A stretch of 64,000 bases of DNA from Candidatus Zipacnadum vermilionense (GTDB lineage Bacteria > Armatimonadota > Zipacnadia > Zipacnadales > Zipacnadaceae). Both the position numbers and the translations under genes were made by a program. The notes under the pieces were generated by a model, which worked only from the letters and a program-made list of their open reading frames with translations, did no database searches and had not been told where the DNA came from. The stretch lies in NCBI GenBank assembly GCA_029821755.1, contig JALGSV010000006.1, positions 1 through 64,000 on the forward strand, given 5' to 3'. Positions 1 to 64,000 of the stretch are shown here, in pieces (positions within the stretch are counted from its first letter, which is position 1; each line of letters starts with the position of its first letter).

Positions 1-1
1 G

Positions 2-100
2 ATCCAGCCGGTAGCGATGGAGGAGGGCCTGCGGTTCGCCATCCGCGAGGGCGGCCACACCGTAGGAGCCGGCGTGGTGACGAAGATACTCGAGGAGTAG
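2..100 (+). CDS. tuf: Elongation factor Tu, C-terminal end (partial)
   Basis: Only the last 32 codons are in the window; the rest lies upstream. The fragment contains [13 protein letters not shown] and ends [11 protein letters not shown], the closing beta-strand of EF-Tu domain 3. EF-Tu is the cytoplasmic GTPase that brings aminoacyl-tRNA to the ribosome. The order tuf-rpmG-tRNA-Trp-secE-nusG downstream is the common bacterial one and supports the call. Nothing can be said about the GTPase domain from this piece. Confidence 0.93.
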
Positions 101-242
101 GGAGCCTCCCCCCCCCCGGCGCAGGCAGCCGTGCGTTGTCTCCTCCCGCAACGGGTAGGGACGGGGAGGGGCGCAAGCCGCAGGCGGCAAGGACGCCGGT
201 CGTACGGGAAACGGCTAACAGCCCGGAAAGGGGCTGCGGAAT

Positions 243-404
243 ATGGCACAGACTAAATTAACGCTGAAGTGCGGGGAATGCGGAGGGCAGAATTACGTGA
301 CCTCCAAGAACCGCCAGAACGTCACCGAGCGGCTGTCGTTGAGCAAGTACTGCCGGGCCTGCCGCAAGCACACCAAACACGGCGAGGCGCGGCTAGCCCG
401 CTGA
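243..404 (+). CDS. rpmG: 50S ribosomal protein L33
   Basis: A 53-residue protein, the usual L33 length, starting MAQTKLTLKCGECG. It has two CxxC pairs (CGEC near residue 10 and CRAC near residue 38), so it is the zinc-binding form of L33. The LTLKC start, the central Y.TSKNR segment and the SLSKYC segment are family signatures. It sits 142 bases after tuf and 17 bases before the tRNA-Trp gene, in the conserved tuf-rpmG-trnW-secE-nusG order. The gene is short and easily missed. Confidence 0.95.
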   Translation: MAQTKLTLKCGECGGQNYVTSKNRQNVTERLSLSKYCRACRKHTKHGEARLAR

Positions 405-421
405 GGCAGGACGGCCGGAGT

Positions 422-497
<76 letters not shown>

Positions 498-639
498 GTT
501 CGCGTTTGTAGGGACGCGTTTCGCACCGCGGCACGCGGCCGTTCGCGAACGCTCAGCGACCGGGCGGCCGGTGGCAGACGTCGCGAAAGCTGCCTCTAAA
601 GGGATGCAGGCAGTTAGAACCGAGGGAAGAGAGAATCGT

Positions 640-879
640 ATGGCCCTAGCCAAAGCACAGCGGATCGGGATGGGGGAGCGCCTAGTCAGGCCCTTCGTCA
701 AGCTCGTGCAATTCCTGCAGAGTGTGGGGCACGAGTTGCAGCGCGTGGTATGGCCCAGCAAGGACGAGACTTACGCCTTCACCGTGGTCGTCATGGTTGC
801 AGTGTTGGTGGTGGCCGCCTACATGGGCCTCCTCGACTTCATCATGACCGTCATTAGCAGGGCGTTGGGTTTGTATTGA
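640..879 (+). CDS. secE: Preprotein translocase subunit SecE
   Basis: SecE is the small membrane subunit that clamps SecY in the Sec channel. This reading is 79 residues, with the conserved amphipathic segment ELQRVVWPSKDET (around residue 40) followed by one hydrophobic helix, VVVMVAVLVVAAYMG. The ATG at 640 follows a purine-rich GAGGGAAGAGAG stretch and gives a typical length. An in-frame GTG at 571 would add 23 residues but has no visible ribosome binding site. The gene lies 30 bases upstream of nusG, probably in the same transcript. Confidence 0.93.
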   Translation: MALAKAQRIGMGERLVRPFVKLVQFLQSVGHELQRVVWPSKDETYAFTVVVMVAVLVVAAYMGLLDFIMTVISRALGLY

Positions 880-909
880 TCTGGCAGACCGCCGATTGTG
901 GGGACAACC

Positions 910-1470
910 ATGGAGTGGTATGTAGTACATACCCTCACGGGTAAAGAAAACAAGGTAAAGACGGCGATTGAGAAGGGCGTCGAAGCGCACGAGCTGGAAC
1001 ACCTGCTGGGGCGCATACTCATCCCCACCGAGACGGAGATTCGCTCCACCGGGGGCAAGCGGCGCGAAGTTAAGCGCAAGCTCTACCCCGGCTATGTGCT
1101 CGTGGAGATGGAGCTGAGCAACGCCATGCGCCATCTCATCCAGGAGACACAAGGGGTCACGCATTTCCTGACCACGCGCCTGGGCGACGGTCCGGCGGCG
1201 GCCGGCGGGGAGGGGCCGCGTGACGAGCCGGTGCCGCTTTCGCAGGCGGAAGTGGCTGCCATGCTGCACCGCGTCGGTGAGGAGGGCCAGAAACCCAAGG
1301 CCGTGTGGGCCACGGGCGAGGCCGTGCGCATTTCCGAGGGCCCCTTCGCCGAGTTCAGCGGGAAGATCACCGAGGTCAACATCGAGCGTGAGACGGTGAA
1401 GGTGCTCATTTCCATCTTCGGCCGCGAGACGCCGGTTGAGGTGGACTTCACGCAGATTGAGAAGATTTAG
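910..1470 (+). CDS. nusG: Transcription termination/antitermination factor NusG
   Basis: NusG binds RNA polymerase and links it to Rho or the ribosome. The protein is about 186 residues. The N-terminal NGN domain has MEWYVVHTLTGKE and the PGYVLVEMEL strand. A short linker with acidic and proline residues leads to the KOW domain, GEAVRISEGPFAEFSGKI, ending in the VEVDF strand. The ATG at 910 follows GGGGA (900-904); a GTG at 898 is possible. About 190 bases of repeat-containing DNA separate it from rplK. Confidence 0.96.
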   Translation: MEWYVVHTLTGKENKVKTAIEKGVEAHELEHLLGRILIPTETEIRSTGGKRREVKRKLYPGYVLVEMELSNAMRHLIQETQGVTHFLTTRLGDGPAAAGGEGPRDEPVPLSQAEVAAMLHRVGEEGQKPKAVWATGEAVRISEGPFAEFSGKITEVNIERETVKVLISIFGRETPVEVDFTQIEKI

Positions 1471-1659
1471 GGGCGCCCCACCCCCTGCTCCCTCCCGGGG
1501 CGCAGACGCCTTTCCAGGGGAGAGGATGTTGGGGCCCGTAGGGACGCGAGGGGCCGGGCTTGCCGGTCCGCCCTCTCCGGGGAACCGGGTAGCGCGGGCG
1601 GAAAGGCCCGCGCTACGCGAGACACCGGCGCCACCGGGAGCGACCGAAGGAGCAAGACC
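1471..1659 (+). repeat. Intergenic region with palindromic repeats before rplK
   Basis: No gene is seen. It contains a perfect 11-bp inverted repeat, GTAGCGCGGGC at 1589-1599 and its complement at 1606-1616 with a 6-base loop. This resembles the GC-rich palindromes seen elsewhere in the window (13048-13082, 13807-13887, 48013-48091). Just after it, at 1622-1638, is ACACCGGCGCCACCGGG, which looks like a collapsed copy of the ACCGGCG-type palindrome found at 14525 and 45001. Confidence 0.7.
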
Positions 1660-2085
1660 GTGGCTAAGAAAGTTGTCGGATACATCAAGTTGCACGTACC
1701 GGCCGGGAAGGCCAATCCGGCGCCGCCGGTTGGCCCCGCTCTGGGTCAGCACGGCGTGAACATCATGGAGTTCTGCAAGACCTTCAACGAGCGGACCGCC
1801 AACCAGGTCGGTGACATCATCCCCATCGAGATGACGGTCTACGCCGACCGCAGCTTCACCTTTGTCTGCAAGACCCCGCCCGCGGCCAGCTTGCTCAAGC
1901 GGGCCGCCGGGATCGACAAGGGCTCGCCTACCCCGGACACCGCCAAGGTGGCCGAGATTAGCCGCGAGCAGGCCCGGCAGATCGCCGAGCGCAAGCTGGA
2001 GGACCTAAACGCCCGGGACCTCGACGCCGCCACCAAGATTGTCGAGGGCACGGCGCGCAGCATGGGCATCAATATCGTGGACTAA
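1660..2085 (+). CDS. rplK: 50S ribosomal protein L11
   Basis: A 141-residue L11, full length, starting with GTG. The N-terminal domain has [20 protein letters not shown]; the C-terminal rRNA-binding domain ends [13 protein letters not shown]11 forms the GTPase-associated centre of the large subunit with 23S rRNA. It is 25 bases upstream of rplA, the usual pair. Confidence 0.97.
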
Positions 2086-2110
2086 CCGCCACCGCTAGGG
2101 ATGACAAGGA

Positions 2111-2809
2111 ATGCCAACGCACAGTAAGCGATATCTGGAACTGGCCGCCAAGGTGGACCGCACCGTCCGCTACCCCCTGGCCGAGGCCGTGACCTTGGCC
2201 AAGCAGACCGCCTCCGCCAAGTTTGATGAGAGCCTGGAGTTGGCCGTCAAGCTCGCCGTCAACCCCTCCAAGGGCGAGGAGAACGTGCGCGGGACAATCG
2301 TCCTGCCACATGGGACGGGGAAAGTGCCTCGCGTGGCCGTCTTCGCTGAGGGCGAGGCGGCCAAGGCCGCCGAGGAAGCCGGCGCCGACCGCGTGGGCGC
2401 GGAGGACCTGGTAGAGGCCATCAAGCAGGGCTGGAGCGATTTCGACATCTTGGTGGCGCAGCCGCAGATGATGCGCATTGTCGGTGCCCTGGGCAAGATG
2501 CTGGGGCCGCGCATGCCCTCCAAGAAGGCAGGCAATGTCCTGCCCGACCCGTCGTCAGCGGTGCAGCAGCTCAAGGCGGGGCGCGTGGAGTATCGGGTGG
2601 ACCGCAGCGGGGTCGTTCACGTCCCGCTGGGCCGCGCCTCCTTCACCGAGGAGCAACTGTTGGAGAACCTGCTGGCGATGCTGCAGGCCATTGTCGCCGC
2701 CCGCCCCAGCACGGTCTCCGGCCGCTATGTCCTCAGTGTAGTCATCAGCACCAGCATGGGCCCGGGGATTAAGGTGGACCTGGAAGACATACGGGCGAAG
2801 GCGGCGTAA
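2111..2809 (+). CDS. rplA: 50S ribosomal protein L1
   Basis: L1, 232 residues, standard length, with start ATG at 2111 after AAGGA. Family signatures are GTIVLPHGTGK near residue 60, MLGPRMPSKKAGN near residue 135 and the late SVVISTSMGPGIKVD. L1 forms the mobile stalk near the E site and in many bacteria represses its own rplK-rplA mRNA. It is followed by a 233-base leader before rplJ rather than a short gap. Confidence 0.97.
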   Translation: MPTHSKRYLELAAKVDRTVRYPLAEAVTLAKQTASAKFDESLELAVKLAVNPSKGEENVRGTIVLPHGTGKVPRVAVFAEGEAAKAAEEAGADRVGAEDLVEAIKQGWSDFDILVAQPQMMRIVGALGKMLGPRMPSKKAGNVLPDPSSAVQQLKAGRVEYRVDRSGVVHVPLGRASFTEEQLLENLLAMLQAIVAARPSTVSGRYVLSVVISTSMGPGIKVDLEDIRAKAA

Positions 2810-2849
2810 GGAACCTTTGGCTCCGGACAATCAAGCAGTTCTGACCCCA

Positions 2850-2990
2850 GACAGCCGGTGCGCTTAGTGCGTGTAATGGACCTTCCGGTCCGCCTGCCGA
2901 GGTCGGGATATGTCTCTTGCAGACTCGCGTGCCGGTCATGGCGCGCGGGCAACGAGAGCCCCGATTCCGGCGGCTCTCGTTTTGTTTTGC
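2850..2990 (+). promoter_or_regulatory. Putative ribosomal protein L10 leader (attenuator)
   Basis: The 233-base gap between rplA and rplJ contains GCCTGCCGAGGTC (2893-2905). This resembles the conserved loop of L10(L12)-binding leaders upstream of rplJ, which are known to bind the L10-L12 complex and attenuate rplJL. Upstream, GGACCTTCCGGTCC forms a perfect small hairpin. The leader ends in a terminator-like hairpin at 2953-2988. The arrangement supports autogenous control of rplJ-rplL. The match is by eye; a covariance search was not possible. Confidence 0.7.
2953..2988 (+). terminator. Intrinsic terminator within the L10 leader
   Basis: CGAGAGCC (2953-2960) pairs perfectly with GGCTCTCG (2972-2979) and is followed by TTTTGTTTT. 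It lies before the rplJ start, so it is the likely off-state hairpin of the leader. Confidence 0.85.
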
Positions 2991-3042
2991 ACTGAACGGC
3001 GGGGCACGTAGGCCCCGCCCTACAAGCCGAGGAGGTGAATGA

Positions 3043-3567
3043 ATGCCTACACCCCAGAAGGAACAGACGGTGGCGGTGGCCGCGCAGAAGGTGGCCGACT
3101 CGGCTGCGTTCTACCTGCTGAGCTTCAGCGAATTGAGTGTTTCCGACATGGACGGCCTGCGTGGCGAGGTGCTCAAGTCGGGGGCGCACCTTGAGGTGAT
3201 CAAGAACCGGTTGCTCAAGCTGGCCCTGGGCGAGGAGCTGAGCGGCCAGCTGGCCGACTCACTTACGGGGCCAACCATGGTCGCCTACTGTGCCGAGGAC
3301 CCGGTGTCTCCGGCCCAGGTGCTGTCCAAGTTTGCGAGCGATCACTCCGGGCTCGCTTTCAAGGCCGGATTCGTAGAAGGACGCGTGGTTACCGCCGCGG
3401 AGGCCCTCAAGATCGCGACGCTGCCCCCGCGGCAGTTTATCCTCGCCGACGCGCTCGGTGCGGTCCAGTCGCCGCTGAGCGGCCTGGTCGGCGTGCTCAA
3501 CGCCGCTATCGGTGAGCTGGTGTACGTCATCGAGGCGCAGCTCGACAAGCAAGAGGCTGCTGCCTAG
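3043..3567 (+). CDS. rplJ: 50S ribosomal protein L10
   Basis: L10, 174 residues, anchors L7/L12 dimers to the ribosome. The start ATG follows a strong GAGGAGGTGA. It shows the typical N-terminal half (VADSAAFYLLSFSEL, then LKSGAHLEVIKNRLLKLAL), the LTGPTMVAY strand and a C-terminal helix for L12 binding. It is 78 bases upstream of rplL and probably under control of the leader at 2850-2990. Confidence 0.96.
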   Translation: MPTPQKEQTVAVAAQKVADSAAFYLLSFSELSVSDMDGLRGEVLKSGAHLEVIKNRLLKLALGEELSGQLADSLTGPTMVAYCAEDPVSPAQVLSKFASDHSGLAFKAGFVEGRVVTAAEALKIATLPPRQFILADALGAVQSPLSGLVGVLNAAIGELVYVIEAQLDKQEAAA

Positions 3568-3645
3568 GGATAGAGACAACATGCGTAGGCGGGGAAGCCT
3601 GCGTTAGCCAAGGTTTTTGGGACAACTATTCAGGAGGAGATAACC

Positions 3646-4026
3646 GTGACCGTAGAGGAACTCGTAAAGGAAATCAGCGCGCTGAGCGTGCTGCAATTGG
3701 TGGAGCTTAAGGACGCCCTGAAGGAGTCCTGGGGCGTGGAGGCCGCGGCCCCGATGGCGATGGGCATGATGATGGCGCCGGGCGCCGACCAAGCCGCGGA
3801 GGAGGAGGAGAATGACTCCTTCACTGTCAAGATCACTGAAATCGGCCCCAATAAGATCCAGGTCATCAAGGGCGTTCGCGAGATTTCCAGCCTGGGCCTC
3901 AAGGAGGCCAAGGAGCTCGTGGAGAGCGCCCCGGACGCCGTCGTGGCCGAGGAGCTGACCAAGGAAGAGGCCGAGGCGATGAAGGCCAAGTTGGACGAGA
4001 CCGGCGCTACCGTGCAGCTTGTGTAG
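3646..4026 (+). CDS. rplL: 50S ribosomal protein L7/L12
   Basis: L7/L12, 126 residues, starting GTG after AGGAGGAG. The N-terminal dimerisation helices (TVEELVKEISALSVLQLVEL) are followed by a methionine/alanine-rich hinge (MAMGMMMAPGAD). The C-terminal factor-binding domain carries KIQVIKGVREISSLGLKEAK. It recruits elongation factors. The next gene is not rpoB, and a strong hairpin follows. Confidence 0.97.
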   Translation: MTVEELVKEISALSVLQLVELKDALKESWGVEAAAPMAMGMMMAPGADQAAEEEENDSFTVKITEIGPNKIQVIKGVREISSLGLKEAKELVESAPDAVVAEELTKEEAEAMKAKLDETGATVQLV

Positions 4027-4137
4027 TGCGGCCTTGCGCAAGGGCGGCCGTTGGCTTCGCAAGCGGGCGTTGTTCCCGGGACTGGGTCACTGAACCTGCG
4101 AGCCAGTGGACTAGCCGCTCAACCCAGCCGAACCGCC

Positions 4138-4175
4138 AGCGGCTGCCGAGGGAGACCCCTCGGCAGCCGCTTTGC
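4138..4175 (+). terminator. Strong hairpin after rplL
   Basis: A perfect 15-bp stem (4138-4152 with 4157-4171) has a 4-base loop AGAC. The T tract after it is weak (TTTGCTGTG). It probably ends the rpl operon and separates it from the hypothetical gene at 4279. Confidence 0.8.
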
Positions 4176-4278
4176 TGTGCGTGGACCTCGCCAGGGAAAA
4201 CGCGCTGTGCAGGCAGGAGGGCCGGCCCCGGCGGAGAACCTAGTCCTGAAAGGAATTCTTACCCGCAGGTGTACAGGG

Positions 4279-5124
4279 ATGTCAGACTACCACGATAGAG
4301 GCGAGATGCTTTGGGAGCAACTGCACCAGCTTCTGGAGCTGCCCGTGGTACCCCAGTTCAGCCGCGAGTTCTACGGGCTGATCGTGGAGTGGGCGGTGCA
4401 GGCCCAGGACCAGGCCCCGGCCGAGTGGGCTGTGCACCTGCTGGAGATCGAGGAACGATACTACCACCGCCTGCAGCGCGTGGAGGAGGGGGAGGCACCG
4501 CCCGCCACGCTCCTGGAGAAGCGGCAGATTGCGCTGGGAGTGCTCAACGAGCGCGTGGAGGGCGCCGGCGAGCAGCCCGACCGCGCCGGAGAGGTGGCCC
4601 GCCGGCTGATCCTGGCCGAGTGCTGCTACTTCCTGGAGCGTCCGGCGGAGGTCGTCGCCCACCTGGAGAGCGTCCTGAACGCGGGCGGTAGCGACCCGCT
4701 CCTGTCCTTCGCCCTGGGCCATGCGCGCTTCCTGCTGGCCCTGCGCAGCTTCGTCCACCTCCAGGTGCCGGGCGCCGAGTTGGTGATCGCCGATCAGAGC
4801 TCCCTGCAATCCCTGTGCTTAGCCGCCGTCAACGCTTTCGAGGGTGCGCTCACCGGCGGGCCCCGCGATGCGGAGATCCGGTGGTGGATAGGCCGAGTGC
4901 TGCTGACCGCCGGCTTCACCGAGCAGGCGCAGGAGATCCTCTCACAGGTGGAGGCTCCCGCGGATTTCTTGGAGGAATCGGCGCCGGGCTGCGAGCAAGC
5001 GCAACGCCAGTCAGCCCGGGGGATAGCTGCCCCCATCGACGACGCCGAATTGACCCAATTCATCCAGGGCATCCAGCGCTCTCATCCGCTTTCCCACCTC
5101 CTCTATCCCTGTGGAAAAGGCTGA
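4279..5124 (+). CDS. Hypothetical helical protein (TPR-like?)
   Basis: A 281-residue soluble protein, not recognised. It starts MSDYHDRGEMLWEQLHQLLEL and is almost entirely predicted helix, with repeated alanine/leucine-rich helical pairs (for example GEVARRLILAECCYFLERPAEVVAHLESVL, interrupted by glycines). This suggests a TPR-like or other alpha-solenoid scaffold. There is no signal peptide or membrane segment. The open frame extends upstream through the rplL terminator hairpin, so the ATG at 4279 after CAGGG is a safer start. It occupies the place where rpoB is usually found. Confidence 0.7.
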   Translation: MSDYHDRGEMLWEQLHQLLELPVVPQFSREFYGLIVEWAVQAQDQAPAEWAVHLLEIEERYYHRLQRVEEGEAPPATLLEKRQIALGVLNERVEGAGEQPDRAGEVARRLILAECCYFLERPAEVVAHLESVLNAGGSDPLLSFALGHARFLLALRSFVHLQVPGAELVIADQSSLQSLCLAAVNAFEGALTGGPRDAEIRWWIGRVLLTAGFTEQAQEILSQVEAPADFLEESAPGCEQAQRQSARGIAAPIDDAELTQFIQGIQRSHPLSHLLYPCGKG

Positions 5125-5133
5125 GGTAATGCT

Positions 5134-5161
5134 TTGATTTTCCCCGCTTCTTTGTTATAAT
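5134..5161 (+). promoter_or_regulatory. Sigma70-type promoter for the lipoprotein gene
   Basis: TTGATT (5134-5139), a 16-base spacer and a perfect TATAAT (5156-5161). It lies 48 bases before the lipoprotein start and just after the stop of the preceding gene. Confidence 0.75.
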
Positions 5162-5208
5162 TATGTGGTCGTGTGGACATTCGCAGTCCCCAAATGCTCT
5201 CGGAAAGG

Positions 5209-5526
5209 ATGGTCAAACGTATGCGCATACTGATGGTAGCAGTGATGCTGGTGGCCTTGATGGGTCTGATGGTGGGCGTCGTGGGCTGCCCGAAGAAGGC
5301 AGAGGTTTCCGAACCGATGATGCCCGGCCCGCCGCCGGCGCCGCCGCCGCTTCCGGCTGGCGCTGACGCCGCGGATGCTCCGGCGACCTCGGCTCCGGTC
5401 GCTCCAGCTCCCGACGCCGCTCCGGCTCCCGACGCCCCGCCGCCGCCTGGTGGCATGGAGCCGGCACCGAAGCCGGCGGCTGACGCCACGCCCCCGGTCC
5501 CGACGGGTCCTCCGCCCGGTCCCTAA
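5209..5526 (+). CDS. Small proline/alanine-rich lipoprotein
   Basis: About 105 residues. A KR-containing start and hydrophobic stretch (ILMVAVMLVALMGLMVG) end in VVGC, a lipobox, so the mature protein would begin at that cysteine and be lipid-anchored. The rest is a low-complexity P/A/D-rich tail (PPPAPPPLP, repeated AP and PDA units) with no fold evident, perhaps a wall-spanning linker. Start choice is uncertain: ATG at 5194, 5209 or 5221 all keep the lipobox. It has its own promoter and a terminator after it, so it is likely monocistronic. Confidence 0.75.
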   Translation: MVKRMRILMVAVMLVALMGLMVGVVGCPKKAEVSEPMMPGPPPAPPPLPAGADAADAPATSAPVAPAPDAAPAPDAPPPPGGMEPAPKPAADATPPVPTGPPPGP

Positions 5527-5609
5527 CACCGAGCCCTAGGACCTCACCGAACGCGAGAATCGGGTGTGTCTCCCTCGGGAGCGCAACCCGCAGACCTAAG
5601 CCAATGAAC

Positions 5610-5645
5610 AGGGCTGTCTCCACCAGGAGGCAGCCCTCTCTTCTA
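5610..5645 (+). terminator. Terminator after the lipoprotein gene
   Basis: AGGGCTG (5610-5616) pairs with CAGCCCT (5631-5637), extended inward by TCTCC/GGAGG-type pairing, and is followed by CTCTTCT. It lies between convergent genes (lipoprotein on plus, proB on minus). Confidence 0.65.
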
Positions 5646-5777
5646 CGACAAGCACAACAGCAGGCACAGCTACAGGCACAAAGGCAGGCGGAATGACAAG
5701 GGAAACGGCGGGGAGGGGAAGTCTCTGCGTGGCAGTGGACACCCCTCGCCTTAGCGCAGGAGGGGTAGGGGGTGCGG

Positions 5778-6908
5778 CTACCCCGCAATTACCACCATGT
5801 TGTCCCGGTGGATGACCTCGGGCGCGGCGGGGCGGCCGAGGAGGCGCGGGACCTCGCGGCTGTGCAGGCGCTTGATGCGGCGCAGGTCGGCGACGGAGAA
5901 GTTGGTAATGCCGCGCGCCAGCACCTGCCGTCTCGGGCCCAGCACCTCCACGAGGTCGCCCACACCGAATTCGCCCTCCACCTCCACTACCCCAATCGGC
6001 AGCAGGCTGGCCCCATCAGGACTGGTCAGCGCTCGGCAGGCGCCCTCGTCCACCAGCACGCGGCCCCGTGGTTCGCGGGCCGTGGCGATCCACATCTTGC
6101 GCCGCGCCAGCGGCTCGCCTGGCACGAAGAAGGTCCCGATGCGCTCCCCGTCCAGGACGCGGAGCAGGACGTTCTCCTCGCGGCCGTCGGTCATCACCAC
6201 CGGAATGCCGCACTCTACCGCCATCTCCGCCGCGACAATCTTCTTCTGCATCCCCCCGCTCGATTCGCGGCCACCGACTCCCGCCCCGAGTTGGCAGACC
6301 TCGTCTCCCGGCTGGACCAGTTCGATCAGCTCCGCCTCCGGGTAGCGCTTGGGGTCAGCGGTGTAGAGTCCCGGCTCGTCCGACAGGAAGACGAGCGCAT
6401 CGGCGCCGGTCTTGGCGGCCACGATGGCTGCCAGGCGATCATTCTCGCCGAAGGTCACGCCCTCCACCGAGATGCTGTCGTTCTCGTTGATGACCGGCAC
6501 TACGCGCTCCTCCAGCAGCGCCTCCATCGTGTTGCGGATACGCAGGTAGCGGGAGCGGTCAGCCATGTCGTCCGCGGTGAGCAGAATCTGGGCCGCCCGC
6601 AGACCGTGGGTGGCCAGCGTCTCCAGGTACAGACGCATCAACTCGGGCTGTCCCACCGCCGCCGCCGCCTGCCGCAGGCTGACGTGCTCGGTCTGGCCCG
6701 ACTGCAAGTTCAGGGCTCGCCGTCCTAGCGCGACCGCGCCGGAGACCACCAGCACGGTCTGAATGTCACGCTCGTGCAGCCCGGCCAGTTGCGTGGCGAG
6801 ACCCGCCAGGAAGGCGTGGTCCACCGGCTCCTCCCCGCACGCAACCATGCGGGTGCCGATCTTGATGACCAGGCGACGGACATGAGTTAGGTACTGGTGG
6901 CGTTCCAT
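5778..6908 (-). CDS. proB: Glutamate 5-kinase (with PUA domain)
   Basis: ProB phosphorylates glutamate, the first step of proline synthesis. The 376-residue length fits the kinase-plus-PUA form. The amino-acid kinase domain shows LVIKIGTRMV, VLVVSGAVALGRRAL, PVINENDSIS, FGENDRLAA and GGMQKKIVAA. The C-terminal ~80 residues, from RGRVLVDEGACRAL, form the PUA domain. It lies 112 bases downstream of proA on the same strand, so proA-proB is likely one operon with proA first. Confidence 0.96.
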   Translation of the reverse strand: MERHQYLTHVRRLVIKIGTRMVACGEEPVDHAFLAGLATQLAGLHERDIQTVLVVSGAVALGRRALNLQSGQTEHVSLRQAAAAVGQPELMRLYLETLATHGLRAAQILLTADDMADRSRYLRIRNTMEALLEERVVPVINENDSISVEGVTFGENDRLAAIVAAKTGADALVFLSDEPGLYTADPKRYPEAELIELVQPGDEVCQLGAGVGGRESSGGMQKKIVAAEMAVECGIPVVMTDGREENVLLRVLDGERIGTFFVPGEPLARRKMWIATAREPRGRVLVDEGACRALTSPDGASLLPIGVVEVEGEFGVGDLVEVLGPRRQVLARGITNFSVADLRRIKRLHSREVPRLLGRPAAPEVIHRDNMVVIAG

Positions 6909-7020
6909 GGTGGATCAGTCGTCGGTCGTCAGTGTCAGTCCAGGAGGCGGACCGTCTCTCGCCGACAGTGAATCTTGGTTCGCAGCGCTCGGCGGGCTGC
7001 CGTCCCCGCCCTGACTGACG

Positions 7021-8274
7021 CTATCCTCGCACCTGCCCCTCCCCTCGCACCAGGTACTTGTAGCTGGTCAGCTCCCGGACACCCATGGGACCGCGGGCGT
7101 GGATCTTGTCGGTGGAGATGCCGATCTCCGCGCCCAGGCCGAACTCGCCACCGTCGGTGAACCGGGTCGAGGCGTTGTGGTAGACACAGGCCGAGTCCGC
7201 CTCGCGGAGAAATCGCTCGGCGTTGGCCGCGTTGTCGGTGTAGATGGCCTCGGTGAGGCCGGAGGTGTGCGCGGCGATCTGCTGGAGGGCCTCGTCCATC
7301 GAGTCCACGACCATCACCGAGAGGATCAGGTCGAGGTACTCGGTGTCGAAATCCTCAGCCGTGGCCGGTACGCAACCGGGCACGGTAGCGCAGGTCCGCG
7401 GGCAGCCGCGAATCTCCACGCCCGCCGCCTGCAGGTCCGCGACGAGGGCTCGCAGCGCCTCCAGGTTGTCCTGGTGCACGTACAGGTTCTCCACCGCGTT
7501 GCACACGCCCGGCCGCTGCACCTTGGAGTTGTGGACCAGCGCGAGGGTCCTGGCCAGGTCGCAGGTGGCGTCCACGTAGATCTGGGTCATGCCGCGGTCG
7601 TGCTTGATCACCGGTACCGTGGCGTTCTCCACCACGGCGCGGATGAGGGCGTGTCCACCGCGAGGGACGATGAGCGCCAGGTGTTGGTCCAGCCGAGACA
7701 TGGCCGCGACGGCCTGGCGGTCGGTGAAGTCGAGAATCTCCACGCCGCTGCGGGGCAGACCGGTCTCCTCCAGCGCGTCCTGCAGCACCCCGGCCAGCGC
7801 CAGGTTGGAGTTGATCGCCTCCGAACCCCCGCGCAGGAGCGTGGCATTACCCGCCTTCAGGCACAGTGTCGCCGCGTCCACGGTCACGTTGGGGCGGGAC
7901 TCGTAGATGATCCCGATGACCCCCAGCGGCACGGCGACCTTCTGGAGGCGCAGGCCATTGGGCCGCGTCCACTCCTCGAGCACCCGTCCCAGCGGGTCGG
8001 GCAAGGCGATGATCTCCTCTACGCCTTTCGCGGTCTTCTCGATGCGCCCCTCGTCGAGCAGCAGGCGGTCGAGCATGGCCGAGGACAAGCCCTTAGCCCG
8101 CCCCGCCGTCATGTCCAGGGCATTGGCCTCGACGAGGTCGGCGGCCCGGCAGCGCAGCAACTCCGCCATGCGCGTCAGGGCAGCATCGCGCTGCTCGGTA
8201 GCGCTTACGGCCAGAGCCGCGCTGGCCGACTTGGCCCGAGCAGCGAGGAGGGCGACTCGTTCGGTGGTGTCCAT
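7021..8274 (-). CDS. proA: Gamma-glutamyl phosphate reductase
   Basis: ProA reduces gamma-glutamyl phosphate to the semialdehyde with NADPH. The protein is 417 residues, full length. Family motifs are VAVPLGVIGIIYESRPNVT, AGNATLLRGGSEA, LIVPRGGHALI and VQRPGVCNAVE, which contains the catalytic cysteine; the C-terminal end has DGGEFGLGAEIGISTDK. It works with the downstream proB; proC is not in the window. Confidence 0.97.
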   Translation of the reverse strand: MDTTERVALLAARAKSASAALAVSATEQRDAALTRMAELLRCRAADLVEANALDMTAGRAKGLSSAMLDRLLLDEGRIEKTAKGVEEIIALPDPLGRVLEEWTRPNGLRLQKVAVPLGVIGIIYESRPNVTVDAATLCLKAGNATLLRGGSEAINSNLALAGVLQDALEETGLPRSGVEILDFTDRQAVAAMSRLDQHLALIVPRGGHALIRAVVENATVPVIKHDRGMTQIYVDATCDLARTLALVHNSKVQRPGVCNAVENLYVHQDNLEALRALVADLQAAGVEIRGCPRTCATVPGCVPATAEDFDTEYLDLILSVMVVDSMDEALQQIAAHTSGLTEAIYTDNAANAERFLREADSACVYHNASTRFTDGGEFGLGAEIGISTDKIHARGPMGVRELTSYKYLVRGEGQVRG

Positions 8275-8353
8275 AATCTACACTCCCAAGATGGTAATTC
8301 CCGCCCCTTGCGGTCCCCCCTGCGTCACGGATACTGCTGTCCGTTTGCTTCCC

Positions 8354-9598
8354 CTAGAACCGCAGCTCCAGCAGGTCCTGCGGCGGTTCCGGCTGCTGGA
8401 CGTCTTTCGCCTGATCCATGATCTCCTGTAACCAATCCTGTTGGTCCGCCAGGTCTGGGTAGTAGCCAACCAGTGCCGCCAGGGCGTCGGCATATCGCCT
8501 GTGCGTCACCGGAGGGACGGGCAGCTTCTCCGGGTTGGTGTTGGCGACCAGTTCGTACAGCCTCAGCTCATGCACCCGGGCCAGCGGGGTGTGCTGGTCG
8601 GGAGTGGCCGGCGAGTAGAGGAACTCATAGAAGGTGACCTGGGCGGGAAGCCACAGGTTGTCCGCGAGTTGCCGGTAGTCCTCAAAGCGCCAGCGCCGGG
8701 CGTATTTCTGTGTGCCGGGCGGGAGGCCATCACCCGGCTGGGGCTGGCCTAGCTGGGTGAGCTCGGTCGGCGCATACCCCCAGGCCGGGCAGAGCCACAG
8801 GCGCCACTCGTCCCAGGAGTTGCCCGCCGGTGCCTTCCAGGTTAGCTGGTACTGCTCTTGTCCGTCGCGTTCGGTAGGGCCCTCGAGGGTCACGGCGTAA
8901 GCCAGGGCTCGGTTGGCTCCTCCCGGCGCCTCGGCCGCTTCGTAAGCCGCCTGGAGCGATTGGGCCAGGGTGGGCTGGGCCGAGCTGAACAGCAAGCCCG
9001 CGAGCGGCTGCTGCTGGATCGCCAGGTCCGGCGTGGGCTGGGTGATCTCCATCCTCATGGTGACCAGGCCTGCGGCGCGCTGGGTCTTGAGCCGCCCGTC
9101 CTGGCGGAGGAGCACGAAGCGGTCCGGGAGGGCCGGAGGCTTCTCCTGCCCTGGCTGGTCCCCGCCGCCGCCGAAGTTGCCGCTGAAGGAGATCTGCGCG
9201 CTAGCGGCTTTCCAAAGGTTCTCCTCGCCCGTCTTCAGCACCGCCATGTCGAAGCGACAGTACTGGGGGGCGAGGGCGAACTGTCCGAAGTAGGCGCCGT
9301 AGAAGCGGTCCTCCTCCGCAGGAGGCGGGGGACCGCCGGCGGTGGCGGCGCCGGTCACAATGACCTGCGTCTGCGGGCCGTGCACGGAGGCATACCAAGG
9401 AGTCACCCAGACGCAATCTAGCACATAGCCGTGCAGGTTTTGGAGCAGTTCCTCGCGCTGTACGAGCGTCTGAACCAGGTTGGCGGCTGTCTCGGGATCG
9501 GCGTCCGCCCACGCGCAGGTGACCCACGCCGCCCAGCCGAGGATTACGCCTACCACAGTCAACCGGGACACCAGTCGTCGCGATGTCGCGGTCTTCAT
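8354..9598 (-). CDS. Secreted protein of unknown function
   Basis: A 414-residue protein. The start at 9598 follows GGGGGAATGACC and gives MKTATSRRLVSRLTVVGVILG, then a WVTCAWA cleavage region: a signal peptide. The mature part has a heptad-like start, then alternating beta-strands with RFEDYRQLADNLWLPAQVTFYEF near residue 320, the kind of pattern seen in LolA/LppX-like lipoprotein-carrier folds. That assignment is inference only. A leucine/aspartate-rich tail ends in ELRF. It lies upstream of proA on the same strand, 79 bases away. Confidence 0.7.
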   Translation of the reverse strand: MKTATSRRLVSRLTVVGVILGWAAWVTCAWADADPETAANLVQTLVQREELLQNLHGYVLDCVWVTPWYASVHGPQTQVIVTGAATAGGPPPPAEEDRFYGAYFGQFALAPQYCRFDMAVLKTGEENLWKAASAQISFSGNFGGGGDQPGQEKPPALPDRFVLLRQDGRLKTQRAAGLVTMRMEITQPTPDLAIQQQPLAGLLFSSAQPTLAQSLQAAYEAAEAPGGANRALAYAVTLEGPTERDGQEQYQLTWKAPAGNSWDEWRLWLCPAWGYAPTELTQLGQPQPGDGLPPGTQKYARRWRFEDYRQLADNLWLPAQVTFYEFLYSPATPDQHTPLARVHELRLYELVANTNPEKLPVPPVTHRRYADALAALVGYYPDLADQQDWLQEIMDQAKDVQQPEPPQDLLELRF

Positions 9599-9665
9599 GG
9601 TCATTCCCCCGTTTCCCTGAGCCTTGGCCATTCTACTCTGGCACAGGGGCAGGGTCAATCGGGGG

Positions 9666-10160
9666 CTACCGGCTGACCACACGCAAGAGCACGTACACAA
9701 GCCCGGTTAGACCCAATTGGCAGGCGAGGAGGAAATCCGGGGGGATACGGTAGCCACCTGGATCGGCGACAAGGTGGCCGGTGTTTCGGTTGAACAGGGC
9801 CACCAGGATCCCCGCCGCGAGCATGGCCACAGCGGCGCGGAAGAGACCGGGTATAGCCGAGGGGACCAGGTGGCGCGAGAGCCAAGCCATCAGCGCGGCG
9901 ATCAGGACCGCGAGGGCCAGCCCGCCAGCCCGCACCGGGGCAGCCGGTAGGCCGGGCGGCAAGAGCCAGGCCGCGAGTAGATAAGCCGCCTGCGCGCCGG
10001 CGAGGAAGCCGCAGAGCCCCGCTACCGTCGAGGAAAGCCAGGTGAGGGGCGGCTCCGGCACGGCGGGGTCAGCCCCGCAGCGCGGGCAGCAGGGGTCGGT
10101 ATGGCCCTGAGGGAAGGGCAGGTGGCAGCGGGGACAGAGGCTGGGCAGCTTCGCCGTCAT
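9666..10160 (-). CDS. Zinc-ribbon membrane protein
   Basis: A 164-residue protein beginning with a zinc ribbon (CPRCHLPF and CCPRCGAD, two CxxC knuckles near residues 9 and 24). Four or so hydrophobic helices follow (for example STVAGLCGFLAGAQAAYLL and GLALAVLIAALMAWL). The topology suggests a cytoplasmic ribbon and a membrane-embedded rest. Its start overlaps the end of the upstream esterase by four bases, indicating translational coupling. The function is unknown. Confidence 0.75.
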   Translation of the reverse strand: MTAKLPSLCPRCHLPFPQGHTDPCCPRCGADPAVPEPPLTWLSSTVAGLCGFLAGAQAAYLLAAWLLPPGLPAAPVRAGGLALAVLIAALMAWLSRHLVPSAIPGLFRAAVAMLAAGILVALFNRNTGHLVADPGGYRIPPDFLLACQLGLTGLVYVLLRVVSR

Positions 10161-11341
10161 GGCGCGGGGGGCGGCCGGAGCACCCGGTCCAGCACTCGCA
10201 CCCCCTGCTCGACCGCCACCGAGGGGAAGTTGTGCGTGCCGTGGTGCATGTAGAGGTTGAAGTTGTCCTCCACCCCCAGCAGCTTGTACACCCGGCGCAC
10301 CAGCAGGGCGGCCTTCACTTTGTCCAGCGGGTTGGGGTTGACGCCGTCGTTGAAGGCGCCGGTTTGCATGTACGACCGCGGGGCGATCAGCGCGTACAGC
10401 TCATGCACGTCCCACGGCGTCGTCTTCTTCAGGAAGTACGGCCGCAGGGCGGGGCAATAGATGTACCACTCGATCCGCGAGTACTCCAGGGCGTACTGCC
10501 AGTTGGCCTGAAAGAGCTGCAGGCCGCCACAGCTCTCCACGCCGACCTTGATCCGGTCGTCAAAGGCGCAGGCGATCGCGGTGGCGCAGCCGCCCAGCGA
10601 GTGCCCCACCATGCCGATCTTGTCCGGATCGACGAAAGGGAGGCTCTGCAGGTAGTCAACCGCGCGCATCGAATCCCACAGCGACTTGCCGAACATGGAC
10701 CACTCCGGGTGCTGGCGGTAGAAGTCGTCGGTGTAGTACGGCTTCATCCCCGGCGCGATCCGCTCGCCGGCGGTGGGGTAGTCCGGGGTCAGCGTGAGGT
10801 ACCCGTGGTCGCGGGTCATCTGGAGGGCGTAGTCGAGGTTGGGCATGCCGCCGGCGCCGATGGGCTCGTCCTTGCCTACATCGATGGTCTGGTGCGCGCA
10901 GAGAATGGCGGGATGCCTCTTCGTCAGATCACAGGCCGCCGGTATCAGCAGCCACGCTAGCACACGCTCGCCGGTCTCCACCTGATAGGACACCTTACGC
11001 CGGGTCAGGCCCTGATAGGTGTCCTCCGAGAGCACCTGCGGCTCCAGCGGGACCTTTTCCGGGAAGGGCCCGAAGGTGGCGAGGAGGCGCTGCTTGATCT
11101 CCGTCCGCTTCTGCGGCCAGTTCTCCGCGGTCACCGCGGTCCCGTCCGCCAGGGCGAACAGCTCCTGCTCCAGCTTCGCATAGTCCACGGTAGTCGTCCA
11201 GATCGGGCAGGCCGGGCACAGGCCATTGAGCATGTGGGTGTGCACGGGCGAAGGGGCGGGTAGCTCGTCGGCGAGGGCGCAGGCCGTGAAGACGAGAAGG
11301 CTGGCGAGGGGGACCACCACTAGCCCGTCGAGCATCTTCAT
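10157..11341 (-). CDS. Secreted alpha/beta-hydrolase (acetyl-xylan-esterase-like)
   Basis: A 394-residue protein with an N-terminal signal peptide (MKMLDGLVVVPLASLLVFTACALA). It has an alpha/beta-hydrolase core: DKIGMVGHSLGGCAT holds the nucleophile serine in GHSLGG near residue 247, and a late HHGTHNFP offers the catalytic histidine. The family resembles dienelactone-hydrolase or acetyl-xylan-esterase-like enzymes, so removal of ester groups from carbohydrate is plausible. It lies 5 bases after the frame-corrected end of an oxidoreductase gene and overlaps the next gene by four bases, so the three form an operon. Confidence 0.85.
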   Translation of the reverse strand: MKMLDGLVVVPLASLLVFTACALADELPAPSPVHTHMLNGLCPACPIWTTTVDYAKLEQELFALADGTAVTAENWPQKRTEIKQRLLATFGPFPEKVPLEPQVLSEDTYQGLTRRKVSYQVETGERVLAWLLIPAACDLTKRHPAILCAHQTIDVGKDEPIGAGGMPNLDYALQMTRDHGYLTLTPDYPTAGERIAPGMKPYYTDDFYRQHPEWSMFGKSLWDSMRAVDYLQSLPFVDPDKIGMVGHSLGGCATAIACAFDDRIKVGVESCGGLQLFQANWQYALEYSRIEWYIYCPALRPYFLKKTTPWDVHELYALIAPRSYMQTGAFNDGVNPNPLDKVKAALLVRRVYKLLGVEDNFNLYMHHGTHNFPSVAVEQGVRVLDRVLRPPPAP

Positions 11342-11346
11342 TCACC

Positions 11347-12331
11347 TTACCGGTCAGCGTCGTAGACCAACCCCACCGACTCCCGCCACATGTCCAGCAT
11401 CCGCATGTTGCCCAGCGTATCCTCCCAGGACATGGCCGGATAGGGCGCCTGGCGGGCGGGGAGGGCGGTAGCGACCGTATCGGCCTCGAAGGTGTACCTC
11501 GCCGTCCACCTGCACCACGATCCGGCTCACCCCGGGATCGCGGCTGCCGAACCAGGGAGAGGGCACCTCGATCTTCCCCTGGGTGCCGAAGATGCGCACG
11601 ACGTTCTCCTGGTTGACCCTGACGCCGGTGGCCAACTCGGCCAGGATGCCGCCGGGGAAGCGCGCGACGGCCACTGCGTACTCGTCCACTCCGGTGTCAC
11701 CGAAGTAGGCGGTGCCTTTAACCTCCAGCGGCTCGGCGATCTCCCCACCGAGAGCGACGCCGGCCACCAGCCGCGACATGCTGGCGGGGTAGCAACCGAC
11801 GTCTAGGATGCCGCCGCCGCCCAGAACTTTGTCCAGGTGCCGTCCCCGAGGGTCGGCGCCTCCGGCAAAGCTGAAGGCTGCCTGGATCACCCGCACCTCT
11901 CCGATAAGTCCTTCTCGGAGCAGCTCCACCAGCCGCGTGGTGACCGGGTGGCAGCGGTACATGAACGCCTCCATGAGGAAGACATCGTGCTGCCGCGCGG
12001 CCTCGATGATCCGGCGGGCCTCCGCCTCATTCATGCCTAGCGGCTTCTCGCACAGGACGTGCTTGCCCGCCTCCGCCGCCTTCATCGCCCACTCGGCGTG
12101 CATGGGGTGGGGCGGAGAGAGGTAGACGGCCTGGACCTCCGGGTCGGCCAACAGCGCCTCGTAGCTCCCGTGGCGCCGGGGCACGCTGAACTCGTCTCCG
12201 AAGCGGTCGGCGGACGCCTGTGTCCGACTGCCTACCGCCAGCAGCTCCCCGGTCTGCGAGGTCTCCAAGCCTCGCGCAAAGGTATGGGCGATTCCACCCG
12301 TGGCCAGCAAGCCCCACTTCAGTTTGGGCAT
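11347..12331 (-). CDS. Gfo/Idh/MocA oxidoreductase, frameshifted near its end
   Basis: An NAD(P)-dependent sugar-type oxidoreductase. The Rossmann start is LKWGLLATGGIAHTFARG, and the family core motif HVLCEKPLGMNEAEA carries the EKP lysine, followed by the GGGILDVGCYPASM region. The uninterrupted frame reads to 11354 but ends in an implausible arginine/proline/glycine-rich tail. Skipping one base at 11497-11498 restores a normal tail (EYTFEADTV, SWEDTLGNMRMLDMW, LVYDADR) that stops at 11347. The cause is an extra G in the coding strand, either an assembly error or a recent mutation. Confidence 0.85.
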
Positions 12332-12463
12332 CGACTACCTCCTCGAGAATAGCTAGACAACGGCTGAACGGCCCCTCCGCCAGAGGGCGCTGCCGGCCGT
12401 CACGGTCGGACTACCGCATGCGCGGGCGGATGTTGAGCGCTCGGAAGCGCCCAATATCCGCCC

Positions 12464-13000
12464 CTACGCAGGCGTCGTACCTGCCGCCAACTTCTCCGCC
12501 AACTCCGTGGCCCAGTGCCGAATGGCCTCCCAGTCCCGGAAGTCCTGGACGCCGGAGGTGGGCAGGCCCTCTTCCTTCGCCACCTTGTGCATGATCCCCC
12601 GTACTAGCACGTTGTACTTATCGTAGTCGACCACACCGCCGAAGGCTTCGGTCGCTATCGGCTCGAGGTTGGGGTAGCGCTCCAGCAGGCGGGGGAGGTT
12701 CTCGGCCAATACCCGGCGGCTGCCCTCCATGGTGCGGGCGGTGAGGGCTACGGTGAAGATGGCCACCGGTCTGCTGGCGAGGTCTTCCGCGAAGCGCTTT
12801 AGGAAGCGGTTCATCGCCCCCAGCCAACGCCCCGCTCGCAGGGAGGAGCCGATCACCACCGCGTCGTAGGGCTCCAGCGAGCGCACGGCAGAGAGCGTGC
12901 GCAGGTCCACCGTGTGCTGGCGTCCCAGGATGTCGGCAATCTCTTTGGCTACCTCGGCGGTCGCGCCAAAGCCGCTTACGTAAGCCACTAGTATCTTCAT
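12464..13000 (-). CDS. Flavodoxin-domain protein (HemG-like)
   Basis: A 178-residue protein starting MKILVAYVSGFGATAEVAKEI, a flavodoxin FMN-phosphate loop. It continues with DAVVIGSSLRAGRWLGAM, as in menaquinone-dependent protoporphyrinogen oxidase HemG and other Flavodoxin_5 proteins. The tail (WEAIRHWATELAEKL) also fits that group. It could oxidise protoporphyrinogen or serve as another FMN-dependent electron carrier; context does not decide. The start at 13000 is chosen because it follows AGGAGGTGAG at proper spacing; longer reading frames run into a palindromic repeat. Confidence 0.8.
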   Translation of the reverse strand: MKILVAYVSGFGATAEVAKEIADILGRQHTVDLRTLSAVRSLEPYDAVVIGSSLRAGRWLGAMNRFLKRFAEDLASRPVAIFTVALTARTMEGSRRVLAENLPRLLERYPNLEPIATEAFGGVVDYDKYNVLVRGIMHKVAKEEGLPTSGVQDFRDWEAIRHWATELAEKLAAGTTPA

Positions 13001-13047
13001 CGGGCTCACCTCCTGATGCTCTGCGGCCAACCCGGACAGGTATCCGT

Positions 13048-13082
13048 CCGCGTGGGGCGGGCTGGAAGCCCGCCCCACGCGG
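13048..13082. repeat. Palindromic repeat, family A
   Basis: A perfect 16-bp inverted repeat (13048-13063 and 13067-13082) with loop GGA. The arm is CCGCGTGGGGCGGGCT. Related copies lie at 13807-13887, 35198-35273 and 48013-48091. Confidence 0.85.
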
Positions 13083-13090
13083 AAAGGGAA

Positions 13091-13672
13091 TCAGAACGAG
13101 AACACCAACAACACGACCGTCACCAGAGTCGCGAACCCACCCTTGGCCGCGCCGCCCGCGAGCCTGCCCAGCAGCGCCCCCCAGCCCGTGCGCCGGGCGG
13201 CCTCCAGGTCTGCCCCCTGGTGGCGTTCATACCAATACCCCGCCAAGTAGCCCCCCAGCAGACCCCCGGCCAAGGGCGGGATGATCACGCCGATGAGAAA
13301 GCCGACCAGGCCTCCGACCAGCCCTACCATTCCCGTCACCCCCGACAGGAAGCTGAACAGGAAGGCGCCCACCAGTCCGCCCAGCGCCGCCCACCACATG
13401 GTCTTGCTGCTACCGCCGAACTTGTGCACGCCGGTCATGCTGAGGACATTGTCCACCAGCTCCGCCAAGATGACCACTGGGATCAGCGCCAGCAGCACCC
13501 ACAGGGAAGGCTGGTCCCAGCGGTGCGCCGCCGAGTAGGCAAATCCGCACAGCAGCACCCAGGGATTGCCGGGCAACCCCAGGAAAGCGGCGATGACGCC
13601 CACGACCAACGCCGAGACGTAGACCGCTACCCCCAGCCATCGCATGAATTCGACCCACCAGGAGGCGTCCAT
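13091..13672 (-). CDS. DUF456 family membrane protein
   Basis: A 193-residue protein with several hydrophobic helices: VAVYVSALVVGVIAAFLGLPGNP near the start, VLLALIPVVILAELVD, glycine-rich helices GGLVGAFLFSF and GLVGGLVGFLIGV, and a C-terminal LVTVVLLVFSF. LGLPGNPWV and the glycine-zipper-like repeats fit DUF456, an inner-membrane family of unknown role. It starts the minus-strand run that continues to proB. Confidence 0.85.
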   Translation of the reverse strand: MDASWWVEFMRWLGVAVYVSALVVGVIAAFLGLPGNPWVLLCGFAYSAAHRWDQPSLWVLLALIPVVILAELVDNVLSMTGVHKFGGSSKTMWWAALGGLVGAFLFSFLSGVTGMVGLVGGLVGFLIGVIIPPLAGGLLGGYLAGYWYERHQGADLEAARRTGWGALLGRLAGGAAKGGFATLVTVVLLVFSF

Positions 13673-13806
13673 AGTCGCCGTGCGTCACCGTACTGGCTTT
13701 CGCCATCCGGCCCCGGATTCCCTCCCGGGAGGAAAGACCGGGGCGCACGCGGAAGATGGGTGTGGTGGCCGCGGGGCAACACGTGGGTTACGCTCAGGAA
13801 GTCGTT

Positions 13807-13887
13807 TCCGCGTGGGGCGGGCTTTCTAGCCCGCCCTCCTCGCTGCATGTTGATGGAACGCGGGCTAGAAAGCCCGCGCCACGCGGA
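13807..13887. repeat. Double palindromic repeat, family A
   Basis: The outer arms TCCGCGTGG and CCACGCGGA enclose two inner hairpins, GGCGGGCT-TTCT-AGCCCGCC and GCGGGCT-AGAA-AGCCCGC. It sits between the divergent genes at 13091-13672 and 13918-14502 and is the longest intact copy in the window. Confidence 0.88.
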
Positions 13888-13917
13888 CACGCCCTCACAA
13901 GGAAGGAAGCTTCCCTC

Positions 13918-14502
13918 ATGACTTGGGAGTACCTGGAAACGTTCAAGCCCGAGGACCTGCCCCGGCTGGGGCGGGAGGGGTGGGAACTGGTCGCAGCCAC
14001 GCCGGTGGCGGGGGAGATCAAGTACCTGCTCAAGCGCCCGGCCGCTGACCTCAAGCACCGCTTTAGCCTGGAGCAAGTGGAAGCCTTCTTCGCGGGGGCA
14101 AGTCACGACAACCCGGAGCAGGCCTCGCCGCTGCTCAACCCGCACGTAGCCTCACTCCTGCGGCGGCTGGGACACACCGACATGCTCATCATCCCCGACA
14201 AGGGCTTCCCCATCCCCAGCGGTGTGGAGACAGTGGACCTGACGCTTAGCGTGGATATCCCCACGGTACCACAGATCCTGGCGGCGCTCGAGGTGGACTT
14301 TCCCTTCGACAGGCTCATCTGCGCGGGGGAACTGCAGCAAGCGGCCCCGGAGCGGTTCCGGCAGTACGTGCAGTTCGTGGGGGGGCGACAGATGGAGACC
14401 TTCCCGCACCTCCTGTTCAAAGAGATAGCCGCGCGCGCCAAGGGGTGCCTGCGCAGCGCCGACAGCACCCCGTTTGGGAATGTGATTCTGGTTAGTGGGT
14501 AG
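13918..14502 (+). CDS. DUF4177-like / RbsD-FucU fusion protein
   Basis: A 194-residue protein. Residues 1-40 (WEYLETFKPEDLPRLGREGWELVAATP, ending in YLLKRP) resemble the small DUF4177 domain. After a linker, residues ~75-194 match the RbsD/FucU sugar mutarotase family: LLRRLGHTDMLIIPDKGFPIP with the catalytic-type histidine in LGHTD, then VDLTLSVDIPTVPQIL, and a closing STPFGNVILVSG. RbsD enzymes interconvert pyranose and furanose or anomeric forms of ribose or fucose. This combination is unusual. The ATG at 13918 begins the DUF4177 homology; the frame upstream is repeat DNA. Confidence 0.85.
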   Translation: MTWEYLETFKPEDLPRLGREGWELVAATPVAGEIKYLLKRPAADLKHRFSLEQVEAFFAGASHDNPEQASPLLNPHVASLLRRLGHTDMLIIPDKGFPIPSGVETVDLTLSVDIPTVPQILAALEVDFPFDRLICAGELQQAAPERFRQYVQFVGGRQMETFPHLLFKEIAARAKGCLRSADSTPFGNVILVSG

Positions 14503-14524
14503 GGGGTGGACGAGGGTCCCGGTG

Positions 14525-14545
14525 GCACCGGCGTCTCGCCGGTGC
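14525..14545. repeat. Palindromic repeat, family B
   Basis: GCACCGGCG-TCT-CGCCGGTGC, a perfect 9-bp inverted repeat between convergent genes, preceded by GGTG. Further copies are at 45001, 46774 and, diverged, 20829. Confidence 0.85.
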
Positions 14546-14588
14546 GGGGTGGCGGAGTGGTGGTCGCGTAACACCTGGCAAGACCTCA

Positions 14589-15398
14589 TTAGCCAGGCGG
14601 CTCGGTGCCGAACGTCACTTCGCTCTTCCCCACGCGACGACGCCATTCGTTGAAGGTTGCACGTTGCTCTGCCGTGAAGTGTCTCGCGTGGAGTCGCCAG
14701 AGCTCCGGTTGCTTCTCCGGCATATTGATCACACTGGAATCCGCGGCCATGAGGTCGAGCATCCACTCCACATCCGAGCGCTGGCCCTTCCCGGACCCAC
14801 GTTCGGGCAGGGACGAATAGGCGTAGGAGTAGTCCATCGTGCGTCCGTGGCCGACACACAAGCCGTCGAACAGCTCATTCGCGGCCTCAAAAAGCTGAGC
14901 CAACTCATCTATGCGCAGGAGGGCTTTGCTGCGCTGTTGAGGGCTGAGCGCGTGCTTGAGGTCTAGATGCGCGATCAGCTTATTGCGTGTTCGCTTTGCC
15001 TTCTCCAGAAGCTTGCGAGTCCCACTGTTGGGGGCAAGGCTCGACAGGCGTTGCCGGACCTCCTCCCTAACCTCGTCACGGCAGGCCTTCTCTATCCACT
15101 CCTTCATCCACGCGAGGTTGAGATTGTCGTTTCCACGACTGTCATCGGCCCTGTCGAAGAAGTTCGCCAGCACGACAACGGCATTGCTGGCAAAGTTCCT
15201 CTTTATCAGGTTCAGCACCACCCGATGGCCATCGTCCAAGAGAAGATCGTCAGGGAAGGCGAGCACCTCCTTCAGAACTCTCACCGAGGTGTTCGCGTCC
15301 CTCAACTCGAGGTTCAAGTCATTCATGCGCGCCGTGTACTTAACGACCGCGTGGTCCGGGAACACATCCTCTATTCGGTATTCAGAAAGTGCGCCCAC
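14589..15398 (-). CDS. HEPN-motif protein (AbiU2-like?)
   Basis: A 269-residue soluble, mainly helical protein. Near residue 138 it has RTRNKLIAHLD, which fits the HEPN ribonuclease signature R-N-x4-H. Residues 70-90 (VVLANFFDRADDS) and the position of the motif resemble AbiU2-like HEPN proteins, some of which act in abortive infection or toxin systems. That link is inference. The GTG start follows GGAGGAGGTAA, which overlaps the end of the upstream UroD-like gene (gap 6 bases). The base composition looks clearly less GC-rich than its neighbours, suggesting transfer. Confidence 0.65.
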   Translation of the reverse strand: MGALSEYRIEDVFPDHAVVKYTARMNDLNLELRDANTSVRVLKEVLAFPDDLLLDDGHRVVLNLIKRNFASNAVVVLANFFDRADDSRGNDNLNLAWMKEWIEKACRDEVREEVRQRLSSLAPNSGTRKLLEKAKRTRNKLIAHLDLKHALSPQQRSKALLRIDELAQLFEAANELFDGLCVGHGRTMDYSYAYSSLPERGSGKGQRSDVEWMLDLMAADSSVINMPEKQPELWRLHARHFTAEQRATFNEWRRRVGKSEVTFGTEPPG

Positions 15399-15404
15399 AG
15401 TCTG

Positions 15405-16499
15405 TTACCTCCTCCATGCCGTCCTCCTGTCGGTTCCCCCACAGACTCCCTCCACCTCCCGCACCAACCCCTCCGCCTCCTCCTCGCTCCTCGCCCAGCA
15501 CTGCAGGAACACCCGCTGGTAGGGGAACTTCTCCAGGAAGGGCACGACCTCCTCCGGGCGGCAGCGGAGGTAGGCGATCTTGCCGGCGTCCACTATCCGC
15601 CGCAGGAGCGGGCGCCAGGTGGGATGCAGGGGGTCGGGCTGGCCCGCGCCGGGCTCCCACTGGATGATCCGCAACTCCGGGATCTCCAGCAGCGCCTCCA
15701 GGTGGCGAATCTCTCCCGGCCCGTCGAGGTGGTAGGCGGGGTACTCGAAGAACCGGCAGAAGTCCTGCAACTCGGGCAAGCAGAAGTCGCGGAACATCTG
15801 CGGGGAGATGAGGCAGGAGAAGTCTACCTGCAGGGCGCTGGTGGTGCCCGGCGTCCACAGGGGCAGCCAGCCGAGGTTGTCGCCCTCCCAGTAGCGGCTG
15901 ATGACCCGACCCAGTAGGCGGCACTGCTCCTGGCAGGCCGCGGTCACATAGTCGCGGGCCCGGACCAGCGGGGTCCAGTCCTCCAGCAGGTCCAGGCAGA
16001 GCTGCTGCGTTCCGCGGAGGCTGGCCAGCACGTCGGTGCTGGCCCCGCCCGAGCCGTTGGCTACCATGTACCGGTCCTGCGCCCGCTCCACTAGCCGTTC
16101 GGTATACTGCACCATCCGCCGCCACCAGGGGTTGTCCGGGTCCCAGCGCACCTCGTCGGTGGCCCAGTCCTCGATGATGCTCTCCCACCAGACGGTATCA
16201 GGCTCGCAGTGGCCCGGCGCGCCGAAGTACGCCGACATGACCATGGGCCCCAAGTAGGGCCACGCAGCCGGCACCGCCTCGGCGAAATAGGCGGTGTTGG
16301 CTATCTCAGCATCATGGCAGTCCAGGCGGTAGTCCAGGTTGAGCCAGCGTTCTTGCACTGACTCGGGCGGGGTCGGCGGAGTGATCGGCGGGCCCGACCG
16401 CGGGGCGATCAGGTGCATCGCCGGCCGGCCTAGGTCCTCCCCGGCCCACCAGGCGCGGAGGCGGCTGACAGCGGGTTGCCAAAGCGAGGGGATCGTCAA
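15405..16499 (-). CDS. UroD/MtaA-like protein, divergent
   Basis: A 364-residue protein with the TIM-barrel layout of the uroporphyrinogen decarboxylase / corrinoid methyltransferase superfamily. The segment FSCLISPQMFRDFCLPELQDF is typical (ordinarily SP..F.e...P.......), followed by YHLDGPGEIRHLEALLEIPELR and then IIQWEPGAGQP. It is more divergent than the three paralogues at 40559, 43837 and 46924 and lacks their N-terminal TxRER motif. The TTG start at 16499 is preceded by AGAGGA. The substrate is unknown; true heme synthesis is unlikely. Confidence 0.75.
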   Translation of the reverse strand: MTIPSLWQPAVSRLRAWWAGEDLGRPAMHLIAPRSGPPITPPTPPESVQERWLNLDYRLDCHDAEIANTAYFAEAVPAAWPYLGPMVMSAYFGAPGHCEPDTVWWESIIEDWATDEVRWDPDNPWWRRMVQYTERLVERAQDRYMVANGSGGASTDVLASLRGTQQLCLDLLEDWTPLVRARDYVTAACQEQCRLLGRVISRYWEGDNLGWLPLWTPGTTSALQVDFSCLISPQMFRDFCLPELQDFCRFFEYPAYHLDGPGEIRHLEALLEIPELRIIQWEPGAGQPDPLHPTWRPLLRRIVDAGKIAYLRCRPEEVVPFLEKFPYQRVFLQCWARSEEEAEGLVREVEGVCGGTDRRTAWRR

Positions 16500-16609
16500 T
16501 AGTGGTCCTCTCAGCGGCCGTGGTAGAAAGTTGAGCCTCTATTGATTCCGTTCTGGTGGTGCATCCTCCTGCTGCACGCAGGTAAAACCACTCGGAGCGG
16601 CGAAGTCAA

Positions 16610-16638
16610 TTACAGATTGCATACAAATCGTGTATAAT
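16610..16638 (+). promoter_or_regulatory. Sigma70-type promoter for the PLC/VWA gene
   Basis: TTACAG (16610-16615), a 17-base spacer and a perfect TATAAT (16633-16638), 92 bases before the start at 16731. The surrounding 16500-16730 gap holds no other gene. Confidence 0.75.
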
Positions 16639-16730
16639 CGTGCTGCGTGCACATCGAGCCTCTGGCTCTGCGGCAAGACAGACCGCCGCTGAGGAAGCCT
16701 CGAGGCCGCGAACAGGGAAGGTGACCTCCC

Positions 16731-18617
16731 ATGCGTCGATTCGTACTTGCTTTACTTATATCCGCCTTGCTCTTTGCCCTGGCTGCCTGCGTGTATGCCA
16801 GCAACCCCTGCGGCCACCTGTATGCCGCCATCGAGGCACGCAAACAGCTCACCGGCAACGCCAAGACGGTAATTGACGCCAATGTGGCCGCCTACGAGAT
16901 GGGCTGCGTGTCCCCTGACATCGGAGTTCTTCTGGCCATGGGCAGCGAGACGGCGCCCGGCGCGGAAGCCCACTATACCAACACCGGCAAGCTGATTCTG
17001 GCCATCCTCCGGGAGGCCGATGGGGTGGCAGACCCGGCGCGGAGAGCAGCGATCCAGGCCTACGCCCTGGGCTGGCTGACTCACTATGTGGTGGACAACC
17101 ATATTCATGCGCTGGTCAACCAGTTCGGCGGCTATTTCGGCGGAGGCGGCCAGTTTGTGGACCGGCACCACCTACTCGAGCAGTTCGAGAACGAATACGT
17201 CTTCGCAGAGCACGCCACGGCAGGTCTTCCCGACACCGTGAGCGCCGTCGCTTCTCCCCAAGCCGAATTGCTGGCCGCGTGGCAGAAGACCTACTACCCG
17301 GGAGCGCCACTGCCGGCGGAATTCGCCCGGGGGCCCCGCATTGAGATACCCTACTTCGGCCTCACTCACTCTGGCCAGGGATGGTCGGAGATGAACACCA
17401 ACCTTGCTCTTGCCTACGGCGCGATGGTGCAAACCCACAAGCAGGACAAGGACTTGGGCGGGATATATGCGGCGGCTCTGGGCGGCTGGCAGCCCACGCC
17501 CACCCAGTACAAGGCCATCAAGGAGCCCATGAAGATAGACACCGTGGAGCTCATCCAGCCCGACGCGCAGGCAGGCGAGACACAGCCAAGACTCAAGATC
17601 ACGTACACACTCAACGAGCGACGGCTGTACCGAGCCTTTGGCCGGCGGTGGGAGCCAGTTATGAAGGCCGCGATCGCCCAGTCCGTCGGGTATCTCAACA
17701 CTTGGGGCGCTTCTCCCCAGGCCCTCACGCTGCCCGATACTAACATGGACACCGGCGGCCCCCAGGGCGACGTCTTCGACATCGCCACGGCTTTCCCTGG
17801 TGATCCTGACCTCCGCGAGATGCTCACTCGGGTAGTCATGAAAGACGGTAAGGGGAAGGCCGTGAAGGTTTATGACTCGGGCGGGGCTGAGCGCGCCGCC
17901 GGCGACGCCTGGGAGCCCCTGCTGACCGTGGACGCCACTGCGGCGATCCCGAAGGTGCGTGAACTGGTCGGCGCTGCGGTTCCTGCCGCCTGGGGTGACG
18001 GTACGGAGCCGCGGACGGGACAGGCCTATTTCACCGTACCTTTTGAGGCAGGCGAGGGCCCCCCTTACACCACGGACATCTACCTGATCTTCCAGGACAA
18101 GATCACGGGTACGCCCTACGAGGAGCCAGCGGCCGGCGCCACCTACCCGCCCGGCACGGTCGCCGACTGGCACGGTAAGCTCGGCAAGGTGGAGTTGTCC
18201 ATCCTCTTCTTGATTGACTGCAGCGGCAGCATGGCCGGTGGCAAGCTAGACGCTGCCAAGGCCGCGGTCCGCGCTGCGGTGCAGAAGACCGATGACGGCA
18301 AGACGGAATGGGGCCTGATGCGCTATGGCGGGTGTAGCGTGTTCTGGAGCTGCAAGTTCGTGATGGACCCCACGATCATCGACACCGCCCTGGCCCGCCT
18401 CGGCGCCGGGGGAGATACGCCCCTCACCTACGCCCGGGCACTGGCCATCGGCGAGTGCGCGAGCAAAGGCAATGGGAAGCGGGGCCGGGTGGTCTTGCTG
18501 TGCGACGGGCAGGACAACTGCACCGAGCACGGCTCGGCGAGTGCGGGAGACGCGGAGGAGGAGTTGCGAGCGCTGCTGCCTCCCCAGACTATTGACGTTC
18601 CCATGCAGAACCCGTAG
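16731..18617 (+). CDS. Secreted zinc-dependent phospholipase C-like / VWA protein
   Basis: A 628-residue protein with signal peptide MRRFVLALLISALLFALAACVYA. Residues ~25-160 match the zinc-dependent phospholipase C fold: NPCGHLYAAIEA, CVSPDIG, AHYTNTG, GWLTHYVVDNHIHALV and RHHLLEQFE supply the usual His/Asp/Glu ligands. After a long middle region, residues ~490-620 are a von Willebrand A domain with MIDAS motif LFLIDCSGSMAGG and VVLLCDGQDNC. The VWA lacks its last third and stops at VPMQNP; a matching tail is in the next gene. The role of the pair is unknown; membrane-lipid hydrolysis or adhesion are options. Confidence 0.8.
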   Translation: MRRFVLALLISALLFALAACVYASNPCGHLYAAIEARKQLTGNAKTVIDANVAAYEMGCVSPDIGVLLAMGSETAPGAEAHYTNTGKLILAILREADGVADPARRAAIQAYALGWLTHYVVDNHIHALVNQFGGYFGGGGQFVDRHHLLEQFENEYVFAEHATAGLPDTVSAVASPQAELLAAWQKTYYPGAPLPAEFARGPRIEIPYFGLTHSGQGWSEMNTNLALAYGAMVQTHKQDKDLGGIYAAALGGWQPTPTQYKAIKEPMKIDTVELIQPDAQAGETQPRLKITYTLNERRLYRAFGRRWEPVMKAAIAQSVGYLNTWGASPQALTLPDTNMDTGGPQGDVFDIATAFPGDPDLREMLTRVVMKDGKGKAVKVYDSGGAERAAGDAWEPLLTVDATAAIPKVRELVGAAVPAAWGDGTEPRTGQAYFTVPFEAGEGPPYTTDIYLIFQDKITGTPYEEPAAGATYPPGTVADWHGKLGKVELSILFLIDCSGSMAGGKLDAAKAAVRAAVQKTDDGKTEWGLMRYGGCSVFWSCKFVMDPTIIDTALARLGAGGDTPLTYARALAIGECASKGNGKRGRVVLLCDGQDNCTEHGSASAGDAEEELRALLPPQTIDVPMQNP

Positions 18618-18675
18618 GGGGGCGGCCGGCCTTCGGACTAGCTTCCCTTAGTACGTACCATCTGAGGCAAACACT

Positions 18676-19359
18676 ATGAGAATGATCACCCTACTAGCCC
18701 TGCTCGGCTTGCTACTCGCGTTCAGTCCGGCCGGCAGCTTGCGCGCGCAGGTAGACGACCCCCTAGCCGAGGAGGAGGTCTCCAGACCTGGTGAGACCAT
18801 CGCGGAGGCCGAGGCCCGCACCAAGGCGGCTCTCGCCAACAGCAACATGAAGATCTCGATCAGCGCCGTGGGTTTTGACATTCCCGCGGGCTCCGAGGCG
18901 GAGAAGTACCTGCAAGGCACTGCCCGCGCCGGCGGGGGCGGATACTTCACCGCCAATGACGCCGGGGAACTAGCCGAGGCCATGGGCGCGGCGGCTGCCG
19001 GCCAGACCAGCATCGCCGGCGGGGCGGGCGACCGGGTCACCATCACCTCACCCAAGGACAATGATACCGTCGGGCCTAGTACCGAGATAGTCGGAAAGAC
19101 CGCGCCTAACGCCCTGGTGGTCATCTACACCGTCGCCTATCCCTACACCACTGACAAACAGCCCAAGATGGTACCGGGCATCCGCCACCGAGCGACGGCT
19201 ACCGGCGACTTCACCTTCCGTATCGCCACCCCCCGCGTGTCCTTCGGCGACCCCAACATCCAGGTGCGCTACGCCATTCACGCCCACACCCTCAAAGAGG
19301 ACCGCAGCAAGGGCCCGGAGACAGTGGTAAACGTCTTCTCCCCCAAATTCACACCCTAG
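18676..19359 (+). CDS. Secreted protein with VWA C-terminal segment and Ig-like domain
   Basis: A 227-residue protein with its own signal peptide (ITLLALLGLLLAFSPAGSLRAQ). Residues ~55-105 (ISISAVGFDIPAGSEAEKYL, AGGGGYFTANDAGELAEAM) are the last strand and helix of a VWA domain without the MIDAS part. Residues ~115-227 form an Ig-like domain (VTITSPKDNDTVGPSTEIVG). The gene lies 58 bases after a gene whose VWA ends early, so the two proteins look like complementary halves. The helical piece AEARTKAALANSN precedes the VWA part. Confidence 0.75.
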   Translation: MRMITLLALLGLLLAFSPAGSLRAQVDDPLAEEEVSRPGETIAEAEARTKAALANSNMKISISAVGFDIPAGSEAEKYLQGTARAGGGGYFTANDAGELAEAMGAAAAGQTSIAGGAGDRVTITSPKDNDTVGPSTEIVGKTAPNALVVIYTVAYPYTTDKQPKMVPGIRHRATATGDFTFRIATPRVSFGDPNIQVRYAIHAHTLKEDRSKGPETVVNVFSPKFTP

Positions 19360-19378
19360 CCGGCCCCCCCGCCGGGAC

Positions 19379-19407
19379 TTGTCCCCCACCCCGCCACGGA
19401 GTATCAT
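19379..19407 (+). promoter_or_regulatory. Promoter before the class III aminotransferase
   Basis: TTGTCC (19379-19384), a 17-base spacer and TATCAT (19402-19407), 75 bases upstream of the start. Confidence 0.55.
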
Positions 19408-19416
19408 TGCCTCCAC

Positions 19417-19440
19417 CGAGAAGCGCTGCGGCGCTTCTCG
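19417..19440 (+). promoter_or_regulatory. Perfect inverted repeat just downstream of the promoter
   Basis: CGAGAAGCGC (19417-19426) and its exact complement (19431-19440) with loop TGCG. Lying about 10 bases after the -10 box, it could be an operator or a 5' leader hairpin for the aminotransferase gene. Confidence 0.5.
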
Positions 19441-19481
19441 CCACTTTGCCAAGCGCGCCCGCACGCACAGGACCTGATTCC

Positions 19482-20801
19482 ATGCCCAAGATCCTCACCG
19501 ACCTTCCCGGCCCCAAATCCCAGGAATGCCTCGCCAAATCCCGCCGGTTCGAGCCGGTGTGCATCGGCGACCAGATGCCCGTGGTCTGGGCGGAGGCGCA
19601 TGGCTGCCTCATCACCGACGTGGACGGCAACGAGTTTATCGACTGGTGCAGCGGAGTGCTAGTGACCAACGTCGGGCACTGCCATCCCGACTACGTCGCC
19701 GCACTCAAGGACCAGTGCGATCGGCTGCACAACTGCTACGACTTCCTCTCCCCCCAGCGCGCCGACCTGGCGGAGAAAATCATCAGCGTCGCCCCGGATT
19801 ACCTCGACAAGGTCTTCCTGGTCACCACCGGCTCAGACGCCACCGAGGCTGCCCTGCGCATGGCGCGCCGCTACACCGGCAAGTGGGAGATTCTCGCCTT
19901 CCACGGGGCCTTCCACGGCCGCACTATGGGCGCCGCCTCCGCCGGGGGGTCACTGGGGGTCAAGCAGGGCTACGGCCCCATGGTCCCCGGCTTCATCCAC
20001 TCGCCCTTCCCCTACTGCTACCGCTGCCCGCTGGGGCAGGAGTCGTGCGATTCCTGCGGGTTCAAGTGCCTGGAGTTCATCGATTGGGTGATCTCCAAGG
20101 AATCCACCGGCCAACTGGGCGCGGTCATCACCGAGCCCTACCAGGGCGGCGCGGGGAGCATCATCCCGCCGCCGGGCTGGTTCGAGGGCCTGGAGAAGTG
20201 GCGCCAGGCCAACGGCCTGCTGCTGATTCTGGACGAGGTCCAGTCGTCCTTCGGGCGGACGGGGAAGATGTTCGCGATGGAGCACTACGGCATCCAGCCG
20301 GACCTGGTGACGCTGGGTAAGGGCCTGGGCTCCGGGGTGCCGTGCTCGGCGGTGCTGGGGCGGAGTGAGATCATGGACAGCCTGCCCCCCGGCTCGATGG
20401 GCTCCACCAACGGCGGCAACCCGCTCTCCAGCCGCGCCGGGATCGCGGCCATCGACATCATCGTCCGCGAGAACCTGGTGGAGAACTCCGCCCGGCAGGG
20501 CGCGAAGATGATGGCAGCCTTCCAGGAGATGCAGGCGAAGTACGAGCCGCTGGGCGACGTGCGCGGGCAGGGGTTGGTGCTGGGCCTGGAGATCGTGACC
20601 GACAAGGCCTCCAAGACCCCGGACAAGGACATGTCGCGCCGGATCGTGGAGGAGTGCTGGCATCGCGGCCTGGTCCTAATCGCCCCCATCGGCATGTACG
20701 GCAACGTCCTGCGGGTCGCCCCGCCCCTGGTGATTACCGACGCGGAGGTCCAGGAGAGCCTGGACATCTTCGAGGCGGGGCTCAAGGCGGCGTGCGGGTA
20801 G
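19482..20801 (+). CDS. Class III aminotransferase (4-aminobutyrate / acetylornithine type)
   Basis: A 439-residue PLP enzyme. Signatures are NEFIDWCSGVLVTNVGHCHP, the glycine-rich TTGSDATEAALRMARRYTG, FHGAFHGRTMGA, LILDEVQSSFGRTGKMFA and the PLP lysine in LVTLGKGLGSG. Such enzymes transfer an omega-amino group from diamines or 4-aminobutyrate. An insert with CYRCPLGQESCDSCGFKC is cysteine-rich and may bind metal, a known feature of some members. The ATG at 19482 was preferred over an upstream in-frame ATG at 19407 that falls on the promoter's -10 box. Confidence 0.92.
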   Translation: MPKILTDLPGPKSQECLAKSRRFEPVCIGDQMPVVWAEAHGCLITDVDGNEFIDWCSGVLVTNVGHCHPDYVAALKDQCDRLHNCYDFLSPQRADLAEKIISVAPDYLDKVFLVTTGSDATEAALRMARRYTGKWEILAFHGAFHGRTMGAASAGGSLGVKQGYGPMVPGFIHSPFPYCYRCPLGQESCDSCGFKCLEFIDWVISKESTGQLGAVITEPYQGGAGSIIPPPGWFEGLEKWRQANGLLLILDEVQSSFGRTGKMFAMEHYGIQPDLVTLGKGLGSGVPCSAVLGRSEIMDSLPPGSMGSTNGGNPLSSRAGIAAIDIIVRENLVENSARQGAKMMAAFQEMQAKYEPLGDVRGQGLVLGLEIVTDKASKTPDKDMSRRIVEECWHRGLVLIAPIGMYGNVLRVAPPLVITDAEVQESLDIFEAGLKAACG

Positions 20802-20828
20802 GGCGGGAGCTGCGTCCCCGGCATCCAG

Positions 20829-20853
20829 CGCCCCCGGCGTCTCGCCGGGGGCG
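20829..20853. repeat. Palindromic repeat, family B variant
   Basis: CGCCCCCGGCG-TCT-CGCCGGGGGCG, an 11-bp perfect inverted repeat in the 100-base gap after the aminotransferase gene. It shares the CCGGCG-TCT-CGCCGG core with 14525-14545. Confidence 0.75.
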
Positions 20854-20901
20854 CGGCCCGCATCACAGTACTACAGATCAGCTACTCTAGGAGTTTCTAC
20901 T

Positions 20902-22074
20902 ATGCCTAAGCTTCGTACCGCTCTCATTGGCTGTGGCCTGTTCTGCATGGGCCAGAATGTTCCCAACTGCATGCGCAGTGATCTCATCGAAGTCACCTGG
21001 GTCTATGACCCCCTGCCCGAGAAGGCCGAGCAGGCCGCTCAGGCTTGCGGGGGGGCGCAGGTCGCCCCGGATCTGGAGACCGTCCTGGCTGCCGAGGACG
21101 TGGACCTGTGCATCTGCGCAGTGCCGCATTCGGCGCATGAGGAGGTGGTTACGGCCTGCGCCCAGGCGGGCAAGCACGTCTTCACCGAGAAGCCGATGGC
21201 GATGACCATGGAGGAGTGCTACACCATCCGCAAGGCTGTCCAGCGCGGCGGAGTGAAGCTGTGCGTGGATTACAACCGCGATTTCGCCCCGGCGCTGCAG
21301 GACCTCAAGGCCGTCTACCAGGCACACCGGAAGGACCCGCAGGTGGCGCCCGGCCGCTTGGTGGCCGCCCCCGACCGGCCGACCCTCCCGGAGGAAGAGG
21401 CCTCCACGTTTATCATCCGCATCCAGGACGAGGCCAGCACCTACGGGAAGGTGCACATAGACTGGCACACCGGCGGCGGGGAGATCATCGGCGAGACGGT
21501 GCACTGGCTGGAGCTGGCCTGCTGGCTGTTCGAGGAGGCCCCCATTCGGGTCTTCGCCACCGGCTCGGCGCGCATGACGCACACCATCGCCCTGGACTTT
21601 GCCAGCGGTCGGCAGGCGATCATCATGTTCAGCGTGACCGGCACCTTCCGCTACCCCAAGGAGCAGTTCGAGCTGACCGACCACGGGGCGTTCCTGCGCA
21701 GCCTGTGTTACGTGGAGAACCAGTACTACGGGATCGCAGGCGTGGAGGAGAAGCGGTACTTCCCGCTCACCTCGGCGCCGGAGCTGGAGGGCGTCGGCGG
21801 CCAGGGGCATGACGGGTATGTGGCAAAGCTGCAGGCCCGCGCCGAGGCCTATGGGGCCAATCCGGGCCAGGGCTACCTGGCCATCGGTATAGACAAGGGC
21901 CACTTCAGCCTGCTGGAGGCCTTCGTGCGGGCCATCCTGGAGGACACGCCCTCCCCGGTCGACGAGCGGGCGGGAACGCGGGCGACCTACCTGGCGCTCA
22001 GGGCCATCGAGTCCTTGCGCACCGGCCACCCGGTACCGGTGAACACGGAGGACATGGACATGTACATCGCGTGA
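20902..22074 (+). CDS. Gfo/Idh/MocA family oxidoreductase
   Basis: A 390-residue NAD(P)-dependent oxidoreductase. The N-terminal Rossmann fold opens LRTALIGCGLFCMGQN; HVFTEKPMAMTMEECY carries the EKP lysine, and VDYNRDFAP follows. The C-terminal alpha/beta domain has IHIDWHTGGGEIIGETVHW-like sequence typical for binding cyclic polyols or sugars. It follows the aminotransferase at a 100-base gap, on the same strand, so amino-sugar or cyclitol metabolism is a possible shared theme (inference). Confidence 0.88.
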   Translation: MPKLRTALIGCGLFCMGQNVPNCMRSDLIEVTWVYDPLPEKAEQAAQACGGAQVAPDLETVLAAEDVDLCICAVPHSAHEEVVTACAQAGKHVFTEKPMAMTMEECYTIRKAVQRGGVKLCVDYNRDFAPALQDLKAVYQAHRKDPQVAPGRLVAAPDRPTLPEEEASTFIIRIQDEASTYGKVHIDWHTGGGEIIGETVHWLELACWLFEEAPIRVFATGSARMTHTIALDFASGRQAIIMFSVTGTFRYPKEQFELTDHGAFLRSLCYVENQYYGIAGVEEKRYFPLTSAPELEGVGGQGHDGYVAKLQARAEAYGANPGQGYLAIGIDKGHFSLLEAFVRAILEDTPSPVDERAGTRATYLALRAIESLRTGHPVPVNTEDMDMYIA

Positions 22075-22184
22075 GTGCGGGGCTCTTCCTGTGGGGCGGG
22101 GGCTACGTCCTCCGCCCTGCCTGAACCCTCCCCTCTCGCCCTTCGTCCCTACTCTTGCACTGCACCGGAACAGGAGGAGTTGTG

Positions 22185-22406
22185 ATGTCAGAGAACCGAG
22201 AAGGACACCACGGGCACGGGTGGCTGTGGATGCTGTGGGCGTTGGTGGCGGGGATGGGAGGATTGGTGGTCTACGCGAAGATGAAGCCGGAGACGGAGAT
22301 CGGCAAGCAGGTGAACGGCCTGTGCGACTCGCTGTGGAGCGCCATCCGGACCCACTGCCGCTGTTGCCAAAGCGAGGACGAGATCGAACCGGCGCCCGAG
22401 GAGTAG
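22185..22406 (+). CDS. Small single-pass membrane protein
   Basis: A 73-residue protein starting after a clear CAGGAGGAG. A histidine-rich beginning (EGHHGHGW) leads to one hydrophobic helix, WLWMLWALVAGMGGLVVYA, then a cytoplasmic-looking tail with CRCC and an acidic end. The layout is somewhat like YtxH-type proteins but without that family's coiled part. Unknown function; it lies 165 bases before pheA. Confidence 0.6.
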   Translation: MSENREGHHGHGWLWMLWALVAGMGGLVVYAKMKPETEIGKQVNGLCDSLWSAIRTHCRCCQSEDEIEPAPEE

Positions 22407-22555
22407 GCCCTCCGCACCGAGGGGGGCGGGGCGATAGGGCGGTGGCGGGCCACACGCGGGGGCCGGCCTCCTGGGCGCGCAAATGACGCACGCCCACTCG
22501 ACGCGGCCCCTCCGCAGACCCACCTGCCCTTCACCTTCCCACTTCCCCGACTTTG

Positions 22556-22564
22556 TGCTACCAT
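22556..22564 (+). promoter_or_regulatory. Extended -10 element close to the pheA start
   Basis: TGCTACCAT (an extended -10, TGn plus TACCAT) ends 7 bases before the ATG of pheA. If used, transcription would start at or next to the ATG, giving a leaderless mRNA. No ribosome binding site is visible before the start. Confidence 0.5.
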
Positions 22565-22571
22565 CCTCGCG

Positions 22572-23639
22572 ATGAACGATGAGCGGCAACGGATTAACGA
22601 GATTGACGAGCAGATCGCCCGGCTGCTGCAGGAGCGGGCGGAGATGGCGCACGCCATCGGCAGGATCAAGGCAGAGCAGGACCGCCCGGCGTATGATCCG
22701 GCGCGGGAGGCGGAGATACTGCGGCGGATGAGTGAGACCGAGGGGCCCCTGTCCGGGGCAGCGCTGCAGAGCGTCTTCACCGAGATCATCTCTGCCTGCC
22801 GGGCGCTGGAGCAGCCCGTGCACGTGGCCTTCCTGGGACCGGAGAACACCTTCTCCCACCAGGTCGTGCGCAAGCGCTTCGGCAGCCAGGCAGTAGCGGT
22901 TCCCATGCCTACGGTGTCGGAGATCTTCCGGGCGGTGGAGGCCGAGCAGGCGGGCGCGGGCGTGGTGCCGGTGGAGAACTCCACCGGCGGGGTTATCCCC
23001 GAGACGCTCGACTGCCTGCTGGACACCGGCCTGTCCATCTGCGCCGAGGCGCACATCCCGGTGCATATCTGCCTGCTCGCGCCTGGGACTCTCGCGCAGG
23101 TCCGCACGCTCTACACCCACCCTCAACCCCTGGCCCAGACGCGCGCCTGGCTGCGCGAGCACCTACCCGCAGTGGAGGTCAAGATCGTCTCCAGCACCGT
23201 CGTCGCCGCCCAGGAAGCCGCTGTCGATCCGACGGGAGCGGCCCTGGCCACCGCGGAGGCAGGGGAGGCAGCGGGTGTGCAGGTGCTAGCGGAGAACATC
23301 GAGGACGTGCCGAGCAACCGCACGCGCTTCTTCGTCATCGCCCCCCAGGACGCCCGGCCCACCGGGCGCGACAAGACCAGTATGGTCTTCGCCACCGCCC
23401 ACCGCGCCGGCTCGCTGCACGAGGCTTTGGGGGTGCTGTCGGCGCACGGCCTAAACCTGACGCTCATCCAGTCCCGGCCCATGCGCGGCCAGCCGTGGCA
23501 ATACGTCTTCTTCATGGACTTCGAGGGGCACCGGGAGGAAGAGGCCGTCCAAATGGCGCTGGAGGAACTACAGGGGCACTGCTCGTTGCTGAAGGTGTTG
23601 GGGTCGTATCCGGCAGAAACCATAGTCGATAATCGCTAG
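22572..23639 (+). CDS. pheA: Chorismate mutase / prephenate dehydratase (P-protein)
   Basis: A bifunctional enzyme, 355 residues, that makes phenylpyruvate for phenylalanine. Residues 1-80 are an AroQ chorismate mutase (RINEIDEQIARLLQERAEMA). Residues ~85-265 are the dehydratase (VAFLGPENTFSHQV, VVPVENSTGGV and NRTRFFVIA with the TRF motif). Residues ~275-350 are an ACT domain (LIQSRPMRGQPWQYVFFMDF), the site of phenylalanine feedback; the usual ESRP motif is QSRP here. The stop lies inside an inverted repeat shared with the convergent downstream gene. Confidence 0.96.
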   Translation: MNDERQRINEIDEQIARLLQERAEMAHAIGRIKAEQDRPAYDPAREAEILRRMSETEGPLSGAALQSVFTEIISACRALEQPVHVAFLGPENTFSHQVVRKRFGSQAVAVPMPTVSEIFRAVEAEQAGAGVVPVENSTGGVIPETLDCLLDTGLSICAEAHIPVHICLLAPGTLAQVRTLYTHPQPLAQTRAWLREHLPAVEVKIVSSTVVAAQEAAVDPTGAALATAEAGEAAGVQVLAENIEDVPSNRTRFFVIAPQDARPTGRDKTSMVFATAHRAGSLHEALGVLSAHGLNLTLIQSRPMRGQPWQYVFFMDFEGHREEEAVQMALEELQGHCSLLKVLGSYPAETIVDNR

Positions 23640-23654
23640 ATGATTGTCGACTAT
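23622..23654. terminator. Inverted repeat between convergent genes (bidirectional terminator?)
   Basis: ATAGTCGA (23622-23629) pairs with TCGACTAT (23647-23654). The repeat encloses the pheA stop, and the facing lipoprotein gene stops at its edge. It is AT-rich compared with the surroundings and lacks a T tract, so termination is a guess. Confidence 0.45.
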
Positions 23655-24019
23655 CAGTCGCCCTGCCCCGGTATCTGTGGCGTTAGCTCCACCCGCGATA
23701 CCCCACCGTGGTTGCGGATGTTGAGGGCGAACTGGCGCTTCTCGCCGGCGCGTAGGTCGCGCAGCACCTCGCTAATGTTCTCTCCCCGCGCCGCCCCCGA
23801 AGCGCCCCGGAGAGTGGCCTTCACCTCCACCGCGGACACGGGAGTCTGACCGCGGTTGGCGAGTTCGCCTACTACCCGGACCACGCCCGCCTTCTCATCC
23901 ACATTCCACATTTGCCGAGTAATCTCCAGGTCGGTAGCCGTCTCGGGCGCCTGGCGGCAGCCCGCCACCAGGCTCAGGGCGGCGAGCAACAGCAGGATAG
24001 CCGCCACTCCCTGACGCAT
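23654..24019 (-). CDS. Lipoprotein with FxLYD-like domain
   Basis: A 121-residue protein. MRQGVAAILLLLAALSLVAGC is a lipoprotein signal with lipobox VAGC. The mature part (VVGELANRGQTPVSAVEVKATL, then LRAGEKRQFALNI) resembles the FxLYD-type beta-sandwich found in many small secreted proteins. The start overlaps the tatD stop by one base (TGATG), so it is translated from the tatD mRNA. The longer reading frame upstream is antisense-free tatD sequence in another frame and is not used. Confidence 0.75.
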   Translation of the reverse strand: MRQGVAAILLLLAALSLVAGCRQAPETATDLEITRQMWNVDEKAGVVRVVGELANRGQTPVSAVEVKATLRGASGAARGENISEVLRDLRAGEKRQFALNIRNHGGVSRVELTPQIPGQGD

Positions 24020-24795
24020 CACTGCTCCTCCCCGCCCAGCCCAAAAGCTCGCCGGGCGTTCTCCGTGGTCTGTTGCTGCACGCGTATCAGCGGCTCGCCC
24101 CGGACCTGAGCGATAGTCTCGGCGATCTCCCCCAGATACGCCGACTCGTTGCGTCGGCCCCGGTGCGACTGCGGCGGCAGCCAGGGACAGTCGGTCTCCA
24201 GCAGCAGTCGCCGCCTCGGGTAGACCCGTGCCACCTCCCGCAGTTCCTCGCTCTTGGGGTACGTCACCGACCCGGTGAAGCCCAGGTAGTAGTCCCGCTT
24301 TCGGCACTCCTCCGCGAAGTCCTGGTCGCCCGAGAAGCAGTGCATAATCACCGTCATCTCCGCCGGCGCTTCCTCCCTCAGCACCTCGAGCGTCTCTTCG
24401 TGGGCGTTGCGGTTGTGCACCACCAGCGGCAGCCCCAGCTCGGCGGCCAGGCCGGTGAGCGCGCGGAAGGCTTCCACCTGCCGGTCGCGCGGGGCGAGGT
24501 CCCGGTAGAAGTCCAGCCCGGTCTCACCCACCGCCACCACCTTGTGCTCCGCGGCCTGCGCCCGCATGGCCTGCAGGACGTCCGCAGTGAACTCAGCGGC
24601 AGAGTGGGGGTGCAGGCCCACCGTAGCGTAGAGTCCGGGGTAGGTCTGGGAGAGCATGATGGCGTCGTGACTGGAGGAGAGATCGTAGCCGACAATGACC
24701 ATGTTGTGTACCCCGGCGGCATCGGCGCGGGCCAGAGTCTCACGCAGGTCATCGGCAAAGTCAGAATGGTTCAGGTGCGAGTGGGTGTCAATCAT
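24019..24795 (-). CDS. tatD: TatD family metal-dependent hydrolase
   Basis: A 258-residue TIM-barrel hydrolase. Metal ligands are visible: IDTHSHLN (HxH near residue 4), VAVGETGLDFYRD with the glutamate, LVVHNRNA, VIMHCFSG and the final LETDCPWL aspartate. TatD enzymes are Mg-dependent DNases or deacylases acting in DNA repair or quality control. It is downstream of a small membrane protein gene (27 bases) and coupled to the lipoprotein gene. Confidence 0.93.
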   Translation of the reverse strand: MIDTHSHLNHSDFADDLRETLARADAAGVHNMVIVGYDLSSSHDAIMLSQTYPGLYATVGLHPHSAAEFTADVLQAMRAQAAEHKVVAVGETGLDFYRDLAPRDRQVEAFRALTGLAAELGLPLVVHNRNAHEETLEVLREEAPAEMTVIMHCFSGDQDFAEECRKRDYYLGFTGSVTYPKSEELREVARVYPRRRLLLETDCPWLPPQSHRGRRNESAYLGEIAETIAQVRGEPLIRVQQQTTENARRAFGLGGEEQ

Positions 24796-24822
24796 GGGGG
24801 TCCAGGCCTAGCGCACCTCCTC

Positions 24823-25122
24823 TCACTGATGCCGGTCGCGGCGGCTGTCCTGCCGGCCCGAGGGGCGCGCGTCGGCCCCGTAGGAGCGCGAGCGGCTCCC
24901 GGCCGCCTGCCGCCCCCGTCGCTCTTGGTCCTCGGCGCCGGCCGCGCGAAGGGAGCGATGCTGCACGACGAAGACCGTCGCCAGCACCATGATGATAACG
25001 AGGCAAGCCTCGGTGAGGGTCAGATTCTGGTACAACCCCAGGGACCGGGTTATCCACTGCAGCAAGACCGTACCGGGGAAGAACAGGAGTACTCCCAGTA
25101 CCAAACCCCAGAAAGTTCGCAT
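24823..25122 (-). CDS. Small membrane protein with charged tail
   Basis: A 99-residue protein. Two hydrophobic helices (FWGLVLGVLLFFPGTVLLQWI and LTEACLVIIMVLATVFVV) are followed by a hydrophilic tail rich in R, D, S and G. The ATG at 25122 follows AAGGAGG. No family recognised. Confidence 0.6.
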   Translation of the reverse strand: MRTFWGLVLGVLLFFPGTVLLQWITRSLGLYQNLTLTEACLVIIMVLATVFVVQHRSLRAAGAEDQERRGRQAAGSRSRSYGADARPSGRQDSRRDRHQ

Positions 25123-25217
25123 AAGCGCCCTCCTTGTCCGGTGTAAGCTATGATGTCCAGGGCAACTCCTGAGCCGTGCGCCGTAACTCGTGGCAAAGGT
25201 CTCCGAGCCGGTGTGTG

Positions 25218-26429
25218 CTAGCCTCCGAGCTTCTCTCCCCACACCAGCCGCTGCACAGCCTGGGCCAGCAGCGCCTTGCCCGCCTCGTTGAGCCGCGCGC
25301 CGGGGCCATAGCAGGTGGTCGGATCCGGCGCCGCCGCCAGGACCGAACCGCCACGCACGAAGGGCAGGCCCAGTTGGGCGGCTAGCTGTTCCTCAGCCTG
25401 CGCCCAGGCCAGCAGCGGCGGCTGGTTCTTGCCGTCCGGGTCCAGCAGCGGCGGCGGCGTGACTACCACCACCAGCGCCGGCAGCGTCTGCGCCACCTTT
25501 GCCGCCAGCGTCTGCCAGGCCCTGCGGAAGGCGGTGACGTCTCCACCGGCCAGCGCCGCATCGCGGCCGTAGGCCAGGATCAACACGTCCGGGGGGTGAG
25601 CGTCGCCCGCCAGGGCGGGCAGCAAGGTTACGCCGTCCTCCGGCTTCTGGTTGGGGGCCGCTACGTTGAGCAACTCCACCTGGGCGCCACTGGCCTCCAG
25701 CAACCCCGCCAGCGCCTCCGGCCAGGGCTTGGTGTCTTGTTCGGTTACCGCCGCCCCGCTGTCGCCCAGCACCGCAATCCGCAGCACGCCCTCTGCCGTC
25801 GCCCGGTAGCGCCGGAAGATGGTGACGGCCGGGGTACTCACCAGCGGCGGCTGCTGCCGGGCCAGGCGCAGTTCCTCCCGAGCGTTGCCCTGGGCGCTTA
25901 CCCCGCCGCCCGGCAGGTCCCCGAGAACCTGCACCTCCCGCAGGAAGAGGCAGTTTGGCCCCTGCTCCCCGGTGCCCCATGAGTCGTGCAGGGCGATCTT
26001 GACATACCGCGCCCGCCGGGGCGTAAAGCTATGGGCCAGCGTCTGCACGGTGTCCGAGGGGAAGTAGTACTCACGCAGTTGCTCGAAGTTCTGGGCATCC
26101 GGGGAGATGGAGAGCGACACGTGCCTGGTGTTGCCTTTCTTGCTGTTGAAGAGGTTAATCTTGCTGATGGTGCAGACAGCGCCCAGGTCCACCATGATCA
26201 CTTTGGGGAACTGCGCCGACCCGCCGGTGGCAAAGCACCCCGGCGGGGCATCGGAGTCGGTCACACCATCGGTCAGCCCGGTCCAGCCGGCGAGGAGCGT
26301 ATCGCTGCACAAGTATGGCCGGTGCAGGGCCAGGTTCTCTCCCGCCGCCACGCCCGAGGGCCGGCCTAGAGTCCCCGCGGCCAGAATCGCGGCCCAGACG
26401 ACCACGGACCTCAACTGGTCTGCTGCCAT
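25218..26429 (-). CDS. Secreted F5/8-type C domain + SGNH hydrolase protein
   Basis: A 403-residue protein with an N-terminal signal peptide (VVVWAAILAAGTLG). Residues ~30-170 form a discoidin-like (F5/8 type C) carbohydrate-binding domain: ENLALHRPY, then SKINLFNSKKGN, and ARYVKIALHDSW. Residues ~215-400 resemble an SGNH/GDSL esterase: IAVLGDSGAAVT holds the nucleophile serine in GDS, with VLILAYGRDAA near block III. It probably binds and deacylates an external polysaccharide. It lies 70 bases after nadC on the same strand, perhaps with its own promoter. Confidence 0.75.
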   Translation of the reverse strand: MAADQLRSVVVWAAILAAGTLGRPSGVAAGENLALHRPYLCSDTLLAGWTGLTDGVTDSDAPPGCFATGGSAQFPKVIMVDLGAVCTISKINLFNSKKGNTRHVSLSISPDAQNFEQLREYYFPSDTVQTLAHSFTPRRARYVKIALHDSWGTGEQGPNCLFLREVQVLGDLPGGGVSAQGNAREELRLARQQPPLVSTPAVTIFRRYRATAEGVLRIAVLGDSGAAVTEQDTKPWPEALAGLLEASGAQVELLNVAAPNQKPEDGVTLLPALAGDAHPPDVLILAYGRDAALAGGDVTAFRRAWQTLAAKVAQTLPALVVVVTPPPLLDPDGKNQPPLLAWAQAEEQLAAQLGLPFVRGGSVLAAAPDPTTCYGPGARLNEAGKALLAQAVQRLVWGEKLGG

Positions 26430-26499
26430 ACGGCTGCTCTCCCTAGTGCTCCGTCCCCGCGAGGCAGGCTTCCCGCTTCGCCCCGAGGGACGCTGCTCT

Positions 26500-27366
26500 T
26501 TAGTTGTCCTGCCCCACCAACTCCAGGCTCAAGTCCAGCGCCGGCGCCGAGTGCGTGAGCTTCCCTACGGAGATGAAGTTCACTCCCGTCCTAGCAATCT
26601 CCCCCACAGTGTCCAGGGCTACGCCGCCCGAGCCCTCCAGCAGCACCAACCCGTGCGCCTGTCTCACCGCCTCCGCCATCTGCGCGACGGTCATGTTGTC
26701 GAGCAGCACCGCCTCCGCGCCGGCCGCGATAGCCTCTTCTAGGCCCTCCAGGCTGGTGACCTCTACCTCAATCTTGAGCAGATGGTGCGCGTGGGCCCGC
26801 GCCGCCTCCACCGCCGCGCGAATGCCTCCCGCCGCGACGAGGTGGTTATCCTTGATCAAAACGCCGTCGGACAGCCCAAATCGGTGATTGCGCCCGCCCC
26901 CGGCCCGCACCGCCGCCTTTTCCAGCAGCCGCAGGCCCGGCGTGGTCTTGCGGGTGTCCACGATTACCGCCCTGGTCCCCGCCACCGCCTGCACGTAGCG
27001 CCGGGTGAGCGTGGCGATCCCGGAGAGCCACTGCAGGAAGTTGAGCGCCGTGCGCTCGGCGGTCAGCACCTCCCGCGTCGGCCCCGACACTGAACCGACA
27101 ATTGACCCCGCCAGGAAGGCCTGCCCGTCCTGGGTGTCCCAGCGGAAGCGGCAGCCTGAGCCCACCTGAGCGAAGACTTCCTCCACTGCCTCCACCCCGT
27201 AGAGAACCCCGGCCTCGCGCGCCTCAATCCGCGCCTGGCCCTCGGCGCCGAGCGGCACGCAGGCGTTCGAGGTTACATCCCCGGCCGCGCCCAAGTCCTC
27301 CGCCAGCGCGCGCGCTACCGTTTCGCGCAGCCACTGGCGAGGAATCTCCCGAGGCGCTATCGTCAC
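26500..27366 (-). CDS. nadC: Nicotinate-nucleotide pyrophosphorylase (quinolinate phosphoribosyltransferase)
   Basis: NadC makes nicotinate mononucleotide from quinolinate and PRPP in NAD synthesis. It is 288 residues, full length. Signatures: EDLGAAGDVTSN, LNFLQWLSGIATLT, VDTRKTTPGLRLLEKAAVRAGGG, NHRFGLSDGVLIKDNH and LEGSGGVALD. Its start overlaps the panD stop by four bases. No nadA or nadB is nearby. Confidence 0.96.
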   Translation of the reverse strand: MTIAPREIPRQWLRETVARALAEDLGAAGDVTSNACVPLGAEGQARIEAREAGVLYGVEAVEEVFAQVGSGCRFRWDTQDGQAFLAGSIVGSVSGPTREVLTAERTALNFLQWLSGIATLTRRYVQAVAGTRAVIVDTRKTTPGLRLLEKAAVRAGGGRNHRFGLSDGVLIKDNHLVAAGGIRAAVEAARAHAHHLLKIEVEVTSLEGLEEAIAAGAEAVLLDNMTVAQMAEAVRQAHGLVLLEGSGGVALDTVGEIARTGVNFISVGKLTHSAPALDLSLELVGQDN

Positions 27367-27722
27367 GGCCGCGTCTCCACAATCTGGTTGCCGGGCCCCA
27401 GCGCCACGAAGTACGGCACCACCTGCGCCGCCTCGGCGTCGTCAACCAGCCCAAAGGTCAGGATGTGCAGCCGGTCGCCTACCATCCCCCGCCGAGCTGC
27501 CGGGCCGTTGAGGCACACCACGCCACTGCCCTCTTGGCCGGCGATGACGTACGTCTCCAGCCGGTCACCGTTGTTGAGGTTGACCACCAGCACCAGCTCA
27601 CCCGGCACCAGACCCGCGGCCTTGATGACCAGCGGGTCGAGGGTGATGCTCCCCTCATACTCCAAGTCAGCTTCGGTAACAGTAGCGCTCTGTACCTTCG
27701 AGCGCAGTATCTGCCGCAGCAT
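27363..27722 (-). CDS. panD: Aspartate 1-decarboxylase
   Basis: PanD makes beta-alanine from aspartate for pantothenate synthesis. It is 119 residues. It self-cleaves between Gly and Ser in YEGSITLD (residues 22-29) to form the pyruvoyl cofactor; the motif is intact. LCLNGPAARRG-like sequence (VVCLNGPAARRGMVGD) also fits. It follows panC at a 12-base gap and overlaps nadC, so panC-panD-nadC is one operon. Confidence 0.96.
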   Translation of the reverse strand: MLRQILRSKVQSATVTEADLEYEGSITLDPLVIKAAGLVPGELVLVVNLNNGDRLETYVIAGQEGSGVVCLNGPAARRGMVGDRLHILTFGLVDDAEAAQVVPYFVALGPGNQIVETRP

Positions 27723-27734
27723 AGGAACCTGCCT

Positions 27735-28574
27735 TCATTCTACGATGAGATTATCGATCAGCCGCGTCTCTCCCAGATGCGCCGCTGCCACCAACACCGC
27801 GGGCAGACCGGCCTGCGGGTGGGGCGCGAGGGTTTCGGGGTCCACCGTCTCAAGATATTGTACACGAAAGCGGGGGGCTGAGGCCAGACTTTCTTTCGCC
27901 CGCGCCGCCGCCTCCTGCCCGCTCCCGCCGCCCCGGAGGGCCTCGGCCCCGGCTTGCAGCGCGCGGTACAGCGCCGGGGCCTGAGCCCGCTCCTCGGCGC
28001 TCAGGTACCGGTTGCGCGAGCTAAGCGCGAGACCGTCGGGCTCGCGCAGCGTCGGGCAGCCCACGACCTCCACGGGCAAGTTGAGGTCCACCGCCAGCCG
28101 CCGCACCACGGCCAATTGCTGGTAATCCTTGAGACCAGAGTACGCCCGGTCCGGCTGGACGATACCCAGCAGTTTGGCCACCACCGTTGCCACACCGTCA
28201 AAGTGTCCCGGTCGGAACTCCCCCTCTAGTCCCTCCATGACCCCCGCCACATGGACGGTAGTGGCAAAGCCCTCCGGGTACATCTCCTGCACCGAGGGAG
28301 CCAGGATCAGGTCCACTCCGGCCGCCTCGCAACGCTCCACATCCGCCTCCAAGGTGCGCGGGTACTGGGCGAGGTCTTCCTGTGGTCCGAACTGCGTGGG
28401 GTTAACGAAGATGCTGACGACCACGAAGCCATCGCGCGCCCGCGCCGCTTCCACCAGCGACACGTGCCCTGCGTGCAGCGCGCCCATGGTGGGCACGAAC
28501 CCTACCGAGAGCCCGCGACTACGGGCCGCGGCGATGGTGTCCCTTGTTTCGACTATGGTGTGAACCAGTTGCAC
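27735..28574 (-). CDS. panC: Pantothenate synthetase
   Basis: PanC joins pantoate and beta-alanine with ATP. It is 279 residues. The motif PTMGALHAGHVSLVEAAR (HxGH) binds ATP, FVNPTQFGPQEDLAQYPR follows, and SSRNRYLS is the KMSKS-like loop. Start is GTG after GGGAGAG. PanB is absent from the window. Confidence 0.96.
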   Translation of the reverse strand: MQLVHTIVETRDTIAAARSRGLSVGFVPTMGALHAGHVSLVEAARARDGFVVVSIFVNPTQFGPQEDLAQYPRTLEADVERCEAAGVDLILAPSVQEMYPEGFATTVHVAGVMEGLEGEFRPGHFDGVATVVAKLLGIVQPDRAYSGLKDYQQLAVVRRLAVDLNLPVEVVGCPTLREPDGLALSSRNRYLSAEERAQAPALYRALQAGAEALRGGGSGQEAAARAKESLASAPRFRVQYLETVDPETLAPHPQAGLPAVLVAAAHLGETRLIDNLIVE

Positions 28575-28739
28575 GCGGTGCTCTCCCGAGGTCGTTGGCG
28601 CACGGGCAGGCGACGCCCCTGGGGGCGCCCGGCGCTCCCTAGCCCGACGATCGCCGGCGCGGAATTGTTCGGCACGCCTCGCAGGGGAGGTGAGGGGGCG
28701 CGGTACGTAAGCCCGCGCCCCGCAACGTCCGGCCTTGCG

Positions 28740-31397
28740 TTACTGCAGGCCCTGGTCGAACTCCGCCTGGACTTCCTCCGGCGTCAGGGCCTTATTCCAG
28801 TAGGTGGCCCCGCCCAGGCGGCCAACGAAGGTGTTGAGGGGCTTGCCGTAGTTCAGCGAAGTCCCCATCACCAGCGGCCCGTCCAGCGCGGCCCAGTTGC
28901 TGCCGGTGCCCGGCTCGGACTTGACCGCCTTACCGTTGACGTAGATGGTGTAGGTCTGACCGTCATCCACTACCGCCAGGTGAGTCCACTCGTCCTGTGG
29001 CACCACGCCGTCGACGAAGATGCGCTTGCCCCAGGGGCGGAAGTCGATGCTGTAGGGGGCCTGCTTGTAGAAGAGGAACAGGCTCCAGGCGCGATTCCAG
29101 GCCCCGCCGGAGAAGATGATGTTCCAATCATGGACTAGCTGGCCGGGCTTCACCCAGATCGCCACGCTCTGCGGCGGAGCGAAGGAGGAGTAGTGGCGGT
29201 CCGTGTCCACGTAGCCGTCGCCGCCGTACAACTCCACCATGCGCCGGCCCTCGTCGTCTACCATCGCGGCGGCGCCCTGCCGGCGACCGTGGCCGCCGCA
29301 GCCGGACTGGTCGAGCAGCGTCCGGCCGGGGTCCTGAACCTCGCTCTTGGTGTCCCAGGCAATGAGCCGGCCGCCCTCGGCAGGCGGCTCGGGGAGCGGC
29401 TGGGGTGCCGCGGCGATAGGCGCGGCGAAGGTCTCGCCGGGCTGGAGTTGCCGGATCATGAAGTCGTCGAACCAGACTGTCCCGGAGCCGCTGTTGAGAA
29501 CGCTGAAGGGCACGGTGTGCAGAGGCTGCCCCGGCTGGCAGACAAAGCCTATCTTCTGCCAGTCGTGGGTCCCGGTGACGCCGGAATAGAAGTACTCTCC
29601 GCCGAACATCAGGCCGGGCCCCTCGCCCTGCACATCCTTGGTCTTGACCCAGGCCGAGACCTCGTAGCTGGTGTCAGCCAGCACCGGATCGTTGTAGACC
29701 GAGCCGCCTACTACCGAGCCGGCCGAGCGCGTGCCCTCTAGCTTGAGGGAGGTCTGGTCGCCGTGGCCGACGGTGGTGTCTTGCAGCTTCCCATCGCCCC
29801 AGGGGTACTGGTCAAAGGGGCTGGCGTGCTTGACAACCTTATCGAACTCCTCCTCCTCGCCGATCCCGGACGTGTAAAGCAGCAGCGTCGCCTCCGGATC
29901 GCTGACGGCGCAGATTCCGGCTTCCTGCAGCCAGGCGTCGCCCTGCTCGCCGTCTACCGAAGTCAGCCGCCACTTGACGGTGTAGGTGCCGGGATTGATG
30001 GTTTCGCCGTACTTGACTGGCTGCCAGCGCATGTGGACGTCATAGGCCCAGCCGCACAGCTCGGTGTAGAACTCCGAGTTCGGCACCGACGACCCCAGGA
30101 TGCTCATAATCGGGTTGGCCACCCGATCGCCCACGATGGCCCACCAGCCGTCGGGAGCGAGGTAGTTGGCCTTGGCCTCCTGGGCAGCCGGCTCGCCGAA
30201 GCCGGCGTACCAGGTGGCATGGTTGTGGGGGTGCTTGTAGAGCTTGCCGCTGACGTGCTTGTAGACGCTCCAGGGGTGGGGCGTCTCCCAGGAGTCGTGC
30301 GGGCTGGCGGAGCCGACGTGGCCGTGGATGCAAGGGTCGGTGAACTCGATGGCGTGGTTCAGCCTCAGGCTGTGGCCCTCGGGAATGACCAGGTCGCTGA
30401 CTGTGTCGTGAACATAGACGTTCTTCACCGGGTCGTAGATGACGGTGACGTCCGCGCGGCTGGTCAACCAGGTCTTGTCCTTGTTGTCGGTACCGGTGAC
30501 GACGAACCGCAGCTTGCTGCCCTCCTCCAGCACCTTGAAGTCGGTCAGTTTGTTGGCGTAGAAAGCCTCATCGCCGTAGTTGACCCAGTGCCACCAGACA
30601 TACAGCTGCGCCCGCCAGCCGGGGACCAGCTTGACCTCGTATCCGTTGCAGTCATCGGCCACCTGGAAGATAGGCTCATTGCCGTCCCAGGCCCAGCGAG
30701 CGCCCTTCCATTCGCGGAAGTGCAGGTCGGCCTGGTGGGCGGGTGGCGTGCCGGCGGAGCCGGTGAGGTCGTTGACGACGACCTGGCTGAAGGCGGCCGC
30801 GCCCTCATGCAGGCCCAGGGCCACGGCACCGGCGTCCAGTACGCCGTGGCGCTCCCAGTAGTCGAGGACCGTGCGCCGGTCAACCGCGACCTTGAGATGC
30901 GACCCGCGCACCAGGGCCCGCACCGCGTAGTCCTTCCCCTCCTCCAGCTTCAGCGGGACCACTTGCAGGAACCCGCCACGGCTGGACCAAAGCACGACCT
31001 CTTGCGCGCGCAGCGAGAACATGACGCGGTACATTTCGTTGCCCTGCCGGCGCAGGGCCAGGCCAGCCTCGTAGTCCGGGGCATTGGCGTTGTTGCGGTA
31101 GAAGGCCCAGGTCCAGCCGCCCCCTTCCCACTTGACCCCGGGGCGGGCGCTGGGGGTGTCCAGGCGTAGGTGGAAGTCCACCTGGTAGTTCGTCCACTTA
31201 GCGCCGCCGATTTCGGCGTAACGCCACTGGTCGGTCCCGGTGCCGCCAACCCAATCTCCGTCCCACCCCCAATCGTCCTCCGCCTGCCAGGCCGGCCAGT
31301 CATCCGGGCCGCTCAGTTGGGCCAGAGGGGCGGCGGAGGCGGTGGTAAACGCCGCCAGCAGCGCGAGGGTGGTGGACATGCAGATAGTCTTGGTCAT
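28740..31397 (-). CDS. Large secreted protein with LamG-like C-terminal domain
   Basis: An 885-residue protein. The ATG at 31397 follows a TAGGAG box and gives signal peptide TKTICMSTTLALLAAFTTASA. The N-terminal ~200 residues look like a lectin-type jelly-roll (ANYQ..FHLRLD-like strands, WTWAFYRNN). The middle is rich in W, H and Y and resembles a glycoside-binding or polysaccharide-lyase-like beta fold. The last ~150 residues are a LamG/concanavalin-like domain (AIWVKPG, TYTIYVNGKAV, VGRLGGATYWNKALTPEE). The gene is 28 bases after the acetyl-xylan-esterase-like gene. Plausible role: extracellular glycan binding or degradation. Confidence 0.75.
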   Translation of the reverse strand: MTKTICMSTTLALLAAFTTASAAPLAQLSGPDDWPAWQAEDDWGWDGDWVGGTGTDQWRYAEIGGAKWTNYQVDFHLRLDTPSARPGVKWEGGGWTWAFYRNNANAPDYEAGLALRRQGNEMYRVMFSLRAQEVVLWSSRGGFLQVVPLKLEEGKDYAVRALVRGSHLKVAVDRRTVLDYWERHGVLDAGAVALGLHEGAAAFSQVVVNDLTGSAGTPPAHQADLHFREWKGARWAWDGNEPIFQVADDCNGYEVKLVPGWRAQLYVWWHWVNYGDEAFYANKLTDFKVLEEGSKLRFVVTGTDNKDKTWLTSRADVTVIYDPVKNVYVHDTVSDLVIPEGHSLRLNHAIEFTDPCIHGHVGSASPHDSWETPHPWSVYKHVSGKLYKHPHNHATWYAGFGEPAAQEAKANYLAPDGWWAIVGDRVANPIMSILGSSVPNSEFYTELCGWAYDVHMRWQPVKYGETINPGTYTVKWRLTSVDGEQGDAWLQEAGICAVSDPEATLLLYTSGIGEEEEFDKVVKHASPFDQYPWGDGKLQDTTVGHGDQTSLKLEGTRSAGSVVGGSVYNDPVLADTSYEVSAWVKTKDVQGEGPGLMFGGEYFYSGVTGTHDWQKIGFVCQPGQPLHTVPFSVLNSGSGTVWFDDFMIRQLQPGETFAAPIAAAPQPLPEPPAEGGRLIAWDTKSEVQDPGRTLLDQSGCGGHGRRQGAAAMVDDEGRRMVELYGGDGYVDTDRHYSSFAPPQSVAIWVKPGQLVHDWNIIFSGGAWNRAWSLFLFYKQAPYSIDFRPWGKRIFVDGVVPQDEWTHLAVVDDGQTYTIYVNGKAVKSEPGTGSNWAALDGPLVMGTSLNYGKPLNTFVGRLGGATYWNKALTPEEVQAEFDQGLQ

Positions 31398-31425
31398 GGT
31401 CGCGTTTCTCCTACGGGTCACACCC

Positions 31426-33411
31426 CTACTTGGAGGGCTTCAGGACTACCGGCTGGCCCGCCAGGAATTGATTCTCAATCTCGCTGAAACGCGTTGACAC
31501 TTGCCGGTCGCCAATGCTGCCGTGGCCGCCCCAGGGGTCGCAGAGCAGCTCCACTTGGCCCGGCTGGAGATGAGCCAAAGCGCAAATCTGGTTGCCGGAG
31601 GCGGTCACCCAGTCGAGCATACCGATGAGCGGGGCGACGGGGCACTGGATGTCCGGAGTGAAGTTGGCAGCGTCAAAGTACGACAGGGTCTGGAGAAACT
31701 CCTCCTCGGTCTGCCCCTCGGGCTTGGCGCTCATGCCGAAGGGCCAGTAGCCCGTGTCATACTTGACGGTCCAGTCCAGCCGCGGCAGGCCCGAGTGCCG
31801 GGGCATGCACAGGTCCACCCGCGGGTCCAGACCGGCCAGGACCATCGCCAATCCGCCGCCCTGGCTGCTGCCGGAGACCTCGATCCGGTCCTGATCCACC
31901 TCTGGGCGGGACTCGAGGAAGTCCATGCAGCGCACCAGGGAGGCATAGATCCAGCGCCAAGCGGAGGTCTGCGGATTGCTGATCCCCAGAGTAAGATACC
32001 CTCGCCAGGGATCATCAGGTTTCATGTCGCTCAGATGCAGGTCAAAGCCGTGAATGGCAATGTTGAAGGTGCAGTATTCCCCGCGGCCGTCTCCGGCCCA
32101 CAGGTTCATCGGGTAGACCCCGGTGGGCGGGCAGAAGTACACCAGCGGGAACTTGCCCTCTTTGTTGCGAGGCCGACTGTAGTAGCCCCAGACGCGCCGC
32201 CCGTCGAGCGAGGCCAGGCTGACCTCGTACACCTCGGCCAGGTCGGTGCTCTTCTCGGCGTTGAGGGTCATCTTGACGTCGAGAGGAACGGCAGCGAGGT
32301 CGTCGAGCGTTTGCTTCCAGAACTCCTTGAAGTCGGGCTGCCGGGTCAGCGGCGGCTGGTAGGCGGGGAAGTCGTAGGTGAAGACCCACTCGAGGTCTCG
32401 GCTCAACTGGTCTCCCTGCCGCACGGCGATCGCGGCGCGGTACGGCCCCGGCTGGTCCAGAACCACGTCGGCGGGGACCGGCGCAGTGCCCGCAGCCGCC
32501 AGCTTCAGCTCCGTGTGCTTGCTCGCCACCACCGCACGGGTCAGGTAATCGCGGATCTCGAAGTCAACACTCGCCGAAGTCTCCCCGGGGGTGAGGTTCT
32601 CCGCAGTGATCTTGAAGGCGAGGGGCTCGCCGCCCGGCATGAGCAGGCCGAGGTTGGGTCCCTCGACGCCGAAGTGCAGCGCATCAGCGCCCTGGGGCTG
32701 GGGCAGCGGGGTGAAGGTGTACTTCTGGTCGCGCTCCAGCGAGAAGGACACCGCCTTGAGGCCGTCGGCGGGAGCGCGGTACCCCCACCACAGGAAGCTG
32801 GCATAGCCGTCTACTCGCTCGGTAACCTTGAGCAACGCGCCGGTGGGAGTAGCCCAGCGTATCCCCTCCTGGGCCATGCCGGTGACGTTGGGCTGGGTCA
32901 CGTCGACCTCCTGGTCGGTGACCCCGTCGAAGGAACGGGTTACACTCGGGGAAGCAAACAGGAGCATCTGGGTACCGGTGGGGGGCTGGCCGAAGAAGCG
33001 GGTGTTGGTAGCGCCGATCTTAGCCGCGATGTCGAAGTCCTGCTCCCGGAAGGCGTAGCTGACCTCATGGTCGACGTCTTTGGCGATGACGACGTTGTCG
33101 GCCTGGAGCTCGGGCTTGCCCAGGGGCACGCGCGTAAGGGTATCCAGAACCAACCCGAAGCAGCCGGCGGCACAGTAGTCAATCAGCCCGGCAGGCGAGC
33201 CGAAAGGGGCGAAAGGAGCGAGGAACTCGGTCTCCCCGGCGCGGATAGAGGTCAGATAGCCGTCGGCGCCGACCGTGACAGTGTAGGAGTCAGTGGAGAC
33301 GGTCACGGCGCCCGCGGCGTCCTGGGCGACAGTAACCTCCGCGGCGCAGGGCAGCACCACGACTAGGGTGAGAGCTAGACAACCGACGAGAGCGGACAGC
33401 AGACGACTCAT
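31426..33411 (-). CDS. Secreted acetyl-xylan-esterase-like hydrolase
   Basis: A 661-residue protein with signal peptide (LLSALVGCLALTLVVVLPCAA). Residues ~30-340 form one or two beta-rich domains, the first opening VTVAQDAAGAVTVST. Residues ~345-655 match the AXE1 / cephalosporin C deacetylase family: DFKEFWKQTLDDLA, the nucleophile in EVSGSSQGGGLAMV, and a late LLCDPWGGHGS carrying the catalytic histidine. Such enzymes remove acetyl groups from xylan or oligosaccharides. It is upstream of the LamG protein (28 bases), forming a secreted two-gene operon, and divergent from the isomerase-like gene at 33595. Confidence 0.85.
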   Translation of the reverse strand: MSRLLSALVGCLALTLVVVLPCAAEVTVAQDAAGAVTVSTDSYTVTVGADGYLTSIRAGETEFLAPFAPFGSPAGLIDYCAAGCFGLVLDTLTRVPLGKPELQADNVVIAKDVDHEVSYAFREQDFDIAAKIGATNTRFFGQPPTGTQMLLFASPSVTRSFDGVTDQEVDVTQPNVTGMAQEGIRWATPTGALLKVTERVDGYASFLWWGYRAPADGLKAVSFSLERDQKYTFTPLPQPQGADALHFGVEGPNLGLLMPGGEPLAFKITAENLTPGETSASVDFEIRDYLTRAVVASKHTELKLAAAGTAPVPADVVLDQPGPYRAAIAVRQGDQLSRDLEWVFTYDFPAYQPPLTRQPDFKEFWKQTLDDLAAVPLDVKMTLNAEKSTDLAEVYEVSLASLDGRRVWGYYSRPRNKEGKFPLVYFCPPTGVYPMNLWAGDGRGEYCTFNIAIHGFDLHLSDMKPDDPWRGYLTLGISNPQTSAWRWIYASLVRCMDFLESRPEVDQDRIEVSGSSQGGGLAMVLAGLDPRVDLCMPRHSGLPRLDWTVKYDTGYWPFGMSAKPEGQTEEEFLQTLSYFDAANFTPDIQCPVAPLIGMLDWVTASGNQICALAHLQPGQVELLCDPWGGHGSIGDRQVSTRFSEIENQFLAGQPVVLKPSK

Positions 33412-33594
33412 GTGACAGACCTTCCTTCGCTTAGCTTCGACTCCGGCCGCAACAGAGGCGCTATTTCTCCATAGACACCTCGGATTACTCCTCGGTTGCC
33501 GTGTTCCGCAGGATTCCTCCCCCAGGGCGGCGAATGAACCGCTGTTACCGGGGCGCGAGGAGCCGCGCCCCTATAGGTCAACTGGAGGACCCTC

Positions 33595-34590
33595 ATGTCG
33601 CGATCCATCTCGATCAAACTCGGCCTCGATGGGGCCTATGCCACCCGCCGGTGGGAGAAACCGGAGAATATCGTCGGGTTGGTGCGGGAGCTGGGCTACC
33701 CGTGCATGGAGTTCTGCGCTGATGTCATTGACCCGTTCTTCATGGGTGATAGGACCTTCCAGCTGGAGATGGCGGCGGAGTGCCGCGCGGTGGCGGAGAA
33801 GGTGGGCGTGGAGATCTGGAACCTGTACACCGGCATGTGCACGCACCGCTCGCACGGGTTCTCGCACTCGCACATCGCGCCCCGGCGGCGGATGGAGGAG
33901 TGGATGGTGCTGGCCATGCAGACGGCGGTGGCGCTGGGCGGCCCGCGCCTGGGAGGGCATATGGACGCGGTGCCGGTGGAGTACCTGCAGGACCCGGAGG
34001 CGTACCGCCGGGCCTGCGCCCACGCCTACGCCGCCTGGCGGCGCTTGGCGGGGCTGGGGCGCGAGGTGGGTGTCAAGGCGCTGTACGTGGAGCAGATGTA
34101 CATCCCCTCCGAGATCCCCTGGACGCTGGACCAGACCACGGAGTGCCTGCTAGCGGTCAACACCGACAGCGAAGGCGTGCCGGTCTACGTGACGGTGGAC
34201 GTGGGGCACCAGGCGGGGCAGCAGTATGGGATGCAGCCGCCGGATACGGACTACCTGGAGTGGGTGCGGCGCTTTGGGGCCTTCTCGGAGGTTATTCACC
34301 TGCAGCAGACCACCCCGGAGGGATCGCACCACTGGCCCTTCACCCCAGAGTACATCGAGGCCGGGCATATCGAGATGGACAAGTTCATGGCCGCCCTGCG
34401 GGAGGCGCATGAGTCGGCGGCGCAGAGCCCGCTAATCTCCTGCCTGGACCCGGTGGGCGAGCAGCGGCTGGTCCTGGAGGTCATTCCCGGCTCGACTAAG
34501 TGTGAGGACGTGCTGCTGGAGGAGCTGAGGGTATCGGCGGAGTATTTAGCGCAGTACGTGCCGTTTGAGGGGTTGAGGTGGGAGGTGTGA
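33595..34590 (+). CDS. Xylose-isomerase-like TIM-barrel protein
   Basis: A 331-residue member of the sugar phosphate isomerase/epimerase (AP_endonuc_2) superfamily. The start SISIKLGLDGAYATRRW, then GYPCMEFCADVI, LGGHMDAVPVEYL, LYVEQMYIPSEIPWTLD with the metal-binding glutamate, and VTVDVGHQAGQQYG with the metal-binding aspartate and histidine are as expected. It probably isomerises or epimerises a sugar or polyol. The start follows TGGAGG. Divergent from the secreted esterase operon, it may share a regulatory region at 33412-33594. Confidence 0.82.
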   Translation: MSRSISIKLGLDGAYATRRWEKPENIVGLVRELGYPCMEFCADVIDPFFMGDRTFQLEMAAECRAVAEKVGVEIWNLYTGMCTHRSHGFSHSHIAPRRRMEEWMVLAMQTAVALGGPRLGGHMDAVPVEYLQDPEAYRRACAHAYAAWRRLAGLGREVGVKALYVEQMYIPSEIPWTLDQTTECLLAVNTDSEGVPVYVTVDVGHQAGQQYGMQPPDTDYLEWVRRFGAFSEVIHLQQTTPEGSHHWPFTPEYIEAGHIEMDKFMAALREAHESAAQSPLISCLDPVGEQRLVLEVIPGSTKCEDVLLEELRVSAEYLAQYVPFEGLRWEV

Positions 34591-34747
34591 GGGGGAGAGG
34601 CCTTTGTAGGGCGCGGGCTCGTACCGCACCCTACAGCATGTCGGCGCTCGCGCCCGAACTCCTTCCCCCTTGCCTTCGTCTCCCCTCTTGCTTGTGACGG
34701 TCGCCGCGCTTCCCGTATCTGTTCGTGCCCCGAGAGGAGATCGGCCC

Positions 34748-35194
34748 ATGTTCAATGTTGCCTTTGTTGTGGCGCCCCCGCCGGAACCGCCCGCGGGATG
34801 GACCATCCGCCGTGTCACGCTGCGCCCGCAGCGGCGCCCCGCCGGCGGCGCCCGCGGCTTCTTTGAGCCACCCACTGACGTTTACGAGACCCCCGAGAGC
34901 GTGGTGGTGCGCATGGAGATTGCCGGCCTACCCCCGGAGGGTTTAGAGGTGGCGCTGAGCAACGACGGCCGCGTTCTGACCGTCTCCGGGCGGCGCGAGG
35001 ACCCCGGGGCGGGCAGCCCGCGCAAGTATTACACCCTGGAGATCGAATGCGGGTGGTTCGCCCGGCAGGTGAACCTCCCGCAGTCGATTGACCTGGAGGC
35101 AGTGTCGGCCTCCTACAGCGACGGATTCCTAGAGGTCATCCTGCCCAAGCGAGCGCCCGAGCAGCCCAGAGCCCGGAACGCACCGACAGAATAG
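34748..35194 (+). CDS. Hsp20/alpha-crystallin family small heat-shock protein
   Basis: A 148-residue chaperone. After ~35 residues of proline/arginine-rich N-terminus come PTDVYETPESVVVRMEIAG, the alpha-crystallin domain, with VLTVSGRRED and the late YSDGFLEVILPK strand. The ATG at 34748 follows GAGAGGAGA at correct spacing; an earlier in-frame start has no such box. It sits before lon, a logical protein-quality pairing. Confidence 0.9.
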   Translation: MFNVAFVVAPPPEPPAGWTIRRVTLRPQRRPAGGARGFFEPPTDVYETPESVVVRMEIAGLPPEGLEVALSNDGRVLTVSGRREDPGAGSPRKYYTLEIECGWFARQVNLPQSIDLEAVSASYSDGFLEVILPKRAPEQPRARNAPTE

Positions 35195-35197
35195 TGC

Positions 35198-35273
35198 TCC
35201 GCGTGGGGCGGCCTTGCCAGCCTGCCTGGTGAGAGCCCTGGGAGCGCGAGCTAGAAAGCTCGCGACTCGCGTC
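35198..35273. repeat. Degenerate palindromic repeat, family A
   Basis: Outer TCCGCGTGGGGCGG and CGAGCTAGAAAGCTCGCGACTCGCG; the second half keeps the AGCT-AGAA-AGCT hairpin of the copies at 13807 and 48013. It occupies the hsp20-lon gap. Confidence 0.7.
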
Positions 35274-35298
35274 CATTTTATCCGAGGTGCAGCCAATC

Positions 35299-37662
35299 AT
35301 GGCCGAGGACCACGATCCTGAAGCCGTAGATATCACTATTCCGGAAGTTCTGCCGGTCCTGCCCATCAACGCGGTGGTCTTCCCCTACATGCTGGCGCCG
35401 ATGGCGACCGAGGTGGAGGACGCCGCGCTGGTGGACGCGGTGGTGTCCGGCGACCGGCTGATGCTGGTCGTCTGCCGCCGGCCGGAGGAGGACCCGCTGA
35501 GCAAGGAGGGGCTGGGGCTGTACGAGGTGGGATGCGCGGTGCGGGTGCAGCGGATGCTGCAGATGCCCGACGGCACGCACCGGCTGCTCATCCGCGGTCT
35601 GCTGCGCCAGCGGGTGGGTGAGATCGCCAAGACGGAGCCGTACCTGGTGGCTCAGGTCCACTCGCTACCGGAAGTGGCGGAGGAGAATAAGGAGGTAGAG
35701 AGCCTGGCCCAGACGCTGCTGGGCAGCTTCCAGCAGATCGTGGAACTGTCCCCCATCCTGCCGGACGAGGCCTACCTGCAAGCGCTGAACGTGCCGAATC
35801 ACGCGGCGCTGTGCGATCTGGTCGTGGCGACGCTGGAGATGCCGCTGGGCCAGAAGCAGAAGGTGCTGGAGACCCCCAGCCTGCACGAGCGGCTACACCT
35901 GGTGAACGAGGCGGCCTACCAGGAGCAGATGCGGCTGCAACTGGCGGCGCAGGCCTCCACCGAGATGCGGCAGCAAATGGAGACCGCCCAGCGGGAGCAC
36001 TTCCTGCGCCAGCAGTTGGCAGCGATCCAGCGGGAACTGGGGGAGGCGGGGGAGAGCGACGAGATCTCCGACCTGCGCAGCCGGATCGCCGCGGCCGAAC
36101 TGACCGCCGTCGCCCGGGAAGCCGCCGACCGGGAGTTGGACCGCCTGGCGCGCATGAACCCCGCCGCCGCCGAGTACAGCGTCATCCGCACCTACCTCGA
36201 TTGGATCCTGGACCTGCCCTGGCTGAAGTCCTCCGAGGGGCACATCGACTTGGCGGCGGCGCAGCAGATTCTGGACGAGGACCACTACGACCTGAGCGAC
36301 GTCAAGGACCGCATCGTCGAGTACCTGGCGGTGCGCAAGATCAAGCCGGATATCAAGGGTCCCATCCTGTGCTTTGTGGGGCCGCCGGGGGTAGGCAAGA
36401 CCTCCCTGGGGCGGTCCATCGCACGGTCCACCGGGCGGGAGTTCGTGCGGATGTCTCTAGGGGGCATCCGCGACGAGGCGGAAATCCGGGGGCACCGGCG
36501 CACCTACGTCGGAGCGCTGCCGGGGCGGATTCTGCAGGGCCTGCGCACCGCCGGAACCAACAACCCCGTATTCATGCTTGACGAGATAGACAAGGTGGGG
36601 GCCGACTTCCGCGGCGACCCGACCAGCGCCCTGCTGGAGGTGCTCGACCCGGCGCAGAACGACACCTTCTCCGACCACTACATGGAGGTGCCTTTCGACC
36701 TGTCGCACGTGATGTTTGTCTGCACGGCCAACGTGCTGGGTACCATCCCGCCGCCGCTGCTGGACCGGATGGAGGTCTTGCACCTGCCGGGTTACACCGA
36801 CGAGGAGAAGACCCAGATCGCGCAGCGTTACCTGATCCCTCGGCAGACCGAGGAGCACGGGCTGAAGCCGGCGCAGGTGAAGCTCCACAAGGCGGCGCTG
36901 GCCAAGATCATCCGAGGATACACGCGGGAGGCGGGGGTGCGCAACCTGGAGCGCAGCATCGCCACGGTAGTGCGCAAGCTCACTCGGCGCCTGGCCGAGG
37001 GCGAGGAGAAGCTGCCCCCGGTGGGGCTGAAGAACCTGGACGAGTTCCTGGGGCCGCAGCAGTTCTACTCCGAACTGGCCGAGCGCATCGCCAGCCCGGG
37101 AGTGGTCTGCGGCCTGGCCTGGACCCAGGCGGGCGGGGAAATCCTGTTCGTCGAGGCCACCAAGATGCCAGGGAAGGAGAATCTGGTCCTGACTGGGCAG
37201 TTGGGGGACGTGATGCAGGAGTCGGCACGTGCCGCTCTATCGTGGGTCCGGAGCAACACCGAGAAGCTGGGGTTGGCCGAGGACTTCTTCTCCAAGGTCG
37301 ACGTACACCTGCACGTTCCGGCCGGGGCTACGCCCAAGGACGGCCCCTCGGCCGGGGTGGCCATGGCCATGGTGCTGATCAGCCTCTTCACCGGCCGAGT
37401 AGCGCGCGGGAAGGTCGGCTTGACCGGTGAGATCACCCTGCGCGGCAAGGTCATGCGCATCGGTGGAGTCAAAGAGAAGGTCCTGGCCGCCAAGCGAGCG
37501 GGGCTGAGGACGGTCATCCTGCCGGCGGAGAACAAGCCGGATGTGCTGGAGATGGACGAGCCCTTCATCGAGGGTATGACCTTCGTCTACGCTAGCACGG
37601 TGGACCAGGTCATCGACGAGGTGCTCAAGCCGGCCAAGAAGAGCAGCCGCCCGGGGCAGTAG
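35299..37662 (+). CDS. lon: ATP-dependent protease Lon
   Basis: A 787-residue Lon protease, full length. It has a substrate-binding LON domain at residues ~15-200 and a helical linker. The AAA+ core follows, with Walker A GPPGVGKT at residue ~361 and Walker B VFMLDEIDKVGAD. The protease domain has catalytic serine in KDGPSAGVAM (residue ~684) and lysine in GGVKEKVLAAK (residue ~727). The 43-residue spacing between them equals that of E. coli Lon. It degrades misfolded and regulatory proteins in the cytoplasm. The ATG at 35299 follows GAGGTG. Confidence 0.97.
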   Translation: MAEDHDPEAVDITIPEVLPVLPINAVVFPYMLAPMATEVEDAALVDAVVSGDRLMLVVCRRPEEDPLSKEGLGLYEVGCAVRVQRMLQMPDGTHRLLIRGLLRQRVGEIAKTEPYLVAQVHSLPEVAEENKEVESLAQTLLGSFQQIVELSPILPDEAYLQALNVPNHAALCDLVVATLEMPLGQKQKVLETPSLHERLHLVNEAAYQEQMRLQLAAQASTEMRQQMETAQREHFLRQQLAAIQRELGEAGESDEISDLRSRIAAAELTAVAREAADRELDRLARMNPAAAEYSVIRTYLDWILDLPWLKSSEGHIDLAAAQQILDEDHYDLSDVKDRIVEYLAVRKIKPDIKGPILCFVGPPGVGKTSLGRSIARSTGREFVRMSLGGIRDEAEIRGHRRTYVGALPGRILQGLRTAGTNNPVFMLDEIDKVGADFRGDPTSALLEVLDPAQNDTFSDHYMEVPFDLSHVMFVCTANVLGTIPPPLLDRMEVLHLPGYTDEEKTQIAQRYLIPRQTEEHGLKPAQVKLHKAALAKIIRGYTREAGVRNLERSIATVVRKLTRRLAEGEEKLPPVGLKNLDEFLGPQQFYSELAERIASPGVVCGLAWTQAGGEILFVEATKMPGKENLVLTGQLGDVMQESARAALSWVRSNTEKLGLAEDFFSKVDVHLHVPAGATPKDGPSAGVAMAMVLISLFTGRVARGKVGLTGEITLRGKVMRIGGVKEKVLAAKRAGLRTVILPAENKPDVLEMDEPFIEGMTFVYASTVDQVIDEVLKPAKKSSRPGQ

Positions 37663-38040
37663 GGGCAGCCGACCCCGGCGTGAGGTCCGAGGAGGTCCAG
37701 CAGCAACACCTCCACCGTTAGTCTACGCCACGCCCCGATCCCGGACGGGGCGTGGGCCTGCACAGCATGAAGCTGTTTCCGAGGCCTACCTGCATGTTCA
37801 GGTAGACTTCACCATCCTCGAACCGGAGGGCACGACCTGCAAGGTGATCGTTCCCAGGAACCCCGAGCCCCGGAACCTCCCCGCACTATAAAGCGTTGTG
37901 ATACCTAACAGAGGACCCCGCAGGGCCCTCGGTGCAATCGCGTCTGCGAGGTGAATGCCATGCCGTCTCGCCACGCTCTCCTGTCGCCTCCCCCGACGCG
38001 TCGCGTTCGTGGCTCCATCCCATCCCTAGCGAGGGCCACC
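37663..38040 (+). other. Gap between lon and the next gene
   Basis: About 380 bases with no supported gene. It holds a 9-bp perfect inverted repeat (CCACGCCCC at 37728-37736 with its complement at 37747-37755), possibly a terminator for lon, but no T tract follows. CTACCTG..CAGGTAG forms a second small palindrome near 37787-37805. An open frame downstream encodes a short VDFTILEPEG peptide ending at 37889, which could be a gene remnant. CACTATAAAG near 37884 might be a promoter -10 region. Confidence 0.4.
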
Positions 38041-40470
38041 ATGACTGCTAGCCGCCGCTTACCGCTAGTCCTGGGCGTCTCTCTGGTCTGTCTGCTCGGG
38101 GGAACCTGGGCTCCCCCGGCAGGAGCGGCGACAGTCATCCTCAAGGGCACTGTACTAACGCCGGAGGGCCGCCCGGCCGGCGACGCGCTAGTGATGGCCC
38201 ACTTTCGTGCCACCCATTCCCCCTACGGCACCGCGGCAGGCCGGACCTCAGCGACCGGCCGTTTCTCCCTCGCCCTGCTGGATGCTCGCCCCGGCAAGGC
38301 GGCGCAGGTCCTGGCTGTGCACCCGGAGTTCGCGCCCGGCTGGGTACAGTGCCGACCCGGCGAGACGATCCTCGTGCGCCTGACTGTGTCCCCGGCTGCT
38401 TGGTCGGGTGTGGTGCGGAATGCGGAGGGTCAGCCCATCGCCGGCGCGGAGATTCTCATGCTCGGCATGACTCCCGCCGCCGATCAAGAGTTCGGCGTAT
38501 TCCCGCTGACCTCCCCGGGCGCCATGGACAGCCCCCTCTCCGCCCTCACCGATGAGGACGGGCGTTTCACCCTACCGGGTATGCCCCCGTGGGGCTGGCT
38601 GAGGTACGCCGTGCGCGCGGCCGGAGGCGCGACGGTCAGCGATCAGTTGGCGATGGCGGGAGACGACACCATAGTCAGTCTCGCCCGCGAAATCAGTATT
38701 TCGGGCCGGGTCCTGGTTGAGGGCCAGCCGCGAGCGGGAGTAGCGGTGCTTGCGACGCCCGCTTTCGGGGGCCTGCCGGTCCAGGCAGTCAGCGGCGCCG
38801 ACGGTAGCTACGTCTTGGGAGGACTGAGCGAGGGGCCCCTCACCGTGCGGGTGCCCCATCCGCCGGAGGGGCTCTGCGCCTCGATCCGATCGGTCCGCTC
38901 CCTGCGTGCCGGCGAGACCTTGGGCGGCACTGAGATCTCGCTCACTCCCGGCGCGGTTCTCTCCGGGCGAGTCACGGACACGGAGGAGGGCGCGCCGGTA
39001 GCGGGGCTCGCCCTGGAGGTGGACTGGGCAGAGGGGCAGGACGCTCCAGGACGGGGCGACGTCGCGCGCAGTCGGGGTGCAGCCCCCTTCTCCGCCGTCA
39101 CTGACGCCGAGGGCGCCTACCGCGTGCGGGTCCCGGCCGGGCGCGTCGCTCTGCGGCCTTCCCGGCGTCCGCCGGGGGCCATCAAGAACTGGGCACCTGA
39201 CCCCGACCGGCGCGCTCTCGCGGTGCAGGAGGGGGAGACGAAGGCCGACCTCAACTTCACCCTCCAGCCGCCCCCGCGGATCAAGGGCCGGGTGCTGCGC
39301 CCCGACGGGAGCCCCGCGGCCGGTGTGAAGGTCTCCGCCCCCAGGTGGGTCGAGCGATTCGATTCCCTGGGCCGCCCGAACGGTGATCCCGAGGTCGGCG
39401 TCAAGACGGACGCCGACGGTCGGTTCGCTATCGAGTTCGCACCGTACGTCGCCCGGAGACGGGATGGTGCTAACCGGGACGTCGTCATCGCGCAGGACCC
39501 GGCGACCGGTGAAGCTGGGCTGGCCGTCCCCGCGGCGGATCAGGGACCGGTGGAGATACGCCTCGCCCCCGGCGCCTACCTGGAGGGGCGGGCCCTTGAC
39601 GCCGAGGGTCGCGGCCAACCCGACGTCGGGGTCATGGCCGAAATGCTCTCGGAGGCCGACGCAGGCTTTGTCCTGCCGGGAGGGACAACCGACGGGGAAG
39701 GTAGGCTGTGCTTGGGTCCCTTGCCCGGCGGAGCTAGGGTCAGTATCTCCCTCCTCTCGCGGCAGCGCAACTATCTCCTGGATGATAGCTGGGACATCCC
39801 GGTGCGGGTAGCCCTGGCGCCAGGCCAGCGTCATCAGCTTCCCGCCCTGCGCATTGACCTGCGCGGCTATGACCTGCACGGACAGGTACTGGACGACAGG
39901 GGCCGTCCCGTCACCGGGGCCTTCGTCGGCTTTACCCCCCCTCTGCAGATAGCCACCACGGACGCGCGAGGCGCCTTCCACCTGGTTGGACTGCCCCCCC
40001 GGCTCCCCTCCCGGATCCTGGCCATGCACCCCACGGCGCCGCTCTTCGCCATGCTGCTGGCCGAACGCTCCGACGAGCCCGTGGTCGTGCGCGTGCTCCC
40101 GCCGGGAGCAATCGTTGGGCAGGTGGTTGATGCCGACGGGCAGGCTGTGGCCGGTGCGCAGATGAGCCTCATTGGCGCATCCCAGCAGTTCGCCATCACT
40201 GGTGCTCGGTTCTACAAGCGCCTGCGGGAGGCCGGATACGACCAAAGCACCCTAGTCACCGACGCGGAAGGGAAGTGGAAGGCGGGGGGGCTAATCGCAA
40301 GCGGGCCCTATTATGTCGGGATCAACGTGCCCAACAAAGACGAGCGGTTGGCGCAATCACCCAAGGTAACGGTTAGGGCTGGCGAGACCACCGACCTGGG
40401 TAGGATGGTCATCAAGCTGCCGGCATGGCCCGGCCCCCCCGGCGCCGGAGGCCCACCACCAAAGGACTAA
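38041..40470 (+). CDS. Secreted multi-domain carboxypeptidase-regulatory-like protein
   Basis: An 809-residue protein. Start ATG at 38041 gives signal peptide RRLPLVLGVSLVCLLGGTWA. The body consists of about seven to nine CarboxypepD_reg-like beta-sandwich repeats, recognisable by recurring GRV..EG.P.AGV and TDADGRF-type motifs (for example GVVRNAEGQPIAGAEI, GRVLRPDGSPAAGVKV). The tail is proline/glycine-rich. No catalytic domain is seen. It is likely a cell-surface or secreted structural or adhesive protein. Confidence 0.75.
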   Translation: MTASRRLPLVLGVSLVCLLGGTWAPPAGAATVILKGTVLTPEGRPAGDALVMAHFRATHSPYGTAAGRTSATGRFSLALLDARPGKAAQVLAVHPEFAPGWVQCRPGETILVRLTVSPAAWSGVVRNAEGQPIAGAEILMLGMTPAADQEFGVFPLTSPGAMDSPLSALTDEDGRFTLPGMPPWGWLRYAVRAAGGATVSDQLAMAGDDTIVSLAREISISGRVLVEGQPRAGVAVLATPAFGGLPVQAVSGADGSYVLGGLSEGPLTVRVPHPPEGLCASIRSVRSLRAGETLGGTEISLTPGAVLSGRVTDTEEGAPVAGLALEVDWAEGQDAPGRGDVARSRGAAPFSAVTDAEGAYRVRVPAGRVALRPSRRPPGAIKNWAPDPDRRALAVQEGETKADLNFTLQPPPRIKGRVLRPDGSPAAGVKVSAPRWVERFDSLGRPNGDPEVGVKTDADGRFAIEFAPYVARRRDGANRDVVIAQDPATGEAGLAVPAADQGPVEIRLAPGAYLEGRALDAEGRGQPDVGVMAEMLSEADAGFVLPGGTTDGEGRLCLGPLPGGARVSISLLSRQRNYLLDDSWDIPVRVALAPGQRHQLPALRIDLRGYDLHGQVLDDRGRPVTGAFVGFTPPLQIATTDARGAFHLVGLPPRLPSRILAMHPTAPLFAMLLAERSDEPVVVRVLPPGAIVGQVVDADGQAVAGAQMSLIGASQQFAITGARFYKRLREAGYDQSTLVTDAEGKWKAGGLIASGPYYVGINVPNKDERLAQSPKVTVRAGETTDLGRMVIKLPAWPGPPGAGGPPPKD

Positions 40471-40558
40471 GAACGTGGGCGGACGGCCCTCACGCAGGGG
40501 CGATTACCCCGCGAGGCCGCACCCGCGGAATATCTGCCCGCGCAAACCAGCCAGCCCT

Positions 40559-41665
40559 CTACCCCAAGAGTTCCCGCTTCTTCTCCAGGTAGTATTGCAG
40601 GCTGTCGTAGCTCACGTCCGGCTGGAAGGTGTGGTCCAGGTGCGGGACGAAGCCGCCCCGGTCGCGCAGGGGGAGGATCTTGGACTCCAACTCGCGGTCG
40701 ATCGCGGCGCGGCCCTTGGCGATCTCGCGCTTGTCTATGCCGCCGGCCAGGGCGAGGGTGGGGTACTCCTTGCGCAGCTCGCGGGGGTCCATGTCGGAGG
40801 CGGCCTCCAGGGGCCAGAGGCACGTGATGCCGGCCTCCAGCATCAGCGGGATCAGGGCGCGGGGATCGCCGTCGCTGTCCAGCCAGAAATGCTTGATCCC
40901 CGCTTGCGCCAGCCGCTCGATGATCCGCTGGTAGTAGGGCAGGAAGAGCTTGCGGAAGATCTGGGGCGAGAGCAGGGGTCCGCCCTTGCCCGCGAAGTCC
41001 TCGAAGAAGTTGAAGTAGTCGAAATCCACCTCTCCCAGCGCCCGCTCCACCGTGCCTAGCAGGAACTCCGTCTGGAACTCGATCATCTCCTCCACCAGCG
41101 CCGGATCGTCGTAGAACAGGTAAGACAGGTTCTCCGTTCCCACCCAGGAGCGCAGGCCCGAATAGAGGCCGAAGGTCCCGTTGCCCAGCAGGCACAGGGG
41201 GTAGTCGCGGGTGGCCCAGATGCGCACCCACTCGTCCCACAAGATCGAGTAGCGGGTCAGGTGGGCCGGGTTGTAGCGCTTCTTCATCTCGGTGAAGCTG
41301 GCGCGGTCGGTGACGGGGTGGGAGAGGTACTGGTCCATGCACCAGCGGGTGCCGCGAGCCGTACCTTCCTTTAGCGCCTTGGTGACGATGCCCGAGGAGC
41401 CGCGCGCGGTGAGGTACCGTTCGTCCTCCTCGAGCACCTCATACTCGAAGGGTGGCAGCAGGCCCACGTTGATCTTGGCGAAGCCGCGGCGCTCCAGGCC
41501 GAGGTAGGGCTCGCCGTCGAACCAGTCGCCGTAGATGTCGAGCTCGGGTAGGCCCTCCCCAAACCAACGCATATAGGCCTGGCCCCAGGCGCCCAACTCG
41601 TAGTCGGGCAGGCGATCAACGGACTCGAAGTTCAAAACGGCCAGTAAGCGTTCGCGATTGGTCAT
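40559..41665 (-). CDS. UroD-like protein (cluster copy 1)
   Basis: A 368-residue TIM-barrel protein of the uroporphyrinogen-decarboxylase-like family. Start MTNRERLLAVLNFESVDRLP is the family's TxRER...DR.P box. Then come LLSPQIFRKLFLPYYQRI, KHFWLDSDGDPRALIPLMLEAG and LAGGIDKREIAKG, ending GGFVPHLDHTFQPDVSYDSL. It closely resembles the protein at 43837. Biochemistry is unknown; relatives are corrinoid methyltransferases. It is the last gene of a three-gene minus-strand cluster, 73 bases after the ADP-ribosylglycohydrolase-like gene. Confidence 0.85.
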   Translation of the reverse strand: MTNRERLLAVLNFESVDRLPDYELGAWGQAYMRWFGEGLPELDIYGDWFDGEPYLGLERRGFAKINVGLLPPFEYEVLEEDERYLTARGSSGIVTKALKEGTARGTRWCMDQYLSHPVTDRASFTEMKKRYNPAHLTRYSILWDEWVRIWATRDYPLCLLGNGTFGLYSGLRSWVGTENLSYLFYDDPALVEEMIEFQTEFLLGTVERALGEVDFDYFNFFEDFAGKGGPLLSPQIFRKLFLPYYQRIIERLAQAGIKHFWLDSDGDPRALIPLMLEAGITCLWPLEAASDMDPRELRKEYPTLALAGGIDKREIAKGRAAIDRELESKILPLRDRGGFVPHLDHTFQPDVSYDSLQYYLEKKRELLG

Positions 41666-41738
41666 GATGGGGGTACCTCAGACTCCAGACTTCAGAATTC
41701 AGACTCGGCCCCTCCTGGTTGGTGCCACGGTTCCGCCT

Positions 41739-43781
41739 CTACAGCAGCTCTTGCCTCTTCTCCAGCCTTGCCAGCTTCGGCCCGGCCAGCAGGTCGGCCC
41801 ACTGGTGGGCCCGGAGCTTGATCTTGGCTAGCGGGGCCTCGCCGAACATGGCTGTCCACTCGGGCGGGACGGTCTCGGCGCCGCGGAGAGTGCCGGACAG
41901 CATGGCGGCGCGGCCGGCGATGGTGTCACTGTCGCGGCCGATGTTGGTGCCGCCGATGGCGGACTGCCGGACGTCGCCGTCGCTTATCTTGAACATGGCC
42001 AGCGCTAGGCCCAGTAGCTCCAGCGGGTCTATCTGGTGGTAGAGCAGGCAGGTATCGTTAAGCTCCTCACGCGCGGCCATCACGTCGTCGTACTTGTCCG
42101 CCACGCTCAGGCAGGCCTGCAGGTACTCGCGGGGGCTGGCGAAGGGGCGCTGGTCGAAGGTGCGGAAGGGCTCGTCGGGGGCGGCGGCCAGGGCGGCGGC
42201 GCAGACGGTGTGGACCGTGGCCTCCGGGGTGAAGGCCTCGGCGGTGGCGACGGCCAGGATGGTCGCGGCGATCATGTCCATCCCCCGCTGGTACATGTAG
42301 GAGACAGCGGTGGCGTCAATCACGGCCCAGTCCGGGTCGCCCAGGTGGTAGGCCCCCACCGGCTCCATGCACATCACCGTGGAGCCGGTGACCTGAATCC
42401 AGTGGCCGGTGATCCGCGCGTCCCAGTCGGCGCGGATCAGGTCGTAGGCGTGGCCCATGCAGGCGTTGAAGAAGTGGTCGCGGTTGAGGCGGTCGTACCA
42501 GGTCTGGCCGAAGTGCCGCGCCAGCACCGGCTTACCCTCGCGGTCGAGGTAGGTCTCCAGCAGCAACATCGCCATCTGGTTGTCGTCCTCGCCCTCCAGC
42601 CGCTCGGGGTTGAGGACGGTGGTGATGCCCCCCGGATGCTTCTTGTCCACCTCATACCAGAACGAGCCCTCCACCGGCGAGCCCATGGCGTTGCCGATAG
42701 CCCCGGCCAGGATGCAGCCATAGGCCTTGGAGAAGAGCAGGGAGTCGTCGCCGGCCTGCTCGGTGGCGAGGCGTTGGGTGGTGGCGATGATCTGGGCTTC
42801 CTGACGCAGGCGCTGGCCCACCACCGCTGCCAGTGGCTGCCAGGGGCGGGAGGTCTTCTCGCCCCAGGCGCGCCACTTCTCGGGGAAGGCCGCGGCCCCG
42901 CCGAGGGCGCCGGCGGCGGCGGCGGCGAGGATGCCTCGCACTCCCGGTCCGGCGCCGGACGCGGCCAGGGACAAGGGAAGGAACTTGCGCGCATCCTGCC
43001 CGAAGCGCTCCAGCAGGGGCAGAACGAACAGCGGCGGGTTCCACTCCAGCCAGCCGCCGCCGGCTCTGGTGTACGGGGGGCGGGCCTCGGTCAACCACCA
43101 GGCGACGAAGTCCTCCTCGGAGGCGTCGCTCGCCGCGCGCGTGTGCTGCACGTAGGGGTTGATCTGGTAGTACAGCTCCGGGCAATGCTGGTGAGCGATC
43201 TTGAGGACGGCGTCGACCGTCGCGGTAGCGTCGCCGGTGCAGCAGCCGGCGATCATGGCGGCGCACAGGCCGGCCCAGTCCGCGCCCCTGCGGCCCTGGG
43301 CAACGGAGGCGATCTCCACGCCGTCGAGGTAGGCGTAGTCCGGGTCGCCGGCGTGGAAGAGACCGACGGCGGGCATGGACGCGCAGATCAGGCCGGAGGG
43401 GGTCGCGCCGAAGCCGCTCAGGCGAGGGGTCATGCCCTCCTTGAGGACCTCCTGGGTGGAGTGAATCCCGTCCCAGGAGAAGACCGGCTGGGCGATCCCG
43501 GCGTCGTCCTGCAGCAGCTCCCCGAAGACCTCCGGCGTCGCCCGACCGCCGGCGGTGAGGTAGGCGCGGACGCCGAGGTCGGCGAAGGGCGTGAGCTTGA
43601 GGGCCTTGGTGCGATAGGGGTTCAGCACCGACTCGGCCGGGGAAAGGTCCCAGGCTAGGAGATCGGCCGGAGTCGCCAGCGGCGGGCGGGGCCGGACTGA
43701 GGCGGCCCAGCCCATTTCGGCGCCGAGGGCCGCGCCGAGCAGGGCGTCTTGAATGCGTTCGGGAAGAGGTATCACAGCCAT
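41739..43781 (-). CDS. Tandem ADP-ribosylglycohydrolase-like protein
   Basis: A 680-residue protein made of two ADP-ribosylglycohydrolase-like halves. The second (from ~residue 360) has GCILAGAIGNAMGSPVEG, where the usual GD is GN. It also has EDDNQMAML (canonical DDTQM) and late GRDSDTIAGRAAMLSGTLRG, which keeps the metal-binding D-x-D-T. The first half has LLGAALGAEMGWA but no DDT motif, so it looks degenerate. The halves share a GLFHAGDPDYA / AYHLGDPDWA repeat. Substrate unknown: ADP-ribose, dinitrogenase-reductase-like or a sugar nucleotide. Located between two UroD-like genes on the same strand with short gaps (55 and 73 bases). Confidence 0.82.
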   Translation of the reverse strand: MAVIPLPERIQDALLGAALGAEMGWAASVRPRPPLATPADLLAWDLSPAESVLNPYRTKALKLTPFADLGVRAYLTAGGRATPEVFGELLQDDAGIAQPVFSWDGIHSTQEVLKEGMTPRLSGFGATPSGLICASMPAVGLFHAGDPDYAYLDGVEIASVAQGRRGADWAGLCAAMIAGCCTGDATATVDAVLKIAHQHCPELYYQINPYVQHTRAASDASEEDFVAWWLTEARPPYTRAGGGWLEWNPPLFVLPLLERFGQDARKFLPLSLAASGAGPGVRGILAAAAAGALGGAAAFPEKWRAWGEKTSRPWQPLAAVVGQRLRQEAQIIATTQRLATEQAGDDSLLFSKAYGCILAGAIGNAMGSPVEGSFWYEVDKKHPGGITTVLNPERLEGEDDNQMAMLLLETYLDREGKPVLARHFGQTWYDRLNRDHFFNACMGHAYDLIRADWDARITGHWIQVTGSTVMCMEPVGAYHLGDPDWAVIDATAVSYMYQRGMDMIAATILAVATAEAFTPEATVHTVCAAALAAAPDEPFRTFDQRPFASPREYLQACLSVADKYDDVMAAREELNDTCLLYHQIDPLELLGLALAMFKISDGDVRQSAIGGTNIGRDSDTIAGRAAMLSGTLRGAETVPPEWTAMFGEAPLAKIKLRAHQWADLLAGPKLARLEKRQELL

Positions 43782-43836
43782 ACTATTCACCTTCCCTGCT
43801 ATCTGCTCCCCACGTTCCACTACCGATCATCGATTC

Positions 43837-44916
43837 TCACCCTCCGCACGCCTCCGCCATCTTCTCCATGTAGTACCGGAAGTTGTCAAACGACACGTCC
43901 GGCGGGAAGCTGTGGTCGGTGTGCGGGAGGTAGCCGCCCTCCTCGATGAGGGGCCGCAGGCGGGCCAGCTCGGCGTCAATCGCCGCCGGGCCCTGGGCCA
44001 CTGCGCGTTTGTCTACCCCGCCCCAGATGAGCAGGTCCTTCCCGTACTTGCGCCGCACCTCTAGCACATCCATCCCCGCTTGCGTCTCGAAGGGATAGAG
44101 CATGTTAAGGCCCGCGTCGAGCCACACCGGGATGAGCGGGTCAATCTGGCCGTCACTGTCCAGGCCGATGATCTCCACACCCCGCCCGCGCAGGAACTCC
44201 ACCACCCGGGCGTAGCGGGGGAGCATGTACTGGCGCGCCATCGCCGGGGAGAGTAGGGGGCCGGTCTTGTAGGCCATGTCCTCCCAGAAGGCGAAGGCGT
44301 CGATGTCGATTACATCCAGGACCTGGTCCATGAGCGCGATGGTTAGGTCCGCGTTGGCGTCCATCATCTCCTCCACAAACGCGGGGTCGTCGTAGAAGAG
44401 CTCACAGAGGCGCTCGACACCGACGAGGTTGCGCAAGGGACCGAAGAAACCGCCCCAGCGGTCGGAGATGACGATGAAGGGTACAGGCTGTTCCCGTTCC
44501 GCCCGGAGCTGCTCCTGCCAGCCGGGGCCGATCCGGGCCTCCAGGTCGGGCGTCATGTGCTCGGCCCAGAACTTGCGGAAGTCCGCGCGGGTCTGCACCG
44601 GGAAGCGCACGAACTGGGGCATGGAACTCATGGGCTGGTCCTTCCTCTGCCGCATGAGAATGCCCTCGTGGTTGATGAAGAGGATGGTCTCCTCGTCTTC
44701 CTCCACAACACGGTACTCGAAGGGGGGCTGGGGCTGCCACCAGCCGCTGTAGGCGATCCGCCGGTCGGCGCCCATGTTGAGATCGAAGGAGTCCGGATCG
44801 AAGCCCTCGCGCTGCCAGCGCTCCAGGGTCTCGGGCCAGGCGCCCCAGAACCAGAAGGGCGTCCGGTCGCGGGACCGGTAGTTCATGGTAGCCAGGAATC
44901 GCTCGCGGTCGGTCAT
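43837..44916 (-). CDS. UroD-like protein (cluster copy 2)
   Basis: A 359-residue paralogue of the protein at 40559. It starts MTDRERFLATMNYRSRDRTP, has LLSPAMARQYMLPRYARVV, then IIGLDSDGQIDPLIPVWLDAGLN and LLIWGGVDKRAVAQG, and ends GGYLPHTDHSFPPDVSFDNF. First gene of the cluster, 55 bases before the ADP-ribosylglycohydrolase-like gene. The start at 44916 is chosen because the family N-terminus begins there; the frame upstream is repeat DNA and lptA-like sequence. Function unknown. Confidence 0.85.
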   Translation of the reverse strand: MTDRERFLATMNYRSRDRTPFWFWGAWPETLERWQREGFDPDSFDLNMGADRRIAYSGWWQPQPPFEYRVVEEDEETILFINHEGILMRQRKDQPMSSMPQFVRFPVQTRADFRKFWAEHMTPDLEARIGPGWQEQLRAEREQPVPFIVISDRWGGFFGPLRNLVGVERLCELFYDDPAFVEEMMDANADLTIALMDQVLDVIDIDAFAFWEDMAYKTGPLLSPAMARQYMLPRYARVVEFLRGRGVEIIGLDSDGQIDPLIPVWLDAGLNMLYPFETQAGMDVLEVRRKYGKDLLIWGGVDKRAVAQGPAAIDAELARLRPLIEEGGYLPHTDHSFPPDVSFDNFRYYMEKMAEACGG

Positions 44917-45000
44917 GACGGAGGGGGATTCGGCAGAAAGGAAGGGGGGACCTTCCGAGGGGAGGGGGAAGTGCACAGTGGCAAACGGCAAGGCGCCCCT

Positions 45001-45026
45001 GCACCGGCGAGACGCCGGTGCCACCG
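45001..45026. repeat. Palindromic repeat, family B
   Basis: GCACCGGCG-AGA-CGCCGGTGC (45001-45021), then CACCG. It lies in the 122-base gap between the lptA-like gene and the UroD-like gene downstream. Same core as 14525-14545, in opposite orientation. Confidence 0.85.
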
Positions 45027-45038
45027 TGCAAGGGCGCT

Positions 45039-45887
45039 CTACCCGCCGTCGTTGGTGGCCGGGGGCGGCGGAGGCTTCTCCTCTCCCCCACCTTCGGCCG
45101 GGGCCGGAGGCTCGGTCTCCGGGGGCTCCTGTTCCTCTACCGAAACGCCCTGGATATCCTGGGCTTCGACCCAATCGTCGTTCAGCGAGATAGTCGCCTT
45201 AGGGCAGCGGAATTCGCTCCCACTTTCCATGACCAGGCGGACGTTGCCCTTCAGGATCACCTGTTCCTCGATCCCATCGTAGTCGGCCTGGTCCGCGTAG
45301 ACCGTCTTGTCCTCCTGCACTGCCTTGAGCGGGCCGTAGACCATAGCCTGCTTCTTGTCGTCGGCATAGTAGTAGTCGATCTTCGGGCAAGTGATGGTCG
45401 TCTTTTTCTCGCGGTACTCGCTGACGCTGCCGGACTTCTCGTCCTCCGTGGGCGTAGTCTCCTCCTCCGCTTCCTTCTGCTTGCGCTGGGTGACGATGGT
45501 GACGTTGCCGATGACCTGGGCGAGCTTCTGGTCGAAGTCGGCCTGGACGCTGTCGCCGGTGAGGGTGGACTCGGGGTCGACTATCTTCAGGTGACCAGAG
45601 GCGACGGCGGTGTTCTCCGCGTCGTTGTAGTCGCACTTATCCATAGTCATGGTCACGTCGTCCTGGACCAGTACGATGTTGCCGGAGAGATGGTAGATGG
45701 AGCCTTCCTTGCGCAGGTGGTCGGCCCACTTGATCTGGACCTTCTTAGGCTCCTTCTCCGACTGGGCTGCCGAGCCCGAGGGCTCGGCGGGGGGATCGGC
45801 GGCACGGGCGGGCAGGAAAGCACGAGGGGCTGCCAATAGCAGGCCCGCACCCAGGAGCGCCAGGGCTAGTCTCCAGCAGCGTTTCAT
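45039..45887 (-). CDS. LptA/OstA-like periplasmic protein
   Basis: A 282-residue protein with signal peptide (RLALALLGAGLLLAAPRAFLPARA). Residues ~50-250 show the repeating beta-strands of the LptA/OstA fold (GSIYHLSGNIVLVQDDVTMTMD, TAVASGHLKIVDPESTLTGD, QVILKGNVRLVMESG). A charged insertion (KEAEEETTPTEDEK) interrupts it, and the end is a glutamate/proline-rich tail. LptA-like proteins form the periplasmic bridge for lipopolysaccharide export. Its start overlaps the lptC-like stop by four bases. The tail and insertion are unusual for classical LptA. Confidence 0.8.
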   Translation of the reverse strand: MKRCWRLALALLGAGLLLAAPRAFLPARAADPPAEPSGSAAQSEKEPKKVQIKWADHLRKEGSIYHLSGNIVLVQDDVTMTMDKCDYNDAENTAVASGHLKIVDPESTLTGDSVQADFDQKLAQVIGNVTIVTQRKQKEAEEETTPTEDEKSGSVSEYREKKTTITCPKIDYYYADDKKQAMVYGPLKAVQEDKTVYADQADYDGIEEQVILKGNVRLVMESGSEFRCPKATISLNDDWVEAQDIQGVSVEEQEPPETEPPAPAEGGGEEKPPPPPATNDGG

Positions 45888-46567
45888 GGTAGTCCCGGTT
45901 TGCTCAGCAGCTGCCGGGCCTCCTCCGCGTTGAAGATCATCTGTACCGCCTCAAGGCTGAAATCGCCGTTAGCGACGTTATAGTTGAGTCCCTTGCCCAG
46001 GATCTTGTTCTGCCCGGAGTAGAGGTTCACCTGGTTGGCCGCGGTGATCAGGCTGGCGTTGATATCGTAGGTCAGGCCGGTGGTACTGAAAAGGGCGCTC
46101 TTGCTGCGGGCGGCGACTGCATTAGGGCAGACAATCTTGCCGTCTGCCTGGTTCCACTGGGCGGTGTCGGTGCTGAAGATCACGCCCTGGTAGGAGACGA
46201 CCGTAACCTTGCCGGTGACCTGGAAGTTGCTGCCGCTGGTGGTGCCGACTACCTTCTGGGCGGTCACGCGGACCAGCGGGGCCCCCGAGGCGCCGTAGAT
46301 GAGCGCCTCCTGGATGCCCTCGGCGGAGATCTGCCCCTGGCCGCCGGTGATCTGGATCTGCTTAAGGCGAATCTGCCAGGCCAGCCTGTCCCCCTCGCTG
46401 TGCTTGAGCACGGGGCGCTCAATGGATACCAGCGACTGGGTGGTGCCCGGGGTCGTTCCCGGCGGGGGGGGGCGACGGAAGTAGACGGCTACCCACGCCC
46501 CCCCACCGAAAGCCAGGACGGCTAGCAGGACGCCGATGAGTTTGCGCCGGCGCGGAGTGAGGTGCAT
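45884..46567 (-). CDS. LptC-like membrane-anchored protein
   Basis: A 227-residue protein: a basic start (MHLTPRRRKLIG), one membrane anchor (VLLAVLAFGGGAWVAVYF) and a periplasmic beta-jelly-roll with LptC/DUF1239 character (KQIQITGGQGQISAEG, GVIFSTDTAQWNQADGKIVC, GLTYDINASLI). It ends LLSKPGLP. With the overlapping lptA-like gene downstream it forms the usual LptC-LptA pair of diderm bacteria. A likely -10 element TACAAT with TGn extension lies on the minus strand at 46642-46637. Confidence 0.8.
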   Translation of the reverse strand: MHLTPRRRKLIGVLLAVLAFGGGAWVAVYFRRPPPPGTTPGTTQSLVSIERPVLKHSEGDRLAWQIRLKQIQITGGQGQISAEGIQEALIYGASGAPLVRVTAQKVVGTTSGSNFQVTGKVTVVSYQGVIFSTDTAQWNQADGKIVCPNAVAARSKSALFSTTGLTYDINASLITAANQVNLYSGQNKILGKGLNYNVANGDFSLEAVQMIFNAEEARQLLSKPGLP

Positions 46568-46923
46568 GGAAATCGCGGAACGATGCTCGATGACTTGGGG
46601 AACGGAGAGAACGTGTCCCCCGGTCGTCGTATGGGAATTGTAGCACAAACGGTGGTGCGGAGAAAGGAGAGGCCAGGGGTTGGGCCCTGGGAGGGGGCGG
46701 GAGGTTCCACGCATCCGGGACGCAGGCTGGGAAGCCCGCGCTACCCCGAGGAGATTCACCCCCGCTCCACCCCGCACCGGCGAGACGCTGGTGCCACCGG
46801 GACCGGCAAGTTTCCCCACTTGCCACCTCCTACTTTCCACTTCCCTAGGAGGATTATCCCTGCCCCCGGCGAATAGCCTCACCAACCTCCCAAGGTTGCG
46901 TCGGCGAAAGGGTGGAACGGCCC
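46568..46923. other. Divergent intergenic region with repeats and a promoter element
   Basis: About 356 bases between the lptC-like gene (minus) and the UroD-like gene (plus). On the minus strand, TGCTACAAT at 46645-46637 is an extended -10 for the lptC-like gene, 70 bases before its start. A family B palindrome, GCACCGGCG-AGA-CGCTGGTGC with one mismatch, is at 46774-46794. A degenerate GGCTGGGAAGCCCGCGCT repeat is near 46726-46743. No small gene is supported. Confidence 0.6.
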
Positions 46924-47955
46924 ATGGCCGCTGTGGACTGCCTGGCCCAATGTATCGCGCTGGAAGCTCCCGACCAGCTCCCTGTTTTCTGCCATTCCGA
47001 GCGCTTTGACGCCGCTTACTGCAACCTCTACTACCGCACCTACTGCAGCGACGTGCGCACCCTGGTGGACTGCCTGGTGTATGCCAATGAGCGCTTCGGC
47101 TGGGACTGGGTCTGGGTGCATCTGGACGATGTGTTGGAGCTGGAGTCCTTCGGCATCCTGACCAGTGAGGAGGAGGACGAGCCGCGGCGGGTGCTGCGGC
47201 CGCTGCCGCTGGAACCGGGGGTGCTGAGCCGGCTGCGGCCGGAGAAGGTGCTGGAGGCCGAGCGCCTGGATGTCCTGCTCCGGGGCTTGACCGGGCTGCG
47301 GGCGACCTTCGGGGATACGCGGGTGGTATGCGGGCGGCTGTCGGGGCCGTTGACGTTGGTCAACCTGCTCTTCGGGCCGGAAGCGACCCAGGCGGCGGTG
47401 GCCAACAACGCGCCGGTGCTACGGGGAGCGCTGGACCTGGCGGTGGAGATCAACATCGAGCTGGCTGAGGCCCAGGCAGCGGCAGGCTGCCACGCGTTGT
47501 GGATAGACGACCGCATGGCCTGTTCGGACCTGCTGTCACCGGGGGCCTACGAGAACCTGCTGCTGGGCCCCACGGCGCGGTTATTGACCGCCGTGCGGTC
47601 GCTGGACGTCTGGAGCTTCCTGCACACCGCCGAGAACAGCCTCTCGGCACTCAAGGTCCACGCCGCCACCGGGCCGGACGTGCTCAGCATCGGCTCGTCG
47701 CTGCCGATGTCGCAGGCGCACGCGGCGCTGGGCAAGCAGGTGGCACTGATGGGGAATCTGGACCCGATCGTGCTCTTGACCAAGGCCTGGCCCTCGCAAC
47801 TGGCAGCGTACGTGGACAACCTGGTGCGGTACATGAAGCAAGGGGGCATGGTCCTGGCCACTGCCGGTCCCATCCCCTGCGAGGCCCGCGGCCCCAACCT
47901 GCACACGATGGTGGATACGGCGAGGAAGATCTGGGAGATCGTGGCGGGGAAGTAA
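46924..47955 (+). CDS. UroD/MtaA-like protein (fourth paralogue)
   Basis: A 343-residue uroporphyrinogen-decarboxylase/methyltransferase-like protein. It has VCGRLSGPLTLVNLLFG, CHALWIDDRMACSDLLSPGAY, VLSIGSSLPMSQAHAALG and VALMGNLDPIVLL, ending GGMVLATAGPIPCEARGPNL, a tail closer to true UroD and MtaA than the two cluster copies. The ATG at 46924 follows AAAGGG; a GTG at 46912 is an alternative. It is divergent from the lptC-like gene. MtaA-like proteins transfer methyl groups from corrinoid proteins to thiols; which applies here is unknown. Confidence 0.8.
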   Translation: MAAVDCLAQCIALEAPDQLPVFCHSERFDAAYCNLYYRTYCSDVRTLVDCLVYANERFGWDWVWVHLDDVLELESFGILTSEEEDEPRRVLRPLPLEPGVLSRLRPEKVLEAERLDVLLRGLTGLRATFGDTRVVCGRLSGPLTLVNLLFGPEATQAAVANNAPVLRGALDLAVEINIELAEAQAAAGCHALWIDDRMACSDLLSPGAYENLLLGPTARLLTAVRSLDVWSFLHTAENSLSALKVHAATGPDVLSIGSSLPMSQAHAALGKQVALMGNLDPIVLLTKAWPSQLAAYVDNLVRYMKQGGMVLATAGPIPCEARGPNLHTMVDTARKIWEIVAGK

Positions 47956-48012
47956 GGAGGGGCCGGCCGAGCGGAGGGAATACGGGTTGCGTTCAACAAC
48001 GCCATTTCCCGC

Positions 48013-48091
48013 TCCGTGGCGCGGGTTTTCTAGTCCGCGTCCGACAAACAAGCGGCTCGGAGGGCGGGCTAGAAAGCCCGCCCCACGCGGA
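48013..48091. repeat. Double palindromic repeat, family A
   Basis: Outer TCCGTGGCGCGGG and GGGCGGGCT-AGAA-AGCCCGCCCC with closing CCACGCGGA. Same organisation as 13807-13887, the first hairpin being diverged. Located in the 210-base gap before the epimerase gene. Confidence 0.85.
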
Positions 48092-48165
48092 CGGCAAGGT
48101 AACCGGCGGGCGGCGGTGACGCGGGGACGCGCGCAAGCTCCCCCTGCCAGGAGAGGAAGACGGCT

Positions 48166-49017
48166 ATGAAGGTACTCATCACCGGCGCGGCCGGGGTGCT
48201 GGGGCACGCGATTACGGAGATGTTGGAGGCGGAGGGAGGGTACGACCTGCGGTTGACCGACATGGCGCCGATCGAAACCGCACACGAGTTCATGGCGGCG
48301 GACCTGGCCGACTATGAGCAGGTGGAGCCGCTGTGCCAGGGCGTGGACCAGGTGCTGCATATCGCTGCGCTCCATCCCTGGAAGCAGTACACCGACGAGC
48401 AGTACCTGGACTGCAACATCAAGGGTACCTACAACCTGATGCGGTCGGCGGCGGAGGCGAAGGTGGATCGACTCATCTACACCTCCAGCGTGGCCTCGAT
48501 GGGCTACACGCCTACCGCGGAGCACCCCTTGCCGCTTGATGAGACCAAGCCGTGCTTCCCGGATGACCACATCTACAGCGTCAGCAAGCACGTAGGGGAG
48601 CAGTTCTGTCACCTGTTCCACCGCACCCACAGACTGGACTGGGTCGCCCTACGGCCGGGGTGCTTTATCCCGGCGGACGAGAACGAGCTGTGGTGGGGCC
48701 TGGCGCTGCTGGTGATGCGGATGACTTTCAGCGACGTGGCCCATGCGCACCTGCTGGCGCTACAGAGCGATGTGCGCAACGAGGCGCTGCTGATCACCGC
48801 CGGAGTGCCCTTCACCCGGGAGGATGGGCCGGCCCTACTGAGCGACGCGCGGTCAGTGATCCTGAAATACTTCCCGGAAGCCACCTGGTTTGAGGAGCAG
48901 GGGATGGAGTTGCCGCAGGTCGTGTCTCCTACGTACCGCATTGACAAGGCGCGGGAACTGATCGGGTACGAGCCGCGAGTGAGCTTCGGGAGCTGGCTGG
49001 CAGAGAGGGTGGGGTAG
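48166..49017 (+). CDS. NAD-dependent epimerase/dehydratase (extended SDR)
   Basis: A 283-residue short-chain dehydrogenase. It opens MKVLITGAAGVLGHAITEML (GxxGxxG nucleotide loop). VLHIAALHPW, the IYTSSVASMG strand and the catalytic YSVSK (Y-x3-K) follow. It ends with an SDR-type helix, KARELIGYEPRVSF. It is short for a sugar-nucleotide epimerase and may act on a free sugar or cyclitol. It follows the UroD-like gene and a repeat and precedes the DUF362 gene by 89 bases. Confidence 0.85.
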   Translation: MKVLITGAAGVLGHAITEMLEAEGGYDLRLTDMAPIETAHEFMAADLADYEQVEPLCQGVDQVLHIAALHPWKQYTDEQYLDCNIKGTYNLMRSAAEAKVDRLIYTSSVASMGYTPTAEHPLPLDETKPCFPDDHIYSVSKHVGEQFCHLFHRTHRLDWVALRPGCFIPADENELWWGLALLVMRMTFSDVAHAHLLALQSDVRNEALLITAGVPFTREDGPALLSDARSVILKYFPEATWFEEQGMELPQVVSPTYRIDKARELIGYEPRVSFGSWLAERVG

Positions 49018-49105
49018 GCTCCGAATTGCGGCTTGTTCGCGCCAACCGCCGATCCTCACCCCCTGCCCCCTCTCCTTGCAGGAGAGGGCGGAGACGAACA
49101 CATCC

Positions 49106-50260
49106 ATGTTTATCACACCACCTCTCGTAGCCATCCTCAAGAGCGACGGCGACTATGCCGCGCTCCTGCCTCCACTGCTGGCCCTCGCCGAAGCGGAGAA
49201 CGTTATCCAGCCCGGCGAGTCGGTGCTGATCAAGCCGAATCTCCATGCCCCCGTGGACACGCCGGCCACCTCCAGCGTCACCGACCCGGCGCTGGTGGGA
49301 GCGCTGATCGACTGGGCGCGAGAGCGGGGCGCGGGGGAGATCCTGGTGGCCGACGGGCCCTTCTTTGGAGTCAACCCGCCGGAGAGCGTCTTCACCCTCG
49401 TGGGGATGGACAAGGTGGTGGAGTCCCGCGGGGCCCAGTGGCGGGCGGTCAACCACGGGCCGTGGCGGGAGTTCCGGGAGGCCTCGCCCTACTGGCCGAA
49501 GCTGGTACGGATCAGCGAGCTGGCCTTTTCCTATGACCGGATTATCAACGTGGCCCTGGCCAAGACCCACATGGACTGCATGGTCACGCTGGGGATGAAG
49601 AACCTCAAGGGGCTGCTGCACCCGGAGGAGAAGGCGCGCTTTCACCAGGAGGGCGAGCTGAGCCGAGCGCTAGTGGCGCTCAACCAGGTGGTGCGGCCGG
49701 ACCTGACGATTGTGGACGGGACGCTAGGGATGGAGGGCCTGGGGCCACATGCGGGGACGGTGGCCAACTGGGGCTACCTCTTCGCCGGGCGCGACACCGC
49801 CGCGGTGGAGGCGGTAGTGACGCCGGCGATGGGGGTGGACATCGAGGAGGCGCGGGTGCTGCAGTATGCCGTGGAGGCCGGGATGGTGGACCCGGCGGCG
49901 ATTGAGGTGCGCGGGGAGGACCCGGCGCGGATTCGGCGGCGCTTCGAGCGGCCGTACGAGGCGATGCTGCGCCAGCTCCCCGGCGTGCGCCTGGAGGGCA
50001 AGGCGGCCTGCAGCGCCTGCAAGCTCAACCTCATCCGCGCCCTATGCGAGGAAGCCGCGGCCGGGGTCTTACCGCCGGAGCGGTGCGTGCATATCGGCAA
50101 GGCGGAAGCCGGACCGGACGCCCTCCTCATTGGCAAGTGCGCCGGCGCGGCCAATCCTGGTTGCCGTCACCTCCCCGGCTGTCCCCCGCGGGTGGAGAAG
50201 ATCAAGGAGTATGTCAGGGGGGAAGGGGAGGGTCGGCGGCAGATTACCGACCTTCCTTGA
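49106..50260 (+). CDS. DUF362 domain protein
   Basis: A 384-residue protein. The DUF362 core includes VLIKPNLHAPVDTPATS, ILVADGPFFG, INVALAKTHMDCMVTLGMKNLKG and DLTIVDGTLGMEGLGPHAG. The C-terminal 90 residues are cysteine-rich (CSACKLNLIRAL, CVHIGKAEAG, GKCAGAANPGCRHLPGCPP), suggesting an iron-sulphur or zinc site. The family is of unknown function, often linked to redox or cofactor metabolism. The start ATG 49106 is tentative; a TTG at 49076 lies in front of it. Confidence 0.8.
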   Translation: MFITPPLVAILKSDGDYAALLPPLLALAEAENVIQPGESVLIKPNLHAPVDTPATSSVTDPALVGALIDWARERGAGEILVADGPFFGVNPPESVFTLVGMDKVVESRGAQWRAVNHGPWREFREASPYWPKLVRISELAFSYDRIINVALAKTHMDCMVTLGMKNLKGLLHPEEKARFHQEGELSRALVALNQVVRPDLTIVDGTLGMEGLGPHAGTVANWGYLFAGRDTAAVEAVVTPAMGVDIEEARVLQYAVEAGMVDPAAIEVRGEDPARIRRRFERPYEAMLRQLPGVRLEGKAACSACKLNLIRALCEEAAAGVLPPERCVHIGKAEAGPDALLIGKCAGAANPGCRHLPGCPPRVEKIKEYVRGEGEGRRQITDLP

Positions 50261-50289
50261 TTGACTCGTTTCCGGTGTTGTGATATTAT
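50261..50289 (+). promoter_or_regulatory. Strong sigma70-type promoter
   Basis: TTGACT (50261-50266), a 17-base spacer and TATTAT (50284-50289), directly after the DUF362 stop. It drives the stalk protein at 50455, with a 160-base leader. Confidence 0.8.
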
Positions 50290-50454
50290 TATACCAATCC
50301 ATTGGTCCATTTTTCCCGTCTCCGACGTCCGCAGCGCTGGGTCCTCTTGACGCGTGGGGGGATTGGTTTGGGCGGACCTCGGTTGCGCAGTCACCATTTG
50401 GCGTGGGCATTTCAGACTAACACATCGTTGCTGCCTTGCCAGGAGGGTTCCGCT

Positions 50455-52605
50455 ATGCGCAGGATCCGCTTACTCAGCGGCTCGGTCATTTTCCACTTCG
50501 TCATCCTCAGCTTTCTCCTCACTTGTGTGATCCCGCCCGGGGCGTGGGCTATGCCCACCATCACCATCACCAACCCCGACGTGGACGGTGAGGGTAACGC
50601 CACGGTGTGGGGCGAGACTACGGTGGACGTGGCCTACCGCGGGGACCGCGGGGCCAAGGTCATCAAGATCATCCTCTACGTGGACGGCAGTCCGCGCAAG
50701 GAGATCAAGCTCAACCCGCCCCAGGCGCAGGGGCAGCTTTCCTTCCCCTTCGACTTCAATTTGGCCACCGGCCAGACCCACGTGATCGCTGCTAAAGCCA
50801 TAGACGCCACTGGCGGCGAGAACAGCATCACCGTCAACGTGCGGGTGCAGAAGGCCGGGGTGGGCGGCTCAGCTGCCGACAAGATGCCACCCACCATTCG
50901 CATCTTCTACCCCGCGCACGGCACACAGGTTGATGGCATCATCCGCCTGAAGGCCGAGGGCCAGGACAACATCGGCATCACTAGCGTGGTCTTCTATGTC
51001 GACGGCAAGCTGCACACCATGCTGGTCAACGCCCCGCCCTGGGAGACGGAGCTTAACTCCAGGAAACTTGCCGATGGCCTGCACACAATTGGCGCCTCCG
51101 CCGCCGATGCGGCCGGCAACGAGGGCAGATCAGCTGAGATCACCATCATCGTACAGAACAAGCCGCTGCCGCTACCGGGGATGCCGACGACTATCGAGAA
51201 TGGGGGCGAGCCCGGGACCATCGTCGTAGGGGGCCCCGGCGGGACGCAGCCCGGAAGCGAGACGCCGCCGGTAATCGACTATCCCCAACCGACCCCCGCG
51301 TTCACCTCACTGCCCGGCGAGGCAGCTCCGGCCCCCCGGTTCTCGGATAGCGCCGGGATGCTGATCGCCTCGGCCCCAATGGGGTTGGCGGGCATTGATG
51401 CGGGGTACCGCATCGCTACGCCCGAACGCGCAGTCGCGGGGACTTTCCTGCCTGGAGCGCCCGGTCTGACCGCGGTGACTCCGCCGAGCCCGATCATCAC
51501 GCCTCTTCCCACACACGTAGGCCCCGGACCGGCGCTGCCACGAGTGACTACGCCGCCAGTCGGTCCGCGCACCTCTACTCCCGGCGGGCATTTGGCCTCG
51601 GGGCCCGGGCTGACGGCGCCCAGCGCAACCGGCCCCGGCCTGACCCCCGCTCGCACCGCGACGCCGCCCAGCCAAGTCGCCTACCGGTCTCCCGCTACGT
51701 CCACCGTAGCCCCGAGCACCGCGGCAGTCGCCTCCTCGTCCGACATGGTGGAAATGCTCCGGGATCCGCTGCAGTTCGCGGGGAGCGCTCCGCTCGCCCC
51801 GGCCCGCACCGTCGTTCCGTCCGGTGAGACGAGCGTGGCGATGCTGACCCCGGTGCCCGCGACCACCGTGCCGGGAGGCGTGGGCGCCGCCGCGACACCC
51901 TCTTACGGCGCGCAGACTGCCTGGGATCCAGCCGGGGGCACACCCGCCCTGACCATCTGCCCCGCGCTCAACGGCCGGCCGCCAGAGGAGACCGGGGTAG
52001 CGATGGCTACGTCGTTCACGCCGGTGCCCACCGCGGTACCGCCCGCGCTGGGGGTAGCCACTATGACCTCCGGGCTGGGGCTGCAGCCGACGGCGACCCC
52101 CTCCCCGGGCGCGACTCTTTCCGGCAGGCGCATCGGCATTCCGGAGCGCGTGGCTCTGACCCCCCGCATGCAGGCGCCGCCAGCCTCGGCAGCGACCGGC
52201 CACGAGTCGGCAATCTCCGACAACGTGCCGGCAGCTATTGCCCACATCCGCAACATCAAGGTTGTGTTCAACGGCCAGCAACTGGACCTGCGCACCCTCC
52301 CGGCGATGCAGCAGGGCATCTCCATGACGCCGCTGCGCGAGGTCTTCGAGCACACCAACGGCGTGCTGTACTGGTACCCGCAGGAGAAACGCGTCGAGGC
52401 CAAGAGCGACCAGATGAACGTCAAGCTGCAGATCGGCAACCCGCAGGCACAGGTCAACGGCGAGGCCCAGACGCTGTCGCTAGCGCCATACATCAAGCAG
52501 GGCCGGACCATGGTGCCGCTGCAGTTCGTGGCCGATACTTTGAACGTGACCATCACCTTCAACCCCGACACGGGGCAGATCGTGATCAGCAGCAACGAGT
52601 TCTAA
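50455..52605 (+). CDS. Secreted stalk protein with Ig-like and Cu-amine-oxidase N-like domains
   Basis: A 716-residue protein; ATG at 50455 follows AGGAGGG. A signal peptide (VIFHFVILSFLLTCVIPPGAWA) is followed by two Ig-like domains (residues ~33-140 and ~150-240, with KIILYVDGSPRKEIKL and VVFYVDGKLHTMLV). Next is a ~340-residue linker rich in P, T, A, G and V (PTATPSPG, TPPVGPRTSTPGG). Residues ~600-716 are a copper-amine-oxidase N-terminal-like domain (ISMTPLREVFEHTNGVLYWYP, GRTMVPLQFVADTL). This domain occurs in surface proteins of Bacillota and Armatimonadota. Likely a cell-surface protein with a stiff stalk. Confidence 0.8.
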   Translation: MRRIRLLSGSVIFHFVILSFLLTCVIPPGAWAMPTITITNPDVDGEGNATVWGETTVDVAYRGDRGAKVIKIILYVDGSPRKEIKLNPPQAQGQLSFPFDFNLATGQTHVIAAKAIDATGGENSITVNVRVQKAGVGGSAADKMPPTIRIFYPAHGTQVDGIIRLKAEGQDNIGITSVVFYVDGKLHTMLVNAPPWETELNSRKLADGLHTIGASAADAAGNEGRSAEITIIVQNKPLPLPGMPTTIENGGEPGTIVVGGPGGTQPGSETPPVIDYPQPTPAFTSLPGEAAPAPRFSDSAGMLIASAPMGLAGIDAGYRIATPERAVAGTFLPGAPGLTAVTPPSPIITPLPTHVGPGPALPRVTTPPVGPRTSTPGGHLASGPGLTAPSATGPGLTPARTATPPSQVAYRSPATSTVAPSTAAVASSSDMVEMLRDPLQFAGSAPLAPARTVVPSGETSVAMLTPVPATTVPGGVGAAATPSYGAQTAWDPAGGTPALTICPALNGRPPEETGVAMATSFTPVPTAVPPALGVATMTSGLGLQPTATPSPGATLSGRRIGIPERVALTPRMQAPPASAATGHESAISDNVPAAIAHIRNIKVVFNGQQLDLRTLPAMQQGISMTPLREVFEHTNGVLYWYPQEKRVEAKSDQMNVKLQIGNPQAQVNGEAQTLSLAPYIKQGRTMVPLQFVADTLNVTITFNPDTGQIVISSNEF

Positions 52606-52663
52606 CCACTGCGCGCTCCGGGGGCACAGGCGAACGCAGCCACTCCCGCACCGGGCGGCAATG

Positions 52664-52672
52664 TGGTACAAT
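52664..52672 (+). promoter_or_regulatory. Extended -10 promoter for lysA
   Basis: TGGTACAAT (TGn then TACAAT), about 100 bases before the lysA ATG at 52770. No convincing -35 is visible. Confidence 0.5.
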
Positions 52673-52769
52673 GCACAGTAGAGGCACAGACAGCCTGAGC
52701 GGAGCGCCGGGCTGTTTTGTGCTATGTCGGGCCGAGAGGCCCAGCGCAGCAAAGGGAGCGATCGCGCAC

Positions 52770-54104
52770 ATGGGGGCCTACCAACCCCTGCTATTCGGGA
52801 CCCAGCGGATCAATGAGGCCGGGCATCTGGAGATCGGCGGCTGCGATAGCGTGGAACTGGCCGAGCGGTTCGACACGCCGTTGTACGTGCTGGACGAGCA
52901 GCATGTGCGGGAGCGCTGCCGCTTGTATCTGAGCGCCTTCCGCTCGCGCCTGCCGCAGGTGGAGATCGCCTACGCCGGTAAGGCCCTGCTCACCAAGGCC
53001 GTCTGCCGGATCGTGGAGCAGGAGGACCTGGCGCTGGACACGGCCTCCGCCGGAGAGCTATACACCGCCCGGCAGGCCGGCTTCCCCGCCGAGCGCATCA
53101 AGCTGCACGGAAACTTCAAGTCGGATGGGGAGCTGCTAATGGCCCTGCGCGAGGGCGTGGGCCGCATCGTGGTAGATAGCCTCACCGAGATCGAACGCCT
53201 CTCCCGCCTGGCCCAGGAAGAAGGGAAGGAGGCGCAGATCCTCCTACGCGTGGCGCCGGGGATAAAGACGCAGACGCACACCTTCATCCAGACCGGACAA
53301 CTCGACAGCAAGTTTGGGCTGAGCTTGTCCACCAGCGCGGCCCGCGAGGGCGTGCGCATGGCGCTGAGCCTGCCGGGGATTAAGCTGCAGGGCCTGCACT
53401 CGCACATCGGCTCGCAGCTCTTCGGACTGGACTGCTTCCAGAAGGGCTCGGAGCTGATGGTGGAGTTCATGGCCAGCCTGCGGGAGGAGTTCGGCGTGGT
53501 GCTGGAGGAGCTGGACCTGGGTGGTGGCCTGGGCATTTCCTACACCAGCGAGGATACCCCGCCCACCATTGAGGAGCTGGCGGACGTCATCGTCGGCGGC
53601 CTCGAGCGGGCCTGCGCGCAGTTCAACTACCCGCGGCCGCGACTGATTCTGGAGCCGGGCCGATCCATCGTCGGCACGGCGGGGACGACGCTGTACCGCG
53701 TGGGGCCGGTGAAGGACATCCCCGGCGTGCGCACCTACGTCGCCGTGAACGGCGGTCTGTCGGACAACCCCCGCCCGGCGCTGTACGACGCGGAGTACAT
53801 GGCGCTGGTGGCCAACAAGGCCGACCAGACCCCCACCCAGGCGGTGCGCGTGGCCGGCAAGCATTGCGAGACCGATACGCTGCTGGCTGAGGTGACCATC
53901 CAGCCGGTGCAAGAAGGCGACATACTGGCCGTCTTCTCCACCGGTGCGTACAACTACGCTATGGCCTCCAACTACAACCGCTTCTGCCGCCCGGCCATGG
54001 TCCTGGTCAACGAGGGGCAGGCGGAGGTCATCGTCGCCCGCGAGACGCTGGACGATCTGGTGGCCCAGGACGTAGTGCCGGCCAGACTGAGGGGGGCGAG
54101 TTGA
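52770..54104 (+). CDS. lysA: Diaminopimelate decarboxylase
   Basis: A 444-residue PLP enzyme making lysine from meso-diaminopimelate. Signatures: VEIAYAGKALLTKAV (PLP lysine), LQGLHSHIGSQLFG, ELDLGGGLGISYT, LILEPGRSIVG, and AGKHCETDTLL with the active-site cysteine (usual form CE[ST]). It starts MGAYQPLLFG at 52770 after AAAGGGAG. It ends 122 bases before the M50 protease gene, the gap being filled by AT-rich repeats. Confidence 0.95.
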   Translation: MGAYQPLLFGTQRINEAGHLEIGGCDSVELAERFDTPLYVLDEQHVRERCRLYLSAFRSRLPQVEIAYAGKALLTKAVCRIVEQEDLALDTASAGELYTARQAGFPAERIKLHGNFKSDGELLMALREGVGRIVVDSLTEIERLSRLAQEEGKEAQILLRVAPGIKTQTHTFIQTGQLDSKFGLSLSTSAAREGVRMALSLPGIKLQGLHSHIGSQLFGLDCFQKGSELMVEFMASLREEFGVVLEELDLGGGLGISYTSEDTPPTIEELADVIVGGLERACAQFNYPRPRLILEPGRSIVGTAGTTLYRVGPVKDIPGVRTYVAVNGGLSDNPRPALYDAEYMALVANKADQTPTQAVRVAGKHCETDTLLAEVTIQPVQEGDILAVFSTGAYNYAMASNYNRFCRPAMVLVNEGQAEVIVARETLDDLVAQDVVPARLRGAS

Positions 54105-54129
54105 GAATCGCTAATCGATAGATGCTAGA

Positions 54130-54215
54130 CGATAAATGGGAAACGGGGAGGGCCCATCAGCCGCTGCCGCCGGGCCGCCATTCATCATTTATCGATTATC
54201 GATTATCGATTATCG
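54130..54215. repeat. AT-rich repeat element (family C)
   Basis: CGATAAATG (54130-54138) is inverted as CATTTATCG (54186-54194), and the 3' arm runs into three tandem copies of TATCGATT (54190-54215). AT-rich ATCG-based sequence also lies at 54106-54130 and at 23622-23654. It stands out from the GC-rich surroundings and directly precedes the M50 gene. Confidence 0.7.
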
Positions 54216-54225
54216 TTTCCGCGCT

Positions 54226-54873
54226 ATGGGACTAATCAGCGCTCTTTTCAGCGGTGACCTCGTCTGGGTATTCTCCATTGTCATTGGCGTAGCCATCGCC
54301 CTGACCGTGCACGAGTTTGCGCACGCCAAGATCGCCGACTGGGCCGGGGACCCAACGCCCCGGAGCCAGGGGCGGGTCACGCTCAACCCGCTGGCGCACT
54401 ATGACCCGATCGGCACCACCCTGTTCCTGCTCTTCGGTCTCGGCTGGGGCAAGCCGGTGCAGATTAACCCCCAGAACTTTCGTCGTCCGCGCCAGGACGA
54501 AGTACTCGTCTCCCTCGGCGGCGCTGTCGCCAACCTGATCGTCGCCGCGATCTTCGGCACGTTGCTACGCTTCCACGTGGTCCCTGCCCAGTTCCTCGAC
54601 CTGGCCTATTTTATCGTCATCCTCAACTGCGCCCTGGCCGTGTTCAACCTGATCCCGCTCTACCCGCTGGACGGCTCGCATGTGCTGGTCGGCCTCCTGC
54701 AAAGGCCCCAGGCCCGCCAGGTTGCCGCGTTCTACCAGCGGGCGGGAATGATGCCCCTGTTGGTTTTCATCGTGGTCAATCAGATGGTATCCAGGACGCT
54801 GAACGTGTCGGTGCTCTGGACTCCCATCGCCCTGCTCATCGGCCTACTTACCGGGTCGCCGTCCCATTTCTAG
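54226..54873 (+). CDS. Site-2 protease family (M50) membrane metalloprotease
   Basis: A 215-residue membrane protein with the metal-binding HEFAH motif (TVHEFAHAKIADW, near residue 30) and the second-half NLIPLYPLDGSH (NPxPxxPLDG type) near residue 140. Four hydrophobic helices include WVFSIVIGVAIALTV and VLWTPIALLIGLL. Short members of this type cleave membrane-embedded substrates. The ATG at 54226 follows the repeat; the longer frame upstream is repeat DNA. Confidence 0.88.
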   Translation: MGLISALFSGDLVWVFSIVIGVAIALTVHEFAHAKIADWAGDPTPRSQGRVTLNPLAHYDPIGTTLFLLFGLGWGKPVQINPQNFRRPRQDEVLVSLGGAVANLIVAAIFGTLLRFHVVPAQFLDLAYFIVILNCALAVFNLIPLYPLDGSHVLVGLLQRPQARQVAAFYQRAGMMPLLVFIVVNQMVSRTLNVSVLWTPIALLIGLLTGSPSHF

Positions 54874-54896
54874 CTCCCCCCCAGGAGGCCTCGATC

Positions 54897-55982
54897 ATGG
54901 CTGACAACAGTCTGAGAAAAGCCGTTGTCTTGTGCGCCGGGGAGGGGACGCGCCTGCGGCCGCTGACCTTCTCCCGGCCCAAGCACCTGCTCCCCGTGGC
55001 GGGCAAGCCGCTGCTAGGATGGGCGTTGGAGTCGTTGGCAACGGCCGGCATTGAGGAAGTCGGACTGGTCGTCGGGCACCGGCCGGAGTCCATCCAGCGG
55101 TATGTCGGGGACGGGGCGGCGTTCGGGCTGGAGGCGACGTACCTCACCCAGCCCAAGCCCCTGGGCCTGGCCCACGCGGTGGACTCGGCCCGGGAGTTCA
55201 TCGGCGAGAACGACTTTCTGCTGTACCTGGCTGACAACCTGCTGGAGAACGGCGTGGCGCCGCTGGTAGAGTTCTACGCCGCCCATCGGCCGGCCGCGGC
55301 GCTGTTTGCCAAGGAAGTCCCCGACCCCCGCGCCTACGGAGTGCTGGTTACCGAGGGGGCCCGGGTGACGCAGCTTCTGGAGAAGCCCCCCGATCCGCCC
55401 AGCAACCTAGCGATCGTGGGGGCCTATGCCTTTAGCCATACGATCATGCAGGCGATCAAGGAGACCCCGCCCTCGGCACGCGGCGAGTACGAAATTACCG
55501 ACGCCATCCAACGGCTGGTGAGCAGCGGCCAGGAGGTGCTGGCCCTATGCGCGGAGGGCTTCTGGGAGGACGCCGGTCGCCCGGCGGAGTTGCTCAAGGC
55601 CAACCGGTTGTACTTGGACCACATAGCTCCGGAGATCTTGGGCGATCTGGACGACCGCTGCAAGGTGGAGGGCCCGGTGCGCATGGGTCAGGGCACGCGG
55701 GCGGTCAACTGCCGCCTGATCGGGCCCTGCCTGATCGGGGCCAACTGCACCTTGCGCGACTCCACCATCGGCCCCCACGTCTCGGTCGACTCGGGCACCA
55801 GCATCACTGACAGCCGGGTGGAGGACTGCATCATCCAGCAGGACTGCCAGCTCCACCACCTGCGTAGCGGCCTGACCGACTCGGTACTGGGAGTGCAGGT
55901 AGAGGTCATCGGCCCGGAGAACAGCGCCGAGGCCCCGCTGCGCCTGCTGTTGGGGGATATGAGCAGCATAAGGGCGTTCTGA
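54897..55982 (+). CDS. Nucleotidyltransferase with left-handed beta-helix tail
   Basis: A 361-residue sugar-phosphate nucleotidyltransferase. The N-terminal domain opens LRKAVVLCAGEGTRLRPLT (GxGTRLxPLT) with RPKHLLPVAGKPLL. FLLYLADNLLENG is the metal-binding strand and GEYEITDAIQRLV follows. The last 130 residues show hexapeptide-like repeats (MGQGTRAVNCRLIGPCLIGANCTL, IGPHVSVDSGTSI). It resembles glucose-1-phosphate thymidylyltransferase of the long form (RmlA-like). Exact substrate is not settled. Confidence 0.88.
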   Translation: MADNSLRKAVVLCAGEGTRLRPLTFSRPKHLLPVAGKPLLGWALESLATAGIEEVGLVVGHRPESIQRYVGDGAAFGLEATYLTQPKPLGLAHAVDSAREFIGENDFLLYLADNLLENGVAPLVEFYAAHRPAAALFAKEVPDPRAYGVLVTEGARVTQLLEKPPDPPSNLAIVGAYAFSHTIMQAIKETPPSARGEYEITDAIQRLVSSGQEVLALCAEGFWEDAGRPAELLKANRLYLDHIAPEILGDLDDRCKVEGPVRMGQGTRAVNCRLIGPCLIGANCTLRDSTIGPHVSVDSGTSITDSRVEDCIIQQDCQLHHLRSGLTDSVLGVQVEVIGPENSAEAPLRLLLGDMSSIRAF

Positions 55983-56058
55983 TCTCCGGCCTCGGGAGTC
56001 ACCCGCCTTGCGTCCGAGTGGGAATGATAGTAGAATGGCGGAAAGAGAGGTGAGGGGT

Positions 56059-56313
56059 ATGCCAAGAGCCAAACTGTCGGAGAAAGGGCAGATTACCTTA
56101 CCTGCTGCAATCCGACGAAAGATGGGTTGGACGGCGGGTCGGGAACTGCAAGTGGAGGTCAGCGAAAGCGAGGTCGTCATTCGTTCGCTCAAGACGCTGG
56201 ATGAGTTGCAGGGCATATTCCATGAATACGTCCGCAGCCGCAAGCCGCTCTCCCATGAAGAGGAGACTCGCTTGATGGAGCAGGCCGTGGCGGAGCATGT
56301 CGCCAATGAGTGA
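56059..56313 (+). CDS. AbrB/SpoVT-type antitoxin
   Basis: An 84-residue DNA-binding protein. PRAKLSEKGQITLPAAIRRKMGW is the AbrB/MazE swapped-hairpin domain, followed by a charged helical toxin-binding tail (LSHEEETRLMEQA). ATG at 56059 follows AGAGAGGTGAGGGG. It overlaps the downstream PIN gene by 17 bases, the classical toxin-antitoxin order. It probably represses its own operon. Confidence 0.9.
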   Translation: MPRAKLSEKGQITLPAAIRRKMGWTAGRELQVEVSESEVVIRSLKTLDELQGIFHEYVRSRKPLSHEEETRLMEQAVAEHVANE

Positions 56314-56737
56314 ACCTGTCCCCGTCCTAACTGTGGACGCCAATGTCGTTCTGCGCCTGTTGCTCGAAGATGCCCCGGAGTTGACGGCAAAGGCACGCGC
56401 CCTCTGGGAGGCAGTGGCCAAGCGGAGGCTAACAGTGCGGTGGGATCCTGTCACTCTCTCCGAAGTGGTCTTCGTTCTGTCTTCCACCTATCGTTTGCCC
56501 AACGCGATGATCAGCGACGGAGTCTTGCCCCTGGTACAGATGCCTAACGTGCTAATGGCGAACAAGGAGTGCTACGTTCAGGCCCTGAAGCTCTTCGCAA
56601 GGGACGTACCGCATTTCGGCGATGCCTGCCTTTGCGCGGCTGCGTTGGAGAGCTCTGAAGGGCGTATTCTCTCCTTCGACCGCAAGCTCTCCAAGGCACC
56701 CGGCATCATCCGCCTCGAAGACCTGCCCGACGAGTAG
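56297..56737 (+). CDS. PIN domain toxin (VapC-like)
   Basis: A 146-residue PIN-fold ribonuclease: LTVDANVVLRLLLED with the first acidic residue, ...TLSEVVFVL with the glutamate, and FGDACLCAAAL and RILSFDRKLSKA with the last acidic residues. A toxin cleaving RNA, neutralised by the antitoxin encoded just before. The start may be 56297 or 56306. Confidence 0.88.
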   Translation: MSPMSEPVPVLTVDANVVLRLLLEDAPELTAKARALWEAVAKRRLTVRWDPVTLSEVVFVLSSTYRLPNAMISDGVLPLVQMPNVLMANKECYVQALKLFARDVPHFGDACLCAAALESSEGRILSFDRKLSKAPGIIRLEDLPDE

Positions 56738-56760
56738 CCGCCTACGCGTACCGAGTGAAC

Positions 56761-56776
56761 CAGCCGGCGCCGGCTG
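56761..56776. repeat. Perfect 16-bp palindrome
   Basis: CAGCCGGCGCCGGCTG is its own complement. It is followed by GGAAGCTTGCGCTCCC, which resembles the degenerate repeat near 46726. Located in the PIN-scpA gap. Confidence 0.6.
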
Positions 56777-56798
56777 GGAAGCTTGCGCTCCCGATCTT

Positions 56799-57587
56799 AT
56801 GCCGACTGCCTCCGCCCAATCCACCCCCACTTACAACGGCTACCCGGTCCAGATCCACCTCTTCACTGGGCCGCTGGACCTGCTACTGCACCTGGTCCGG
56901 CAGCATGAGGTGGACATTTCGGAGGTGCCGGTGGCGAAGATCACCGGGCAGTTTCTGGGCTACCTGCGCACCATGCAGGAGATCAACATCGAGCTGAGCG
57001 GGGAGTTCCTGGTGACCGCCGCGGCGCTGGGGTATATCAAGTCGCGGGCGCTGCTGCCCCCGGAGCCGGAGACCGAGGAAATGGAGCCGGAGGACCCGGC
57101 GGTGCAACTCCAGCGGCGGCTGGCGCAATACCACGTCTACAAGGAAGCCGCCAACCGCCTGGAGGCGGCCAAACGGGTGCGCGAGCGCATATTCTTGCGG
57201 CCGTTGGAGGACGGCACCGGGGTGGAGGCGGGGTTCGTCACCCTGGAGAACGTGTCGCTCTTTGACATGGTCGGAGCGGTGTATGACCTGCTCAAGCGCG
57301 CTGCGCCGGAGCCGGTGGGCCGGGTGCATCTTCCCCGGATCACTGTCCCCGACCGCATCGAGGAGGTCCTCCTGCGCCTGGACACGGAGGGGCGGGAGCT
57401 TACCTTCACGCAACTGGTCGGCGATCCGCCCACCCGCACGACCATCATCATCACCTTCCTGGCGCTGCTGGAGCTGATCCGTCGCAACGAGGTCGAGATG
57501 CACCAGAACGAGCCGCGAGGGGAAATCCTGGTGAAGAGGGCGGGAGCAGAGGCGGAAGGGCAAGTCGAGGCCCAGGACCAACAGTAG
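56799..57587 (+). CDS. scpA: Segregation and condensation protein A
   Basis: A 262-residue kleisin subunit of the SMC condensin complex. IHLFTGPLDLLLHLVRQHEVDISEVPVAKIT is the N-terminal SMC-binding signature, ALGYIKSRALLP follows, and the C-terminal winged helix contains ITVPDRIEEVLLRL and FLALLELIRRNEV. It acts in chromosome compaction with ScpB, encoded next (gap 128 bases with a promoter). Confidence 0.94.
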   Translation: MPTASAQSTPTYNGYPVQIHLFTGPLDLLLHLVRQHEVDISEVPVAKITGQFLGYLRTMQEINIELSGEFLVTAAALGYIKSRALLPPEPETEEMEPEDPAVQLQRRLAQYHVYKEAANRLEAAKRVRERIFLRPLEDGTGVEAGFVTLENVSLFDMVGAVYDLLKRAAPEPVGRVHLPRITVPDRIEEVLLRLDTEGRELTFTQLVGDPPTRTTIIITFLALLELIRRNEVEMHQNEPRGEILVKRAGAEAEGQVEAQDQQ

Positions 57588-57635
57588 CCCTCGCTTCGGG
57601 TGCCTTGGCAGCTGCCGCTCCCGGCGCCGTTCAGC

Positions 57636-57665
57636 TTGACTCCTCCCTCCCCTTCCGGGTATCAT
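57636..57665 (+). promoter_or_regulatory. Promoter upstream of scpB
   Basis: TTGACT (57636-57641), an 18-base spacer and TATCAT (57660-57665), 50 bases before the scpB start. Confidence 0.65.
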
Positions 57666-57715
57666 TAGCTACGCTTCGGGGCTCAGCGTTGTAGCACTAT
57701 TCACCGTTCATCGAC

Positions 57716-58315
57716 ATGGAAGAAGCCACTCTGGACCTGTGCGCCGCCGCCGAGTGTGTGCTTTTCGTTAGCCGCGAGCCGGTCCCGACCGGGCGGCTGG
57801 CGGAGTGCCTCGGTGTCCCCGCAGAACGCATCCCGCCGCTGATGGAAGAACTGGGCGCGCGCCTGGACGGACACGGCCTGTATGTGCTGCTGCTCGCCGG
57901 CGGGTACTCCCTGGCCACCCGCGAGCAGTATGGCGAGGTGGTGCGCGTCTTCCTGGAACCCAAGCCGGAGGAGCTCTCCCGGCAGGCCCTGGAGACCCTC
58001 GCTATCATCGCCTACCGGCAGCCGATCACCCGCCCGCAGATTGAGGCGGTGCGCGGGGTCAACTCCGCCGGGGCCGTGCGGACGCTGCTGGAAAAGGGCA
58101 TGATCCGCACTGCGGGCCGGGAGAAGGTCCCCGGCCGGCCCTTCATCTTCGTCACTACCAACGAATTCCTGTCGCTTTTCGGTCTCGGCGGGTTGGAGGA
58201 TCTGCCGCCCCTGAGTGACGACGCCGCGGAGACACTCGCGAAGTCGCTCGCCCACGGGCAGCAGGAGGGGGAATTCGCCTCGGAGGAGGAAGCGCCATTC
58301 GAGTTCCACGCTTGA
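57716..58315 (+). CDS. scpB: Segregation and condensation protein B
   Basis: A 199-residue protein with two winged helices: ECVLFVSREPVPTGRLAECLG at the start, LETLAIIAYRQPITRPQIEAVRGVNS in the middle (a signature), LLEKGMIRTAGREKVPGRPF near the end. It works with ScpA and SMC. Its stop overlaps the TTG start of the carboxypeptidase gene by four bases. Confidence 0.95.
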   Translation: MEEATLDLCAAAECVLFVSREPVPTGRLAECLGVPAERIPPLMEELGARLDGHGLYVLLLAGGYSLATREQYGEVVRVFLEPKPEELSRQALETLAIIAYRQPITRPQIEAVRGVNSAGAVRTLLEKGMIRTAGREKVPGRPFIFVTTNEFLSLFGLGGLEDLPPLSDDAAETLAKSLAHGQQEGEFASEEEAPFEFHA

Positions 58316-59859
58316 CCGCAGCGCGTTCCGCGCTGTTGGCGCGAGCCCCGCTGTTGGCGTCGGTCGCGGGGTTGTCGCTGACCACGCTGGCCCTCACCGC
58401 CGCCCTCGCCACGCCGCCGAGTCTGACGCGGGACCACCCGCCGGCCCCGCCGCGGACGCCCGCCGCGCGCTCTCCCGCACCCCAACCTGCGGCTACTCCC
58501 GCCGCGGCCAAACCGCCCACCGAGGAGACCCGCGTTCCGCAGACGGTGCCCGGCCCTCCCCCGCCTCCCGGCATCCGCGGGCAGTGCGCCGTGCTCATGG
58601 ACCCGCTCTCCGGACAGGTGCTGTGCACGCTCAACCCCGAGCAGCGTATGTTCCCCGCCAGCCTGACCAAGATGATGACCTGCATACTTGCGGCCGAGCG
58701 TCTGCGGCCGGACGACTATGTGATCGTCGCCGGCGAGGCCGCGGCTGTCGGTGAGACCAGCCTATCACTCAAGGCCGGGCAGAAGGTGACAGTCCGCGAT
58801 CTGCTGACCGGAGCGATTCTGAAGTCCGCCAACGACGCGGCGGCGGCCCTGGCCTGCGCGGTAGCGGGCTCCCAGGCAGCTTTCGCCATGTTGATGAACC
58901 AGAGGACCACCGAGTTGGGCCTGCGCAATACCCGCTTCCGCAATCCGCATGGCCTGCACAACGCGAGCCACTACACCACCGCGGCGGACCTGGCGGTCAT
59001 CGCCCGCTGCTTCTGGATGCACCGCCTGCTACGCAACATTACGGCTCAGCGGGAGGCAAGTCTGCCCAGCCTGCCGGTCGAGCAGGGCAACAGTGTGTGG
59101 AACCACAACCGGCTGGTGTTACGCTGGAACGAATGCACCGGCCTCAAGGCGGGCTACACCAAGCAAGCCGGAAACTGCCTGGCCTCCAGCGCCCGACGGG
59201 GCGGTTGGGACCTGATCTGCGTGGTGCTGAAAAGCTCCGACGTCTGGGACGACAGCAAGCAGCTCTTGGAGTGGGGATTTACCAACTTCAGGCGGATGAC
59301 CCCGCCGGCAAGGGCGCAGGGCTGTCAAGTGCGGGTGGGGAACGGGGAGCAAGACTACCTGCCGGCGGCGATCGGCGGCTCAGCGACGCTGGTGGTACCG
59401 CGCAACACACCGAACGCCTGGCAACTGCAACTGTACCCGGAAGACCAGCAGGCCCCGGTGCGAGAGGGGCAGACGGTAGGCTGCGCGGTGGTGCGCATAC
59501 CGGGCCAGCTGGAGCGGCGCCTGCCGCTGGTGGCGTTGGCAGCGGTAGCGGCCAAACCGAAGCCGCTGCCGCGCGGGGCGGGGCTCTGGGGACTGCTGCT
59601 GATGTCGGGGGCGGTGCTACTGTATGGAACGGCTACCAAAACTCTTGGCGCGCGCCGGGCTCGGGTCCCGCCGGGCCAGCGAGCGGCTTATCGCGGAGGG
59701 CCGCGTAACGGTGAACGGGGAGGTAGCCGCCGGCCCGTCTCTACAGGTCGACCCCGCGCGCAGCGTGGTGCGGCTGGACGGGCGGCTGGTCCGCGTACCC
59801 ACCGCGCACCGATACGTCCTCCTGAACAAGCCCCCCGGCCTCCTGACCGCCCGGCGTGA
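58312..59859 (+). CDS. D-alanyl-D-alanine carboxypeptidase (S11, DacB/DacF-like)
   Basis: A 515-residue reading with N-terminal signal/anchor (LLASVAGLSLTTLALTAALA) and a proline-rich linker. The S11 penicillin-binding domain has SLTKMM (SxxK), SAN (SxN) near residue 163 and KAG (usually KTG) in LKAGYTKQAGN. A late membrane anchor (LWGLLLMSGAVLLYG, residue ~435) ends the enzyme; the final ~80 residues are arginine-rich and overlap the next gene by 236 bases. It trims peptidoglycan pentapeptides outside the cytoplasm. Start is TTG overlapping scpB. Confidence 0.85.
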   Translation: MTAARSALLARAPLLASVAGLSLTTLALTAALATPPSLTRDHPPAPPRTPAARSPAPQPAATPAAAKPPTEETRVPQTVPGPPPPPGIRGQCAVLMDPLSGQVLCTLNPEQRMFPASLTKMMTCILAAERLRPDDYVIVAGEAAAVGETSLSLKAGQKVTVRDLLTGAILKSANDAAAALACAVAGSQAAFAMLMNQRTTELGLRNTRFRNPHGLHNASHYTTAADLAVIARCFWMHRLLRNITAQREASLPSLPVEQGNSVWNHNRLVLRWNECTGLKAGYTKQAGNCLASSARRGGWDLICVVLKSSDVWDDSKQLLEWGFTNFRRMTPPARAQGCQVRVGNGEQDYLPAAIGGSATLVVPRNTPNAWQLQLYPEDQQAPVREGQTVGCAVVRIPGQLERRLPLVALAAVAAKPKPLPRGAGLWGLLLMSGAVLLYGTATKTLGARRARVPPGQRAAYRGGPRNGERGGSRRPVSTGRPRAQRGAAGRAAGPRTHRAPIRPPEQAPRPPDRPA

Positions 59860-60346
59860 TGACTACGGCCGCCGCACCATAATGGAGCTGCTCCCCGAGG
59901 AGTGGCACAGCCACGTCTTCCCGGTCGGCCGCCTCGACAAGGCGACCACCGGTTTGCTGCTCCTGACTAGCGACGGCGACCTCACTTTCCGCTGCCTCCA
60001 CCCCTCCCACCACGTTCCCAAGACCTACCGCGTGACCGTGGGGAAGGCCCCCCACGAGAAGACGCTGCGCCAACTCCGGCAGGGCGTGGAGCTGGAGGAC
60101 GGCCTCACCGCCCCGGCGGAGGTCTGGCTCAAGCGCACGACCCCGGAAGGGGCGCAGGTAGAGATCACTATTCACGAGGGCCGCAACCGCCAGGTCCGGC
60201 GCATGTTCGGCACGGTCGGGCACCCGGTGCTGGCGCTAGAGCGCCTGAGCATGGGCCCGCTCCGGCTGGGCGACCTCCCGCAGGGCCAATGGAGGGAACT
60301 GACGGAGGGGGAAGTGCGGGAGCTGCGGGAGGCGTGTGATTTGTGA
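59624..60346 (+). CDS. Pseudouridine synthase (RluB/RsuA family)
   Basis: A 240-residue RNA-modifying enzyme. Residues 1-60 form an S4 domain (LPKLLARAGLGSRRASERLI). The catalytic domain has YVLLNKPPGLLTA, VGRLDKATTGLLLLTSDGDL with the catalytic aspartate, and a late GRNRQVRRMFGTVGHPV. It modifies 16S or 23S rRNA; the subfamily is not settled. Its start lies inside the end of the carboxypeptidase frame. Confidence 0.92.
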   Translation: MERLPKLLARAGLGSRRASERLIAEGRVTVNGEVAAGPSLQVDPARSVVRLDGRLVRVPTAHRYVLLNKPPGLLTARRDDYGRRTIMELLPEEWHSHVFPVGRLDKATTGLLLLTSDGDLTFRCLHPSHHVPKTYRVTVGKAPHEKTLRQLRQGVELEDGLTAPAEVWLKRTTPEGAQVEITIHEGRNRQVRRMFGTVGHPVLALERLSMGPLRLGDLPQGQWRELTEGEVRELREACDL

Positions 60347-60379
60347 GCCGGTCGCTCCTGGCGACCGCAAGGCGCGCCC

Positions 60380-61357
60380 CTAACCAACCTTCACCCGTTG
60401 GCCCGTCCGCGCCGACTCCCGGGCGGCCCGGGCCGTGGCCAGGACGGCGCGAGCTTCGGCCAGGGTGACCTCCGGCTCCTTGCCCTGGACCAAGCACCCC
60501 ACGAAGTGATCCAGCATGCGGCCGACGTACCACGGCTGGACGCGCAGGGGCTGGCGGATGGGGATGGGGATAACCTCCTCGCCGCGGAAGCCGATCAGGG
60601 ACCACTCGTCCTCTGGGTCGTCGCGAATCAGCAGCATCCCCTCCGTCCCCACCAGCCGCCGCTCAGCCATCGCCCGCACTCCTGCCGCCACCTGCGAGAC
60701 CACAATCCCACTCAGCGCTGACTTGTCGTGGCGAAGTATGAGGCCGCAGTTCTCCGGCCGCTCGACCGGCCCCGCGCAGTCTGCCGCCACCGATTGCGCC
60801 GGCCCGAGGAACCGCTGCAGCACTGCTATGGCATGGAAGCCGGCGGCGCTCAGCACCGCCTGCGGTTCGCCAGCCGGCGGCTCCAGAGCCGTTACCTGGC
60901 CGAGCATCAGCTCCCCGACGTCGCCGGCCTTCACCATCTGCAGCGCCTTGTGGACCGCCGGATGCATCAGATGGGGCAGCGAGGCAAAGACGCGGCCCTG
61001 GGAGCCCCGGGCCGCTTGGGTAATGGCGTCCAGGTCCGCCAGGCTCGCGGCGGGCGGGGCGTCGAGGATGACCGACTTCCCGGCCGCCAGGAAGGCGCGG
61101 GCGGTCTCCACGCGCTGGTGCAGCGGCCCGGACAAGTGGGCCACGTCCACGCCTTCGTCGGCGACCAACTCGTACCAGTCCGCCACCGCGCGCTTGATGA
61201 TCCCCCAGCGGCCGGCTAGGGCCTGACGCGGCTCCTCCTCCGGCTCGGCGAGGAAGACCTCGGCCACCTGGTGGTTGTCCACGAAGGCGATCATCTGCAT
61301 ATCCGTGAGGTCGGAGACCCCGATCTGAGCAAGGCGCAGGCGTCCATCGGTAGTCAC
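60380..61357 (-). CDS. Gfo/Idh/MocA family oxidoreductase
   Basis: A 325-residue protein. The start lacks a classic GxGxxG (LRLAQIGVSDLTDMQMIAF), but VILDAPPAASLADLDAIT corresponds to the EKP strand, with DAP in place of EKP. Later GVRAMAERRLVGTEGMLLIRDD and FVGCLVQGKEPEVTLAEARAVL are typical. The replaced EKP lysine suggests altered catalysis or a non-enzymatic role. GTG start at 61357 follows AGGAGG and overlaps the asparaginase stop by four bases. Confidence 0.75.
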   Translation of the reverse strand: MTTDGRLRLAQIGVSDLTDMQMIAFVDNHQVAEVFLAEPEEEPRQALAGRWGIIKRAVADWYELVADEGVDVAHLSGPLHQRVETARAFLAAGKSVILDAPPAASLADLDAITQAARGSQGRVFASLPHLMHPAVHKALQMVKAGDVGELMLGQVTALEPPAGEPQAVLSAAGFHAIAVLQRFLGPAQSVAADCAGPVERPENCGLILRHDKSALSGIVVSQVAAGVRAMAERRLVGTEGMLLIRDDPEDEWSLIGFRGEEVIPIPIRQPLRVQPWYVGRMLDHFVGCLVQGKEPEVTLAEARAVLATARAARESARTGQRVKVG

Positions 61358-62418
61358 GGGAGGACCTCCTCGGAGGGTAGCGGGGTGGGCAGCAGGTCGG
61401 CCACGGCGACGGTCGCCCGGACGGTGCCGACGACAGCGCCGTGGCAATTGGTCTGCTCCGGCTCGGCATACACGGCCAGGCCGGGCGGGAGGGGTGAAAG
61501 CTGGGGCGCGAGCAGGGCCATGACCACCGGCGGCCAAGGGCGACCGGAGCCGTCGGACACTTTGATCGCCAGGCCCAGGCCGGAGCCGGTCAGCGCCAGG
61601 GCGAACAGCCCCTCCGCCCCGCCCTTGGCGATTACCGCGCCGGCGGTCTCCTGCAGTAGCGCGGTGTTGAAGCTGCTGGGGCCCTGCACTAACTCGGGAT
61701 GGGCGATCATCGCCGCAGTCAAGCGTCGGGCCGCCAGGGCCACCTTTTCCGGCAAGTCCTCCGGGTGAGCCAGTCGGGCGAAGGCCGTGGCGATGCTCCG
61801 CAGGGACAGCGCGTAAGTCGGCGCCCCGCAACCGTCGGCCAGGGGATGCAGGTCAATCTCGGACGCGCCCGACACCAGGGCCAGATGGTGGCGGATGAGG
61901 ACCTGGACAGGATGCGCCGGGTCCAGGTAATCCCGGGGCGGGGCCCCCAGGGCCAGCGCGGTCGCCAGCATCCCGGCGTGCTTGCCCGAGCAGTTGTTGT
62001 GGATCGCGGTCGGCGCCAGCCCGGCGCGGATCAGCCGTTCGCGCTCCTCTCGGTCGTCAGGCCAGTGCACCCCGCAATCCAGGTAGCTCTCGTCCAGCTC
62101 CAGGCGCGCCAGGATTTCGCGCACCGCCGCCAGGTGCAGCGCCGTCCCCTGGTGCGAGGCGCAGGCGATGGCCAGGTGGCGCGGCTGCAGACCGAAGCGG
62201 TTGGCGGCACCGGAGGTGACTACCGCCAGCGCCTGCAGGGGCTTGGCCGAGGAGCGCATGACCACCGGCGTCTCGGGATCGCCCAGTGCCGCGGCCAACT
62301 CGCCGGAGGGCCCGGCCGCCGCGATCTGGCCGTAGTGTACAGCCTCCACGACCGGGCCACGGTACGACAGCGCCAGCGGGACGGCGGCGGGCAGCGTCTC
62401 GGCCGCGGCCACGCTCAC
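61354..62418 (-). CDS. Asparaginase (type II-like, Rhizobium-etli class)
   Basis: A 354-residue protein of the asparaginase II family, distinct from E. coli enzymes. Signatures are VVMRSSAKPLQALAV with the S-x2-K pair, CASHQGT, HNNCSGKHAGMLATAL and DGCGAPTYALSLRSIA. These residues match the S-x2-K-centred active site and cysteine/lysine metal site known for the class. It hydrolyses asparagine to aspartate. GTG start overlaps the DUF1844 gene stop by four bases. Confidence 0.88.
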   Translation of the reverse strand: MSVAAAETLPAAVPLALSYRGPVVEAVHYGQIAAAGPSGELAAALGDPETPVVMRSSAKPLQALAVVTSGAANRFGLQPRHLAIACASHQGTALHLAAVREILARLELDESYLDCGVHWPDDREERERLIRAGLAPTAIHNNCSGKHAGMLATALALGAPPRDYLDPAHPVQVLIRHHLALVSGASEIDLHPLADGCGAPTYALSLRSIATAFARLAHPEDLPEKVALAARRLTAAMIAHPELVQGPSSFNTALLQETAGAVIAKGGAEGLFALALTGSGLGLAIKVSDGSGRPWPPVVMALLAPQLSPLPPGLAVYAEPEQTNCHGAVVGTVRATVAVADLLPTPLPSEEVLP

Positions 62419-62867
62419 TCAGCCTTCTTCACGAAGTTTACGCGCAGGTTGGCGAGAACGTTGTCGATCTCGCGCTGCTCGTCCAGGTCGAAAGAGGGGC
62501 GGAGTTGGTTCGCCAGGGCCTCCAACGAGTCAATGGCCACCCGCGCCTGGCCCAAGTCGGTCACCGCTTCCTTCGCCCCCGGCGCCACCACCAGCCCCAG
62601 GTGCATCCAAGCCGCCTGGTTGAGCACGCCAACCATAAAGCGCAGTGTGTCGTAGATGTCCAGGTCGGCCAGCGTCGGCGGGTGCGGCTCCTCCTCGGGC
62701 ACACGGTCATGGGGCGGAGGCGAAGGCTCCTCCTCTTCCTTTTCCGGCACTTCGCCCTCGGGGGGGCGGCCGCCGGGGGGAGGGGGCTCCGGGATCTCCT
62801 CTTCCTTGCCTTCGACTTCAGGCTCGGGCTCGCCGGCCGGTTCTTCGGTGAGTTCGTCGTCGGTCAT
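62415..62867 (-). CDS. DUF1844 family protein
   Basis: A 150-residue protein. The first ~70 residues are a low-complexity P/E-rich region (EEIPEPPPPGG, EKEEEEPSPPP). The second half is DUF1844: DLDIYDTLRFMVGVLNQAAW, GLVVAPGAKEAVTDLGQARVAI and LRPSFDLDEQREIDNVLANL. Its role is unknown. It heads a three-gene coupled cluster with the asparaginase and oxidoreductase. ATG at 62867 follows GAGGTG. Confidence 0.88.
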   Translation of the reverse strand: MTDDELTEEPAGEPEPEVEGKEEEIPEPPPPGGRPPEGEVPEKEEEEPSPPPHDRVPEEEPHPPTLADLDIYDTLRFMVGVLNQAAWMHLGLVVAPGAKEAVTDLGQARVAIDSLEALANQLRPSFDLDEQREIDNVLANLRVNFVKKAE

Positions 62868-63033
62868 GTACAGGCACCTCCTGGGACCTCTGCGTGGCGC
62901 GGGGGATGCGACCTCCATTTGTCAGTGCCGCCGGGCGACACAGGTCCCCCGCGATCGGCGGGCCGGATTCACTCCGCTGCGCTCCGCTCATCCGGCCCCT
63001 CCTGGAGGGCGACCCTCCCGCCCCCAGCGGACG

Positions 63034-64000
63034 TCACGGCGTCACAATGGCGCGGAGCATATCCCCCGGCCGGGCGGCAGTGGCGTCGAGGGCCTCCTGC
63101 GTCTGGTCGAGGGTGTAGTTGCGGGTGGGCAAGGCCGCCAGATCCACCTGGCCCGTCGCCAGCAAGTGCAGGGACTCCTCCAGGGCGTGGCGCGACCGGC
63201 GGGAGAAGAGGAGGGTCAGCTCGCAGCGGCGGGGAATGGTGGAGTCAAAGCTCACCACGTCCGGGTGGGGGATGCCCACCACCATGATCTTGCCGCCGGG
63301 CCGGGTCACGCGCATGGCCTGCTCCACCGCCGTGTTCTCGCCGGAACATTCGAAGACCACGTCCCCCTCTATCCCCTGTTTTCCCAACTCCTCGTAGGAA
63401 GCCACAACTTTGCAGCCGAGGCGAGCGGGCCAGTCCCGGCGCTCGCACAGCGGCTCGACAACCGTCAGGTCGCGAGCGCCTTTGGCCCGGGCGACCAGGA
63501 GAGTGCACATGCCAATGGCACCGGCGCCTAGGAAGACCAGGTGGTCGGTAGCCCTGAGCTCGGCCAAGCGGACGGCGTGGAGCCCCACCCCCAGCGGCTC
63601 AATTAGCGCCCCCACGCCGTAACTCGTGTCGGGCGGCAGGGGACTCACAGCGTCGGCCGGGCAGGCGATGTACTCGGCCAGCGCCCCGTCGCGCTGGGGG
63701 AAACTGGGGAAGATGATGTGGCGGCACAAGTTCGGCAGGCCCTCGCGGCACAGGTCACATTCGCCGCAAGCCCAGGTGGGCTCTACTGCCACCGGCGTAC
63801 CGACGGGCGGTCCGGAAACCCCGGACCCCAGGGCGGCGACGTCGCCAGAGAACTCGTGGCCCTGAATCATGGGGTGGTCGGGGACGACGCCGCTGGCGTG
63901 GCCGTCCTCGTACAAGCGCCAGTCGGAGGGGCAGATGGAGACCGCGCGCACGCGGACCAGCACCTCCCCCGGACCGGCCTCCGGGGTGGGGATATCGTCG
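63034..64000 (-). CDS. Zinc-dependent alcohol dehydrogenase-like protein (5' end outside window)
   Basis: About 322 residues visible; the N-terminus lies beyond 64000. The frame reads through the window edge with PTPEAGPGEVLVRVRAV, the usual start of the MDR superfamily, so the ATG-like residue at 63963 is not a start. Zinc ligands: CPSDW, IQGHEFSG and the structural zinc cluster CGECDLCREGLPNLC. The NAD Rossmann fold has VFLGAGAIGMCTLLVA. Relatives are threonine and sorbitol dehydrogenases; substrate unknown. Confidence 0.88.
   Translation of the reverse strand, partial: DDIPTPEAGPGEVLVRVRAVSICPSDWRLYEDGHASGVVPDHPMIQGHEFSGDVAALGSGVSGPPVGTPVAVEPTWACGECDLCREGLPNLCRHIIFPSFPQRDGALAEYIACPADAVSPLPPDTSYGVGALIEPLGVGLHAVRLAELRATDHLVFLGAGAIGMCTLLVARAKGARDLTVVEPLCERRDWPARLGCKVVASYEELGKQGIEGDVVFECSGENTAVEQAMRVTRPGGKIMVVGIPHPDVVSFDSTIPRRCELTLLFSRRSRHALEESLHLLATGQVDLAALPTRNYTLDQTQEALDATAARPGDMLRAIVTP

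Follow-up and report, generated by a model that had tools for sequence, protein, structure and literature searches.

Two UroD-fold proteins and a tandem ADP-ribosylglycohydrolase-like protein form a conserved, patchily distributed gene module with a possible role in sugar catabolism

We analyzed a 64,000-nt stretch of DNA from Candidatus Zipacnadum vermilionense (hereafter the window) and found three intact ORFs on the minus strand (positions 40559-44916) that encode a UroD-like protein (UroD-C), a tandem ADP-ribosylglycohydrolase-like protein (AGH) and a second UroD-like protein (UroD-A). Orthologues of these genes are found in the same order in other phyla, which exceeds what is expected by chance. 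We see about equal chances for and against the explanation that we favor, namely that the three genes constitute a catabolic module, conserved but patchy in its distribution, whose furanosidase-like hydrolase frees a sugar for the UroD-fold enzymes. The module probably represents an undescribed step in the digestion of a plant-derived or nucleoside-like sugar compound. Its components belong to known families and their combination is new: no paper treating UroD and ADP-ribosylglycohydrolase together was found in the open-access literature.

The three-gene minus-strand cluster described by the first-pass annotation of this DNA, with intergenic gaps of 55 bp (UroD-C/AGH) and 73 bp (AGH/UroD-A), was borne out by the intact reading frames and by Pfam matches to URO-D and ADP_ribosyl_GH (table 1). 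For AGH, an in-frame GTG at 43820 would lengthen the protein by 13 aa.

Table 1. Position of the module genes, their motifs and the upstream palindrome in the window
Feature	Position	Strand	Description
UroD-C	43837..44916	-	359 aa, first gene of module; PF01208 E=2.2e-13
UroD-C DSDG motif	44149-44160	-	
Tandem ADP-ribosylglycohydrolase-like protein (AGH)	41739..43781	-	680 aa from ATG; PF03747 E=5.3e-30, two stretches
AGH first half	42780..43781	-	Metal ligands all absent; own invariants R80, E111, E115, G116, R120, D153, Q162
AGH second half, predicted catalytic	41826..42749	-	Residues ~345-652; PF03747 match at residues 355-641; ligand set invariant
GNAMGSPVE, residues 363-371	42669..42695	-	N364 (for usual Asp) and E371 invariant in 26/26 relatives
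E398-D399-D400, for usual Thr/Ser-Asp-Asp metal ligands	42582..42590	-	Invariant in 26/26; aligned with T-D-D of 1t5j and 6dre
R616-D617-S-D619-T620, D-x-D-T metal motif	41922..41936	-	D617 and D619 invariant in 26/26; T620 in 25/26
UroD-A	40559..41665	-	368 aa, last gene of module; PF01208 E=5.6e-10
UroD-A D263-S-D265-G266	40868..40879	-	At His-x-Cys-Gly position of MtaA-type methyltransferases; D263, D265 and G266 invariant in 41 UroD-A/-C sequences
UroD-A D344-H345	40631..40636	-	Aligned with Gly-His of HemE (4wsh); invariant in 41 sequences
21-bp palindrome, near-perfect	45001..45021	.	In 122-bp gap upstream of UroD-C

The two halves of AGH are homologous to each other (HHalign probability 99.8; E=2.3e-28) and the protein scores 105.5 bits against PF03747 (gathering score 26.2), which makes it a member of this superfamily. 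Its AlphaFold2 model (pLDDT 91.5; pTM 0.93) matches the folds of MJ1187, ARH3 and DraG in the PDB (Foldseek probability 1.00). Alignment of 26 relatives revealed that the second half presents the ligand set E-D-D plus D-x-D-T/S in all of them, with Glu in place of Thr. The GRDSDT, GN and EDDN motifs that had been read in this half by the first-pass annotation are invariant or nearly so in these relatives, and the first half, already described as degenerate, has indeed lost every metal-site residue: the predicted ligand set is complete in the second half and absent from the first. E371 occupies what we take to be the general-base position of ARH3, and the other ligand assignments are likewise taken from the alignment and from general knowledge. 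These results suggest that the second half is a divalent-metal-dependent hydrolase and that the metal-less first half might be a structural or substrate-shaping partner. In one genome (G227), each half is encoded by its own gene; these two genes are adjacent, and a UroD gene lies 0.4 kb upstream.

Relative to DraG, ARH3 and MJ1187 (PF03747), the second half thus shares the fold and keeps the positions of E371, D399-D400 and D617-x-D619-T620. However, AGH differs from these proteins by its tandem organization with a metal-less first half, by the change of the first ligand from T to E and of GD to GN, and by the sugar-operon context of its relatives. The ADP-ribose-binding motif of the AGH family is of the GNGxxMR type, and this motif is altered in the second half (TGSTVMCMEPVG).

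We further analyzed the two UroD-like proteins, which had been annotated as closely related. UroD-A and UroD-C do belong to the same family, but they are only 39-41% identical, each has its own set of orthologues in other genomes (56-85% identity) and the window's genome encodes, at another place, a paralogue slightly closer to UroD-C (43%). The model of UroD-A (pLDDT 95.8; pTM 0.92) presents the UroD fold; its best structural match is MtaA (4ay7) and it also matches UROD (1uro, 2inf), whereas a sequence search of the PDB with the UroD-A/-C profile returned a single weak relative (4wsh). The invariant polar residues of 41 UroD-A/-C sequences include E222, D223, D263, D265, E287, K312, D344 and H345, and MtaA (4ay7) aligns LHICGN with D263-x-D265-G of UroD-A. 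Although they share the UroD fold with HemE (1uro, 2inf), neither protein matched the HemE model at E<=0.001. With the MtaA/CmuA model TIGR01463, they scored 23.1 and 18.9 bits, far from the cut-off of 235.4 bits, and the His-x-Cys ... Cys zinc site is replaced by D-x-D-G. The fold and alignable ligand positions are also shared with the MtaA, MtbA and CmuA and the CdmB, OdmB and VdmB methyltransferases; in contrast to these, the UroDs of the window present D-x-D-G and D-H for His-Cys-Cys and their locus is without corrinoid partner. Judging from their sequences, UroD-A and UroD-C are neither HemE nor classical His-x-Cys methyltransferases, with D-x-D-G ... D-H instead, and they likely represent UroD-fold enzymes of a separate "DSDG ... 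GG(I/V)DKR ... DH" class.

The genome of the window (4.39 Mb in 115 contigs) contains about 75 UroD-family genes and three AGH genes. Among these UroDs, ~30 present H-x-C-G and ~30 present x-x-D-G, which places the pair of the window in a large carboxylate class. In the whole genome, no gene reaches the cut-off of the HemE model (TIGR01464, 302.95 bits; best 53.6 bits), so the earlier statement that the UroDs lack an obvious heme-synthesis partner holds. The same genome harbors another AGH-UroD neighborhood (L049, G000:C114:126229-127785), in which a single-domain AGH directly follows, on its downstream side, a short UroD-like ORF that matches positions 1-149 and 278-342 of the profile.

Because the genome holds about 75 UroD-family genes, a UroD neighbor alone is weak evidence of linkage. 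Among 291 genomes searched in the phylum of the window, whose named relatives are mostly Armatimonadota, about a dozen encode long relatives of the tandem AGH. GTDB contigs gave about 35 such loci, distributed over Armatimonadota, Omnitrophota, Planctomycetota, Lentisphaerota, Kiritimatiellota, Chloroflexota, TA06 and Bacillota. A Victivallales locus (L059) repeats the exact order UroD-C, AGH, UroD-A; there, the gaps are 55/59 bp (vs. 55/73) and the flanking proteins are 69% and 64% identical. An orthologue of UroD-A directly adjoins AGH in 14 loci, window included (56-65% identity in the other genomes), and the phyla concerned include Armatimonadota, Omnitrophota, Lentisphaerota, Kiritimatiellota, Chloroflexota and TA06. 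Orthologues of UroD-C (68-85% identity) lie next to or near the tandem AGH in G290, L059 and a Planctomycetota locus (L052). In L052, the UroD-C and UroD-A orthologues are found 3.7 and 6.3 kb downstream of AGH, and in the AGH tree this locus is the neighbor of the window and its congener (88/94). In G189, AGH runs off one contig and UroD-A begins <=155 bp from the end of another, consistent with adjacency of the two genes. At the genome level, AGH co-occurs with UroD-A orthologues (5/7; P=1.5e-6) and with UroD-C (6/21; P=8e-5) across the 291 genomes, related genomes being treated as independent in both tests. The distances of AGH and UroD-A gave a rank correlation of 0.07 (p=0.56) and a Mantel r of 0.52 (p=0.003) in a mirror-tree comparison.

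The linkage of the module is common, not universal, and its distribution is patchy. In G005, each of the three genes is on a contig of its own, UroD-C is apart in G230, and the nearest relative, G290, presents a PQQ-type gene inserted between UroD-C and AGH and yielded no UroD-A orthologue. No UroD neighbor was seen in about a dozen tandem-AGH loci, and UroD-A or UroD-C are also present in genomes without AGH. The idea of a shared unit is supported by the linkage in distant genomes and by the complete metal-ligand set of the second AGH half, and the scattered genes count partly against it.

In several phyla, the module is found in sugar operons, in which the isomerase-like gene encodes a xylose-isomerase-like barrel and the E1/E2 genes are PDH-like; its other neighbors include genes for rhamnosidase, apiosidase-like protein, fucosidase, sulfatases and sugar ABC transporters. 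In L064, an isomerase-like barrel, UroD-A, AGH, a RuBisCO-like protein and a rhamnulokinase-like kinase follow one another with gaps of 8-16 bp. Two loci (L067 and L068) additionally contain E1a, E1b, E2 and a solute-binding protein; the order in L068 is isomerase-like, RuBisCO-like, E1a, E1b, E2, binding protein, AGH, UroD-A and a DeoR-type regulator. Rhamnosidase-like, AGH, UroD and isomerase-like genes are found in this order in L074, and the UroD-C of G230 lies between an isomerase-like gene and E1a. A single contig of G193 carries AGH, UroD-A, the kinase, rhamnosidase-like, RuBisCO-like and isomerase-like genes, E1a, E1b and a partial UroD-C. Of the 291 genomes, 7 contain the module-linked RuBisCO-like protein (52-67% identity), and 5 of these possess AGH (P=1.5e-6, with related genomes treated as independent). 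Where AGH is absent, homologues of UroD-A and UroD-C are likewise seen beside or close to genes of the rhamnosidase, apiosidase-like, fucosidase, sulfatase and sugar ABC types. Such varied neighbors suggest that a single substrate may not fit all loci.

In the window's genome itself, a close orthologue of the module-linked RuBisCO-like protein is absent (nearest 26-30% identity) and the pathway isomerase is represented by just a 38% relative, which counts against the favored explanation. A xylose-isomerase-like gene of the window (33595-34590) was considered as a part of the module and rejected, being unrelated to the pathway isomerase (E=9.6).

Other readings of these data were weighed. UroD-A and UroD-C might be O-demethylating methyltransferases that load a corrinoid protein with methyl groups taken from methylated sugars or aglycones while AGH strips the sugar, a possibility that we regard as rather unlikely. 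UroD-superfamily O-demethylases do exist, and the O-type have their Cys ligands replaced by carboxylates or non-ligands (PMC10418091; PMC13222342); in the pair of the window, however, the His ligand is replaced along with the Cys (D-x-D for H-x-C). The window's genome encodes one B12-binding_2 corrinoid protein (211 aa) and two RACo-type activators, one of them next to it; 12/12 other AGH-bearing genomes searched gave at least one B12-binding_2 match; and UroD-C and UroD-A of L052 have an MTTB-family methyltransferase gene between them. Yet this single corrinoid protein would face about 75 UroD genes, scanning the AGH loci for corrinoid motifs revealed no credible candidate in any of them, with the already known C16 protein as the sole credible hit, and the neighbors are mostly sugar kinase, isomerase and glycosidase genes. 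Because a corrinoid partner is absent from the loci, decarboxylation or lyase chemistry is moderately preferred over O-demethylation for the UroDs.

The association could also reflect the mere abundance of UroDs and the clustering of genes in carbohydrate-rich islands, without any shared pathway. The ~75 UroD genes in 4.4 Mb and the several AGH loci devoid of UroD speak for this reading; nonetheless, the same orthologous subtype is found in the same orientation, directly adjacent and with gaps <100 bp in distant phyla, and the genes co-occur at the genome level, which makes this explanation improbable. Finally, AGH shares its fold and metal motif with DraG and ARH3 and could reverse the ADP-ribosylation of proteins or nucleic acids, as in DraG/ARH-like regulation or immunity, its UroD neighbors being incidental. 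We consider this highly improbable: the order with orthologous UroD genes is conserved in other phyla, the contexts are sugar operons, AGH carries TGSTVMCMEP where the family has the GNGxxMR-type motif, the DraG equivalog model gave no match to the window's AGH and the Tri1 NCBIfam model only 25.1 bits, far below its cut-off of 490.

Under the favored explanation of a catabolic module, the second half of AGH would cleave a furanosyl (ribose-like) bond, its target being a small molecule or a fragment of an oligosaccharide and not an ADP-ribosyl-protein. UroD-A and UroD-C would then act on the freed sugar or sugar acid, most likely as decarboxylases or in some other lyase/isomerase step; a metal bound by carboxylates and His might take part. 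In several relatives, the product might be passed to the aldose-ketose isomerase, the rhamnulokinase-like kinase, the RuBisCO-like protein and the E1/E2 proteins. The first-pass annotation tentatively suggested that a ribosylated or glycosylated compound is released and either decarboxylated or used in methyl transfer; this agrees with the sugar-catabolic neighbors, but the substrate and reaction are only proposed. A more specific scheme, which we hold to be quite unlikely, is a new route for a plant furanosidic sugar (e.g., apiose, aceric acid or a 5-deoxypentose): an AGH-fold furanosidase and UroD-fold sugar-acid decarboxylases would be followed by isomerase, kinase, RuBisCO-like protein and PDH-like E1/E2 to yield acyl-CoA and triose phosphate.

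Two described systems offer partial precedents. In E. coli yegTUV (PMC10819704), an AGH gene is accompanied by those of a sugar kinase and a nucleoside transporter, and AGH is thereby part of a small-molecule operon; unlike the module, yegTUV has a single AGH and no UroD, and its own function is unproven. A RuBisCO-like protein takes part in sugar catabolism in the D-apiose and 3-oxo-isoapionate pathways (OiaX, OiaC; PMC6302742). The linked RuBisCO-like protein matches the OiaX model weakly (115.9 bits vs. a cut-off of 700) and falls below every equivalog cut-off, and the present loci, in contrast to OiaX/OiaC, add E1/E2, AGH and UroD. If true, the catabolic role of the module would provide a first functional handle on a very large uncharacterized class of UroDs (the window's genome alone holds about 75 UroD-family genes) and on members of the AGH family outside ADP-ribosylation; both families would be tied to a RuBisCO-like pathway that looks undescribed. 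With its compact gene set, the module lends itself to in vitro tests.

Several additional observations were made. RuBisCO-like and xylose-isomerase-like genes are found together in six loci (L183, L184, L185, L186, L187 and L189), mostly with a rhamnulokinase-like kinase and E1 or E2, and such gene sets look like an undescribed pathway. In the window's genome, a different RuBisCO-like protein (26-30% identity), preceded by alcohol dehydrogenase and GFO/IDH/MocA genes, is followed by a 219-aa ORF, E1a, E1b and E2 (L173, G000:C17:10051-15210). In Bacillota, gene clusters (L085, L086, L087 and L088) combine four AGH-family genes with a PfkB kinase, a LacI regulator and genes for sugar ABC transport. 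A conserved gene of 257-272 aa is convergent with UroD-A in L054, L055, L070, L072, L078 and L084, and its L054 copy is without Pfam match. No promoter-like site was found in the 122-bp gap upstream of UroD-C. The palindrome of this gap (GCACCGGCGTCTCGCCGGTGC) occurs at 3 places in the window (14525-14545, 45001-45021 and 46774-46794; one copy with one mismatch), relative to 0.02 matches expected by chance.
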